This document shows, one piece after another, positions 1-64,000 of a DNA stretch of 64,000 bases. Within the stretch, counting starts at the first letter, position 1, and each line of letters opens with the position of its first letter. The position numbers and the translations under genes were made by a program. This DNA comes from Arenicola marina (Eukaryota > Annelida > Polychaeta > Arenicolidae). The stretch is taken from contig OZ025252.1 of the NCBI GenBank assembly GCA_964019135.1, forward strand, positions 11,424,823-11,488,822. Reading direction: 5' to 3'. The notes beneath the pieces are model-generated. The model had not been told where the DNA came from. It searched no databases and saw nothing but the letters and a program-made list of their open reading frames with translations.

Positions 1-19
1 GTGCAAACACATGTTTTTA

Positions 20-482
20 CATACCTGACCCACACGTTATACATGCCTGACCCACACGTTATACATGCCTGACCCACACGTTAGACATGCCTGGCCCACA
101 CGTCATACATGCCTGACCCACACGTTATACATGCCTGACCCACACGTTATACATGCCTGACCCACACGTCATACATGCCTGACGCACACGTCATACATGC
201 CTGACCGACACGTCATACATGCCTGACCCACACGTCATACATGCCTGGCTCACGCGTCATACATGCCTGACCCACACGTTATACATGCCTGACCCACACG
301 TTATACATGCCTGACCCACACGTTATACATGTCTGACCCACGTTATGCATGCCTGACCCGCACGTTATACATGCCTGACCCACACGTTATACATGCCTGA
401 CCCACACGTCATACATGCCTGACCCACACGTTATACATGCCTGACCCACACGTTATACATGCCTGACCCACACGTCATACAC
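20..482. repeat. 22-bp minisatellite, about 21 units
   Basis: Tandem units of CATGCCTGACCCACACGTTA type with a t/c alternation (gttatac/gtcatac). The array begins near the window edge and ends at 482. No coding meaning. Confidence 0.93.
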
Positions 483-1712
483 AATTGTAAAGTTCTGCCT
501 AAAGTCAAGGTCGTTGAAGCTTTGGCAGCAGCCTCTGGCGGCGACCCAGTCACTTCCGGTTTCTCCTGGATCGCATGTGTGACGTCACAACAGCCACAGG
601 CTGCTACAAGTGCGTCGCTGCGGTAGTGTTCAGAGATGTGTGGCCGGGTGGTGCATGGCGGTGGTTGGGGGTGCGGGCTGCGGGCACAGCTGGGGTGGAG
701 ATGGGAGAGGGGCCACAACCCACGGCTGATGGGGCGGAGAGGGGGGAGGGGGGTCGGCTAAGAGAGGGTGACAGGGGAAGAGAAGTGTAACGTCCTGGGG
801 CTATTGGCCACTTAAGATAAAACGTGTTGAGCGGCAGGGCGAGCACCCCCCCCCACCCCCCTCTCAAACACGGCGAGCACCCCCCCCCCCACCCCCCACC
901 CCATCTCAAGAAGGGCCATGAGGTGGCTACCACTCTGGATGTGATTGGGGCATGAGAGGGCTGACAACTGAACGTACTTGGCAGTTTACGGAGTCTGGCT
1001 CGAGTTGGGCAGACCTCGCGAGCCCCTCTACCTTCGAGCAGCTTGGAGTACCAGATGACGTGTAAAGGTTTTACTTGGCCAAGTGGCATCTCTTCATCGC
1101 AATCATTCACAGCTCGGGCTAGAATTTATGCCATGCTTCTTATTTGCCCAGGAACCCGGATTTGTGAATATCCAATACTTAGTTTAATAGTTAGTGTGAT
1201 GTTATTTTGTCCTTATTGAAGGCATTGCACGCTTGCCAGGCCACACGGAGTCGCTTGAACCATGCGGTGAATATTGTCGAGTAAGTAAGCGATTATGTGA
1301 CTGTTCTCAGCTTTTCGGTTATCCACATATATAGCATCTTTGTGAAGTATCCCAATCCGGAGCATTGGTAGCACGCACGCCATGTCGCCCTGTAATCAGC
1401 TGCTGTGATCTCGAGTGGGACGGTCAAGGTGGTGTGGGGGTGTGGTTGATGGATGGGTCTGCACGCGGTGCCCCTTGCCCTTGGAGGGGCACTCCCCCCA
1501 GCCCTGTGCCTGTGAGGCACCCACGTCTTGTCCCTGGGTCTCGGTCCATGACCCATAAAGACGAATTACAGCAGCATACTTATGTCTATAAAGCTACTTT
1601 GCGTGCCCAGGGGACAGCCGAATACCCAGCACGGTAAAGAGATACAAAATATACGGTACAAAATGGCTTACTGCATAGAGGGAATGATAATAGAGGACCG
1701 GCTAAACGGTGG
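483..1712. other. Unique DNA, no recognisable gene
   Basis: A non-repetitive island between arrays, with C-homopolymer-rich stretches at about 847-905 (C runs of 8 to 10). Short open frames exist on both strands but none has recognisable content or convincing splice context. Confidence 0.6.
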
Positions 1713-4497
1713 CTTGGTAAAGGAGTGTGTGGTAAAGGAGGGTCTGGTAAATGAGGGTGTGGTAAGGGAGGGTGTGGTAAAGGAGGGTCTAGTAACGGAG
1801 GGTCTGGTAAAAGAGGGTGTGGTAAATGAGGGTGTGGTAAAGGAGGGTCTGGTAAATGAGGGTGTGGTAAGGGAGGGTGTGGTAAAGGAGGGTGTGGTAA
1901 AGGAGGGTATGGTAAATGAGGGTGTGGTAAGGGAGGGTGTGGTAAAGGAGGGTGTGGTAAAGGAGGGTATGGTAAAGGAGGGTCTGGTAAATGAGGGTCT
2001 GGTAAATGAGGGTGTGGTAAGGGAGGGTGTGGTAAAGGAGGGTGTGGTAAAGGAGGGTATGGTAAAGGAGGGTCTGGTAAATGAGGGTCTGGTAAATGAG
2101 GGTGTGGTAAGGGAGGGTGTGGTAAAGGAGGGTCTAGTAACGGAGGGTCTGGTAAAGGAGGGTCTGGTAAATGAGGGTGTGGTAAAGGAGGGTCTAGTAA
2201 AGGAGGGTCTGGTAAACGAGGGTCTGGTAAATGAGGGTGTGGTAAAGGAGGGTCTGGTAAATGAGGGTGTGGTAAGGGAGGGTGTGGTAAAGGAGGGTCT
2301 AGTAACGGAGGGTCTGGTAAATGAGGGTGTGGTAAAGGAGGGTGTGGTAAAGGAGGGTGTGGTAAATGAGGGTATGGTAAATGAGGGTATGATAAAGGAG
2401 GGTCTGGTAAATGAGGGTCTGGTAAATGAGGGTGTGGTAAGGGAGGGTGTGGTAAAGGAGGGTCTAGTAACGGAGGGTCTGGTAAAGGAGGGTCTGGTAA
2501 ATGAGGGTGTGGTAAAGGAGGGTCTAGTAAAGGAGGGTCTGGTAAACGAGGGTCTGGTAAAGGAGGGTGTGGTAAAGGAAGGTGTGGTAAGGGAGGGTGT
2601 GGTAAAGGTGGGTGTGGTAAATGAGGGTATGGTAAAGGAGGGTCTGGTAAATGAGGGTGTGGTAAATGAGGGTGTGGTAAATGAGGGTCTGGTAAATGAG
2701 GGTATGGTAAAGGAGGGTGTGGTAAAGGAGGGTCTGGTAAAGGATGGTCTGGTAAAGGAGGGTCTAGTAACGGAGGGTCTGGTAAAAGAGGGTGTGGTAA
2801 ATGAGGGTGTGGTAAAGGAGGGTCTGGTAAATGAGGGTGTGGTAAGGGAGGGTGTGGTAAAGGAGGGTGTGGTAAAGGAGGGTATGGTAAATGAGGGTGT
2901 GGTAAGGGAGGGTGTGGTAAAGGAGGGTGTGGTAAAGGAGGGTATGGTAAAGGAGGGTCTGGTAAATGAGGGTCTGGTAAATGAGGGTGTGGTAAGGGAG
3001 GGTGTGGTAAAGGAGGGTGTGGTAAAGGAGGGTATGGTAAAGGAGGGTCTGGTAAATGAGGGTCTGGTAAATGAGGGTGTGGTAAGGGAGGGTGTGGTAA
3101 AGGAGGGTCTAGTAACGGAGGGTCTGGTAAAGGAGGGTCTGGTAAATGAGGGTGTGGTAAAGGAGGGTCTAGTAAAGGAGGGTCTGGTAAACGAGGGTCT
3201 GGTAAATGAGGGTGTGGTAAAGGAGGGTCTGGTAAATGAGGGTGTGGTAAGGGAGGGTGTGGTAAAGGAGGGTCTAGTAACGGAGGGTGTGGTAAATGAG
3301 GGTGTGGTAAAGGAGGGTGTGGTAAAGGAGGGTGTGGTAAATGAGGGTATGGTAAATGAGGGTATGATAAAGGAGGGTCTGGTAAATGAGGGTCTGGTAA
3401 ATGAGGGTGTGGTAAGGGAGGGTGTGGTAAAGGAGGGTCTAGTAACGGAGGGTCTGGTAAAGGAGGGTCTGGTAAATGAGGGTGTGGTAAAGGAGGGTCT
3501 AGTAAAGGAGGGTCTGGTAAACGAGGGTCTGGTAAAGGAGGGTGTGGTAAAGGAAGGTGTGGTAAGGGAGGGTGTGGTAAAGGTGGGTGTGGTAAATGAG
3601 GGTATGGTAAAGGAGGGTCTGGTAAATGAGGGTGTGGTAAATGAGGGTGTGGTAAATGAGGGTCTGGTAAATGAGGGTATGGTAAAGGAGGGTGTGGTAA
3701 AGGAGGGTCTGGTAAAGGAGGGTCTGGTAAAGGAGGGTGTGGTAAATGAGGGTATGGTAAAGGAGGGTGTGGTAAAGGAGGGTGTGGTAAAGGAGGGTGT
3801 GGTAAATGAGGGTATGGTAAAGGAGGGTTTGGTAAATGAGGGTGTGGTAAATGAGGGTCTGGTAAATGAGGGTGTGGTAAAGGAGGGTGTGGTAAGGGAG
3901 GGTGTGGTAAAGGAGGGTCTAGTAAAGGAGGGTCTGGTAAAGGAGGATCTGGTAAAGGAGGGTGTGGTAAAGAAGGGTGTGGTAAAGGAGGGTGTGGTAA
4001 AGGAGAGTGGTAAATGAGGGTGTGGTAAATGAGGGTGTGGTAAATGAGGATGTGGTAAAGGAGGGTGTGGTAAAGGAGAGTCTGGTAAATGAGGGTGTGT
4101 TAAAAAAGGGTGTGGTAAAGGAGGGTGTGGTGAAGGATGGTGTGGTAAATGAGGGTGTGGTAAATGAGGGGCTGGTAAAGGAGGGTGTGGTAAAGGAGGG
4201 TGTGGTAAAGGAGGGTTTGGTAAAGGAGGGTGTGGTAAATGAGGGTGTGGTGAAGGAGGGTGTGGTAAAGGAGAGTGGTAAATGAGGGTGTGGTAAAGGA
4301 GGGTGTGGTAAAGGAGGGGTTGGTAAAGAGGGTGTGGTAAATGAGGGTGTGGTGAAGGAGGGTGTGGTAAAGGAGAGTGGTAAATGAGGGTGTGGTAAAG
4401 GAGGGTGTGGTAAAGGAGGGTGTGGTAAAGACGGATCTGGTAAAGAAGGGTCTTGTAAAGGAGGGTCTGGTAAAGAAGGGTCTGATGAAGAAGGGCC
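1713..4497. repeat. 15-bp minisatellite, about 186 units, with a 975-bp higher-order duplication
   Basis: Units are GGTCTGGTAAAGGAG variants (ggtctg/ggtgtg/ggtatg; aaggag/aatgag/agggag). Because 15 is a multiple of three, the array is open for hundreds of codons on both strands (Val-Lys-Glu-Gly type pentapeptides on +, Ser-Phe-Thr type on -). This is a period effect, not evidence of a protein. Blocks 1786-2760 and 2761-3735 are near-identical, 65 units apart. Confidence 0.95.
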
Positions 4498-4917
4498 TGG
4501 TAGGTGAGCCTGGTATAGGAGGGCCTGATAGGTGAGCCTGGTATAGGAGGGTCTGGTAGGTGAGCCTGGCATAGGAGGGTCTGATAGGTGAGCCTGGTAT
4601 AGGAGGGTCTGGTAGGTGAGCCTGGTGTAGGAGGGTCTGGTAGGTGAGCCTGGTATAGGAGGGTCTGGTAGGTGAGCCTGGTATAGGAGGGTCTGGTAGG
4701 TGAGCCTGGTATAGGAGGGTCTGGTAGGTGATCCTGGTATAGGAGGGTCTGATAGGTGAGCCTGGTATAGGAGGGTCTGGTAGGTGAACCTGGTATAGGA
4801 GGGTCTGGTAGGTGAGCCTGGTATAGGAGGGTCTGGTAGGTAAGCCTGGTATAGGAGGGTCTGGTAGGTGAGCCTGGTATAGGAGGGTCTGGTAGGTGAG
4901 CCTGGTATAGGAGGGTC
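4498..4917. repeat. 28-bp minisatellite, 15 units
   Basis: The unit contains GGTCTGGTAGGTGAG and CCTGGTATAGGAG. It directly abuts the 15-bp array and looks like a dimer of that unit minus two bases. Confidence 0.93.
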
Positions 4918-5298
4918 GTGTTCACCAGTGGTTCTTCCTTGCCGGGCCCTGCAGTAGTCTGTTTACTCGTCTGTCGGACGGTCTTTCCCCACTCAATAGA
5001 GACTTGGCCCGAGATGAAAGCTCCAATCTGCCCAATACAAGAAATAAGTGTCGTTTAATGATGACCAATTGGTCTTAATGACAAAACAGACATCGACAGT
5101 TATGTTTACGGTCATGAAAGATTTACGAAGGCGGCTCTTGTTCCAACAATAGCCGTGAGCGGCAGAGAGCAAACGGTTCACGTGTTGCCCCCCGCCCCCC
5201 CCCCCGGCCCCCTTCCAGCGGACAGCTCCCCCTGCAGAGGCCTCTGACCTTTGAGACGTCTTGCTGGAGGGTTTATGCACTCGTCAATTTTTAGTATT
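4918..5298. other. Unique DNA, no gene seen
   Basis: A short unique island with a C-rich run at about 5189-5212. No coding or RNA feature recognised. Confidence 0.5.
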
Positions 5299-6170
5299 GG
5301 CCCTCCTCTTACCCTGTGTGTAGACAGGAACAGGTCAGGTATTAGCCCTACACTACCCCCTCCTCTTACCCTGCGTGTAGACAGGAACAGGTCAGGTATT
5401 AGCCCTACACTACCCCCTCCTCTCACCCTGCGTGTAAACAGGAACAGGTCAGGTATTAGCCCTGCACTACCCCCTCCTCTCACCCTGTGTGCAGACAGGA
5501 ACAGGTCAGGTATTAGCCCTACACTACCCCCTCCTCTTACCCTGTGTGTAGACAGGAACAGGTCAGGTATTAGCCCTGCACTACCCCCTCCTCTTACCCT
5601 GTGTGTAGACAGGAACAGGTCAGGTATTAGCCCTACACTACCCCCTCCTCTTACCCTGCGTGTAGACAGGAACAGGTCAGGTATTAGCCCTACACTACCC
5701 CCTCCTCTCACCCTGCGTGTAAACAGGAACAGGTCAGGTATTAGCCCTGCACTACCTCCTCTTCTCACCCTGTGTGTAGACAGGAACAGGTCAGGTATTA
5801 GCCCTACACTACCCCCTCTTCTGACCCTGTGTGTAGACAGGAACAGGTCAGGTATTAGCCCTACACTACCCCCTCCTCTCACCCTGCGTGTAAACAGGAA
5901 CAGGACAGGTATTAGCCCTGCACTACCCCCTCCTCTCACCCTGTGTGTAGACAGGAACAGGTCAGGTATTAGCCCTACACTACCCCCTTCTCTCACCCTG
6001 TGTGTAGACAGGAACAGGTCAGGTATTAGCCCTACACTACCCCCTCCTCTCACCCTGTGTGTAGACAGGAACAGGTCAGGTATTAGCCCTACACTACCCC
6101 CTCCTCTTACCCTGTGTGTAGACAGGAACAGGTCAGGTATTAGCCCTACACTACCCCCTCCTCTCACCCC
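5299..6170. repeat. 57-bp minisatellite, about 15 units
   Basis: The unit includes GACAGGAACAGGTCAGGTAT and TAGCCCTACACTACCCCCTC. A 57-bp period is 19 codons, so both strands stay open; a 19-residue repeat on either strand is a by-product. Confidence 0.93.
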
Positions 6171-9100
6171 TGTGTTTGGTAACGCACACATACTTCCGCG
6201 TTCGTCTCGCTGCTACTAATCACCATTCTAATCTCACGCTAATGTCGTCAACATTGTTTGAACACAATTGTTAAATGAAACGTTCCCTTTATCATTGTCA
6301 TGGACTGTTGTTTAATAAGCGCGAGACTTTTCAAACGTAGATCCGACAAGTCAGTTGTTTGCCAGAATATTGGATAGAGTTTGGATTTCCTATTAACTAA
6401 GCTTTCCCTGTGTCTGCGAGGCGGGCCGTGTCTGCCTCCCAACCAGCCCCCCTCCCTGTCCCACCCCCTCTCCGCTAGGACCCACCCTACCCATGCACCG
6501 CCGTCCCCTGGGGTACGCGCCGTGCGCACTCGCTGCCACGGAGGGCACTTTGTAAAACGGAAATGAGGGTTTGCCTGCCCCGAGGCCGCGTTTATGCCGC
6601 CTGGCCAGCGTACCACCAGCGGGATGGTGGAGGACTTCTCACTTGACTGGCCAGCCCCCCCGCCCCCCGCCTTCCGTCACTGACCTTGGTGTGTGCCGTG
6701 TGCTTTGTCACGGTATAATAGTGACCGAAGGACAAGAGACACGACCTCGTCCTCACCCCTCCCCGACCCTAGACATGTCTTCACCCTCACCCTCGCCCCA
6801 CCCCGACCCTAACGATATCTTCACCCTCTGTGTACCAGCGTAAAGGAAGCCCCCCCCCCATCGTCTGTACACGGCGATCACGCGGAGAGGGGGAAAAGGG
6901 GCCCTCTTTTGTAACAGCCCTCCACGCCCCGGTTTGGAGTGATATGAACCCCCCCCCCCCCGCCTCCTCCGCCCACGACCCACGACCCCACCCCCACTGG
7001 TCCCAGAGCGCCATGACCACCGACGGATAAAGGTCAATCGAGTTGCTGGGACCGGCTAACCAGATGGAGTTCCGCCCCGAGCCTTGCTCGCTATTTCCGG
7101 TCCTGTGCAGAGCGGCTACAGTCGCCCCGGAGCTTCCATTACAGCCACTCTAATATCGCATTTGTGCTGTCGTTTATAACTAAATGGATGATCTCATTAT
7201 TATCGTTATCGCAACGAATCTATTTTTCTTTTCAATTTGACTTATTGACTACATATCAAAACGCCGCGCTGGAGATATGTGCAGAGACCAGGCGGTGCAT
7301 GCGTCAGTAGTGAGCGGGGCTTTTAACATAGCTCACTGGTTACTCCACAAGCTATAACATTCTATCATTGTCGGTCCCATGTGTAATTCAATATAGGAAT
7401 TTGAAAGGGGTGCTACCGGCGATGTCCTACGTAAGGTGGTTAATGGACTATTTGATCCTCGGACCAAAATGTGCCCGTATTTCTGCAAGCAACAACAATT
7501 CGTCCCAATGCCCTCTCCAGTAGCTCGGCTCCAGTCGGCATTTTCGCAGTTGCTGGCCATTTTGCTGGGGTATGTTGGCGGCTATAGGTGACTCTGGGCT
7601 TATACTCATTTTGAAACTATTATTGTTAGGCTATATACGGTCATGTATTGAACAGTGCATTGTTCTGGTATACTGTCACAGTTTAACATTAACTGTAACA
7701 TTTAACAATTAAAGCATTGTATTACATATTAACTACGAAATTGTATCTGAGTATGGCATAAAAAAAGTGTTTTACAGAAGAAAAAAAATAGCTGGTAGCC
7801 CAAGGCCTGAAAGACGGGGAAAAATCTGACAAAGATGTTGGCCGTCCTTCCTACAGCCACGGCATGGTGGCCATAGCGCCTGCGTACCTGACAGGTGCCT
7901 GGTTACAATGGATCCCTCAAGGCTGCAGCCAGGCCTTGTGCCTCGCTGGATAGGTCTTTGTCACTCTAATCAATGGGATTGAAGCTCCAAAACCGATTTC
8001 CACTTGGGACGTCACACAGAGCGCCAATTAGGTGGAGGTGTAAGCAGAAAGTGGATTACGGGGGTAGGGGGAGGGGGAGGGGGAGGGGGCGATGTTTACC
8101 TGGACGCCCGGGTAATGGCGGACCCCTCGCCGCTAAATGGACCGTGACAGCCGACGCCTCCCGCCGCCTGCCCCCCCCCCACCCCCCAGCCTGCCACGTT
8201 CCGCCTCTTCCCACCATATATATTGATCTAATGGCACTCGGACTATTAATACACACCGTTGATTAATCAGTGACGCAGGTTTGGCGGCCTTCAAGACGAC
8301 GGGGGGTGGTGGGGCGGAGAGGGGGGGGGTGGCCTTGGATACTGGATCAGGGGCCGATGAGGTGAGGTGTGGGGGCGAGGAGGCCCCTAGGTGTAGCGTA
8401 GGTGGGTGGGTGGGTGGTCGTATTGGGTTGTCCCAGGCTCCCTGGTGAATACCACACCTGGTCGGGGAGTGTGAAGAAAAAGTGTGCCTGGGTCGGTGGG
8501 GGTGGGGGTGGGGGTGGGGGTGGGGGTGGCAGTCGGGCTATGATTGGGGATGTATAATGAATTAAGGGATTTGGGGATGCAGCCTATGCGACAGAGGGGA
8601 TTGTGTATCTAGCGAGGGAGGTGGGGTGCCGTGACGGGGGAGGTGAGGGGGAGGTTATTTTACAAGAGGCGAAGGAGCTATGGGGCGAATGGTGTGGGGT
8701 GTCTAGTCGGGTATGGTGGGTCTGTGGGGGTGGCGGGGACGGAGAGGGAAGGTGGTGCCGGATGACGCCTGTGTGAGCTGTTGTCAGGGTGATGCTTGCT
8801 TACGGCATCGCCTATTGATTTTGTCGGGGGTGGAGGTGGGGGAGCGGGGGGGGGGGGGCACCAGGTGAAGTCATGGGGTCCTCGTCATAAACACATGCAG
8901 CACCCAGCACCCGGACACCACCTCTTTGGGGGTTATAGATCTTTGAATGCAGATTTTTATGTGGATCTTTGGCTGTGGCTTTGTGACTGCAATTCCCAAC
9001 CTTGACTCCGTTCTCGTGTGTAATGAGTGTTCCTTTCCCTCTCTGGTGCTCTTGCTGTATATATCACTCCCATCCTTATTGCTTCTGGCTCTCAACATCC

Positions 9101-9519
9101 TCGGCGGGCTACCGATTTGTACCTCTCTGTGCTTGCCTGCCACCTACCGGCTGTGTGCTACATGTAACCGCCACCCTCAGGTACAGTCTACAAAAGACAG
9201 GTGTACAACATTTGTCTCACAACGCCGGGGCCACATTAACCACAACGTCAGCTTCAGACACCAGCACTCTTAGCGCTACCGAAGGCGGCTCTCTTCTGCC
9301 CGTTAACATTCCGGAAATAGCCCCTGGGATGGGTGAACTGTATCGTGGGCCTCAGCCTAGTCTTCATGGGTGGTGTGCTGGTGGGTGTATCTCTCCCAAC
9401 TCCCACTCTCACCACCGCCAGTACCGCGAAGAGAAACAGGCGCTGACGGTCGACCAGCGAACCTGGTGGGTGACAAGCGAGCTCACTTACCCCACCCAGG
9501 GGATCCAAGCCTCACCCCG
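6171..9519. other. Unique island with low-complexity G/C tracts, no recognised gene
   Basis: 3.3 kb without tandem arrays. It has C-rich stretches at 6650-6670 and 6949-6961, and G-rich DNA at 8060-8089 and 8281-8860. The minus strand has an open frame at 7333-7560 (75 codons from MASNCENADWSRATGEG) with mixed, protein-like composition, but I do not recognise it. A plus-strand frame at 9002-9547 is also unrecognised. Confidence 0.5.
8497..8528. repeat. (GGGGGT)n tract
   Basis: Five consecutive runs of five G separated by single T; a simple repeat and a strong G-quadruplex candidate. Confidence 0.85.
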
Positions 9520-9653
9520 ATGGCCGAGTGGCCAGTGTGCGGGATGAGGGGTATCTCAATGGCCGAGTGGCCAGTGTGCGGGATGAGGGGTATCTCAATG
9601 GCCGAGTGGCCAGTGTGCGGGATGAGGGGTATCTCAATGGCCGAGTGGCCGCC
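9520..9653. repeat. 39-bp repeat, about 3.4 units
   Basis: Units contain ATGGCCGAGTGGCCAGTGTG and GATGAGGGGTATCTCA, with perfect identity among the full copies. Confidence 0.9.
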
Positions 9654-11009
9654 ACTGCCTGGTTACCGATGACGTCATAGCAATACGCCATGGCTGGGCG
9701 CACAGACCTCGTCACCAGGCCAGACCGCCATTTGCCTTGTAGATGTCTAATCCAGGGAGAGAGTAGCATCGGTGAGCCTCCCCCCCCCCCCCCCCGCCTT
9801 CCCACCCCCTCTTTGCCCTTGATGCGTCAGTCTTTAATAGTGCCAGAGTCTCTGGGCTTTGTGGCCGACGTTTAGCCTGAATTAAAGTTGACGTGGTCGG
9901 TGAATTGCTCAGTTTAATAATAACACACTGACCCGTGGGATGATTTCATGTACTATTTATTTGATGATTACATATATACAAAATATATTACATATATACA
10001 AAGTATACATATTGCCCTGGTCTCTCTCCGGGATCGTCTGTCGGCTGCTCGGGGGTTGCCCTTATTTATACAGGAAGCGCGGACGTTATGGTGAGCACCG
10101 TGAGGCGGCTTGGATCCGAGCTATGGCGCGACAGGCTCCGGGCTACTAGTGTGTTAGCTGGTTGACTTCAGGTGGTACTAAAAGAATCAATACACAAAGT
10201 AGGAGTGTAAGAATTCATATATTTAGTGACATGGTTATGTACCGTTTGCAAGAATAATATAGCTTCGGATAGTTAGGCAAATCTACACAAGTTCATTTTT
10301 GAGTCAGTGGTTGTCCTAAAACAACTTGTCCCAACAACTGGTGGACCTCATAACGGAATTAATCATATACTCTCTGTTTCCATATTACGCTTATAAAGGA
10401 GATTGAACTTCAAGAATATTCGGGATTTGCGCATCTTTCTTACATTTAAAAAAGGGAAATTAATCGCCCTGACCGCCGCCAGTGAGTAGCCAGTCAGGGC
10501 TGGGCGCGGCCAGAGGACAGTCAGCGCTGGGATCGTGGAGTGGGCTGCACCAGTGAGCCTGCGTGCGCTGCTTGGCTGGCGGGCCGGCTCCCGGCACGCC
10601 ACTACAGGGCATGACAGGGGAAAGGGCGCTACGATATTGATCCCCGTATATAAGACTATCACCCTGTGTCTGCGGGAGGCCGGGAGGCAGGCTGCCCTGG
10701 TGCACGGCCAACACACGCCAATCGACACTATCGAACAGTGATGTGTCGTGTGCCAGGTATTAAACGTTAGGTATTAGACGTGCTAGCTTCAAATGGTTGA
10801 TCAACGTCAGATCAGGAAGGATTTGTGAAGCGATGGATCAGTGGTGGATCAGGTCTTTGTGGCGATGGCACGTACAGAGGATGAATAAATAGCTAAACAA
10901 ACTAAAGAAAGAATCCCATTGAATTGATGAGATGAATGATATGTCAAGCAAAATACTAAATAATACCGGGTTTAAACTCGGGTCAGTTGATATCAACCGC
11001 GCCCTTCTT
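9654..11009. other. Unique DNA, no recognised gene
   Basis: Contains a C17 run at about 9780-9797, an AT-rich patch at 9958-10010 and a TATATAAG at 10647-10654 in GC-rich flanks. The open frames here have no recognisable content. Confidence 0.45.
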
Positions 11010-11640
11010 GTCACCGCCACCCCCGTGTCACCGCCACCCCCGTGTAACCGCCACCCCCGTGTCACCGCCACCCCCATGTCACCGCCACACGCGTGTCACC
11101 GCCACCCCCGTGTCACCGCCACCCCCGTGTAACCGCCACCCCCGTGTCACCGCCACCCCCGTGTAACCGCCACCCCCGTGTCACCGCCACCCCCGTGTCA
11201 CCGCCACCCCCGTGTAACCGCCACCCCCGTGTCACCGCCAACCCGTGTCACCGCCACCCCCGTGTCACCGCCACCCCCGTGTCACACTCACCCCGTGTCA
11301 CCACAACCCCCGTGTCACCAAAACCCGCGTGTCACCAAAACCCCCATGTCACCGCCACCCCCGTGTCACCGCCACCCCCGTGTTACCACAACCCTCGTGT
11401 CACAACAACCCCCGTGTCACCGCCACCCCCGTGTCACCGCCACCCCCGTGTCACCGCCACCACCCCCGTGTCACCGCCACCCCTGTGTCACCCCGATTCC
11501 CTGTGTCACCCCCAACCCCGTTTCACTTCTACCCCCGTCACCCCCACCCCGTGTTACCGCCACCCCCGTGTCACCACAACCCCCGTGTCACCGCCACCCC
11601 CGTGTCACCGCCACCCCCGTGTCACCCCGATTTCCTGTGC
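11010..11640. repeat. 17-bp minisatellite, about 37 units
   Basis: Units of CCGCCACCCCCGTGTCA with drift towards ccacaacccccgtgtca in the centre. Three frames stay open because the units lack stops. Confidence 0.92.
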
Positions 11641-11774
11641 CACTGCCATTCATAGAGCGCCGGGTCCTCGTCCCTCGGTCCCGCGTCTATAAGGGACGAG
11701 GCATGGGCTGGCTGGCTGGGGGCGGGGGGGGGGGGGGGGCGCCGGGCGTGTGTCGCCGCATCTGATAGTGGCGG

Positions 11775-12750
11775 GCAGAGCTCGGGGAGAGACAGTGCTC
11801 TGGTAGGGATATAGCGCAGAGCTCGGGGAGAGACAGTGCTTTGGTAGGGATATAGCGCAGAGCTCGGGGAGAGACAGTGCTCTGGTAGGAATATAGCGCA
11901 GAGCTCGGGGAGAGACAGTGCTCTGGTAGGGATATAGCGCAGAGCTCGGGGAGAGACAGTGCTCTGGTAGGGATATAGCGCAGAGCTCGGGGAGAGACAG
12001 TGCTCTGGTAGGGATATAGCGCAGAGCTCGGGGAGAGATAATGCTCTGGTAGGGATATAGCGCAGAGCTCGGGGAGAGACAGTGCTCTGGTAGGGATATA
12101 GCGCAGAGCTCGGGGAGAGATGGCTCTGGTAGGGATATAGCGCAGAGCTCGGGAGAGACAGTGCTCTGGTAGGGATATAGCGCAGAGCTCGGGGAGAGAC
12201 AGTGCTCTGGTAGGGATATAGCGCAGAGCTCGGGAGAGACAGTGCTCTGGTAGGGATATAGCGCAGAGCTCGGGGAGAGACAGTGCTCTGGTAGGGATAT
12301 AGCGCAGAGCTCGGGGAGAGATGGCTCTGGTAGGGATATAGCGCAGAGCTCGGGGAGAGACAGTGCTCTGGTAGGGATATAGCGCAGAGCTCGGGGAGAG
12401 ACAGTGCTCTGGTAGGGATATAGCGCAGAGCTCGGGGAGAGACAGTGCTCTGGTATGGATATAGCGCAGAGCTCGGGAGAGACAGTGCTCTGGTAGGGAT
12501 ATAGCGCAGAGCTCGGGGAGAGATGGCTCTGGTAGGGATATAGCGCAGAGCTCGGGGAGAGACAGTGCTCTGGTAGGGATATAGCGCAGAGCTCGGGGAG
12601 AGACAGTGCTCTGGTAGGGATATAGCGCAGAGCTCGGGGAGAGACAGTGCTCTGGTAGGGATATAGCGCAGAGCTCGGGGAGAGACAGTGCTCTGGTAGG
12701 GATATAGCGCAGAGCTCGGGAGAGACAGTGCTCTGGTAGGGATATAGCGC
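11775..12750. repeat. 41-bp minisatellite, about 24 units
   Basis: Units contain GCAGAGCTCGGGGAGAGACA and GTGCTCTGGTAGGGATATAG. A shorter variant (gagatggctctgg) recurs at regular spacing, suggesting block duplication. Confidence 0.94.
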
Positions 12751-13104
12751 TTTAATGCAACTATCTACTGGGAGCCGGTGGGTATGGGGGTGGGGGGGGG
12801 CTTCTTGGCGGACCCATGCCCGGGTTACACCCTTTTAATTCCTCGCCGTAAATCAGACCTCCTTGCGGACCCTCTCGGGTGTGCGCAGATAACCAAATGG
12901 CTTAGTTGTGGCCCCGCCCGCCCGCCCGCCCCCCCCCCCCCCCGCCCGCCCGCCCGCCCGCGAGACACTGCCGCCTGACCTCTGCAACCCCGTCCGCGTC
13001 TCAATAACCCCACCGTCCGTCCCCCTTCCTCCCCTCCCTCCCTCCTCCCTGCTCTTCCACGCACGCCACCCCATGCAAGTAGCAATCAGCCTGGTAAGGG
13101 ACGG
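12751..13104. other. Unique and C-rich DNA, no gene
   Basis: Includes a (CCCG)n-rich tract at about 12910-12961. Nothing coding recognised. Confidence 0.5.
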
Positions 13105-13345
13105 GCCGTGAAAGAGAGAGGAGGGGGAGGGGGCGCGAGGGGGAGAGAGGGGGAGAGAGAGGAGGGGAGGGGGCGCGAGGGGGAGAAAGGGGGAGAGAGA
13201 GGAGGGAGGTGGGGCGCGAGGGGGAGAGAGGGGGAGAGAGAGGAGGGAGGTGGGGCGCGAGGGGGAGAGAGGGGGAGAGAGGAGGGGGGTGGGGCGCGAG
13301 GGGGAGAGAGGGGGAGAGGAGGGGGAGGGGGCAAGAGGGGGAGAG
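13105..13345. repeat. Purine (GA)-rich tandem repeat
   Basis: About 240 bases composed almost only of G and A with repeated GAGGGGGAGAGAGGGGGAGA and ggcgcg. Strong strand asymmetry. Confidence 0.85.
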
Positions 13346-13857
13346 AGACAGGAAGAGCAGCCCATCTTGGCAGGAACCCTCACCATTTAGCTTGGAAGTA
13401 GCTTTATTGTTTGTTGACCGTTTTATTCGCAATCGATACTTGGCCTGCAATGCTGCTGTCAGCTAACGTCACTACCGGTAGGAGCGGCCTGCGTGTCGCC
13501 AGCAGTACCCGGATGGTGCTTGGCTTGAGGTCAATACCCATACACATCCAGTCATCCGCCCAGGGCATGGGCTCCCAGTAAACAGTGCCTAACTGTGCCT
13601 AACTGCTCCAACACAAATTAAAATTATAATTATAACATCGTAATAGACAACCGTGACATGACAGCTCATATATACGCTGGTAGGGTAGCAACAGTTTTAA
13701 GGACGATATGAAAAAGACACTTTAAACTTTACTGGGAGACTGTATACCGACCCTTTCAACCTGATTCATTTAATATTTAGAAAGTGCGTTTTCGGTTTCG
13801 CCCTGATGCCGTCCTCACAAAGAGAGGCGGCATGCCTTGATCAGACATGTTGGGCCG
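13346..13857. other. Unique DNA, nothing recognised
   Basis: A mixed-composition island with no splice-bounded open frame that I trust. Confidence 0.45.
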
Positions 13858-14075
13858 CCCCTGCACCACCCAGCACCACCCCAGCACCACCCGTGCACCA
13901 CCCCAGCACCACCCGTGCACCACCCGTGCACCATCCCAGCATCACCCCTGTACCACCCCAGCACCACCCCTGTACCACCCCAGCACCACCTCAGCACCAC
14001 CCGTGCACCACCCCTGTACAACCCCTGCACCACACCCCTGTACCACCCCTGCACCACACCCCTGTACCGCCCGTG
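13858..14075. repeat. 11-bp CACC-rich repeat, about 20 units
   Basis: Alternating ACCACCCCAGC, ACCACCCGTGC and ACCACCCCTGT units. Confidence 0.88.
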
Positions 14076-15284
14076 CAGCCCGAGCACCGCGGCCTGTGTC
14101 GAGCAGTCACGGACTGTCTTGCTGTGGTCCGCAGACCGAGTTGTGATGGCCGACCGACAGGCGGCGTGATTTCCTCAGGGATCCTAATTCCTATTACGCT
14201 GAAGGGCCATCGCGGTAGTACGTATGTTTTCAAATCAAATGACTTTGTCTGGTTTTATATGTTACTTTGTACGTGACTTTGTACGTGACTTTGGACGTTA
14301 CTTTGGACGTTACTTTGCGGTTCCGGCGTTTTCTCTGCCAGTTCTGTCCGACAAGTTATACCACAGACCGGAAGAAAATTGAATAATTTCCAACTTGTCG
14401 TTCGTTCCCGTTTCATCAACAGAAGATAATTGATTGGTTTCTAATTGGGCGCTAATCCCTCTGATCCTCACCAAGTCGTGTGCCGGTAAGCTGTGCGGTG
14501 GCGGCAGGCAGTGAAGTGTTTCGGTGGCGTCCAGGCTGTGTGCTCCGACCGGGCCACAGCGGCAGGCGTGACAGCACACCAGCGCCCCCTGGTGTGTGAA
14601 GTCTGCTTGCTTGGCACTGCCTCGTCACCGACGCACATCGGAGCAGCCAAGCTGCCATAACCCCCAAAAAAACTGGCCGGGGGAAGAGGAAGGCATAAAT
14701 CTTCAAATGCATTGTGGCAAGAACTCTGTTAAGTCTCTCGCTAGCGGAAGTGGCTCGTAACGCGCTGCGGACCCCACTCGACCAGGCGGGGGCGGGGGAG
14801 TGGAGGGGGGAGGGCGGGGACGGAGTCATCACGTGGTCCACGCAGAGGAATCCTCACCGCCTTCCCGACATGCACTGGGCCCTCCTCAGCTGACGCTGCG
14901 TGTCGCGGATGAGTCTTTCCATTGGGGAGCCGGCCCTGGATTAGATAACTACTGGGCATCTGGCCACCAGTTATTACCAGCCAGATAGCGGCGTTGTTTT
15001 CATGCTTCGTTCCCAGGGTGCTTTACGGCCACCACGCGAGAAAAGTACCCCCCCGCGGAACGAGATCTCGTCAGCCGGTCACCTCCACGCTCGTAGTCTC
15101 ACGAGACTTGTCGGCCGTGTCCTCACACGACACCTACGTAAATACATATAATTATGATGAATGCATATTTATTTAAGGACTAATTCTATTTATTTGATTA
15201 AACGGATGGGTTACCCGTGCTGCGCCATCGTCTTGGTGTCGTGCTTCTGTATGCTCATTGGGTTGGTCCTGGCCCCTTACCTCT
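14076..15284. other. Unique island before the 25-bp array
   Basis: Contains a short 11-bp repeat (acgttactttgg type) at 14266-14318. From 15206 a frame starting MGYPCCAIVLV encodes a hydrophobic stretch that runs straight into the 25-bp array. I do not consider it a gene. Confidence 0.45.
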
Positions 15285-18200
15285 CCTGTCCGCCGTGGTC
15301 CTCCCCTGGCCTGTCCGCTGTGGTCCTCCCTTGGCCTGTCCGCTGTGGTCCTCCCTTGGCCTGTCCGCTGTGGTCCTCCCCTGGCCTGTCCGCTGTGGTC
15401 CTCCCTTGGCCTGTCCGCTGTGGTCCTCCCTTGGCCTGTCCGGTGTGGTCCTCCCCTGGCCTGTCCGCTGTGGTCCTCCCTTGGCCTGTCCGCTGTGGTC
15501 CTCCCTTGGCCTGTCCGCTGTGGTCCTCCCCTGGCCTGTCCGCTGTGGTCCTCCCTTGGCCTGTCCGCTGTGGTCCTCCACTGGCCTGTCCGCTGTGGTC
15601 CTCCCTTGGCCTGTCCGCTGTGGTCCTCCCTTGGCCTGTCCGCTGTGGTCCTCCCTTGGCCTGTCCGCTGTGGTCCTCCCCTGGCCTGTCCGCTGTGGTC
15701 CTCCCTTGGCCTTTCCGCTGTTGTCCTCCCTTGGCCTGTCCGCTGTGGTCCTCCCCTGGCCTGTCCGCTGTGGTCCTCCCTTGGCCTGTCCGGTGTGGTC
15801 CTCCCCTGGCCTGTCCGCTGTGGTCCTCCCTTGGCCTGTCCGCTGTGGTCCTCCCTTGGCCTGTCCGCTGTGGTCCTCCCCTGGCCTGTCCGCTGTGGTC
15901 CTCCCTTGGCCTGTCCGCTGTGGTCCTCCACTGGCCTGTCCGCTGTGGTCCTCCCTTGGCCTGTCCGCTGTGGTCCTCCCTTGGCCTGTCCGCTGTGGTC
16001 CTCCCTTGGCCTGTCCGCTGTGGTCCTCCCCTGGCCTGTCCGCTGTGGTCCTCCCTTGGCCTTTCCGCTGTTGTCCTCCCTTGGCCTGTCCGCTGTGGTC
16101 CTCCCCTGGACTGTCCACTGTGGTCCTCCCTTGGCCTGTCCGCTGTGGTCCTCCCCTGGCCTGTCCGCTGTGGTCCTCCCTTGGCCTGTCCGCTGTGGTC
16201 CTCCCTTGGCCTGTCCGCTGTGGTCCTCCCCTGGCCTGTCCGCTGTGGTCCTCCCTTGGCCTGTCCGCTGTGGTCCTCCCTTGGCCTGTCCGCTGTGGTC
16301 CTCCCCTGGCCTGTCCGCTGTGGTCCTCCCTTGGCCTGTCCGCTGTGGTCCTCCCTTGGCCTGTCCGCTGTGGTCCTCCCTTGGCCTGTCCGCTGTGGTC
16401 CTCCCCTGGCCTGTCCGCTGTGGTCCTCCCTTGGCCTGTCCGCTGTGGTCCTCCCCTGGCCTGTCCGCTGTGGTCCTCCCCTGGCCTGTCCGCTGTGGTC
16501 CTCCCTTGGCCTGTCCGCTGTGGTCCTCCCTTGGCCTGTCCGCTGTGGTCCTCCCTTGGCCTGTCCGCTGTGGTCCTCCCCTGGCCTGTCCGCTGTGGTC
16601 CTCCCCTGGCCTGTCCGCTGTGGTCCTCCCTTGGCCTTTCCGCTGTTGTCCTCCCTTGGCCTGTCCGCTGTGGTCCTCCCCTGGACTGTCCGCTGTGGTC
16701 CTCCCTTGGCCTGTCCGCTGTGGTCCTCCCCTGGCCTGTCCGCTGTGGTCCTCCCTTGGCCTGTCCGCTGTGGTCCTCCCTTGGCCTGTCCGCTGTGGTC
16801 CTCCCCTGGCCTGTCCGCTGTGGTCCTCCCTTGGCCTGTCCGCTGTGGTCCTCCCTTGGCCTGTCCGCTGTGGTCCTCCCTTGGCCTGTCCGCTGTGGTC
16901 CTCCCTTGGCCTGTCCGCTGTGGTCCTCCCCTGGCCTGTCCGCTGTGGTCCTCCCTTGGCCTGTCCGCTGTGGTCCTCCCCTGGCCTGTCCGCTGTGGTC
17001 CTCCCCTGGCCTGTCCGCTGTGGTCCTCCCTTGGCCTGTCCGCTGTGGTCCTCCCTTGGCCTGTCCGCTGTGGTTCTCCCTTGGCCTGTCCGCTGTGGTC
17101 CTCCCTTGGCCTGTCCGCTGTGGTCCTCCCCTGGCCTGTCCGCTGTGGTCCTCCCCTGGCCTGTCCGCTGTGGTCCTCCCCTGGCCTGTCCGCTGTGGTC
17201 CTTCCTTGGCCTGTCCGCTGTGGTCCTCCCTTGGCCTGTCCGCTGTGGTCCTCCCTTGGCCTGTCCGCTGTGGTCCTCCCCTGGCCTGTCCGGTGTGGTC
17301 CTCCCTTGGCCTGTCCGCTGTGGTCCTCCCTTGGCCTGTCCGCTGTGGTCCTCCCCTGGCCTGTCCGCTGTGGTCCTCCCTTGGCCTGTCCGCTGTGGTC
17401 CTCCCTTGGCCTGTCCGCTGTGGTCCTCCCCTGGCCTGTCCGCTGTGGTCCTCCCTTGGCCTGTCCGCTGTGGTCCTCCCTTGGCCTGTCCGGTGTGGTC
17501 CTCCCCTGGCCTGTCCGCTGTGGTCCTCCCTTGGCCTGTCCGCTGTGGTCCTCCCTTGGCCTGTCCGCTGTGGTCCTCCCCTGGCCTGTCCGCTGTGGTC
17601 CTCCCTTGGCCTGTCCGCTGTGGTCCTCCACTGGCCTGTCCGCTGTGGTCCTCCCTTGGCCTGTCCGCTGTGGTCCTCCCTTGGCCTGTCCGCTGTGGTC
17701 CTCCCTTGGCCTGTCCGCTGTGGTCCTCCCCTGGCCTGTCCGCTGTGGTCCTCCCTTGGCCTTTCCGCTGTTGTCCTCCCTTGGCCTGTCCGCTGTGGTC
17801 CTCCCCTGGACTGTCCACTGTGGTCCTCCCTTGGCCTGTCCGCTGTGGTCCTCCCCTGGCCTGTCCGCTGTGGTCCTCCCTTGGCCTGTCCGCTGTGGTC
17901 CTCCCTTGGCCTGTCCGCTGTGGTCCTCCCCTGGCCTGTCCGCTGTGGTCCTCCCTTGGCCTGTCCGCTGTGGTCCTCCCTTGGCCTGTCCGCTGTGGTC
18001 CTCCCCTGGCCTGTCCGCTGTGGTCCTCCCTTGGCCTGTCCGCTGTGGTCCTCCCTTGGCCTGTCCGCTGTGGTCCTCCCTTGGCCTGTCCGCTGTGGTC
18101 CTCCCCTGGCCTGTCCGCTGTGGTCCTCCCTTGGCCTGTCCGCTGTGGTCCTCCCCTGGCCTGTCCGCTGTGGTCCTCCCCTGGCCTGTCCGCTGTGGTC

Positions 18201-20735
18201 CTCCCTTGGCCTTTCCGCTGTTGTCCTCCCTTGGCCTGTCCGCTGTGGTCCTCCCCTGGACTGTCCGCTGTGGTCCTCCCTTGGCCTGTCCGCTGTGGTC
18301 CTCCCCTGGCCTGTCCGCTGTGGTCCTCCCTTGGCCTGTCCGCTGTGGTCCTCCCTTGGCCTGTCCGCTGTGGTCCTCCCCTGGCCTGTCCGCTGTGGTC
18401 CTCCCTTGGCCTGTCCGCTGTGGTCCTCCCTTGGCCTGTCCGCTGTGGTCCTCCCTTGGCCTGTCCGCTGTGGTCCTCCCTTGGCCTGTCCGCTGTGGTC
18501 CTCCCTTGGCCTGTCCGCTGTGGTCCTCCCCTGGCCTGTCCGCTGTGGTCCTCCCTTGGCCTGTCCGCTGTGGTCCTCCCCTGGCCTGTCCGCTGTGGTC
18601 CTCCCCTGGCCTGTCCGCTGTGGTCCTCCCTTGGCCTGTCCGCTGTGGTCCTCCCTTGGCCTGTCCGCTGTGGTTCTCCCTTGGCCTGTCCGCTGTGGTC
18701 CTCCCTTGGCCTGTCCGCTGTGGTCCTCCCCTGGCCTGTCCGCTGTGGTCCTCCCCTGGCCTGTCCGCTGTGGTCCTCCCCTGGCCTGTCCGCTGTGGTC
18801 CTTCCTTGGCCTGTCCGCTGTGGTCCTCCCTTGGCCTGTCCGCTGTGGTCCTCCCTTGGCCTGTCCGCTGTGGTCCTCCCCTGGCCTGTCCGGTGTGGTC
18901 CTCCCTTGGCCTGTCCGCTGTGGTCCTCCCTTGGCCTGTCCGCTGTGGTCCTCCCCTGGCCTGTCCGCTGTGGTCCTCCCTTGGCCTGTCCGCTGTGGTC
19001 CTCCCTTGGCCTGTCCGCTGTGGTCCTCCCCTGGCCTGTCCGCTGTGGTCCTCCCTTGGCCTGTCCGCTGTGGTCCTCCCTTGGCCTGTCCGGTGTGGTC
19101 CTCCCCTGGCCTGTCCGCTGTGGTCCTCCCTTGGCCTGTCCGCTGTGGTCCTCCCTTGGCCTGTCCGCTGTGGTCCTCCCCTGGCCTGTCCGCTGTGGTC
19201 CTCCCTTGGCCTGTCCGCTGTGGTCCTCCACTGGCCTGTCCGCTGTGGTCCTCCCTTGGCCTGTCCGCTGTGGTCCTCCCTTGGCCTGTCCGCTGTGGTC
19301 CTCCCTTGGCCTGTCCGCTGTGGTCCTCCCCTGGCCTGTCCGCTGTGGTCCTCCCTTGGCCTTTCCGCTGTTGTCCTCCCTTGGCCTGTCCGCTGTGGTC
19401 CTCCCCTGGACTGTCCACTGTGGTCCTCCCTTGGCCTGTCCGCTGTGGTCCTCCCCTGGCCTGTCCGCTGTGGTCCTCCCTTGGCCTGTCCGCTGTGGTC
19501 CTCCCTTGGCCTGTCCGCTGTGGTCCTCCCCTGGCCTGTCCGCTGTGGTCCTCCCTTGGCCTGTCCGCTGTGGTCCTCCCTTGGCCTGTCCGCTGTGGTC
19601 CTCCCCTGGCCTGTCCGCTGTGGTCCTCCCTTGGCCTGTCCGCTGTGGTCCTCCCTTGGCCTGTCCGCTGTGGTCCTCCCTTGGCCTGTCCGCTGTGGTC
19701 CTCCCCTGGCCTGTCCGCTGTGGTCCTCCCTTGGCCTGTCCGCTGTGGTCCTCCCCTGGCCTGTCCGCTGTGGTCCTCCCCTGGCCTGTCCGCTGTGGTC
19801 CTCCCTTGGCCTGTCCGCTGTGGTCCTCCCTTGGCCTGTCCGCTGTGGTCCTCCCTTGGCCTGTCCGCTGTGGTCCTCCCCTGGCCTGTCCGCTGTGGTC
19901 CTCCCCTGGCCTGTCCGCTGTGGTCCTCCCTTGGCCTTTCCGCTGTTGTCCTCCCTTGGCCTGTCCGCTGTGGTCCTCCCCTGGACTGTCCGCTGTGGTC
20001 CTCCCTTGGCCTGTCCGCTGTGGTCCTCCCCTGGCCTGTCCGCTGTGGTCCTCCCTTGGCCTGTCCGCTGTGGTCCTCCCTTGGCCTGTCCGCTGTGGTC
20101 CTCCCCTGGCCTGTCCGCTGTGGTCCTCCCTTGGCCTGTCCGCTGTGGTCCTCCCTTGGCCTGTCCGCTGTGGTCCTCCCTTGGCCTGTCCGCTGTGGTC
20201 CTCCCTTGGCCTGTCCGCTGTGGTCCTCCCTTGGCCTGTCCGCTGTGGTCCTCCCCTGGCCTGTCCGCTGTGGTCCTCCCTTGGCCTGTCCGCTGTGGTC
20301 CTCCCCTGGCCTGTCCGCTGTGGTCCTCCCCTGGCCTGTCCGCTGTGGTCCTCCCTTGGCCTGTCCGCTGTGGTCCTCCCTTGGCCTGTCCGCTGTGGTC
20401 CTCCCTTGGCCTGTCCGCTGTGGTCCTCCCTTGGCCTGTCCGCTGTGGTCCTCCCCTGGCCTGTCCGCTGTGGTCCTCCCCTGGCCTGTCCGCTGTGGTC
20501 CTCCCCTGGCCTGTCCGCTGTGGTCCTTCCTTGGCCTGTCCGCTGTGGTCCTCCCTTGGCCTGTCCGCTGTGGTCCTCCCTTGGCCTGTCCGCTGTGGTC
20601 CTCCCCTGGCCTGTCCGCTGTGGTCCTCCACTGGCCTGTCCACTGTGGTCCTCCTCTGGCCTGTCCGCTGTGGTCCTCTCCTGGCCTGTCCGCTGTGGTC
20701 CTCCCCTGGCCTGTCCGCTGTAGTCCTCCCCTGCC
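15285..20735. repeat. 25-bp minisatellite, about 218 units, with 1.6-1.7-kb higher-order repeats
   Basis: The unit contains TGGTCCTCCCTTGGCCTGTC plus cgctg. The main polymorphism is ccctggcc/cccttggcc. No stop occurs in any of the frames, so five open frames of more than 1300 codons appear on both strands. They are artefacts of a stop-free 25-bp unit cycling through three frames. Rare variants recur at fixed large offsets. Confidence 0.96.
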
Positions 20736-21704
20736 CCCCACCCCTGTCTGGGAGGCGCACCCGGGAGCGTGTCAACGACTCAATATTGCCCAACACTTCC
20801 CCCAGTGGCATTCCATAGCTATAAATAAGCGGCTTTCGACGAGAGGCGGGCGCGCTTGCTCACTGGTTTCCCCGCTTTGCCGGAATCTGCTGCAGTGAAT
20901 CCTGTCCAACCTTGCCTTACAGTGTGTAACCTTACAGTGTGTGCGGGGCGGGAAGGCTTTTGCTATTGTTTGTCTCAGCGTGTGTTGCCCGTAATCGACT
21001 GTAGGGGTCGCTTGAGTGCTTACATTGTTTTGTCTCCCCCTTAGTTTTCTTCCTTCCCAGTCTGACCCAATGCCATGCAGAGTCGTTCAGGTTGCCTGAA
21101 GGTGTAAATATCGACTCTCGGCGTGTCGGATGGGAATTTTTATTCGGTTGATTGGAGATAACGAAGAGGATTTGGGAGATGTGCCGGTGTCGAGGGGCTC
21201 GCCAAGTAGATCCAAGCCTACCGATTGAATGAGAGCAGCACGGCCATACACACTGGCACGCGGACACACAGGGGGACGAGGATGAAAGGGAAGGAGAAAC
21301 AGCACCCAGACGATATAATTGGAGCAGGCAGTTATTTTGTACTCGAGTTATCTATTGTGGCGCTGGAGAATGTATTGATTCCGTGAGTGGCAGGGCAGGA
21401 CTCTCCAGCCCTCAATGACATCGAGTGTTGTTCGTCCGTATAGCGGTGGCGGGTAGAGAGGCGGGGTGGGGCGGGTGGGATGGGTGGCAGGCTGGGGTAG
21501 ACGTGCGGCGGGGGGGGGGGGCTGGACTGGCAGGCGGGTGTGGAGGAGGAGTTGGCGGGACTGGGCGTGAGGGGAGCGGGGGCCATACATTGACGAAGAC
21601 TGGGCGCGAGGTGCGTAAGTATCCCTGGAGACAGCGAACCCAACCCATCGGCATGCTAATCCATACCTACCATTCATCTGGCCGGGCGGCCAACAACGAC
21701 AAGT
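20736..21704. other. Unique island, no recognised gene
   Basis: Contains TATAAATAAG at 20820-20829 and a very strong acceptor-like tract ending at 21060 (ttttcttccttcccag), but no supported exon. G-rich at 21440-21590. Confidence 0.45.
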
Positions 21705-22440
21705 CAATGGGCACATCACCCAGGGCCCTGTATCAGACAGGGGGACGGGGGCACATCACCCAGGGCCCTGTATCAGACGGGGGACGGGGGCACATCACCC
21801 AGGGCCCTGTATCAGACAGGGGGACGGGGGCACATCACCCAGGGCCCTGTATCAGACGGGGGACGGGGGCACATCACCCAGGGCCCTGTATCAGACGGGG
21901 GAGGGGAGCACATCACCCAGGGCCCTGTATCAGACAGGGGGACGGGGGCACATCACCCAGGGCCCTGTATCAGACAGGGGGACGGGGGCACATCACCCAG
22001 GGCCCTGTATCAGACAGGGGGACGGGGGCACATCACCCAGGGCCCTGTATCAGACGGGGGAGGGGGGCACATCACCCAGGGCCCTGTATCAGACAGGGGG
22101 AGGGGGGCACATCACCCACATCACCCAGGGCCCTGTATCAGACAGGGGGACGGGGGCACATCACCCAGGGCCCTGTATCAGACAGGGGGACGGGGGCACA
22201 TCACCCAGGGCCCTGTATCAGACGGGGGAGGGGGGCACATCACCCAGGGCCCTGTATCAGACAGGGGAAGGGGGCACATCACCCAGGGCCCTGTATCAGA
22301 CACGGGGAGGGGGGCACATCACCCACATCACCCAGGGCCCTGTATCAGACACGGGGAGGGGGGCACATTACCCAGGGCCCTGTATCAGACAGGGGAAGGG
22401 GGCACATCACTCAGGGCCCTGTAACAAACAGGGGGAGGGA
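21705..22440. repeat. 39/40-bp minisatellite, about 18 units
   Basis: Units contain GCACATCACCCAGGGCCCTG and TATCAGACAGGGGGACGGG. Two units carry an extra cacatcacc. Confidence 0.93.
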
Positions 22441-23045
22441 CCCGCCATTCCCCGCTACCTCCTGCCCGCCATTCCCCGCTACTCCCTGCCCGCCATTCCC
22501 CGCTACCCCTTGCCCGCCATTCCCCGCTACCCCCTGCCCGCCATTCCCCGCTACCCCCTGCCCGCCATTCCCCGCTACCCCCTGCTCGCCATTCCCCGCT
22601 ACCCCCTGCCCGCCATTCCCCGCTACCCCCTGCCCGCCTTCCCCGCTACCCCCTGCCCGCCATTCCCCGCTACCCCCTGCCCGCCATTCCCCGCTACCCC
22701 CTGCCCGCCATTCCCCGCTACCCCCTGCCCGCCATTCCCCGCTACCCCCTGCCCGCCATTCCCCGCTACCCCCTGCCCGCCATTCCCCGCTACCCCATGC
22801 CCGCCATTCCTCGCTATCCCCTGCCCGCCATTCCCTGCTACCCCCCCACCCCCACGCCATTCCCCGCTACCCCCTCCCGGCTACCCCCTGCCCGCCATTC
22901 CCCGCTACCCCCTGCCCGCCGTACCCTGCTCCCCCCTCCCCACTGTTCCCTGCTACCCCCTCCCCGCTACCCCCTGTCCGCCATTCCGCGCTACCCCCTC
23001 CCCGCTACCCTCTGCCCTCCATTCCCCGCTACCCCTCCCCGCCAT
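22441..23045. repeat. 24-bp minisatellite, about 25 units
   Basis: Units of CCATTCCCCGCTACCCCCTG plus cccg, decaying towards 23045. It abuts the previous array without spacer. Confidence 0.93.
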
Positions 23046-23227
23046 CCTCAGCCACCCACCTCGGATACATTACCTTGTTGGTTATGGCGTTGCCGAGACC
23101 TACAGCGAGACATTCCAGAGTTTGCCGGGATGAAGGTGGCGCCACGTGGCGGAAGGGTGGCCAGGTAAACAGAGGGTCTGGGGGCTGCGGCTCGCGGACA
23201 CCTGTTGTTGTACAAACCGAGCTCCCG

Positions 23228-25335
23228 AGTCCAGGTACAACTCTCTCTGGATCAGGGACTGACTCAATGTATCACTCTCTCTGGATCAGGGACCGTATCG
23301 ATATATCACTCTCTGTATCAGGGACTGTCTCAATGTTTTACTCTCTGGATCAGGGACTGTCTCAATGTTTTACTCTCTGGATCAGGGACTAACTCAATGT
23401 ATCACTCTCTGGATCAGGGACTAACTCAATGGATCACTGGATCAGGGACTAACTCAATGTATCACGCTCTGGATCAGGGACTGACTGAACGTATATCTCT
23501 CTGGATCAGGGACTTACTCAATGTATCACTCTCTGGATCAGGGACTGACTCAATGGATCTCTCTCTGGATCAGGGACTAACTCAATGGATCACTCTCTGG
23601 ATCAGGGACTTACTCAATGTATCACTCTCTGGATCAGGGACTGACTCAATGGATCTCTCTCTGGATCAGGGACTAACTCAATGGATCACTCTCTGGATCA
23701 GGGACTGACTCAATGTATCACTCTCTGGATCAGGGACTGACTCAATGTATCTCTCTCTGGATCAGGGACTGACTCAATGTATCACTCTCTGGATCAGGGA
23801 CTGTCTCAATGTATCACTCTCTGGATCAGGGACTGACTCAATGTATCACTCTCTTGATCAGGGACTGACTCAATGTATCACTCTCTGGATCAGGGACTGA
23901 CTCAATGTATCACTCTCTGGATCAGGGACTGACTCAATGTATCTCTCTCTGGATCAGGGACTGACTCAATGTATCTCTCTCTGGATCAGGGACTGACTCA
24001 ATGTAGCACTCTCTGCACCAGGGACTGACTGAACGTATATCTCTCTGGATCAGGGACTGACTCAATGTATCACTCTCTGGATCAGGGACTGTCTCAATGT
24101 ATCTCTCTCTGGATCAGGGACTGACTCAATGTATCACCCTCTGGATCAGGGACTGTCTCAATGTATCACTCTCTGGATCAGGGACTGACTCAATGTATCA
24201 CTCTCTAGATCAGGGACTGACTCAATGTATCTCTCTCTGGATCAGGGACTGACTCAATGTATCTCTCTCTGGATCAGGGACTGACTCAATGTATCTCTCT
24301 CTGGATCAGGGACTGACTCAATGTAGCACTCTCTGCACCAGGGACTGACTGAACGTATATCTCTCTGGATCAGGGACTGACTCAATGTATCACTCTCTGG
24401 ATCAGGGACTGTCTCAATGTATCTCTCTCTGGATCAGGGACTGACTCAATGTATCACTCTCTGGATCAGGGACTGTCTCAATGTATCACTCTCTGGATCA
24501 GGGACTGACTCAATGTATCACTCTCTGGATCAGGGACTGACTCAATGTATCTCTCTCTGGATCAGGGACTGACTCAATGTATCTCTCTCTGGATCAGGGA
24601 CTGACTCAATGTATCTCTCTCTGGATCAGGGACTGACTCAATGTATCACTCTCTGGATCAGGGACTGACTCAATGTATCACTCTCTGGATCAGGGACTGA
24701 CTCAATGTATCACTCTCTGGATCAGGGACTGACTCAATGTATCTCTCTGGATCAGGGACTGACTCAATGTATCTCTCTCTGGATCAGGGACTGACTCAAT
24801 GTAGCACTCTCTGCACCAGGGACTGACTGAACGTATATCTCTCTGGATCAGGGACTGACTCAATGTATCACTCTCTGGATCAGGGACTGTCTCAATGTAT
24901 CTCTCTCTGGATCAGGGACTGACTCAATGTATCACTCTCTTGATCAGGGACTGTCTCAATGTATCACCCTCTGGATCAGGGACTGACTCAATGTATCACT
25001 CTCTGGATCAGGGACTGACTCAATGTATCACTCTCTGGATCAGGGACTGACTCAATGTATCACTCTCTGGATCAGGGACTGACTCAATGTATCACTCTCT
25101 GGATCAGGGACTGTCTCAATGTATCACTCTCTGGATCAGGGACTGACTCAATGTATCACTCTCTGGATCAGGGACTGACTCAATGTATCACTCTCTGGAT
25201 CAGGGACTGACTCAATGTATCACTCTCTGGATCAGGGACTGACTCAATGTATCTCTCTCTGGATCAGGGACTGACTCAATGTATCTCTCTCTGGATCAGG
25301 GACTGACTCAATGTAGCACTCTCTGCACCAGGGAC
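23228..25335. repeat. 32-bp minisatellite, about 66 units
   Basis: Units contain CTCTGGATCAGGGACTGACT and caatgtatcact. A diagnostic variant (gtagcactctctgcacc) recurs at about 24004, 24324, 24802 and 25312, again showing block duplication. Confidence 0.94.
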
Positions 25336-26225
25336 TTTATCATTCTCTCAATCAGCCACCAATGTTTTGCCCTTTCTGATGGTGTATCTCTGTCCAGCCA
25401 GCCCATAAACCGCATGAAACCTTTGTTATGACCTAAAAACAGTATCGGAGAGGAATAAGACCCAAATATAGATAGTGACTGCGTGTGGTCACGCCATCAA
25501 CCAATTACCTGGTACCCCAATAAACTGCAGGCTGTGCGAGGGATAGGGGTCTGGCCGTTTAGTCTCGGTACGGCCTTCCCAGGGGGACTGGGATGGTGGG
25601 GGGGTGAGGTTGCACACTGAGCCGCACTGAGAAATAAGGGATTTGCAAACTGTCACGGGCTGCAGCAAATGGCCTTCAGTATGTGATTTATTATTGAAGA
25701 CAGTGGAATGTCCAGGGGTGTGTGGCTGGCCTATGCTTTGGCGTCTTGCTGAGTTAACGAGACGTTGTCATGGTCCAGCCGGGACCGTGTACAGATTGGC
25801 GTGCGACGGACGGAGCTTTCGGGGCTACAGGACGCCGCCTGGTGAGAGTGGGGAGGGGGGCTGCCTGGACCGGGGGTGGGAGGGGGAGGGGGGGGGGGGT
25901 CGGCTGTCCGCACGCCGGCCGGGCCTGGTGTCGTGGCTCTATCCTGGTCGCTCGTCATGACCGTAGTCTTGTTCCGGAAGGGATCCTTGAATAGGTCGGG
26001 GGTGGTGGAGAGCCCTCTCCCTCTCTCGCTCTCTCCATCTCCCCCCTCCCCGCCACGGACCGCGGCCCCTATTGATCGCTCCCTCCCTCCCCCTCCCCGC
26101 CACTGACGGGGTGTTGGCCAGGCAGGCGGGGGAGGATACCCTAGGGGGAGGGCGGGAGAGAGGGGGGCACACTCCTACTCGACCCCATCCCCTCCAAGGC
26201 GGTCCTTATTGCCGCCAGCAACGGG
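25336..26225. other. Unique DNA, no recognised gene
   Basis: A mixed island with G-rich (25850-25900) and C-rich (26015-26100) patches. No supported feature. Confidence 0.45.
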
Positions 26226-26855
26226 AGCTATGCCACCGCCACTATACCGCCACCATACCGCCACCATACCGCCACCATACCGCCACCATATACCGCCACC
26301 ATACCGCCACCATACCGCCACCATACCGCCACCATACCACCACCATACCGCCACCATACCGCCACCATACCGCCACCATACCGCCACCATACCATACCGC
26401 CACCTTACCACCACCATACCGCCACCATACCGCCACCATACCGCCAATATATCGCCACCATACCATACCGCCACCATACCATACCGCCACCATACCGCCA
26501 CCATACCATACCGCCACCATACCGCCACCATACCGCCACCATACCATACCGCCACCATACCGCCACCATACCGCCTCCATACCATACCGCCACCATACCG
26601 CCACCATAGCGCCACCATAGCACCACCATACCGCCACCATACCGCCACCATACCGCCACCATACCGCCAATATATCGCCACCATACCATACCGCCACCAT
26701 ACCGCCACCATACCGCCACCATAGCACCACCATACCGCCACCATACCGCCACCATACCATACCGCCACCATACCGCCACCATACCGCCACCATACCGCCA
26801 CCATACCGCCACCAAACCGCCACCATACCGTCATACCGTCACCATACCGCCACCA
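26226..26855. repeat. 11-bp repeat (ACCATACCGCC), about 57 units
   Basis: Tandem ATACCGCCACC with short forms (accatacc) that make it irregular. It stays open on both strands for over 190 codons with no biological content. Confidence 0.93.
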
Positions 26856-27080
26856 TGACTGTGACCACGCTAATAGATCACCGTGACCACATGACTGTGA
26901 CCACGCTAATAGATCACCGTGACCACATGATTGTGACCACGCTAATAGATCACCGTGACAACATGACTATGACCACGCTAATAGATCACCGTGACCACAT
27001 GATTGTGACCACGCTAATAGATCACCGTGACCACATGACTGACCACGCTAATAGATCACCGTGACCACATGACTGTGACC
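26856..27080. repeat. 36-bp minisatellite, about 6 units
   Basis: Units contain ATGACTGTGACCACGCTAAT and agatcaccgtgaccac. It directly follows the 11-bp array. Confidence 0.92.
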
Positions 27081-27687
27081 GCGCTAAGCTGGTCGCCGAA
27101 CGAGATTAACACTCTGGCCCGGCTGACAGCCTTGAGGGTGCGCCATGGGAACGACCTTGAGTGAGAGTGACCTTGGAGTTGACCTTGGGGTGACCCTGAC
27201 AGTGGCCCTGGGGGAGATATTGCTGTGGGTGGCCCTGAGCCACGTGGGCAGTCTGCTCGTGGCTCGTATTACTTCTTTACAGCCCCTCCCCTCTCTGCCA
27301 CCCCCGCGTGTCACGTCCAATCACCACAAACTTGGCCTGCACCCTGGTTCTAATGACTTCCTTCCCGACTTAACGATGGCGATATAACTCAATCGATAAA
27401 GACCTGGTCGATGGCTATTGATCATGCTCTGTATGAAAGCGGTTCGTTAGCGGGACCCCCCTCTCGACCTCCCTGGGCGGTTGTTGGCTGGATGGACAAT
27501 ACGCCGCGAGAACATGGTTACTTAAGCTAGACCCCGTGTAACACTGGTGATTGATCACGTGATCACAGTGCCGCCTGGTGGCGTCGCCACCCAATAATGA
27601 CAGATCAGCGTCCATATTTTTGTGTCGATTAACCTGCCTCGTGTTTGCGTCGACTGTTACATTCTGACCTGGCTCGTGTTTGTGTAT
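27081..27687. other. Unique DNA, nothing recognised
   Basis: A short degenerate gacctt-rich stretch at 27150-27240; otherwise unremarkable. Confidence 0.45.
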
Positions 27688-30600
27688 CAAGCCTTCTATT
27701 CTACCTCCGTGGCCTGGTCCCATCATAACACGGCGCCGCATGGTGTCTAAGCCAGCCTTCTATTCTACCTCCGTGGCCTGGTCCCATCATAACACGGCGC
27801 CGCATGGTGTTTAAGCCTGCCTTCTATTCTGCCTCTGTGGCCTGGTCCCATCATAACACGGCGCCGCATGGTGTCTAAGCCAGCCTTCTATTCTACCTCC
27901 GTGGCCTAGTGGGGGCCTCCCTGGTGTAGTGGTTAGCGCACTAGACCGCAGATCAATAGGTCCTGGGTTCGAATCCGGGCTCGGGCACCTAATCTGGGGC
28001 ATGTTTCATTCCTTCATCCTTCATCGTCTCGGGAGGTTCCTTGGCCCAATTTAGCCTGTATGTGCACAAAAGTGGCCTAAAACACCAACATTCCTTCCTT
28101 CCTTCCGTGGCCTAGTCCCATGATAACACGGCGCCGCATGGTGTCTAAGCCAGCCTTCTATTCTGCCTCTGTGGCCTGGTCCCATCATAACACGGCGCCG
28201 CATGGTGTCTAAGCCAGCCTTCCATTCTGCCTCTGTGGCCTGATCCCATCATAACACGGCGCCGCATGGTGTTTAAGCCTGCCTTCTATTCTGCCTCTGT
28301 GGCCTGGTCCCATCATAACACGGCGCCGCATGGTGTCTAAGCCAGCCTTGTATTCTACCTCCGTGGCCTGGTCCCATCATAACACGGCGCCGCATGGTGT
28401 CTAAGCCAGCCTTCTATTCTGCCTCTGTGGCCTGGTCCCATCATAACACGGCGCCGCATGGTGTCTAAGCCAGCCTTCTATTCTACCTCCGTGGCCTGGT
28501 CCCATCATAACACGGCGCCGCATGGTGTCTAAGCCAGCCTTCTATTCTACCTCCGTGGCCTGGTCCCATCATAACACGGCGCCGCATGGTGTCTAAGCCA
28601 GCCTTCTATTCTGCCTCTGTGGCCTGGTCCCATCATAACACGGCGCCGCATGGTGTTTAAGCCAGCCTTGTATTCTACCTCCGTGGCCTGGTCCCATCAT
28701 AACACGGCGCCGCATGGTGTCTAAGCCAGCCTTCTATTCTGCCTCTGTGGCCTGGTCCCATCATAACACGGCGCCGCATGGTGTCTAAGCCAGCCTTCTA
28801 TTCTGCCTCTGTGGCCTGGTCCCATCATAACACGGCGCCGCATGGTGTTTAAGCAAGCCTTCTATTCTGCCTCTGTGGCCTGGTCCCATCATAACACGGC
28901 GCCGCATGGTGTTTAAGCCAGCCTTGTATTCTACCTCCGTGGCCTGGTCCCATCATAACACGGCGCCGCATGGTGTCTAAGCCAGCCTTCTATTCTGCCT
29001 CTGTGGCCTGGTCCCATCATAACACGGCGCCGCATGGTGTCTAAGCCAGCCTTCTATTCTGCCTCTGTGGCCTGGTCCCATCATAACACGGCGCCGCATG
29101 GTGTTTAAGCAAGCCTTCTATTCTGCCTCTGTGGCCTGGTCCCATCATAACACGGCGCCGCATGGTGTCTAAGCAAGCCTTGTATTCTGCCTCTGTGGCC
29201 TGGTCCCATCATAACACGGCGCCGCATGGTGTCTAAGCCAGCCTTCTATTCTGCCTCTGTGGCCTGGTCCCATCATAACACGGCGCCGCATGGTGTTTAA
29301 GCAAGCCTTCTATTCTGCCTCTGTGGCCTGGTCCCATCATAACACGGCGCCGCATGGTGTCTAAGCAAGCCTTGTATTCTGCCTCTGTGGCCTGGTCCCA
29401 TCATAACACGGCGCCGCATGGTGTTTAAGCAAGCCTTCTATTCTGCCTCTGTGGCCTGGTCCCATCATAACACGGCGCCGCATGGTGTCTAAGCCAGCCT
29501 TCTATTCTGCCTCTGTGGCCTGGTCCCATCATAACACGGCGCCGCATGGTGTCTAAGCAAGCCTTGTATTCTGCCTCTGTGGCCTGGTCCCATCATAACA
29601 CGGCGCCGCATGGTGTCTAAGCCAGCCTTGTATTCTACCTCCGTGGCCTGGTCCCATCATAACACGGCGCCGCATGGTGTCTAAGCCAGCCTTCTATTCT
29701 ACCTCCGTGGCCTGGTCCCATCATAACACGGCGCCGCATGGTGTTTAAGCAAGCCTTCTATTCTGCCTCTGTGGCCTGGTCCCATCATAACACGGCGCCG
29801 CATGGTGTCTAAGCAAGCCTTGTATTCTGCCTCTGTGGCCTGGTCCCATCATAACACGGCGCCGCATGGTGTTTAAGCAAGCCTTCTATTCTGCCTCTGT
29901 GGCCTGGTCCCATCATAACACGGCGCCGCATGGTGTCTAAGCCAGCCTTCTATTCTGCCTCTGTGGCCTGGTCCCATCATAACACGGCGCCGCATGGTGT
30001 CTAAGCAAGCCTTGTATTCTGCCTCTGTGGCCTGGTCCCATCATAACACGGCGCCGCATGGTGTCTAAGCCAGCCTTGTATTCTACCTCCGTGGCCTGGT
30101 CCCATCATAACACGGCGCCGCATGGTGTCTAAGCCAGCCTTCTATTCTACCTCCGTGGCCTGGTCCCATCATAACACGGCGCCGCATGGTGGCTAAGCCA
30201 GCCTTCTATTCTACCTCCGTGGCCTGGTCCCATCATAACACGGCGCCGCATGGTGTCTAAGCAAGCCTTCTATTCTGCCTCTGTGGCCTGGTCCCATCAT
30301 AACACGGCGCCGCATGGTGTCTAAGCCAGACTTGTGTTCTACCTCCGTGGCCTGGTCCCATCATAACACGGCGCCGCATGGTGTCTAAGCCAGCCTTCTA
30401 TTCTACCTCCGTGGCCTGGTCCCATCATAACACGGCGCCGCATGGTGTCTAAGCCAGCCTTCTATTCTGCCTCTGTGGCCTGGTCCCATCATAACACGGC
30501 GCCGCATGGTGTCTAAGCCAGCCTTCTATTCTGCCTCTGTGGCCTGGTCCCATCATAACACGGCGCCGCATGGTGTCTAAGCCAGCCTTCTATTCTGCCT

Positions 30601-31002
30601 CTGTGGCCTGGTCCCATCATAACACGGCGCCGCATGGTGTCTAAGCCAGCCTTCTATTCTGCCTCTGTGGCCTGGTCCCATCATAGCATGGCGCCGCATG
30701 GTGTCTAAGCAAGCCTTGTATTCTGCCTCCGTGGCCTGGTCCCATCATCACACGGCGCCGCATGGTGTCTAAGCCAGCCTTCTATTCTGCCTCTGTGGCC
30801 TGGTCCCATCATAACACGGCGCCGCATGGTGTTTAAGCCAGCCTTGTATTCTACCTCCGTGGCCTGGTCCCATCATAACACGGCGCCGCATGGTGTCTAA
30901 GCCAGCCTTCTATTCTACCTCCGTGGCCTGGTCCCATCATAACACGGCGCCGCATGGTGTCTAAGCCAGCCTTCTATTCTACCTCCGTGGCCTGGTCCCA
31001 TC
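27688..31002. repeat. 64-bp minisatellite, about 49 units, interrupted by a SINE
   Basis: The unit contains ACACGGCGCCGCATGGTGT and CCTTCTATTCTGCCTCTGTG. Unit-to-unit divergence is low and falls in a few linked variant positions (ctctgt/ctccgt, gtctaagcc/gtttaagcaa), so higher-order blocks recur, for example in 28.8-30.1 kb. It starts inside a similar half unit at 27688 and ends at 31002, where tcgttggcc replaces tcataacac. Confidence 0.95.
27911..28103 (+). mobile_element. tRNA-derived SINE with 13-bp target-site duplication
   Basis: The 5' part is tRNA-like: an A-box-like TGGTGTAGTGGTTAGCGC at 27922-27939 and a perfect B box GGTTCGAATCC at 27966-27976, forming an internal RNA polymerase III promoter. 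A tRNA-unrelated body follows, ending in an ATTCCTTCCTTCC-type tail. The element is flanked by TCCGTGGCCTAGT at 27898-27910 and 28104-28116. The duplicated unit carries cctagt where the surrounding array has cctggt, which argues for a genuine target-site duplication rather than chance array similarity. The element is about 193 bp. I cannot name the family. Confidence 0.82.
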
Positions 31003-32989
31003 GTTGGCCGGAAGCGAGATGCGAGAACTACAGTCTGTCGTACGCTAGGTGGCGGGGGGACAATGGCGCTAACCGGAAGCATTGTGCGGGTCAAGGTCAA
31101 CATTGAACGCTGGCATTACTACGGCACGAGGACCTCCAGTGATTGTTGCCCGTACCATGCATCTGATTACCTACCCCAGCAGGCCTCCTGGCCCCGTGCA
31201 ATCCACCATTGCGGGAAGCTGGGACTATCTATCAAATCGATATTCATTGCTCCTGTGTTGAAGGAAAGAAAGGCCAGCGGGGCGGAGAAGAACCAAAGGA
31301 AGAACGGCAGTTGGGTACAACTTTAATAGCCGCTGGATGCATGAAGCACGTTCTCGGGCCGAGCGAACGAGACTTGTCGTGGCCATGGGAAGGGAGGAAA
31401 GCCAGAAGGAATAAAATATTGTTTAACGGCAAAGTTCTTCTTTGTCTCTCCGCACCACACTGAAGTTGGAACTCTAGCAGGGATTATCTACGGCTTGACG
31501 GGAGGGACTCTCACGCCTGGTGCTTCCTACAGTAATCCCTTTCTTTGGATCCCCACATAGCCGATGGGACCCGGATGTGGGGCGGACGACAACATCCAGC
31601 TCACCAACGGCTGTCGAAAATAATTTGGGCGCATGAATAGGTTTTGGGCGCCTGAGTGTGACATACACGTAAGCTATGGGCGATCTCAGGACAAGACCTG
31701 TGTCTCCTCCATGTTCACCTTATTGTATGGGGGGAGAGGACCATGGCCACACCACGTTATAATGTCCTGTGTGATGAAGATGTTGTGACAACAGTGGCGG
31801 CGGCCCATGGTGGTGACTGCTACACGTGGGCTACTGATTGGCCGGGTCACGTCCGAGAGAACGAGCGGGGCGCGCCGCCCCAGGTCATTGCAATGATCCG
31901 TCACGCCTGGTGCGGGTTATACCGCCGTGGATCCGCCGGGCGGCGCCCTCGGCTGGCATTAGGGGCCCCCCAGAAAGCCGCTTAAGGTAAAGGTCCTCAT
32001 TAGTTACGTTGGCTGGGGTGACCCGGCGGCGTTATGGCGTAGGGGTACGGGAAGGGGCGGGTGGTGGGTGTCGGGGGCCTAGGGCGGTAGATAAGGGAGG
32101 AAAGGGCCGCTCAGCGCGGGCTATAGACCCCCATTGTGGCGGTGTCTCCGGGCCCTGGCCCCCAAGCTAGCCGCCTTGTGACTGCCTCCAGCCAGATCTT
32201 ATTGACCGGTGGCCGGCAGAGGTTAATGAAGGGCCCGTTGGGCATGCATAGGGAGAGGGGGGGGGGAGGCCGCGGCCCAGAGGTCCCCCCTCCCTTCCCC
32301 TTCCATCTCATCCATGCAGACTGGGCGGCGGTGCGGGGAGGGGGGGGGGGCGAGGGGGAGGTGACAGGAAAAGGGGAATGGGGAAGGATTTGTGAAAGGA
32401 ACGCTTGGAGGCGGACCGGGAAAGGGATATTGGTGATATGTAGGACCGGGAATGCCATGGCCCGTCGATATACAAGAGAGTCCTGGTCGTGCGGGGCTGG
32501 GTGCACGACCGGCAAGGGGGGGGGGGGGTGCAGAGGCTGTGTGGGAATCGTGGGGTGGGGTGAGGGTAAGGGGGGGGGGGTTGTCACGGAGGTCTGCATC
32601 AAAGTGCGCAGCGGTCGCTAGGAGTCGAGGACGTCCTGTGATCAGATTATGCCGGGTGGGTGTTTAATGAGGGGGGGTGACGGGGTGGAGGAGGGGGGGG
32701 GGGGGGTCGGCGTTTGATAGCCTTGGGGCTGTAGGAGTGTGACTACCTCCTACCCACCTCCTCCCCCTCTCCCGGCCCCACTTCAAGGGCCTCCCCCCTT
32801 TGCCATCTCATTCCCGTGATTTGGCTGCCGTCTCGCACGCCAGGCTGGGGAGGAAAGCCGCCCGCTCTATGGATTATGGATCATTTCCCCAGCGGTGAAG
32901 CTGTCTATTTCCTCCTTCTTCAGAATTGAAGCCATGCGGCCGCCGGTCCCAGCCTACTAGAGCCATACATTAACTGGTCCTTACAGTTA
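31003..32989. other. Unique island with G-rich tracts, no recognised gene
   Basis: Open frames such as 31743-31985 and 32136-32621 have no recognisable content. The latter runs through G-homopolymer tracts (32253-32262, 32340-32351, 32516-32528, 32570-32580, 32692-32706). Confidence 0.45.
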
Positions 32990-33325
32990 GCGGCCCTTGC
33001 TTGTCTGGCAGCCTCTGGTTCTTGCTTGTCTTGCAGCCTTTGGTTCTGGCTTGTCTTGCAGCCTCTGGTTCTGGCTTGTCTGGCAGCCTCTGGTTCTTGC
33101 TTGTCTTGCAGCCTCTGGTTCTGGCTTGTCTGGCAGCCTCTGGGACTTGCTTGTCTTGCTGCTTCTGGTTCTTGCTTGTCTTGCAGCCTCTGGTTCTGGC
33201 TTGTCTTGCAGCCTCTGTGTTTACCATGCAGTCCCCGGTCTTTGCTTGTCTCTGGTCTGTGTTTACCATGCAATTCATGATCTTTGCTTGTCTCCGGTCA
33301 GTGTTTATCATGCAGTACTTGGTCT
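32990..33325. repeat. 25-bp repeat passing into a longer diverged repeat
   Basis: Units contain TTGCTTGTCTTGCAGCCTCT (about 9 copies to 33215). About three looser copies of a unit with gtttaccatgca and ggtctttgcttgtc follow. Many units resemble a splice acceptor (cttgtcttgcag). Confidence 0.9.
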
Positions 33326-33884
33326 TTTTATGCGAGATGATGTTAACTAACAATCGTGTGCGGCTTACTGTAAAATGAATATCGTCTAGTATCTAACAAT
33401 ACCATCGTGAGAGTGTCCTCGTTTGATCGCGTAAGGCGTAATAGAGGCAAGTTTCTCAATGTCATCAGTATTACTTGTAATGTTGACTGCTTCCCAAATC
33501 ACAGTATCGGATAAGTCGAAAGAGAAGAAGCTGTTGTGGTAAGACCCAATGTCCCCACCCTCCACTGTCGCCCAACAAGGACCAACGAAGCGTCATTAAA
33601 TAAAGGTCTAAGGCTGATGGCCCAGTCACACAGTCCGTGGAGCTCCCAGCCGCCCCCCCCCACCCCACCCCATCCCACCCCATCTCCTCTCTCTTTCCCG
33701 CCACACTCCGCAGTCTGCCAGGCAGCTAGGGTTCTGTACGCTATCTCGTACTCATTTCAGCGCTGATAACTTCCCAATCGCATCGCGTAATGTGTCTTTG
33801 TGATTCCTGAAAAACCCAATTTTTCTTTATCGTTGGGCTGTCATTGGTAAGAACGATGAGAGGGCTCGAGGTGAGGCGGCCATT
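33326..33884. other. Unique DNA, nothing firm
   Basis: Contains one splice-bounded 34-nt segment at 33505-33538, which I discuss among the rejected items. Confidence 0.4.
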
Positions 33885-34095
33885 GCAGAGTGTGTGCAGA
33901 GAGGGGGTGGAGGGGGGGGGTGCGGTCAGGGATGGCCTGGCAGGGGGTGTGCAGAGAGGAAAGGAAGGGAGGGGGGGGGGTGCGGGCATGGACGTCCTGG
34001 CAGGGTGTGTTCACGGAGAGGGGAAGAAGGGAGGGGGCTGGGGGCAGGGATGGCCTGGCAGGGTGTGTGTGGGCACGGCCGGGAGGGTGGAAGGG
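33885..34095. repeat. G-rich repeat of about 65 bp, three units
   Basis: Units share GATGGCCTGGCAGGG and gtgtgtgcagagagg with intervening G runs. Confidence 0.8.
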
Positions 34096-34369
34096 GAGCA
34101 GGGGTCCCGCCCCCATCCCGGCTGTTAGAAGTTCCACCCGGTCATCGGGTTGTCGGGTAACCCGTGTGGATAGCGGTATCCCCCCCTTTGACCCGCCTCG
34201 CGAGATACAATCTCATCTCTCTCGCCCGTTCATTTCGGTAAATAGTTTTCGGAATTGTCCTAGAAACAGCTGGAATATCTAGCACCACTGTTTGTGACGT
34301 CATTCTCACCCTACCCAACCACGCCGCCAGGGGCGCCTGCTGCTGAGGGTGGAGGTGGAGGTGGGGGCT

Positions 34370-34505
34370 CTAGGTGGGTCTGGATGGGGGGGTGGGTGGA
34401 CGAGGGGTGTCTGGATGGGGTGTGTGTGAATGGGGGATGTCTGGATGGGGTGTGTGTGAATGGAGGGTGTCTCGATGGGGGGTGGGTGGATGGGGTGTGT
34501 GTGGA
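34370..34505. repeat. 30-bp GT-rich repeat truncated by the assembly gap
   Basis: Units contain GGATGGGGTGTGTGTGAATG and run directly into the N block. Confidence 0.85.
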
Positions 34506-34705
34506 NNNNNNNNNNNNNNNNNNNNNNNNNNNNNNNNNNNNNNNNNNNNNNNNNNNNNNNNNNNNNNNNNNNNNNNNNNNNNNNNNNNNNNNNNNNNNNN
34601 NNNNNNNNNNNNNNNNNNNNNNNNNNNNNNNNNNNNNNNNNNNNNNNNNNNNNNNNNNNNNNNNNNNNNNNNNNNNNNNNNNNNNNNNNNNNNNNNNNNN
34701 NNNNN
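34506..34705. other. Assembly gap, 200 N
   Basis: Exactly 200 ambiguous bases, a conventional scaffold placeholder, so the true length is unknown. Repeats differ on either side. Confidence 0.98.
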
Positions 34706-35665
34706 TAAGACCGCTCTGATGGTAATTACAGGCCGCTCTGATGGTAAGGCCGCTCTGATAGTAATTACAGACCGCTCTGATGGTAAGACCGCTCTCATGG
34801 TAATTACAGGCCTCTCTGATGGTAAGACCGCTCTGATGGTAATTACAGGCCGCTCTGATAGTGATAGTAAGGCCGCTCTGACAGTGATAGTAAGGCCGCT
34901 CTGATAGTGATAGTAAGGCCGCTCTGATAGTGATAGTAAGGTCGCTCTGATAGTGATAGTAAGGCCGCTGTGATAGTGATAGTAAGGCCGCTCTGATAGT
35001 GATAGTAAGGCCGCTCTGATAGTGATAGTAAGGCCGCTCTGATAGTGATAGTAAGGTCGCTCTGATAGTGATAGTAAAGCCGCTCTGATAGTAAGGCCGC
35101 TCTGAGAGTAAGGCCGCTCTAATAGTAAGGCCGCTATGATAGTAAGGCCGCTCTGATAGTAAGGCCGCTCTGATAGTGATAGTACGGCCGCTCTGATAGT
35201 AAGGCCGCTCTGATAGTGATAGTAAGGCCGCTCTGGTAGTGATAGTAAGGCCGCTCTGTTAGTGATAGTAAGGCCGCTCTGATAGTGATAGTAAGGCCGC
35301 TCTGATAGTGATAGTAAGGCCGTTCTGATAGTGATAGTAAGGCCGCTCTGATAGTGATAGTAAGGCCGCTCTGATAGTGATAGTAAGGCCGCTCTGATAG
35401 TAAGGCCGCTGTGATAGTAAGGCCGCTGTGATAGTAAGGCCGCTCTGATAGTAAGGCCGCTCTGATAGTGATAGTACGGCCGCTCTGATAGTAAGGCCGC
35501 TCTGATAGTGATAGTAAGGCCGCTCTGGTAGTGATAGTAAGGCCGCTCTGTTAGTGATAGTAAGGCCGCTCTGATAGTGATAGTAAGGCCGCTCTGATAT
35601 TAAGGCCGCTGTGATAGTGATAGTAAGGCCGCTGTGATAGTGATAGTAAGGCCGCTCTGATGGTC
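34706..35665. repeat. 17/23-bp compound minisatellite
   Basis: Core AAGGCCGCTCTGATAGT with an optional extra gatagt. The first few units instead carry ggtaattacag. Blocks recur, for example 35130-35290 and 35430-35590. Confidence 0.93.
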
Positions 35666-36262
35666 TGTAATGTACAGTACATGTAAAAATCGCGTGCCGT
35701 ACCTCGGTAGCCCAGCCGCCTACCAGAGATGGCGCTGTTCCCGCGGCAATCAGTATGAGTCTTTTATCGCCAATAAAGCCGTGTTATTAGTGTAGGACAG
35801 CCCCCCCCCCCCACCCGGGGTCTGATTGGGCTGTCCTCGGGATAATAAGACCCCTCCGAGCGTGAGGCAAGACGGGGCGGCAGGGAGGGGCGGGGGGGGG
35901 GGGCGGGGGAGGGGGGTAGAGGCTGGGGTACGGCGGGGGAGGAGGGTAGAGGCTGGGGTACGGCGGGGGCGTTGCCGAGACGTGAGATAAGGAATGTCGT
36001 CCAAAATGTGCCCTGGCCTCTAACTACCAACACACAATCGACACTGTCTGCCAAGAGACCCTGACCTTAAAATATATTTTACTTTCTGTGAAAGTAAAAA
36101 CTGGCAATCCTTAGAAATGTTTTACGAAATATGCAATCCAAACTCTTCTTAACGCTATGCTACTAATCCCACATGGAGAAAAAGTTGCACATATGAGTGA
36201 ACGCGCCTGCGACCCTCATGTGGACTGAGGCTAACTTAGCCAGCAATCTCAGAAAGCCCTGC
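35666..36262. other. Unique DNA, no recognised gene
   Basis: G-rich at 35880-35970. An AT-rich end with a near-palindromic actttctgtgaaagt at about 36080-36095. Confidence 0.4.
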
Positions 36263-36842
36263 GCCTGGTCTGACCACCGGGGCGCTGTGCATGATCCAGA
36301 GACCTCCTTGTCCCTGAGACCCCTGGTCTGACCACCGGGGCGCTGTGCACGATCCAGAGACCTCCTTGTCCCTGAGACCCCTGGTCTGACCACCGGGGCG
36401 CTGTGCACGATCCAGAGACCTCCTTGTCCCTGAGACCCCTGGTCTGACCACCGGGGCGCTGTGCACGATCCAGAGACCTCCTTGTCCCTGAGACCCCTGG
36501 TCTGACCACCGGGGCGCTGTGCACGATCCAGAGACCTCCTTGTCCCTGAGACCCCTGGTCTGACCACCGGGGCGCTGTGCACGATCCAGAGACCCCCTTG
36601 TCCCTGAGACCCCTGGTCTGACCACCGGGGCGCTGTGCACGATCCAGAGACCTCCTTGTCCCTGAGACCCCTGGTCTGACCACCGGGGCGCTGTGCACGA
36701 TCCAGAGACCCCCTTGTCCCTGAGACCCCTGGTCTGACCACCGGGGCGCTGTGCACGATCCAGAGACCTCCTTGTCCCTGAGACCCCTGGTCTGACCACC
36801 GGGGCGCTGTGCACGATCCAGAGACCTCCTTTTCCCTGAGAC
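36263..36842. repeat. 58-bp minisatellite, 10 units
   Basis: Units contain CTGACCACCGGGGCGCTGTG and GATCCAGAGACCTCCTTGTC and are almost identical, which implies recent expansion or homogenisation. Confidence 0.94.
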
Positions 36843-36929
36843 CCGGGCATGCCACTGCCTTCTATAGCGTTTCGATCCGAGATTTCGTGGTCTGTGTGAT
36901 TTCTTATAGGATCCAAGACATTCAGTTAA

Positions 36930-38745
36930 CGGGATCTCTATCCGGATCGATGTGACATCTAATCCCTGGTATCTCTATCCGGATCGATGTGACATCTGAT
37001 CCCTGGGATCTCTATCCGAATCGATGTGACATCTGATCCCTGGGATCTCTATCCGGATCGATGTGATATCTGATCCCTGGGAGCTCTATCCGGATCGATG
37101 CGACATCTGATCGCTGGGATCTCTATCCGGATCGATGTGACATCTGATCGTTGGGATCTCTATCCGGATCAATGTGACATCTGATCGTTGGGATCTCTAT
37201 GCGGAACGACGTGACTTCTGATCGTTGGGATCTCTATCCGGATCGATGTGCCATCTGATCCCTGGGATCTCTATCTGGATCGATGTGACATCTGATCGCT
37301 GGGATCTCTATCCGGATCGATGTGCCATCTGATCGTTGGGATCTCTATCTGGATCGATGTGACATCTGATTCCTGGGATCTCTATCCGGATCGATGTGAC
37401 ATCTGATCGCTTGGATCTCTATCCGGATCGATGTGCCATCTGATCGCTGGGATCTCTATCCGGATCGATGTGACATCCGATCGCTAAGATCTCTATCCGG
37501 ATCGATGTGACATCTGATCGTTGGGATCTATCCGGATCGATGGGATCTCTATCCGGATCGATGTCACATCCGATCGCTGGGATCTCTATCCGGATCGATG
37601 TGACATCTGATCGCTGGGATCTCTATCCGGATCGATGTGCCATCTGATCCCTGGGATCTCTATCCGGATCGATGTGACATCTGATCGTTTGGATCTCTCT
37701 CCGGATCGATGTGCCATCTGATCCCTGGGATCTCTATCCGGATCGATGTGACATCTGATCGTTGGGATCTATCCGGATCGATGTGACATCTGATCGTTTG
37801 GATCTCTATCCGGATCGATGTGACATCTGATCCCTGGGATCTCTATCCGGATCGATGTGACATCTGATCGTTGGGATCTCTATCCGGATCGATGTGACAT
37901 CTGATCGTTGGGATCTCTATCCGGATCGATGTGACATCTGATCGTTGGGATCTCTATCCGGATCGATGTGACATCTGATCGTTGGGATCTCTATCCGGAT
38001 CGATGTGACATCTGATCCCTGGGATCTCTATCCAGATCGATATGACATCTGATCGTTGGGATCTCTATCCGGATCAATGTGACATCTGATCGTTGGGATC
38101 TCTGTCCGGATCGATGTGACATCTGATCGTTGTGATCTCTATCCAGATCGATGTGACATCTGATCGTTGGGATACCTATCCGGATCGATGTGACATCTGA
38201 TCCCTGGGATCTCTATCCAGATCGATGTGACATCTGATCGCTGGGATCTCTATCCGGATCGATGTGACATCTGATCCCTGGGATCTCTATCCAGATCGAT
38301 ATGACATCTGATCGTTGGGATCTCTATCCGGATCAATGTGACATCTGATGGTTGGGATCTCTGTCCGGATCGATGTGACATCTGATCGTTGTGATCTCTA
38401 TCCAGATCGATGTGACATCTGATCGTTGGGATCTCTATCCATATCGATGTGACATCTGATCCCTGGGATCTCTATCCGGATCGATGTGACATCTGATCGC
38501 TGGGATCTCTATCCGGATCGATGTGCCATCTGATCGCTGGGATCTCTATCCGGATCAATGTGACATCTGATCGTTTGGATCTCTATCCGGATCGATGTGA
38601 CATCTGATCGTTAGGATCTCTATCCGGATCGATGTGATATCCGATCCCTGGGATCTCTATCCGGATCGATGTGACATCTGATCGTTGGGATCTCTATCCG
38701 GATCGATGTGACATCTGATCGTTGGGATCTCTATCCGGCTCGCAT
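36930..38745. repeat. 37-bp GATC-rich minisatellite, about 49 units
   Basis: Units contain GATCTCTATCCGGATCGATG and tgacatctgatcgttgg. More diverged than the neighbouring 58-bp array, hence probably older. Confidence 0.94.
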
Positions 38746-39094
38746 CTGATCCGGATCTGGTGACAGGGGTTGCCCACACCGTCCATGGGATATCGAGTGG
38801 AAGACGCCCTAGCTGTAGTGCCAACTCACTAACCGCTCGCAGCTTTTTCTCTACCATTCTGCATTCAAATTTCCTTACATTCTTTCTCGGTGCTTTCATC
38901 TTACACAGACGAAGATTTGTCTGGCCAAGTTAAGTACTAAATCTGTCTCTTATATTTCAAGTCTTCTTTCTCCTTCTTAGCTCGATTTACACCATTTTAA
39001 CGTCACTAGAAATACAACTTATTAATCCCCTGCCCTCGCACTTTGGACGTACCCCTCCCCTTTTCCCTAGACCTTGTAGACCCACCCCCGCTCC
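38746..39094. other. Unique DNA with a strong acceptor-like tract
   Basis: The tract ttctttctcggtgctttcatcttacacag ends at 38907 (two parts, both pyrimidine-rich). No phase-compatible exon follows. Confidence 0.4.
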
Positions 39095-40140
39095 CTTACC
39101 TCCCTCACTCCCGCTCCCTTACCTTCTTCTTCCCCGCTCCTTTACCTCCCTCACCCCCGCTCCCTTACCTTCCTCTCCCCCGCTCCTTTACCTCCCCCAC
39201 CCCCGCTCCCTTACCTTCCTCTCCCCCGCTCCTTTACCTCCCCCACCCCCGCTCCCTTACCTTCCTCTCCCCCGCTCCTTTACCTCCCTCACCCCCGCTC
39301 CCTTACCTTCCTCTCCCCCGCTCCTTTACCTCCCTCACCCCCGCTCCCTTACCTTCCTCTCCCCCGCTCCTTTACCTCCCTCACCCCCGCTCCCTTACCT
39401 TCCTCTCCCCCGCTCCTTTACCTCCCCCACCCCGCTCCCTTACCTTCCTCTCCCCCGCTCCTTTACCTCCCTCACCCCCGCTCCCTTACCTTCCTCTCCC
39501 CCGCTCCTTTACCTCTCCCACCCCCGCTCCCTTACCTTCCTCTCCCCCGCTCCTTTACCTCCCCCACCCCCGCTCCCTTACCTTCCTCTCCCCCGCTCCT
39601 TTACCTCCCCCACCCCCGCTCCCTTACCTTCCTCTCCCCCGCTCCTTTACCTCCCCCACCCCCGCTCCCTTACCTTCCTCTCCCCCGCTCCTTTACCTCC
39701 CTCACTCCCGCTCCCTTACCTTCCTCTCCCCCACTCCCTTGCCTCCCTCACCCCCGCTCCCTCACTTCCCTCACCTCCCTCACCCCCGCTCCCTCACCTC
39801 TGCTCCCTCACCCCTGCTCCCTTACCCCGCTCCCTCACCCCCGCTCCCTCACCCCCGCTCCCTAACCCCCAGCTCCCTTACCTCCCTCACCCCCGCTCCC
39901 TTACCTCCCTCACCCCCGCTCCCTCACCCCGCTCCCTCACCCCCGCTCCCTCACCCCCGCTCCCTCACCCCCACTCCCTCACCCTCGCTCTCTCACCCCC
40001 GCTCCCTCACCCCCGCTCCCTCACCCCCACTCCCTCACCCTCGCTCTCTCACCCCCGCTCCCTACCCTCCGCTCCCTCACCCTATCACCCCCGCTCCCTC
40101 ACCCCCGCTCCCTCACCCCCCACTACCTCACCCCCCGCCT
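39095..40140. repeat. 46-bp pyrimidine-rich minisatellite grading to shorter units
   Basis: Units contain CCCCCGCTCCTTTACCTCCC and cccttaccttcctct. From about 39750 the unit shortens to ctccctcacccccg. The top strand is almost entirely C and T with few purines over 1 kb. Confidence 0.92.
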
Positions 40141-41829
40141 GCTTCCTTGGCCTGATGACTCCTGTTGTCCTGTGGACGACTCGGGCAAAACGCTGCATGT
40201 CTTTTGATCGTGTAATGTTACATCGTATCAAACATATATGATAACATATATGGTAAATCACTATACATGTTAACATCTCCCTCTTATGTACGTGTCACGG
40301 TATGCAGCCTATGTCAATATAGTGTTGTGATTTCTGCACGTGGTGGTACATCGGCCATCACCATTTTACTTTTACAACGGTGTTTGGCTTTGACATTTAT
40401 AGTATCGTAAGTCCATGTTTTAGTGTCAACCATATTATGTGTACATAGTCCATTCACGATCATGTGGATATTTTGTAGTTATTTATCTGGATATTTCTTA
40501 GCGCAGGTTTGTGTATTTGAATGCGTGCCTATATGTTGTAATATATTGTCGTTTGTTAAAGAAAAATTCCACAGTACTGCCCCCCCCCCCCCACCCACAC
40601 CCCTCCCTCTCTCTCTTTCACCTTATCAACCAACCGGTTTAATTTGTGGTAAATAATCAGCTCAACATGGTGTCCATGTTATGGATGTACTACTTTTGGC
40701 CTATGGGTCATATCAACAGATCTGGTCTGTATACCATGGCCCGCCCGGCACTACTTAAATAGGTGCCATGGCAGAAATGCCCTGCAAGTTGTTTTTGATG
40801 TATGTTCACTATTCGTTATTGTGTCCGTGCCATGGTCGTGTGTTAGTGGTTCACTATAGTATGGATGTTTAATCTTCTATCACCTTATAGACCATGGACA
40901 CGGCGTCGTCGACTTCTTCAAGTCCGCCTTCTCAGGTAGGCTCCCTGCAGGCCCTTGTCTATTGCTGCAGCTGTGACGCGGCGCCTACTAACCAACCATC
41001 CAATCGTCCCCACCCTGAGTTGTTTGTTTGGTTGGATTCGTCCCGGTGGAGGAAATAGTCTGTCACTTATTTAGACCATTATATTTTACGGCATGGTCAC
41101 CACATGTGTTGTTCAAATTGCACTAATGAGATTTAACCAATGTACCACATTTATAATCGACGCGGTTCGCTACCAATGGCCTTATAATATATATTATTTC
41201 ATATGAAACCCGAGAGATAAAATTCCCGGTGAATTGATTGGTGTTTGATGCAGTGTGGTAAGCTTGAATTAATCTGATTGATCGTGCTACTGACATTAGT
41301 CTCTATGTGGTAAGTACCCGTTCCTGGGGGTTGTAACCACTAACGATGCCGAGCGACTGTACATTATAGATGTCAATAATGGAAGTGCTACTGGAGGAGT
41401 CACGGCTGTTGTGTCACTGTGTCAGACGCGTGTTTAGCGTCGACCTGTGTGGGTGGTGACAGTGCAGGTCCACACCTTAACGTTGTCATGACAACCGGTG
41501 TATGCTTGGCTTGTTTATAGTCGCGCCACGTGCATGACAGTGCTGGGTTGTACGTTCATAAACCACACTTTTCAGAAAATACAAAACAATTCAATGATTG
41601 TATGTCATCGCCGAACGGCAAAAAGGGGATAATTCTGCAGTTTGGGCATACGTTATAGCCTATTTTGGTACAATCGAGCTTATAGAGCACAAATTAGTTC
41701 AGTGACATAACTGTATTTGGCTATGTATGTATGCAACATGACGCTAGGCTTCAGCAGGCAGTTTTTTGGTCGACAGATTTTTTTCCCAGAACATTTTCAG
41801 GTAGATCCAAACACGATACTTATTTAGAG
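40141..41829. other. Unique island, probable NCX intron
   Basis: 1.7 kb without arrays, AT-richer than the islands further 5'. It holds the 45-nt exon candidate at 40891-40935 and a splice-donor-bounded segment at 41776-41800. No other coding signal. Confidence 0.45.
40891..40935 (+). CDS. Candidate cassette exon (45 nt), possibly NCX
   Basis: atcttctatcaccttatag precedes a 45-nt open segment ending TCTCAG|gtaggc, so both splice signals are good. In phase 1-1 (compatible with the NCX exon at 50257) it reads HGHGVVDFFKSAFS followed by a split Gly, with no stop. The length is a multiple of three. It lies in a 1.7-kb unique island 9.3 kb upstream of the first certain NCX exon, where alternative Ca2+-binding-domain cassettes would be expected. 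In another frame the segment contains ACCATGG, a textbook start context, reading MDTASSTSSSPPSQ, so a first coding exon of a different gene is an alternative. I do not recognise either peptide. Confidence 0.35.
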
Positions 41830-43998
41830 AAAAAAGAAAACCCCACCCGCTCTCTACCTTAAGAAAAAAAAACACCCGCTCTCTATCTTAAGAAAACCCC
41901 CCACCCGCTCTCTACCTTAAGACAAAAACCCACCCGCTCTCTACCTTAAGAAAACCCCCACCCGCTCTCTACCTTAAAAAACAACAACACCCGCTCTCTA
42001 CCTTAAGAAAACCCCCCACCCGCTCTCTACCTTAAGAAAAAAAACCACCCGCTCTCTACCTTAAGAAAACCCGCTACCCGCTCTCTACCTTAAGAAAACC
42101 CCCCACCCGCTCTCTACCGTAAGAAAAAAAAACACCCGCTCTCTACCTTAAGAAAAAAACCCACCCGCTCTCTACCTTAAGAAAAAAAACCACCCGCTCT
42201 CTACCTTAAGAAAAAAAACACCCGCTCTCTACCTTAAGAAAAAAAAACACCCGCTCTCTACCTTAAGAAAAAAAAAAACCCGCTCTCTACCTTAAGAAAA
42301 AAAAACACCCGCTCTCTACCTTAAGAAAAAAAACCCACCCGCTCTCTACCTTAAGAAAAAAAAAACCCGCTCTCTACCTTAAGAAAACCCCCCACCCGCT
42401 CTCTACCGTAAGAAAAAAAAACACCCGCTCTCTACCTTAAGAAAAAAAACCACCCGCTCTCTACCTTAAGAAAAAAAAACACCCGCTCTCTACCTTAAGA
42501 AAAAAAACACCCGCTCTCTACCTTAAGAAAAAAAAACACCCGCTCTCTACCTTAAGAAAACCACCCACCCGCTCTCTACCTTAAGAAAAAAAACCACCCG
42601 CTCTCTACCTTAAGAAAACCCCCCATCCGTTCTCTACCTTAAGAAAACCACCCACCCGCTCTCTACCTTAAGAAAAACCCCCACCCGCTCTCTACCTTAA
42701 GAAAAAAAAAAACCCGCTCTCTACCTTAAGAAAACCCCCCACCCGCTCTATACCTTAAGAAAAAAAACCACCCGCTCTCTACTTTAAGAAAAAAAACCAC
42801 CCGCTCTCTACATTAAGAAAACCCCCCACCCGCTCTCTACCTTAAGAAAACCCTACATCCGTTCTCTACCTTAAGAAAAAAAAACACCCGCTCTCTACCT
42901 TAAGAAAAAAAAACACCCGCTCTCTACCTTAAGAAAAAAAAACACCCGCTCTCTACCTGAAGAAAACCCCCCACCCGCTCTCTACCTTAAGAAAACCCCC
43001 CACCCGCTCTCTACCTTAAGAAAACAAACCACCCGCTCTCTACCTTAAGAAAACCCCCCACCCGTTCTCTACCTTAAGAAAAAAAAAACCCGCTCTCTAC
43101 CTTAAGAAAACCCCCCACCCGCTCTCTACCTTAAGAAAAAAAAACACCCGCTCTCTACTTTAAGAAAAAAAAACACCCGCTCTCTACATTAAGAAAACCC
43201 CCCACCCGCTCTCTACCTTAAGAAAACCCTACATCCGTTCTCTACCTTAAGAAAACCCCCCACCCGCTCTCTACCTTAAGAAAAAAAACCACCCGCTCTC
43301 TACCTGAAGAAAACCCCCCACCCGCTCTCTACCTTAAGAAAACCCTACATCCGTTCTCTACCTTAAGAAAACCCCCCACCCGCTCTCTACCTTTAGAAAA
43401 AAAAACACCCGCTCTCTATCTTAAGAAAAAAAAAACACTCGCTCTCTACCTTAAGAAAAAAAAACACCCGCTCTCTACCTTCAGAAAGAAAAAAACCGCT
43501 CTCTACCTCAAGAAAAAAAACACCTGCTCTCTACCTTAAGAAAAAAAACCACCCGCTCTCTACCTTCAAAAAAAAAACCCGCTCTCTACCTTAAGAAACC
43601 CCCCCACCCGCTCTCTACCTTAAGGAAACCTCCCACCCGCTCTCTACCTTAAGGAAAACCCCCCACCCGCTCTCTACCTTAAGAAAAAAAACACCCGCTC
43701 TCTACCTTAAGGAAAACCCCCACCCGCTCTCTACCCTAAGAAAAAAAAACACCCGTTTTCTACCTTAAGAAAAAAAAACCCCGCTCTCTACCTGAAGAAA
43801 ACCCCCCACCCGCTCTCTACCTTAAGGAAAACCCCCACCCGCTCTCTACCTTAAGGAAAACCCCCCACCCGCTCTCTACCTTAAGAAAAAAAACACCCGC
43901 TCTCTACCTTAAGGAAAACCCCCACCCGCTCTCTACCCTAAGAAAAAAAACCATCCGCTCTCTACCTTAAGAAACCCCCCCACCCGCTCTCTACCTTA
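41830..43998. repeat. 29-31-bp minisatellite with invariant core and variable A/C spacer, about 74 units
   Basis: Invariant core CCCGCTCTCTACCTTAAG followed by a spacer of A and C that varies from aaaaaaaaaac to aaaaccccccac. Confidence 0.94.
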
Positions 43999-44729
43999 GG
44001 TAATCAACAAACCTCGTATTTATAGATACTCTTAACCCGCAAATAGAATGACCTTCAAAGACACTAGTAGAAGAGAAGGACACTTTTGATTTTCTTTTGT
44101 CTATCATTAAGAAACCCTTAGCAGGAGGAGTACGGGGTGTCACCTTGGTGTAGGTCTACTATTATATATATGAAGATTCCCTTATCGGGATGAATACGGG
44201 GTGTCACTGTGGTGGACTGAACTCCATTGTGTATATATAACTCATTGATGTTCATTGCAGCATATACTTATATTAATAAAATTAATAATTAATAATAATC
44301 AGTTATAAGTTAATAATGATTACTCTCTACTGGAATATAATTTACGTCAATAGCAACTAATTCGACCAACTTATTTTAGTTTTGACATATTTAATTTCTT
44401 TTCATCTTGTGCAATAATGTGATGAAATAATTCTTCGCCAGCATGTGATTAGTAAGCGTTGTTTCTAAGCGTACGAGTGCACACCCTGTTTATTCGCGTT
44501 TCCCTACCTACGTAGCAGGCCAATTCAAGCCTGTTGCGAAACACCAATACCTTCTCAGAGCTGCACCTTTGTCCCTGTGTTTACATGTTAAACCACTCAT
44601 TGACTCGTTAACCGTGTATTCCACGAGGTCGCGTGTATATAACTGAACGATGCTGTTGAATGTCTCCCACAGGGAACGAGAACGACGAAGGCAAGTTCTG
44701 TGTGGTCGCAATGGTGTAATGCTTCTCTG
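43999..44729. other. Unique AT-rich island with candidate microexon
   Basis: Contains a short gggatgaatacggggtgtcac-like repeat in two copies (about 44120-44210) and the 18-nt exon candidate at 44673-44690. Confidence 0.45.
44673..44690 (+). CDS. Candidate NCX cassette microexon (18 nt, phase 1-1, GC-AG donor)
   Basis: tgtctcccacag precedes an 18-nt segment followed by gcaagt; AAG|gcaagt is the usual context of the rare GC donor class. In phase 1-1, the phase demanded by the NCX exon at 50257, it reads NENDE between split Gly codons and would extend the acidic TKDEEEEE start of that exon. The length keeps the frame whether included or skipped. Small acidic cassettes just before this exon are known for vertebrate NCX1 (exons C-F). 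Such a short match can arise by chance, so the call rests on splice sites, phase and composition together. Confidence 0.4.
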
Positions 44730-47335
44730 TGGTGTTCATTGCTGTGGTCGCTGTCACTGGCCTCGGCCACACACCGGACGGTGTACAGTGCTGTGGTCGC
44801 TGTCACTGGCCTCGGCCACACACCGGACGGTGTACAGTGCTGTGGTCGCTGTCACTGGCCTCGGCCACACACCGGACGGTGTACAGTGCTGTGGTCGCTG
44901 TCACTGGCCTCGGCCACACACCGGACGGTGTACAGTGCTGTGGTCGCTGTCACTGGCCTCGGCCACACACCGGACGGTGTACAGTGCTGTGGTCGCTGTC
45001 ACTGGCCTCGGCCACACACCGGACGGTGTACAGTGCTGTGGTCGCTGTCACTGGCCTCGGCCACACACCGGACGGTGTACAGTGCTGTGGTCGCTGTCAC
45101 TGGCCTCGGCCACACACCGGACGGTGTACAGTGCTGTGGTCGCTGTCACTGGCCTCGGCCACACACCGGGCGGTGTACAGTGCTGTGGTCGCTGTCACTG
45201 GCCTCGGCCACACACCGGACGGTGTACAGTGCTGTGGTCGCTGTCACTGGCCTCGGCCACACACCGGACGGTGTACAGTGCTGTGGTCGCTGTCACTGGC
45301 CTCGGCCACACACCGGGCGGTGTACAGTGCTGTGGTCGCTGTCACTGGCCTCGGCCACACACCGGACGGTGTACAGTGCTGTGGTCGCTGTCACTGGCCT
45401 CGGCCACACACCGGGCGGTGTACAGTGCTGTGGTCGCTGTCACTGGCCTCGGCCACACACCGGGCGGTGTACAGTGCTGTGGTCGCTGTCACTGGCCTCG
45501 GCCACACACCGGGCGGTGTACAGTGCTGTGGTCGCTGTCACTGGCCTCGGCCACACACCGGGCGGTGTACAGTGCTGTGGTCGCTGTCACTGGCCTCGGC
45601 CACACACCGGGCGGTGTACAGTGCTGTGGTCGCTGTCACTGGCCTCGGCCACACACCGGGCGGTGTACAGTGCTGTGGTCGCTGTCACTGGCCTCGGCCA
45701 CACACCGGACGGTGTACAGTGCTGTGGTCGCTGTCACTGGCCTCGGCCACACACCGGGCGGTGTACAGTGCTGTGGTCGCTGTCACTGGCCTCGGCCACA
45801 CACCGGACGGTGTACAGTGCTGTGGTCGCTGTCACTGGCCACGGCCACACACCGGACGGTGTTCATTGCTGTGGTCGCTGTCACTGGCCTCGGCCACACA
45901 CCGGGCGGTGTACAGTGCTGTGGTCGCTGTCACTGGCCTCGGCCACACACCGGGCGGTGTACAGTGCTGTGGTCGCTGTCACTGGCCTCGGCCACACACC
46001 GGACGGTGTACAGTGCTGTGGTCGCTGTCACTGGCCTCGGCCACACACCGGACGGTGTACAGTGCTGTGGTCGCTGTCACTGGCCTCGGCCACACACCGG
46101 ACGGTGTACAGTGCTGTGGTCGCTGTCACTGGCCTCGGCCACACACCGGACGGTGTACAGTGCTGTGGTCGCTGTCACTGGCCTCGGCCACACACCGGGC
46201 GGTGTACAGTGCTGTGGTCGCTGTCACTGGCCACGGCCACACACCGGACGGTGTACAGTGCTGTGGTCGCTGTCACTGGCCTCGGCCACACACCGGACGG
46301 TGTACAGTGCTGTGGTCGCTGTCACTGGCCTCGGCCACACACCGGACGGTGTACAGTGCTGTGGTCGCTGTCACTGGCCTCGGCCACACACCGGACGGTG
46401 TACAGTGCTGTGGTCGCTGTCACTGGCCTCGGCCACACACCGGACGGTGTACAGTGCTGTGGTCGCTGTCACTGGCCTCGGCCACACACCGGACGGTGTA
46501 CAGTGCTGTGGTCGCTGTCACTGGCCTCGGCCACACACCGGACGGTGTACAGTGCTGTGGTCGCTGTCACTGGCCTCGGCCACACACCGGACGGTGTACA
46601 GTGCTGTGGTCGCTGTCACTGGCCTCGGCCACACACCGGACGGTGTACAGTGCTGTGGTCGCTGTCACTGGCCTCGGCCACACACCGGACGGTGTACAGT
46701 GCTGTGGTCGCTGTCACTGGCCTCGGCCACACACCGGACGGTGTACAGTGCTGTGGTCGCTGTCACTGGCCTCGGCCACACACCGGACGGTGTACAGTGC
46801 TGTGGTCGCTGTCACTGGCCTCGGCCACACACCGGACGGTGTTCATTGCTGTGGTCGCTGTCACTGGCCTCGGCCACACACCGGACGGTGTACAGTGCTG
46901 TGGTCGCTGTCACTGGCCTCGGCCACACACCGGACGGTGTACAGTGCTGTGGTCGCTGTCACTGGGCTCGGCCACACACCGGACGGTGTACAGTGCTGTG
47001 GTCGCTGTCACTGGCCTCGGCCACACACCGGACGGTGTTCATTGCTGTGGTCGCTGTCACTGGCCTCGGCCACACACCGGACGGTGTACAGTGCTGTGGT
47101 CGCTGTCACTGGCCTCGGCCACACACCGGACGGTGTACAGTGCTGTGGTCGCTGTCACTGGCCTCGGCCACACACCGGACGGTGTACAGTGCTGTGGTCG
47201 CTGTCACTGGCCTCGGCCACACACCGGACGGTGTACAGTGCTGTGGTCGCTGTCACTGGCCTCGGCCACACACCGGACGGTGTACAGTGCTGTGGTCGCT
47301 GTCACTGGCCTCGGCCACACACCGGACGGTGTACG
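44730..47335. repeat. 49-bp minisatellite, about 53 units
   Basis: Units contain GGTCGCTGTCACTGGCCTCG and gccacacaccggacggtgta. Very low divergence: mostly A/G at one position and a gttcattgc variant. Three plus-strand frames stay open for about 900 codons as an artefact. Confidence 0.95.
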
Positions 47336-47409
47336 GTGCTGTAGTGTCAGAGAGTGTTCTCATCGGCACGTGCAGTGCTGTATCAATGCGCATGCGTGCC
47401 ACGAGGCTT

Positions 47410-49250
47410 TTAACAATGTTATAACAGATGTGTATAGCCATAGAGAACTTCTCTAGTAACCTCTGGGGCCATGGGGACTGCCCTATATTATAGCATAGAT
47501 GTGTAGAGCCATAGGGAACTTTACTAGTAACCCGGGGGCCATGGGGACTGCCCTATGTTATAGCATAGATGTGTAGAGCCATAGGGAACTTCGCTAGTAA
47601 CTCGGGGGCCATGGGGACTGCCCTATGTTATAGCATAGATGTGTAGAGCCATAGGGAACTTCACTAGTAACTCCCGGGGGCCATGGGGACTGCCCTATGT
47701 TATAGCATAGATGTGTAGAGCCATAGGGAGCTTCACTAGTAACCCCCAGGGGCATGGGGACTCCCTTATGTTATAACATAGATGTGTAGAGCCATAGGAA
47801 ACTTCACTAGTAACCCGGGGGCCATGGGGACTGCCCTATGTTATAACATAGATGTGTAGAGCCATAGGGAACTTCACTAGTAACCCCGGGGCCATGGGGA
47901 CTGCCCTATGTTATAGCATAGATGTGTGGAGCCATAGGAAACTTTACTAGTAACCCCGAGGGCCATGGGGTCTGCCCTATATTATAGCATAGTTGTGTAG
48001 AGCCATAGGGAACTTCACTAGTAACCCGGGGGCCATGGGGACTGCCCTATGTTATAGCATAGATGTGTAGAGCCATAGGGAACTTCACTAGTAACCCGGG
48101 GGCCGTGGGGACTGCCCTATGTTATAGCATAGATGTGTAGAGCCATAGGGAACTTCACTAGTAACTCCCGGGGGCCATGGGGACTGCCCTATGTTATAGC
48201 ATAGATGTGTAGAGCCATAGGGAACTTTACTAGTAACCCCCAGGGGCATGGGGACTACCTTATGTTATAACATAGATGTGTAGAGCCATAGGAAACTTCA
48301 CTAGTAACCCGGGGGCCATGGGGACTGCCCTATGTTATAACATAGATGTGTGGAACCATAGGGAACTTCACTAGTAACCCGGGGGCCATGGGGAGTGCCC
48401 TATGTTATAGCATAGATGTGTAGAGCCATAGGGAACTTCACTAGTAACCCCCGGGGGCATGGGGACTGCCCTATGTTATAACATAGATGTGTAGAGCCAT
48501 AGGGAACTTCACTAGTAACCCGGGGGCCATGGGGACTGCCCTATGTTATAGCATAGATGTGTAGAGCCATAGGGAACTTCACTAGTAACCCGGGGCGCAT
48601 GGGGACTGCCCTATGTTATAACATCGATGTGTAGAGCCATAGGGAACTTCACTAGTAACCCCGGGGCCATGGGGACTGCCCTATGTTATAGTATAGGTGT
48701 GTAGAGCCATAGGGAACTTCGCTAGTAACCCGGGGGCCATGGAGACTGCCCTATGTTATAGCATAGATGTGTAGAGCCATAGGGAACTTCACTAGTAACC
48801 CCCGGGCCATGGGAACTACCCTATGTTATAACATAGATGTGTGGAGCCATAGGGAACTTCACTAGTAACCCCCGGGGCCATGGGAACTACCCTATGTTAT
48901 AACATAGATGTGTAGAGCCATAGGGAACTTCACTAGTAACTCCGGGGCCATGGGGACTGCCCTATGTTATAACAGATGTGTAGAGCCATAGGAATCTTCA
49001 CTAGTAACCCGGGGGCCATGGGGACTGCCCTATGTTATAACATAGATCTGTAGATCCATAGGGAACTTCACTAGTAACCCCCGGGGCCATGGGAACTACC
49101 TTATGTTATAACATAGATGTGTAGAGCTATAGGAAACTTCACTAGTAACCCGGGGGCCATGGGGACTGCCCTATGTTATAGCATAGATGTGTAGAGCCAT
49201 AGGGAACTTCACTAGTAACCCGGGGGCCATGGGGACTGCCCTATGTTATG
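47410..49250. repeat. 70-bp minisatellite, about 26 units
   Basis: Units contain GTGTAGAGCCATAGGGAACT, cactagtaacccgggggcc and atggggactgccctatgtta. Small indels sit in the C/G run (cccgggggcc). Confidence 0.94.
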
Positions 49251-50256
49251 ACAGGTGTGTGCGTGTGTCCTCTTGTGATGCTCGAATGTGTACAGACTGT
49301 TTACCATTATCTCCGGGAAGACAGAGTAACGCTGTTCGGTTGTGTGTCGTGACGTGTATCACATTCAACGCCTCATTGGTGATAGTAAAAGGTGGCGTCG
49401 CAAGAACTGTCGCTATGGATACAGTGTAGTCGTTCGCTCTCTGCGCATGCGTTTTGAAGTGTTTGCTATTGAGGTGTACCGAGAAGCCTATCGCTGACTG
49501 TCGACATCGCGTGCTTCTTGCCGTGTCCATCTCTAGCTCTAACGGGTTGCGATGTCATAGGACATATAGAGACCCAGGTTAGCATGCTACAGATGTGTTA
49601 GTCGGTAGCAACCTAGATGTAGTCGACTAAGCGATATCATATATAATATGTGATGCCGCAGAGAGGAGAGCCAACACTTGGGGTGACAGATCTGTCGGTG
49701 ATAGACCCTAGTTGTCGTTCACTTTACTGTCGATGTGCAAAGTGTGACATGTAGCTTGTATGTAGCTTTAAGCAGAGTATTCGTTTCATTTATATCCTGG
49801 GCGTATTTCCTTATATCTATTACATTATCTTGCATGTACCACTGTCTCCTTTGTAATGTAATTCCTGTAACCAAAGGATCTATTATTATATATAGAGAGA
49901 GAGATGAACCCAGAAACCAACCAAGAAACTAATGCAGCACTCGTTATTAGTATGGTGAATGGTGGAGTAATTGCCCCGTTATTACCCGGTAGATTTCGCT
50001 GTTTAAACCCAGCGCATACCGTCTAGACTGGTTTACCGATATGGATATATTTCCTTGTTGTTTTACATTTAAGACTACACGGTATAAGTATTACCCCAGA
50101 GCTTCGAATGACGTCAATCAATCTATTTGATGCGTGGGTTCCAGTATCAGTGCCTTGATTGGTTGCATAGCAATGACTCTCCGCTGTACCGTTCCATAGC
50201 AAACCTGTGTAGACACGACCGCTGTGCACGTGGTGACCGACTGCTGGTCGTTGTAG
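49251..50256 (+). other. Unique sequence upstream of first certain NCX exon (probable intron)
   Basis: 1 kb of unique DNA with no recognisable Ca2+-binding-domain exon. It ends at the acceptor ttgtag. Confidence 0.5.
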
Positions 50257-50405
50257 GTACGAAGGATGAGGAGGAGGAGGAGGCAGTGAAGCCCAAGAGC
50301 ATTGAGGACATGACTGAGGACGAACGCATCGCCGAGCTGGGGCGACCGCGTCTCGGTGACATTGACAAGGTCATCTGCCACATCAGGGAGAGCATGGAGT
50401 TCAAG
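50257..50405 (+). CDS. NCX: NCX exon: end of regulatory loop (acidic stretch plus RIAELGRP motif)
   Basis: The exon is 149 nt: two bases finishing a phase-1 codon, then 49 codons beginning TKDEEEEEAV and ending ESMEFK. RIAELGRPRLG matches the highly conserved segment that follows the second Ca2+-binding domain in animal NCX (RIAEMGRPILG type), and ESMEFK matches the conserved ESYEFK. The acceptor is ttgtag before 50257 and the donor is AAG|gtgagg at 50406, phase 0. The acidic run before the motif corresponds to the stretch next to the alternatively spliced region in vertebrate NCX. The acceptor's pyrimidine tract is only moderate, so the start is slightly less certain than the donor. Confidence 0.9.
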
Positions 50406-53400
50406 GTGAGGGCTCGCTGGCCACCAAGGGCCTGACCTAGTTTGTGACCTACTGTCTGACCTATTTTCTGACCTACTTTCCGACCTTCGTGACCAAGTTT
50501 GTGACATAGATTGTGATCTACTTTGTGACCTAGTTTGTTTGGTAACCTCCAAGATATCTCCAAGTTAATTAAGTAAACTTGGATCTGTCTCGCTAGTAAC
50601 TGGAAGGGTTCCTGGCCAATGACAATACAGATGGAGATAAAATACTGAGAATTTGTTGCCCACAGATGTCACCTTCATGAAATATAGTTATGACCTGAAT
50701 GTTTCTATTCCAGAACACCGTGGATAAGTTGCTGAAGAAGGCAAACATATCTCTAGTGGTTGGCACTTCGTCATGGAGAGAACAGTTCATTGAGGCCGTT
50801 ACCGTTAGTGCAGGTAAAGCGGGGTCAACTGACGTGTTTACTAAAGTACGGAACACAGTCTGTACATGAACACTAAAATACCGCAGACTCCTGGACCTGT
50901 ACTAACCCACGGACACACCCTGTACATGTCCACTAAAGCACGGAAGACTCCTGGACCTGTACTAACCCACGGACACACCCTGTACATGTCCACTAAAGCA
51001 CGGAAGACTCCTGGACCTGTACTAACCCACGGACACACCCTGTACATGTTCATTAAAGTACAGAAGACTCCTGGACCTGTACTAACCCACATTCACACTC
51101 TGTACATGTCCACTAAAGTACGGAAGACTCCTGGACCTGTACTAACCCACAGACACACTCTTGACATGACCACTAAAGTACAGAAGACTCTTAAACCTGT
51201 ACTAACCCACGGACACACCCTCTACATGTTCATTAAAGTACAGAAGACTCCTGGACCTGTACTAACCACAGACACACTCTTGACATGACCACTAAAGTAC
51301 AGAAGACTCTTGAACCTGTACTAACCCACGGACACACCCTCTACATTTTCATTAAAGTACAGAAGACTCCTGGACCTGTACTAACCACAGACACACTCTG
51401 TACATGCCCCATAAAGTACGGAAGACTCCTGGACTTATACCAACCCACGGACACACTCTGGACATGACCACTAAAGTACGGAAGACTCCTGGACTTGTAC
51501 CAACCCATGGACACTCTGCACATGACCACATGTCCACCAGAGTATAAGGCATACTGTTACTTGCCAACTATTGTGTGAAACACGCTGTGCGTGTCAACTA
51601 TCGTGCGAAACCTACTTTTCCATGTCAGTTATCGTACGAAACACTGTATCTGTCAACTAACCTTGCACCACACTTAGATTCACCAAACTGCCAAGCGACA
51701 GGTTAGCCATAGACGTATATTCACAAAGCTATTAGAGCTATTAGAGCAATACCTTTACATCTGACCGTTAATTATCAGTGTTAGAACTGGACCATTCCAT
51801 CTGATCGTTTAACATGTTGAGCCATGCATAACATCGTGAGCTAGGTGTAAAATGGTGAGCCAGGTATAAGATGGTGAGCTAGGTAGAAATGATGAGCCAG
51901 GTATAACATGGTGAGCCAGGTATAATATGGTGAGCTAGGTAGAAATGGTGGGCCAGGTATAACATGGTGAGCCAGGTATAACATGGTGAGCCAGGTATAA
52001 CATGGTGAGCTAGGTATAACATGGTGAGCCAGGTATAACATGGTGAGCTAGGTATAACATGGTGAGCTAGGTATAACATGGTGAGCAAGGTATACCATGG
52101 CGAGCCAGGTATAGCATGGTGAGCCAGGTATAACATGGTGAGCCAGGGATAACATGGTGAGCTAGGTATAACATGGCGAGCCAGGTATAACATGGTGAGC
52201 AAGGTATAACATGGTGAGCTAGATACAACATGGTGAGCTAGGTATAACATGGTGAGCCAGGTATAACATGGTGAGCCAGGCATAACATGGTGAGCCAGGT
52301 ATAACATGGTGAGCTAGGTAGAAATGGTGAGCCAGGTATAACATGGTGAGCTAGGCAGAAATGGTGAGCAAGGTATACCATGGCGAGCCAGGTATAGCAT
52401 GGTGAGCCAGGTATAACATGGTGAGCCAGGGATAACATGGTGAGCTAGGTATAACATGGCGAGCCAGGTATAACATGGTGAGCAAGGTATAACATGGTGA
52501 GCTAGGCAGAAATGGTGAGCAAGGTATACCATGGCGAGCCAGGTATAGCATGGTGGGCCAGGTATAACATGGTGGGCCAGGTATAACATGGTGAGCCAGG
52601 TATAACATGGTGAGCCAGGTATAACATGGTGAGCCAGGTATAACATGGTGAGCCAGGTATAACATGGTGAGCCAGGTATAACATGGTGAGCCAGGTATAA
52701 CATGGTGAGCCAGGTATAACATGGTGGGCCAGGTATAACATGGTGGGCCAGGTGTAACATGGTGGGCCAGGTATAACATGGTGGGCCAGGTATAACATGG
52801 TGAGCCAGGTATAACATGGTGAGCCAGGTGTAACATGGTGAGCCAGGTATAACATGGTGAGCCAGGTATAACATGGTGAGCCAGGTATAATATGGTGAGC
52901 CAGGTATAATATGGTGAGCCAGGTATAACATGGTGAGCCAGGTATAACATGGTGAGCCAGGTATAACATGGTGAGCCAGGTATAACATGGTGAGCCATCG
53001 TTACATAGTGCCGTCGCCGTTCTTTCAGGGGCTCCCGAGGAAACAGCTGTCGAAGGTACCAAGCATATGATAGTATGAGGTAGACCTGAACATTGCGTTT
53101 TATGCATACGTGAGCTGGTGGTTGACCTCACTAGCGGTGTGAAGACGGGTGCCCTATACAGTGACCTTGGCGTGCCCTTGACTTCCTTTCTTTCACAGGC
53201 TGGCTGACGAATTCTACGCTGGTTTTTTAACTTTTCGCTTTGAATAGGCTTACTTCTGAACACGCCTAAACAAGTGGAATTATGCTTCCGTGTACGGAGT
53301 GAAGGCATGAGTGAAAACATATATCATATATATTGGTGCATTCGAATATATATATAAATATGAAATATTTATGAAGCTTCAGATCATGTGTTTGTCACTC

Positions 53401-56400
53401 TCGTATCCTGTTTGACCATGTGCATCGGCTCTGCAACCCTAGCTCATGTAGCTTTATGTGTGATTAATGTGACTGGGTGGTAACTAGCAGTATTTAACCC
53501 GTACGTACGCTGATATTATTCATGTTTATGATGTTGGACATGTATGTGCGTTGGCTGATGGTGTTGCTCTGTTTCCACGACACGCCCTCTCCATTACGCC
53601 GTTCATAGAAGGTAGGCATCCAGTTCGTGTCTTTGCCCCGGTCATTCCCCCGGTGTTTCAGCCAGTAGCGCTCACTTATTTTTGGTAGCAGTCTTTTCTT
53701 TCTGGGTTCCATCGTAGCGGTTCGACCCACCATCGCAGTGCCATGTTTGGATTATTTTACGTTCAAGGTGTGCGACGACAGCGAAATACTTTTGATTTTC
53801 TCTTTTTGCAAGATTCATTTATTTGTGTGTATAAATAGGCCTGTACATACATACAAATGTAGTAGGCATATATAGTTATAAATATGCATCTCTACTCCAT
53901 GCTTTTATAGATTTCCTTACTTCAAATTCAGTTTTGATGGAATATAATTCCAGCTTTTGACGAAGAAGTCATGTTTAATCTGTTACCGGTCAACGTGACC
54001 TGTTTTATTTGTATTTAACCGCAGAGTTGAACGACCCACAACATTTAATCCAATCACCTAAAATCAATCATTGGAAATCACTTCAGGTCATGTCAAACAT
54101 GTCAAGAGATGCGGGTCTTGAAAATATATTATCTGAAACCCTTCAGAATTTCAAATTCATGTTTAATTAATTCACGTTTTTTTATAGTACTACTCCTCAG
54201 ACATTAATGAAAAGAGATATTCATCACGTCACTTCAATGTTGGCACATTCCTTATTCTTTAAATGCATTTTAGTGAATGGACATGTTGTTGTCTTTCATC
54301 GGGGACACTTTTTCCATACTTTATGCGTAGCGTCAGAAAACGAACTATGAATACGGTTAGAGTAATGTTTAGCAGGGTTTAGGGGCGGATCCAGGGGTGG
54401 GGGGGGGGGGGCGACCCCCCCCCGGCCCCTGCCCCCCTTTTAGGGCCGACATTTATATCATTTAGACCATTTAACATATGAACATCAAAACCGCCCCCCC
54501 CCCTATCCAGCATATCTGGATCCGACCCTGAAACCGGCGCCTCTATCCAGATTTTCTAGATCCGCCCCTGGGGTTGAACAAAATTATATTTTACGGACCT
54601 GTATTGGTCTATCTAGACACACACAATGCGGAATGAATCGTGTAAAGTTCATTTAAGAACATCAAATCAAATTCCTCGGTGTCAAGGCTTAGTTCCTCGA
54701 CTTCTCGTGAAGAGCAATAATCTGCCGCAGTCACACATGACCCGCGGGGTCACTGGGATGGGTTGTCAGCATGTCACGTGATCTCCTAGCACACACCACC
54801 CTTAGTGATGCGCGTGACGTGTTGTCCACGTGTTCCGTGTGAACATGTATGCGGCCCTCCCCCCAGGCACCACCAAGCCTCTACACCCACGGCCCTCTAC
54901 ACTTGCTTGTACAACCACACCCAATGTTAACGACTGGTCGCTAGAGCGCAATGTACATGGACGGTAAGTTGATAATATCTATTATGTATCTGCTGTGCCA
55001 ATGTACAGATATGATATCTTATAGATTTATTTATGCGTGGTGAAGGGACAATAACAGCTAAGACTGTCTTTTCCTTACTGACTTGACCTATTTACTGGGC
55101 TTCTGTAGCGCTCTCCAGCGACTGCGTATGGCATTGGACAAACACGCGGTCGCTTAAAGTTACCTTCTAATAGATATATCCAGGTGGGCATCCATTTGTG
55201 ATTAGTAAGGAACATCTACTTTGGATTGTTTTCTGTTACTTTTACACAGCTCGGTAGGATCCGTAGTTATATATAGGAAGTGTTATTTTTTATTTAACAA
55301 TGTAACAACCAAACAATCTGAATGTAGTCATGTAGAATTATTAGGCCTACCTATTTTTGACAACCGAAAGTGGGGGGGGGGGGGGGGGGAGTCGGCTTTA
55401 ACAGTCCTTAACATCCCCTTAAACAACCCCCCGCCCTTGGATTCGCCTTAAACAACCCCCCGCCCTTGGATTCGCCTTAAACAACCCCCCGCCCTTGGAT
55501 TCGCCTTAAACAACCCCCCGCCCTTGGACTCGCCTTAAACAACCCCCCGCCCTTGGATTCGCCTTAAACAACCCCCCGCCCTTGGATTCGCCTTAAACAA
55601 CCCCCCGCCCTTGGATTCGCCTTAAACAACCCCCCGCCCTTGGATTCGCCTTAAACAACCCCCCGCCCTTGGACTCGCCTCTGGGGTGCATCTACAAAAT
55701 GTCTCTTTCCAATGTATTTCGTTGGAAAGCCCGAATTTTACAGTGTATGCTCAAGTTTCCAAGGGGGGGGGGGGGGGGGGGTGGAAGCCCCCTAACCCCC
55801 CTCCCCCTGAGATCCACCCCTGTGCATACGAACTATTCATCATCTGTTATTCATGACTGTACCAGACCAGTAGAATCCATAGATACGCTTATGGTCCGCT
55901 TATTTAATGTTTTGTTAAATGGTAAAATCTTTTCGATTGCTTTTTTTAAGCTTCTTAGGGGAGGCGAGTTGGGTGTGGGGTGGACATCCGCCCCCACCCC
56001 CCACCCCTCCACACAAATTATCCATTTTGTGTAGCTTAGTCTGTGGCGATAAATCTCGGATATTGTAGATTAGAATACGTGCTTATCCCGTTAGAGATAT
56101 GAGTGGCTCTAGCCGCACAGGTTCACTGTAGTCGTGGAGATGTCGACATCATCGTAGTCATCATAGCGCGAACGGCTGAGCATGACACGGTTGCATTATG
56201 CCACTGTATAACGCCGCTTTGTGTTGATATTAGCGTGTGAATGAGCCGCTGGAGATGAACACACGCTGTTTATCACCATGTGCACTGCACGCCAAGCATG
56301 AACAGTGTAGGTATGCAGCAAGGAGACCATCATGACCAGTCCTATAGGCGATACAGTCAGCCTCGCCCATCATAACGTCATATTGTACTAAAGGTGTCCT

Positions 56401-59400
56401 GCTTAAAATTAACTAAAGGTGTCCCTTAACTAAGGGATCTTCTCGTTAAAGTGAGCACTGCTGGACGAGATTATCGGCTCAGCCAAGAAGTTACTATCAA
56501 GTATATCACCATGTTCTGTAGTTGCAAAGAATGGTTTCATTTGTAATGTTTGTTATCAACCTCGTGTGCTGTCCCGGACTCAGAAAGTTGTCGTTACTGC
56601 AGATGTCTGTCTCGACAGCATGGCTGTGGCATCAGGCGATAGGATCTCCGGTTTCCGGATTCCTTCTCTTACAGCGCTGCTCCTGTTCGCCGATGTCATC
56701 ATCCTATCAGTGTGTTGACGGCTGTGGTTTGACGCTGTGTTGACGGTTGTGTTAACAGCTGTGTTGACGCAGTGTTGACGCTGTGTTTAAGGCTGTGTTG
56801 CGGCTGTGTTTGAGGCTGTATTGCGGCTGTGTTGACGCAGTGTTGACACTGTGTTAACGCTGTGTTGACGGCTGTGTTGACACTGTGTTGACGCAGTGTT
56901 GACGGCTATGTTAAAGCTGTGTTGACGCTGTGCTGACGCAGTGTTGGCGGCAGTGTTAACGGCTTTATTAACGCTGTGTTGACGCAGTGTTGACGGCTAT
57001 ATTAACGCTGTGTTGACGCTGTCTTGACGGCTGTGTTGACGCTGTGTTGACGCAGTGTTGACGGCTATGTTGACGGCTGGGTTGACGCAGTGTTGCCGGC
57101 TATGTTGACGATGTGTTGACGGCTGGGTTGACGCTGTGTTGACGGATGTGTTGACGTCTATGTTGACGGGGTTGACGGCTGTGTCGACGGTGTTGACGGG
57201 GTTCAAAGCTGTGTTGACGGCTGTGTTGACGGGCTGGACGGCTGTGTCGACGGGGTTGACGGCTGTGTTGACGGGGTTGAAAGCTGTGTTGACGGGGTTG
57301 ACGGCTGTGTTGAGCGGGTTGACGGCTATTGGGGGTTGGACGGGCCATGCCTTGTGTCGCTCCGTGCGAGGTCTGTCGTGGTCTCTGCCATTACAGTCTA
57401 TTTATGGCCACAGTGACACGTGTTTGTTTGGCGGCCAGGTGACGACGATGAGGAGGGGCAGGAGGAGGACGCCGAAGAGAAGCTGCCGTCCTGCCTGGAC
57501 TACGTCATGCACTTCCTCACCATCTTCTGGAAGGTCATGTTCGCATTCGTGCCGCCCACAGGTGAACACCGCTCCCCGCCAACACACCGCAGTCACAACC
57601 ATAACCAGATTGAAGCATATATATAAACAAATTGTTCCTCACATTTATGTTTGAACAGCCTGGACAGCCTAATCTGCCCATTAGTCGTTGAATAACTGAT
57701 TATGATCCCCGTTCGTCCAATGTTTACCATTTGTAGAAATAGTAATTTCGGTTTATCCATGAACGATTGATGCATTACATTGCTGACTGCGCCACTGACA
57801 GCGTGTTTGTCTGGGTGTTGGCACAGATTACTGGGGTGGGTGGGCCTGCTTCTGCGTGTCCATCATGGTCATCGCCGTCCTCACCGCCCTCATCGGGGAC
57901 ATCGCCACCGGCTTCGGCTGCACCATCGGGCTGAAGGACGCCGTCAACGCCATCAGCTTCGTGGCTCTGGGTACCAGTCTGCCGGGTAAGTGTTTCTTGT
58001 GGAACCGGTCTGCCGGGTAAGTGTTTCTTGTGGAACCGGTCTGCCGGGTAAGTGTTTCTTGTGGAACCGGTCTGCCGGGTAAGTGCTTCTTGTGGAATCG
58101 GTCTGCCGGGTAAGTGTTTCTTGTGGAACCGGTCTGCCGGGTAAGTGCTTCTTGTGGAACCGGTCTGCCGGGTAAGTGCTTCTTGTAGAACCGGTCTGCC
58201 GGGTAAGTGTTTCTTGTGGTACCAGTCGTCCGGGTAAGTGCTTCTTGTGGAACCGGTCTGCCGGGTAAGTGCTTCTTGTGGTACCGGTCTGCCGGGTAAG
58301 TGCTTCTTGTGGTACCAGTCGTCCGGGTAAGTGCTTCTTGTGGAACCGGTCTGCCGGGTAAGTGCTCCTGCTTCTTGTGGTACCAGTCTGCCGGGTAAGT
58401 GCTTCTTGTGGAACCGGTCTGCCGGGTAAGTGCTTCTTGTGGAACCGGTCTGCCGGGTACGTGCTTCTGCTTCTTGTGGTACTAGTCTGCCGGGGAAGTG
58501 CTTCTTGTGGAATCGGTCTGCCGGGTAAGTGCTTCTTGTGGAATCGGTCTGCCGGGTAAGTGCTTCTTGTGGAATCGGTCTGCCGGGTAAGTGTTTCTTG
58601 TGGAACCGGTCTGCCGGGTAAGTGCTTCTTGTGGAACCGGTCTGCCGGGTAAGTGTTTCTTGTGGTACCGGTCTGCCGGGTAAGTGCTTCTTGTGGTACC
58701 AGTCGTCCGGGTAAGTGCTTCTTGTGGAACCGGTCTGCCGGGTAAGTGTTTCTGCTTCTTGTGGTACCGGTCTGCCGGGTAAGTGCTTATTGTGGAACCG
58801 GTCTGCCGGGTACGTGCTTCTGCTTTTTGTGGTACTAGTCTGCCGGGGAAGTGCTTCTTGTGGAATCGGTCTGCCGGGTAAGTGCTTCTGCTTCTTGTGG
58901 TACCAGTCTGCCGGGGAAGTGCTTCTTGTGGAATCGGTCTGCCGGGTAAGTGCTTCTTGTGGAACCAGTCTGCCGGGGAAGTGCTTCTTATGGAACCGGT
59001 CTGCCGGGGAAGTGCTTCTTGTGGAACCAGTCTGCCGGGGAAGTGCTTCTTGTGGAACCGGTCTGCCGGGTAAGTGCTTCTTGTGGAACCAGTCTGCCAG
59101 GTAAGTGCTTCTGCTTCTTGTGGAACCGGTCTGCCGGGTAAGTGCTTCTGCTTCTTGTGGTACCAGTCTTCCGGGTAAGTGGTTCTTGTGGAACCGGTCT
59201 GCCGGGTAAGTGCTTCTGCTTCTTGTGGTACCAGTCTTCCGGGTAAGTGGTTCTTGTGGAACCGGTCTGCCGGGTAAGTGCTTCTGCTTCTTGTGGAACC
59301 AGTCTGCCGGGTAAGTGCTTCTTGTGGTACCGGTCTGCCGGGTAAGTGTTTCTGCTTCTTGTGGTACCGGTCTTCCGGGTAAGTGGTTCTTGTGGAACCA

Positions 59401-60300
59401 GTCTGCCAGGTAAGTGCTTCTGCTTCTTGTGGAACCAGTCTGCTGGGTAAGTGCTTCTTGTGGTACCGGTCTTCCGGGTAAGTGTTTCTGCTTCTTGTGG
59501 TACCGGTCTTCCGGGTAAGTGGTTCTTGTGGAACCAGTCTGCCAGGTAAGTGCTTCTGCTTCTTGTGGAACCAGTCTGCTGGGTAAGTGCTTCTTGTGGT
59601 ACCGGTCTTCCGGGTAAGTGGTTCTTGTGGAACCAGTCTGCAAGGTAAGTGCTTCTGCTTCTTGTGGAACCAGTCTGCCGGGTAAGTGGTTCTTGTGGAA
59701 CCAGTCTGCCAGGTAAGTGATTCTGCTTCTTGTGGAACCAGTCTGCCGGGTAAGTGTTTCTTGTGGAACCAGTCTGCCGGGTAAGTGTTTCTTGTGGTAC
59801 CGGTCTGCCGGGTAAGTGATTCGCTCTACCAAAACGTGATTATTCATATAATAAATATTAGCACTAAAAACGACCTCGATACCTGGGGCGTTACGTACAT
59901 GTGGCGGTGTTGTTTGTTTCCAGACACCTTTGCCAGTAAAGTTGCCGCCGTTGGGGACCAGTACGCTGACTCCTCGGTGGGCAACGTGACCGGAAGTAAC
60001 GCGGTCAACGTCTTCCTGGGAATCGGGATCGCCTGGTCCATAGCCGCCATCTACCACGCCGCCAAGGGCTCGACCTTCAGGGTGGACCCCGGCACGCTCG
60101 GCTTCTCAGTCACCATCTTCTGTTGCTTCGCCCTGATCGCCATCTCAGTCATGTTGTTGCGCAGGACGAAGAGTATAGGAGGCGAGCTCGGCGGGCCCCG
60201 GAAGTACAAGATCCCGACGTCCATTCTCTTCTTCGGCTTGTGGATCGCCTACGTCCTGCTGTCCTCACTGGAGAGCTACTGCCACATCAAGGGCTTCTAG
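50257..60300 (+). CDS. NCX: Na+/Ca2+ exchanger (NCX/SLC8 family), 3' portion; join of exons 50257-50405, 50714-50813, 53029-53055, 57439-57561, 57827-57985, 59924-60300
   Basis: Plasma-membrane antiporter that in this family exports one Ca2+ for three Na+. Joined in frame, the six pieces give about 310 C-terminal residues: the end of the cytosolic regulatory loop (RIAELGRPRLG, then VGTSSWREQFIEAVTVSAG), an acidic linker, KLPSCLDYVMHF opening TM6, DYWGGWACF, the alpha-2 repeat (GCTIGLKDAVNAISFVALGTSLPD ... GNVTGSNAVNVFLG, seen in parts) and a final hydrophobic region ending SYCHIKGF with TAG at 60298-60300. All junctions are GT-AG and phases agree: 0 after the first exon, 1 at all others. The N-terminal membrane half and Ca2+-binding domains are not seen and should lie 5' of the window or of 40.9 kb. 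Every intron longer than 1 kb holds minisatellites; the 308- and 265-bp introns do not. The family call is close to certain; inclusion of the microexon may be alternative. Confidence 0.95.
50714..50813 (+). CDS. NCX: NCX exon: conserved VGTSSWREQFIEAVTVSAG segment
   Basis: This is a 100-nt exon, phase 0 in and phase 1 out: NTVDKLLKKANISL, then VGTSSWREQFIEAVTVSAG. This is one of the most conserved stretches of the NCX loop just before TM6 (vertebrate VGTNSWREQFIEAITVSAG). The acceptor is ttctattccag and the donor CAG|gtaaag. The final G opens a Gly codon completed by the next exon. The downstream intron starts with unique bases and then enters a 60-bp minisatellite from about 50845. Confidence 0.94.
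50845..51535. repeat. 60-bp minisatellite in NCX intron, about 11 units
   Basis: Units contain AAGACTCCTGGACCTGTACT, aacccacggacacaccctgt and acatgtccactaaagca. It starts about 30 bp after the donor at 50814. Confidence 0.93.
51838..52997. repeat. 19-bp minisatellite in NCX intron, about 61 units
   Basis: Units of AGGTATAACATGGTGAGCC with shorter forms (aggtagaaatggtgagcc). It ends 31 bp before the microexon acceptor at 53028. Confidence 0.94.
53029..53055 (+). CDS. NCX: NCX microexon (27 nt, phase 1-1), acidic linker insert
   Basis: A 27-nt exon lies between a good acceptor (ccgttctttcag) and a donor (GAAG|gtacca). Read in the phase fixed by its neighbours (1 in, 1 out) it has no stop and adds APEETAVE between split Gly codons, so the linker reads VSAG-APEETAVE-GDDDEEGQEEDAEEK. 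The length is a multiple of three, so skipping it also keeps the frame (VSAG-DDDEEG), as expected of an optional cassette. It sits 31 bp after the end of the 19-bp minisatellite at 51838-52997, so the branch point must lie in that short gap or in the array. Support is splice signals, phase and composition only; I know of no counterpart at this exact place in vertebrate NCX. Confidence 0.68.
53056..55408 (+). other. Unique intronic sequence of NCX
   Basis: AT-rich intron DNA with several good but phase-incompatible splice-like sites (acceptor at 53199, donor at 54964) and a MITE-like element. No further exon supported. Confidence 0.5.
54380..54570. mobile_element. Possible MITE with AGGGGCGGATC / GATCCGCCCCT termini
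   Basis: The ends form imperfect terminal inverted repeats (AGGGGCGGATCCAG at 54381; CTAGATCCGCCCCT ending 54569). GGGTT occurs directly outside both ends (54375-54379, 54571-54575) and could be a target duplication. The interior is G/C-homopolymer rich and non-coding. A similar terminus (gagatccacccctg) appears at about 55808-55821. Short termini and low-complexity content keep confidence modest. Confidence 0.45.
55409..55680. repeat. 29-bp minisatellite in NCX intron, about 9 units
   Basis: Units contain CCTTAAACAACCCCCCGCCC and ttggattcg, almost identical. Confidence 0.93.
55681..56714 (+). other. Unique intronic sequence of NCX
   Basis: G-run at 55761-55779 and C-rich stretches. No exon or RNA seen. 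Confidence 0.45.
56715..57335. repeat. GTTGACG-based irregular minisatellite in NCX intron
   Basis: Units of 10-13 bp (GCTGTGTTGACG, gcagtgttgac, gggttgacg) in mixed order over 620 bp. It ends about 100 bp before the acceptor of the exon at 57439. Confidence 0.9.
57439..57561 (+). CDS. NCX: NCX exon: acidic linker and TM6
   Basis: This is a 123-nt exon, phase 1 in and out. It begins DDDEEGQEEDAEEKLPSC and continues DYVMHFLTIFWKVMFAFVPPT, matching the vertebrate pattern of an acidic run, EEKLPSCFDYVMHFLT and FAFVPPTEYW. It encodes the cytosolic acidic linker and the first membrane segment of the C-terminal half. The acceptor is tttggcggccag and the donor CACAG|gtgaac. The next intron is only 265 bp and free of repeats, unlike its neighbours. 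Confidence 0.95.
57827..57985 (+). CDS. NCX: NCX exon: TM7 and first part of alpha-2 repeat
   Basis: This is a 159-nt exon, phase 1 in and out. It starts by completing an Asp codon (DYWGGWACF), crosses a membrane segment (VSIMVIAVLTALIGDIA) and enters the alpha-2 repeat (GCTIGLKDAVNA, then FVALGTSLP). The last base is the G of the Asp codon that follows in GTSLPD; this Asp is the ion-coordinating residue equivalent to D814 of mammalian NCX1. The acceptor is ttggcacag and the donor GCCGG|gtaagtg. The donor and the last 15 or so exon bases are the first unit of the 31/37-bp minisatellite that fills the following intron. Confidence 0.95.
57970..59818 (+). repeat. 31/37-bp minisatellite made of exon end plus 5' splice site, fills NCX intron 57986-59923
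   Basis: About 55 tandem units. Each contains TCTGCCGGGTAAGTG, that is the last exon bases and the donor of the exon ending at 57985, followed by a short spacer (cttcttgtggaacc or ...ggtacc). The longer unit has an extra ctgctt. Variants such as gtcgtccgg, gtcttccgg and ccggggaagtg occur. Only about 105 bp of unique sequence remains before the next acceptor. The first unit is the authentic exon-intron junction. Confidence 0.93.
59924..60300 (+). CDS. NCX: NCX terminal exon: rest of alpha-2 repeat, TM8-TM10, C-terminus
   Basis: This is the terminal coding exon, 377 nt including TAG. It completes the Asp codon and reads TFASKVAAVGDQYADSSVG, then NVTGSNAVNVFLGIGIAW, the second half of the alpha-2 repeat with the conserved GNVTGSNAVNVFLG ion-pathway motif. 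Hydrophobic segments follow (FSVTIFCCFALIAISVMLL and LFFGLWIAYVLLSSLE), with the conserved GGELGGPR loop between them and SYCHIKGF at the end. The acceptor tgtttgtttccag is strong. GC content is high and codon use is biased to C/G at third positions, unlike the surrounding introns. No damage is visible, so this allele should be functional. Confidence 0.96.
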
Positions 60301-60605
60301 TGCAATCAATGGTGTCGCTGCTCGTTCTTCTGGGGTTTCGTTGGTAACATCCTGCACACCGTTACAGTCAGCGAGGTACAGTCAGTCATCAACCGACTGC
60401 CAGATCACCTTGACACCAGTAACACCGTCGTGCCAAACTCGCAGACGGCGAGACTTACGAGATAATTGAAGGCATTAAAAGGCGATGTGTCACCTTGGAC
60501 TTGTAAACAATGACCTTGTGCCGGTCAGGTCATACGACCTGTTAGCTCGTATTAATGCCACCAGAGGCGCGGGCGTTGTTGCAGTGGTCCGATGATGCTG
60601 CCAAC
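60301..60605 (+). other. Probable 3' UTR of NCX with ATTAAA poly(A) signal
   Basis: This is unique sequence directly after the NCX stop codon. A variant poly(A) signal ATTAAA is at 60474-60479, about 175 bases after the stop. No other coding signal is seen. The UTR end cannot be fixed without transcripts and could extend past the 22-bp repeat that begins at about 60606. Confidence 0.45.
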
Positions 60606-60768
60606 ATGAGGGGTGACCACCGCCTGCCTGAGGGGTGACCACCGCCTGCCTGAGGGGTGACCACCGCCTGCCTGAGGGGTGACCACCGCCTGCCTGAGGG
60701 GTGACCACCGCCTGCCTGAAGGGTGACCACCGCCTGCCTGAGGGGTGACCACCGCCTGCCTGAGGGGT
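60606..60768. repeat. 22-bp minisatellite, about 7-8 units
   Basis: Units of TGAGGGGTGACCACCGCCTG plus cc; it may be part of the NCX 3' UTR. Confidence 0.92.
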
Positions 60769-61964
60769 GCCAGCGACCTACCAGCGGGACCCATTGTGTT
60801 AGGTATTTATTATGGTGGCCTCAAGGGATGTTCGGGACTGGCAAGTTGATCGAAGTTGTGATTACTTGGCATTGGTAGCTAATGGGAAAGTAACGTCACA
60901 TGCTAATGCGACTTCATGGGAAAATGGCGGTTGAGTTGTGGAAGAAGGTTTTGTTGGTGGCTGCTGTGTGGCAGTCACTGTCGTTTGAAGGGTCCGGTAT
61001 TTGGCCCAGGATTCTAGCTCTGTCCCCGTTTGAACTATGCATCGACTAATATATATATATATATCTATATATATATCTTGCGTGTCGTTAACTCACGGAT
61101 TTCACCTTTGTAAACCATTTAATCCATTCATAGCAAAAGCTGTTTTTTTTAAAACAAAATATTGTTGTTTTTGTTTGTAAAATATTAACGCTACCACGCA
61201 TGCGCAGATTGTACCATTTTGTGTTACTGCAGCTGTCATCTCCAACTATGTACCCAACATAATACAAGGGATATTACGATGATATTTGTATATAAGGTAT
61301 TATTTACTGGCCGCTCCTACGCGCCCTGACCCATCTGGTACAGATCTCATGAGAGTAATACTTCCCGAGCCGCGCATGACATCGCTACTGGTTTCACCTT
61401 GCTCACCTCATGTGATGGCACCTATACATAGGCCGACTCAGCGTGTACTATTTATAGTAACTGGTAACCGGTTAAATATATATATACTCCGTAATTTATT
61501 AGCAGTAAACGAATCTCAATGCGCCCGACGGTTCGGGCTTTAATGGTTACCCTTGTGGCACGTGTTCCGGGATTTAATGAGGGTTACCCTTGTGACACGT
61601 GTTCCGGGACAGCCAATAACAACTCTTGTATGCTGTGCCTTTTCTTTCTTTGGTTATGCGATGCCGGCCTCAGACTATGGTGTGTAGTGATAAGATGAAG
61701 GGGCAAGCTTTCTTTTGCATAACATGTGTATTATACAGGTTTTATTGCCTACGTGACGTTCCACGTTGTGTTGTTAGACGGCTAGTTTTAGGTGTTGTCC
61801 ACATACACGTAGCCCGCCACGTTCTGTACACACACAGTGTTCCTGGCCAGCAAGTTCGCTGTAACGTTAGTTCTGTAGCAGAACACGAATCCGGTGGTAA
61901 CTGCAGTATCTTCCTCCATGTAGATCTTGTGCCTGTCAACAATTGGACCGAAAGATCGCTTCCG
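60769..61964. other. Unique AT-rich DNA downstream of NCX
   Basis: Includes a TA microsatellite at 61049-61076. No gene recognised; open frames at 61286-61543 and 61626-61970 are unremarkable. Confidence 0.45.
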
Positions 61965-62200
61965 CTATAGGCTGCCTGTCAAAAGTTGGACCCACAGATA
62001 GTTGTCGCTATAGGCTGCCTGTCAATAGTTGGACCCACAGATAGTTGTCGCTATGGGTTGCCTGTCAATAGTTAGACCCACAGATCGTTGTCGTAATAGG
62101 TTGCCTGTCAATAGTTGAACCCATATATCGTTGTCGCTATAGGTTGCCTGTCAATAGTTGGACGCACAGATCGTTGTCGCTGTAGGTTGCCTGTTAGTTG
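61965..62200. repeat. 43-bp repeat, about 5.5 units
   Basis: Units contain GCCTGTCAATAGTTGGACCC and acagatagttgtcgctat, moderately diverged. Confidence 0.9.
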
Positions 62201-62984
62201 TAGTTGCCGCCTGGATCAGTTCTGACAGCAGTGCGTGGTACCAGCACATTTTATGCCACTACAGTAACCATTTATGAGTGTGCTTGCATCGCTTACGTCA
62301 TGCGTTGTACCGCTAAACAGTTTCATCGGAACGGGTGAGCAGCTATTTGGTTTACACATGCAATATACCACGTGTATGGCCACATTATATGGTAGCACGT
62401 ATAGATGCATATGGAGCATATATACGTGATACATATGTATATAGACTTCACGCTGTTAACTTATTGGTGTCCAGCTGACGAAGATCTCGCCGGACAAAGA
62501 CGAACGAGACTTGGGCATTGCACGCCACAGCGGGTGCCTCATATACCAGCTAAACACTTGTGTTCAGTTCCTTCTCTCAGGCCCAGTTTGACATGTAGCG
62601 CCCAGCAAGCCGCACCTCATCGCAAATGTAGCAACATTTCATTTTCCACCAGTTTTTGTGCAATATGTTGTATTGTTTGTGAGAGTCTATGTTGTTTCTG
62701 ACATGCAACAGAGGCCTTATATTACCTTGTACGTAACCAAATTCATTGAACGTTAACTTGTTGGCTTGGATTGGATCTTGTACCATTTGATACATTAATG
62801 AGCGTAGATTCATTGTGCGAGAGCATAGCTTTGGGATATTCTACGTACACGCTACAGTTACAGTAACATCAGTATTTCACCAGCAGACATGTGTTTATCG
62901 TTTGCTTATTTAATATCTTACGCACCGTTCGTATTATACGCGACACAATGTAACGAGATGTAGAGACCACAGTAATCAAGGGTC
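62201..62984. other. Unique DNA, nothing recognised
   Basis: AT-rich. No coding or RNA feature supported. Confidence 0.45.
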
Positions 62985-63100
62985 AAGGTCATGGGTGCCA
63001 AAGTCGTGAGCGCCAAGGTCATGGGCACCAATGTCAGGGGCGCCAAGGTCATGGGCGCCGCGGTCGTGCGTGTCACGGTCGCGGTGGCCAAGGTCGTGTC
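62985..63100. repeat. 15-bp repeat (GGCGCCAAGGTCATG), about 8 units
   Basis: Diverged tandem units ending in gtggccaaggtcgtg. Confidence 0.85.
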
Positions 63101-63384
63101 CAAGCTTTGAGAGCGAGTTATCCAAACCGTGCGTTTCCACTGGCCGCAAACTCCAGCACCGGGTCGTTGTCAGACCCAGTGTGAGACTATGTTGGGGGAC
63201 AGAGAGCGTTGTCACTCACCCAGGACTTGCGAGGGCCTTCAAGTTTCAGGTGCTGCTGTTAATAAGTGAACCTTTTCATTTAGGTGTGAGGTTGATATCT
63301 TTCTCTCTCTCTATATTTATATGTATAAAGCAAGGGGAAACGAAATGCATATTTATATATTGCAGTATATGTATGCCCCGAAAG

Positions 63385-63955
63385 GTTGTGGCTGACGCTA
63401 TGTACGCGACAACTGACGCTATGTACGTGACGGCTGATGCTATGGACGTGACGACTGACGCTATGCATGTACGTGACGGCTGACGCTATGCATGTACGTG
63501 ACGGCTGACGCTATGAACGTGACACGGATGACGCTATGTACGTGACGGCTGACGCTCTGTACGTGACGGCTGACGCTATGTACGTGACGGCTCATGCTAT
63601 GTACGTGACGGCTCATGCTATGCACGTGACACGGCTGATGCTATGTACGTGACACGGCTGGCGCTATGTACGTGACTCGGCTGACGCTATGTACGTGACA
63701 CGGCTGACGCTATGCACGTGACACGGCTGACGCTATGTACGTGACGGCTGACGGTCTGTACGTGACGGCTGATGCTATGTACGTGACGGCTCATGCTATG
63801 TACGTGACACGGCTGACGCTATGTACGTGACACGGCTGACGCTATGTACGTGACACGGCTGAAGCTATGCACGTGACACGGCTGACGATATGTACGTGAC
63901 ACGGCTGACGCTATGTACGTGACACGGCTGAAGCTATGTACGTGACACGGTCTGG
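63385..63955. repeat. 20/23-bp minisatellite, about 27 units
   Basis: Units of GCTGACGCTATGTACGTGAC with an optional acg insertion (gtgacacggctgac). It ends about 45 bp before the window edge. Confidence 0.93.
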
Positions 63956-64000
63956 TTTGATTTAGCTTAAACGTCGCTCACAACAGGGCAGAGTGGACAC

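Follow-up and report, generated by a model that had tools for sequence, protein, structure and literature searches.

The last coding intron of a predicted sodium/calcium exchanger (NCX) gene is occupied almost entirely by a minisatellite that has amplified the intron's own 5′ splice site. Each unit of the array straddles the exon–intron border, with ∼16 exonic and ∼15 intronic bases, and the donor recurs at 57 positions from 57986 to 59812 (located with the anchor TCTGCCGGGTAAGTG). Structurally it qualifies as a mirage, the term introduced for tandem repeats of exon–intron borders in the amphioxus Adh3 and globin genes, for which the available text of the source describes normal splicing and length instability (PMC3087553). 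We consider it probable that the array is a near-neutral product of ordinary repeat growth and that splicing takes place at the first donor, most likely through exon definition.

The exchanger gene and its amplified donor

Judged from its sequence, the host gene is NCX1-like (SLC8), and its C-terminal exons lie on the plus strand of the window (the whole 64,000-nt stretch of DNA analysed; Table 1). Exons D and E, the last two, matched the solved sodium/calcium exchanger 1 (8jp0) over 178 residues with an E-value of 8e-83, and the conserved C-terminal exchanger region was continuous across the splice border. The same five exons were recovered by tblastn with related exchangers and, when joined, gave a translation without internal stop codons. 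The N-terminal part of the exchanger is found in a large exon ∼75 kb upstream on the same contig. In a tree of exchangers, the window sequence had no resolved position among the invertebrates and fell outside the supported vertebrate and gastropod clades. Exon D ends in ...GTSLP plus the first base of an Asp codon; the stop-free joined exons and the 8jp0 match confirmed both the exon end (57985) and the donor (57986) of the original prediction. The last coding intron (57986–59923) measures 1938 bp, nearly all of it array.

Table 1. Positions in the window of the exchanger exons and of the features of the donor array
Feature	Position	Strand	Evidence
Upstream NCX exon A	50257..50405	+	sequence, exon model, tblastn
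Upstream NCX exon B	50714..50813	+	sequence, exon model, tblastn
Upstream NCX exon C	57439..57561	+	sequence, exon model, tblastn
Exon D, penultimate coding exon, 159 nt	57827..57985	+	sequence, exon model, 8jp0 match
Authentic donor gtaagtg, copy 1 of 57	57986..57992	+	sole donor giving the conserved frame
Mirage minisatellite, exon end and donor in 57 copies, units of 31 or 37 bp	57973..59822	+	Tandem Repeats Finder, unit list, donor list
In-frame TAA	58018..58020	+	simulated use of each donor; letters rechecked
Last donor copy (57), followed by unique intron sequence	59812..59818	+	unit list, border comparison
Unique intron remainder, ∼105 bases, acceptor ...ttgtttgtttccag	59819..59923	+	sequence, exon model
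Exon E, last coding exon, with stop codon	59924..60302	+	exon model, 8jp0 match

Tandem Repeats Finder described the array with a period of 31 (56.8 copies) and also with a period of 68 (28.3 copies). Successive donors are spaced by 31 bp (41 times) or 37 bp (15 times), and GTAAGTG is intact in 49 of the 57 copies, with GGAAGTG in six and GTACGTG in two. The last 16 exonic bases are repeated exactly in copies 14 and 30 (copy 1 being the exon itself), while the other 54 copies differ from them at one to three positions. The unit list and the 57 positions thus bear out the claim that the array amplifies the authentic exon end and donor; a tandem array of about 55 copies had been proposed, and the count is corrected to 57, eight of them with a changed donor. 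The exact 15-mer core of the array occurs 33 times in the 867-Mb assembly (762 contigs), always inside the NCX array, and its reversed control does not occur at all, so the array is not a product of chance. Among the 33 arrays of at least 100 bp in the window, the NCX array contains 49 GTRAGT motifs and every other array none to two on either strand; with a looser donor consensus, the NCX array scored 47 sites and an array at 39083–40136 (minus strand) scored 14.

On the minus strand, a frame of 776 aa stays open across the array (57775–60105), since units of 31 and 37 bp are both 1 modulo 3 and few stops occur there. We rejected the large minus-strand frames as a gene: with such unit lengths a reading cycles through all frames and stays open.

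Further arrays at exon ends in the genome

Tandem arrays make up 37,647 of the 64,000 bases of the window and 176,902 of the 284,000 bases (62%) around the gene (C5:11224823–11508822). Seven of the 112 arrays of at least 100 bp in these 284 kb, the NCX array included, carry three or more GTRAGT motifs on one strand. One of them is a second candidate mirage (C5:11277749–11279391, minus strand; L016 2927–4569) with a 69-bp unit, in which ACG/GTAAGT is present in 24 copies. It follows a putative first exon of signal-peptide-like sequence, MAPPWWLLPCLIHLGLASWVPRHDG, and stays a candidate because this peptide had no Pfam match. Three of the other five were inspected and had no evident exon end on the donor strand; the remaining two have three motifs each. 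One of the three inspected, a 34-bp array (C5:11247417–11253010; L013 2595–8188, or 22595–28188 of the 284 kb), adjoins an exon that is plausible on the minus strand, ...DGVDTMVMHVDFVKDKTDTKDLLIAEYICVANYQRPSPPS...; as the start of this exon resembles the unit, the array may be an acceptor-side mirage.

We also searched the genome for a donor pattern of three AGGTAAGT at 28–58 bp spacing. Among the matches listed, which cover the first 11.2 Mb of contig C1, the pattern found seven arrays and its reversed control three, both small numbers. The whole-genome hits (1861 forward and 5501 reverse; control, 1350 and 1423) were not used as a measure of enrichment, since they count hits rather than arrays, and a handful of large arrays can make up much of the total. 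Six of the seven C1 arrays were looked at. A 39-bp unit follows an aldehyde dehydrogenase exon (L032; Pfam Aldedh, E = 3e-8), a 52-bp unit follows a tubulin–tyrosine ligase exon (L036; Pfam TTL, E = 6e-15), a 29-bp unit lies behind a 149-aa open frame with no Pfam match at the cut-off (L038), and a 38-bp unit lies behind a short plausible exon (L035); in the two further arrays, nothing was evident upstream of the first donor. The unit lengths of the aldehyde dehydrogenase array and of the 69-bp array are divisible by three, and in the former no stop interrupts read-through of the fetched stretch.

For an estimate of frequency that does not start from donors, we took the 3′ ends of 60 exons among 133 kinesin-domain matches, hand-picked roughly by E-value. 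Matches on contigs C390, C536 and C504, matches containing stops and very long open frames were left out; some eligible rows were untaken, and several of the exons come from a single gene. A copy test flagged ten of the 60 exon ends, and seven were retained as mirage arrays (95% interval, 5–23%). In five of these the repeated segment includes the exon end as far as the donor (L044, L048, L060, L073, L085), and in two the exonic part is shorter or the array starts later (L070, L079). Their units measure ∼38 to 98 bp, and none of the listed spacings is divisible by three. Three flagged ends were dropped, the repeats lying beyond the exon end (L050, L051, L089), and one further end, whose degenerate array begins approximately at the donor, was not counted (L090). 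On the acceptor side, one of 20 kinesin exons (L112) was preceded by two degenerate copies of its acceptor border. Mirages are thus not special to NCX but occur at aldehyde dehydrogenase, tubulin–tyrosine ligase and kinesin exons as well.

The kinesin matches on C390, C536 and C504 are long and broken by stop codons, whereas those on the large contigs correspond to short exons; the former possibly represent foreign DNA or pseudogenes.

Choice among the donor copies

We simulated the use of each donor. Splicing from donor 2 would add 31 nt, shift the frame and meet a stop 16 nt into exon E, whereas donors 3–57 and intron retention would all reach the TAA in the second unit (58018–58020). All 56 alternative donors, and retention, were therefore non-productive in the simulation, and donor 1 is the only one predicted to yield the conserved protein. 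These results agree with the original prediction on the frame shift at the second donor, on the TAA met when reading on from the first and on the first donor as the sole productive one. The Asp codon of GTSLPD is interrupted by the border, so every alternative would lose this Asp, which we take to be part of ion binding, together with everything after it. Under the usual 50-nt rule, donors 4–57 would be targets of mRNA decay.

What could single out donor 1 is not evident from the donor itself. Its predicted U1 pairing (−13.3 kcal/mol, calculated with what we take to be the U1 5′ end rather than a sequence from the worm genome) is tied with that of 11 copies; 45 are weaker and none is stronger, so a choice by strength was rejected. 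Pairing energies of the 49 intact copies lie between −11.4 and −13.3 kcal/mol, compared with −8.3 to −10.1 kcal/mol for three other NCX donors. A choice by RNA structure was rejected as well, as accessibility gave donor 1 no consistent advantage (rank 32, 30 or 6 of 57, depending on the setting).

Nor did variation among the copies reveal selection against decoy donors in the NCX array, the second array or a pool of 12 arrays. The window of the donor hexamer was the fifth least variable of 31 windows in the NCX array and ranked 23rd of 69 in the second array, with its 69-bp unit. In the pool (133 decoys among the fetched copies), variation was lower in the donor 9-mer than in its flanks (23 of 1197 versus 120 of 2261 cells), which could be a sign that copies are kept, although the common ancestry of the copies and a search seeded on the donor make the test weak. 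The GT was lost in six of the 133 decoys, all six in NCX. The donor copies are thus neither purged nor clearly preserved.

We infer the use of donor 1 from the conserved NCX frame and propose the following history. A founder segment of ∼31 bp straddling the donor of a short intron would have been duplicated in tandem, and the array would then have expanded by slippage and unequal exchange, as for the other minisatellites of this genome. Given how much of the sequence around NCX is filled by arrays, some founders would be expected to lie across a border. Copy 1 would have remained on the real exon and the last copy on the old intron, so that the border stayed fixed while the intron grew to its present length; growth would have taken place on the intron side, the exon copy being held by selection. 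Donor 1, which alone restores the NCX frame, would be spliced, with commitment by exon definition, that is, by U1 at donor 1 paired across exon D with the exon's own acceptor. The later copies would be excised as intron and would be close to neutral; since unrelated conserved genes carry such arrays, the burden of a mirage must be tolerable.

The original interpretation of an amplified donor with non-productive copies holds, but the preference for the 5′-most donor that it offered as one possible basis does not stand as a general rule. According to the available text of PMC5585400, the intron-proximal (downstream) donor is promoted by SRSF1 and by enhancers located between the competing sites, whereas hnRNP A1 promotes the intron-distal donor. 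The first copy would then have to be selected through the exon context, and with reported factors pushing in either direction, exon definition of exon D seems the likeliest basis. Against splicing at donor 1 as a near-neutral outcome stand the absence of an intrinsic edge of donor 1 in U1 pairing or accessibility, the factors that favour the intron-proximal donor and, as a weak test, the lower variation of the donor 9-mer across the 12 arrays.

Alternatively, as the original interpretation also suggested, the array could act as a regulatory damper, in which later donors or retention would give truncated or decayed mRNA and NCX output would drop as copy number rises. The 49 intact donors, each with better predicted U1 pairing than the three other NCX donors, and the failure of every alternative to give a product are in line with this reading, but similar arrays at unrelated conserved genes argue for a general by-product, and variation does not set the decoy donors apart in the NCX or the second array. 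We regard a damper as unlikely, and control of NCX by copy number as unsupported. U1 binding at many sites of the array is plausible given the predicted pairing of the 49 copies, and U1 is known to protect against premature polyadenylation. Such a platform of U1 sites in the last intron might suppress premature polyadenylation or aid elongation, and the intron has a single AATAAA, at 59850, 38 nt past the start of the last donor copy, which is a possible intronic polyadenylation signal. One AATAAA is weak evidence, however, and weaker donors are present in mirages at other sites (GTAGGG and GTAACG, for instance), which makes this role quite improbable. That the array is an assembly artefact, shorter or absent in the animal, is very improbable, because, although there is one 200-base N gap elsewhere in the window (34506–34705), the copy variants are ordered, 31- and 37-bp units alternate, the joins to exon and intron are smooth and arrays with different units lie at other exons.

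Near-neutral growth with splicing at the first copy thus remains our preferred reading for NCX. More tentatively, and with less than even confidence, we suggest for the genome as a whole that roughly a tenth of donors precede a minisatellite made of their own exon end, that a genome-wide positional rule picks the 5′-most of many donors of equal quality, regardless of the preferences among competing donors that operate elsewhere, and that some arrays may serve as U1 platforms or dampers.

Relation to known border repeats

The available text of a later lancelet paper describes similar repeats in PGBD5 and cites troponin C (PMC3902484). In both lancelet sources, as far as their text was available, regular splicing is reportedly left undisturbed by the mirages, including those of the globin genes BflGb6 and BflGb9 (PMC3087553, PMC3902484). 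The NCX array shares with them a unit that spans the exon–intron border and copies that keep their splice signals. Its host is not a lancelet: the COX1 nearest to the mitochondrial copy of the assembly is that of Pilargis wolfi (Pilargidae, Phyllodocida, Annelida; 91%), with many Phyllodocida, some other annelids and then molluscs among the next named hits, and the Branchiostoma exchanger reached 67% identity. We nevertheless file the array as a mirage, as the host is no part of the structural definition. Whereas the available descriptions give BflGb6 haplotypes of six and three units, the NCX array has 57 copies, and in contrast to the amphioxus mirages the arrays of the worm are apparently frequent, as the kinesin donors indicate. 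We found no earlier report of mirage-type arrays in annelids in the open-licence literature; as far as that literature shows, mirages are extended here from lancelets to annelids, and phylum, copy number and apparent frequency all appear to be new.

This novelty makes 5′ splice-site choice testable in vivo. How a true donor is told from equally good decoys is an old question about the spliceosome, often approached via artificial duplications, and the worm offers a natural counterpart, in which conserved genes carry as many as dozens of nearly identical donors and, as the small sample suggests, many introns are affected. Clean use of the first copy would mean that exon definition, or some other rule based on position, is able to disregard dozens of equivalent sites; leaky splicing would mean a measurable cost to the genome, which should scale with copy number.

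Other repeats resemble these arrays in part. The internal tandem repeats of human duplicated genes, in the available text of PMC2812944, are likewise minisatellite-like, lie at borders and can change splice-site use, but they average ∼4 units and mainly alter exons or create introns, whereas NCX has dozens of donors past a kept border. The units in earthworm metallothionein genes are not described as copying a splice site in the available text of PMC12783039, but these genes likewise provide annelid introns with minisatellite-sized tandem arrays.
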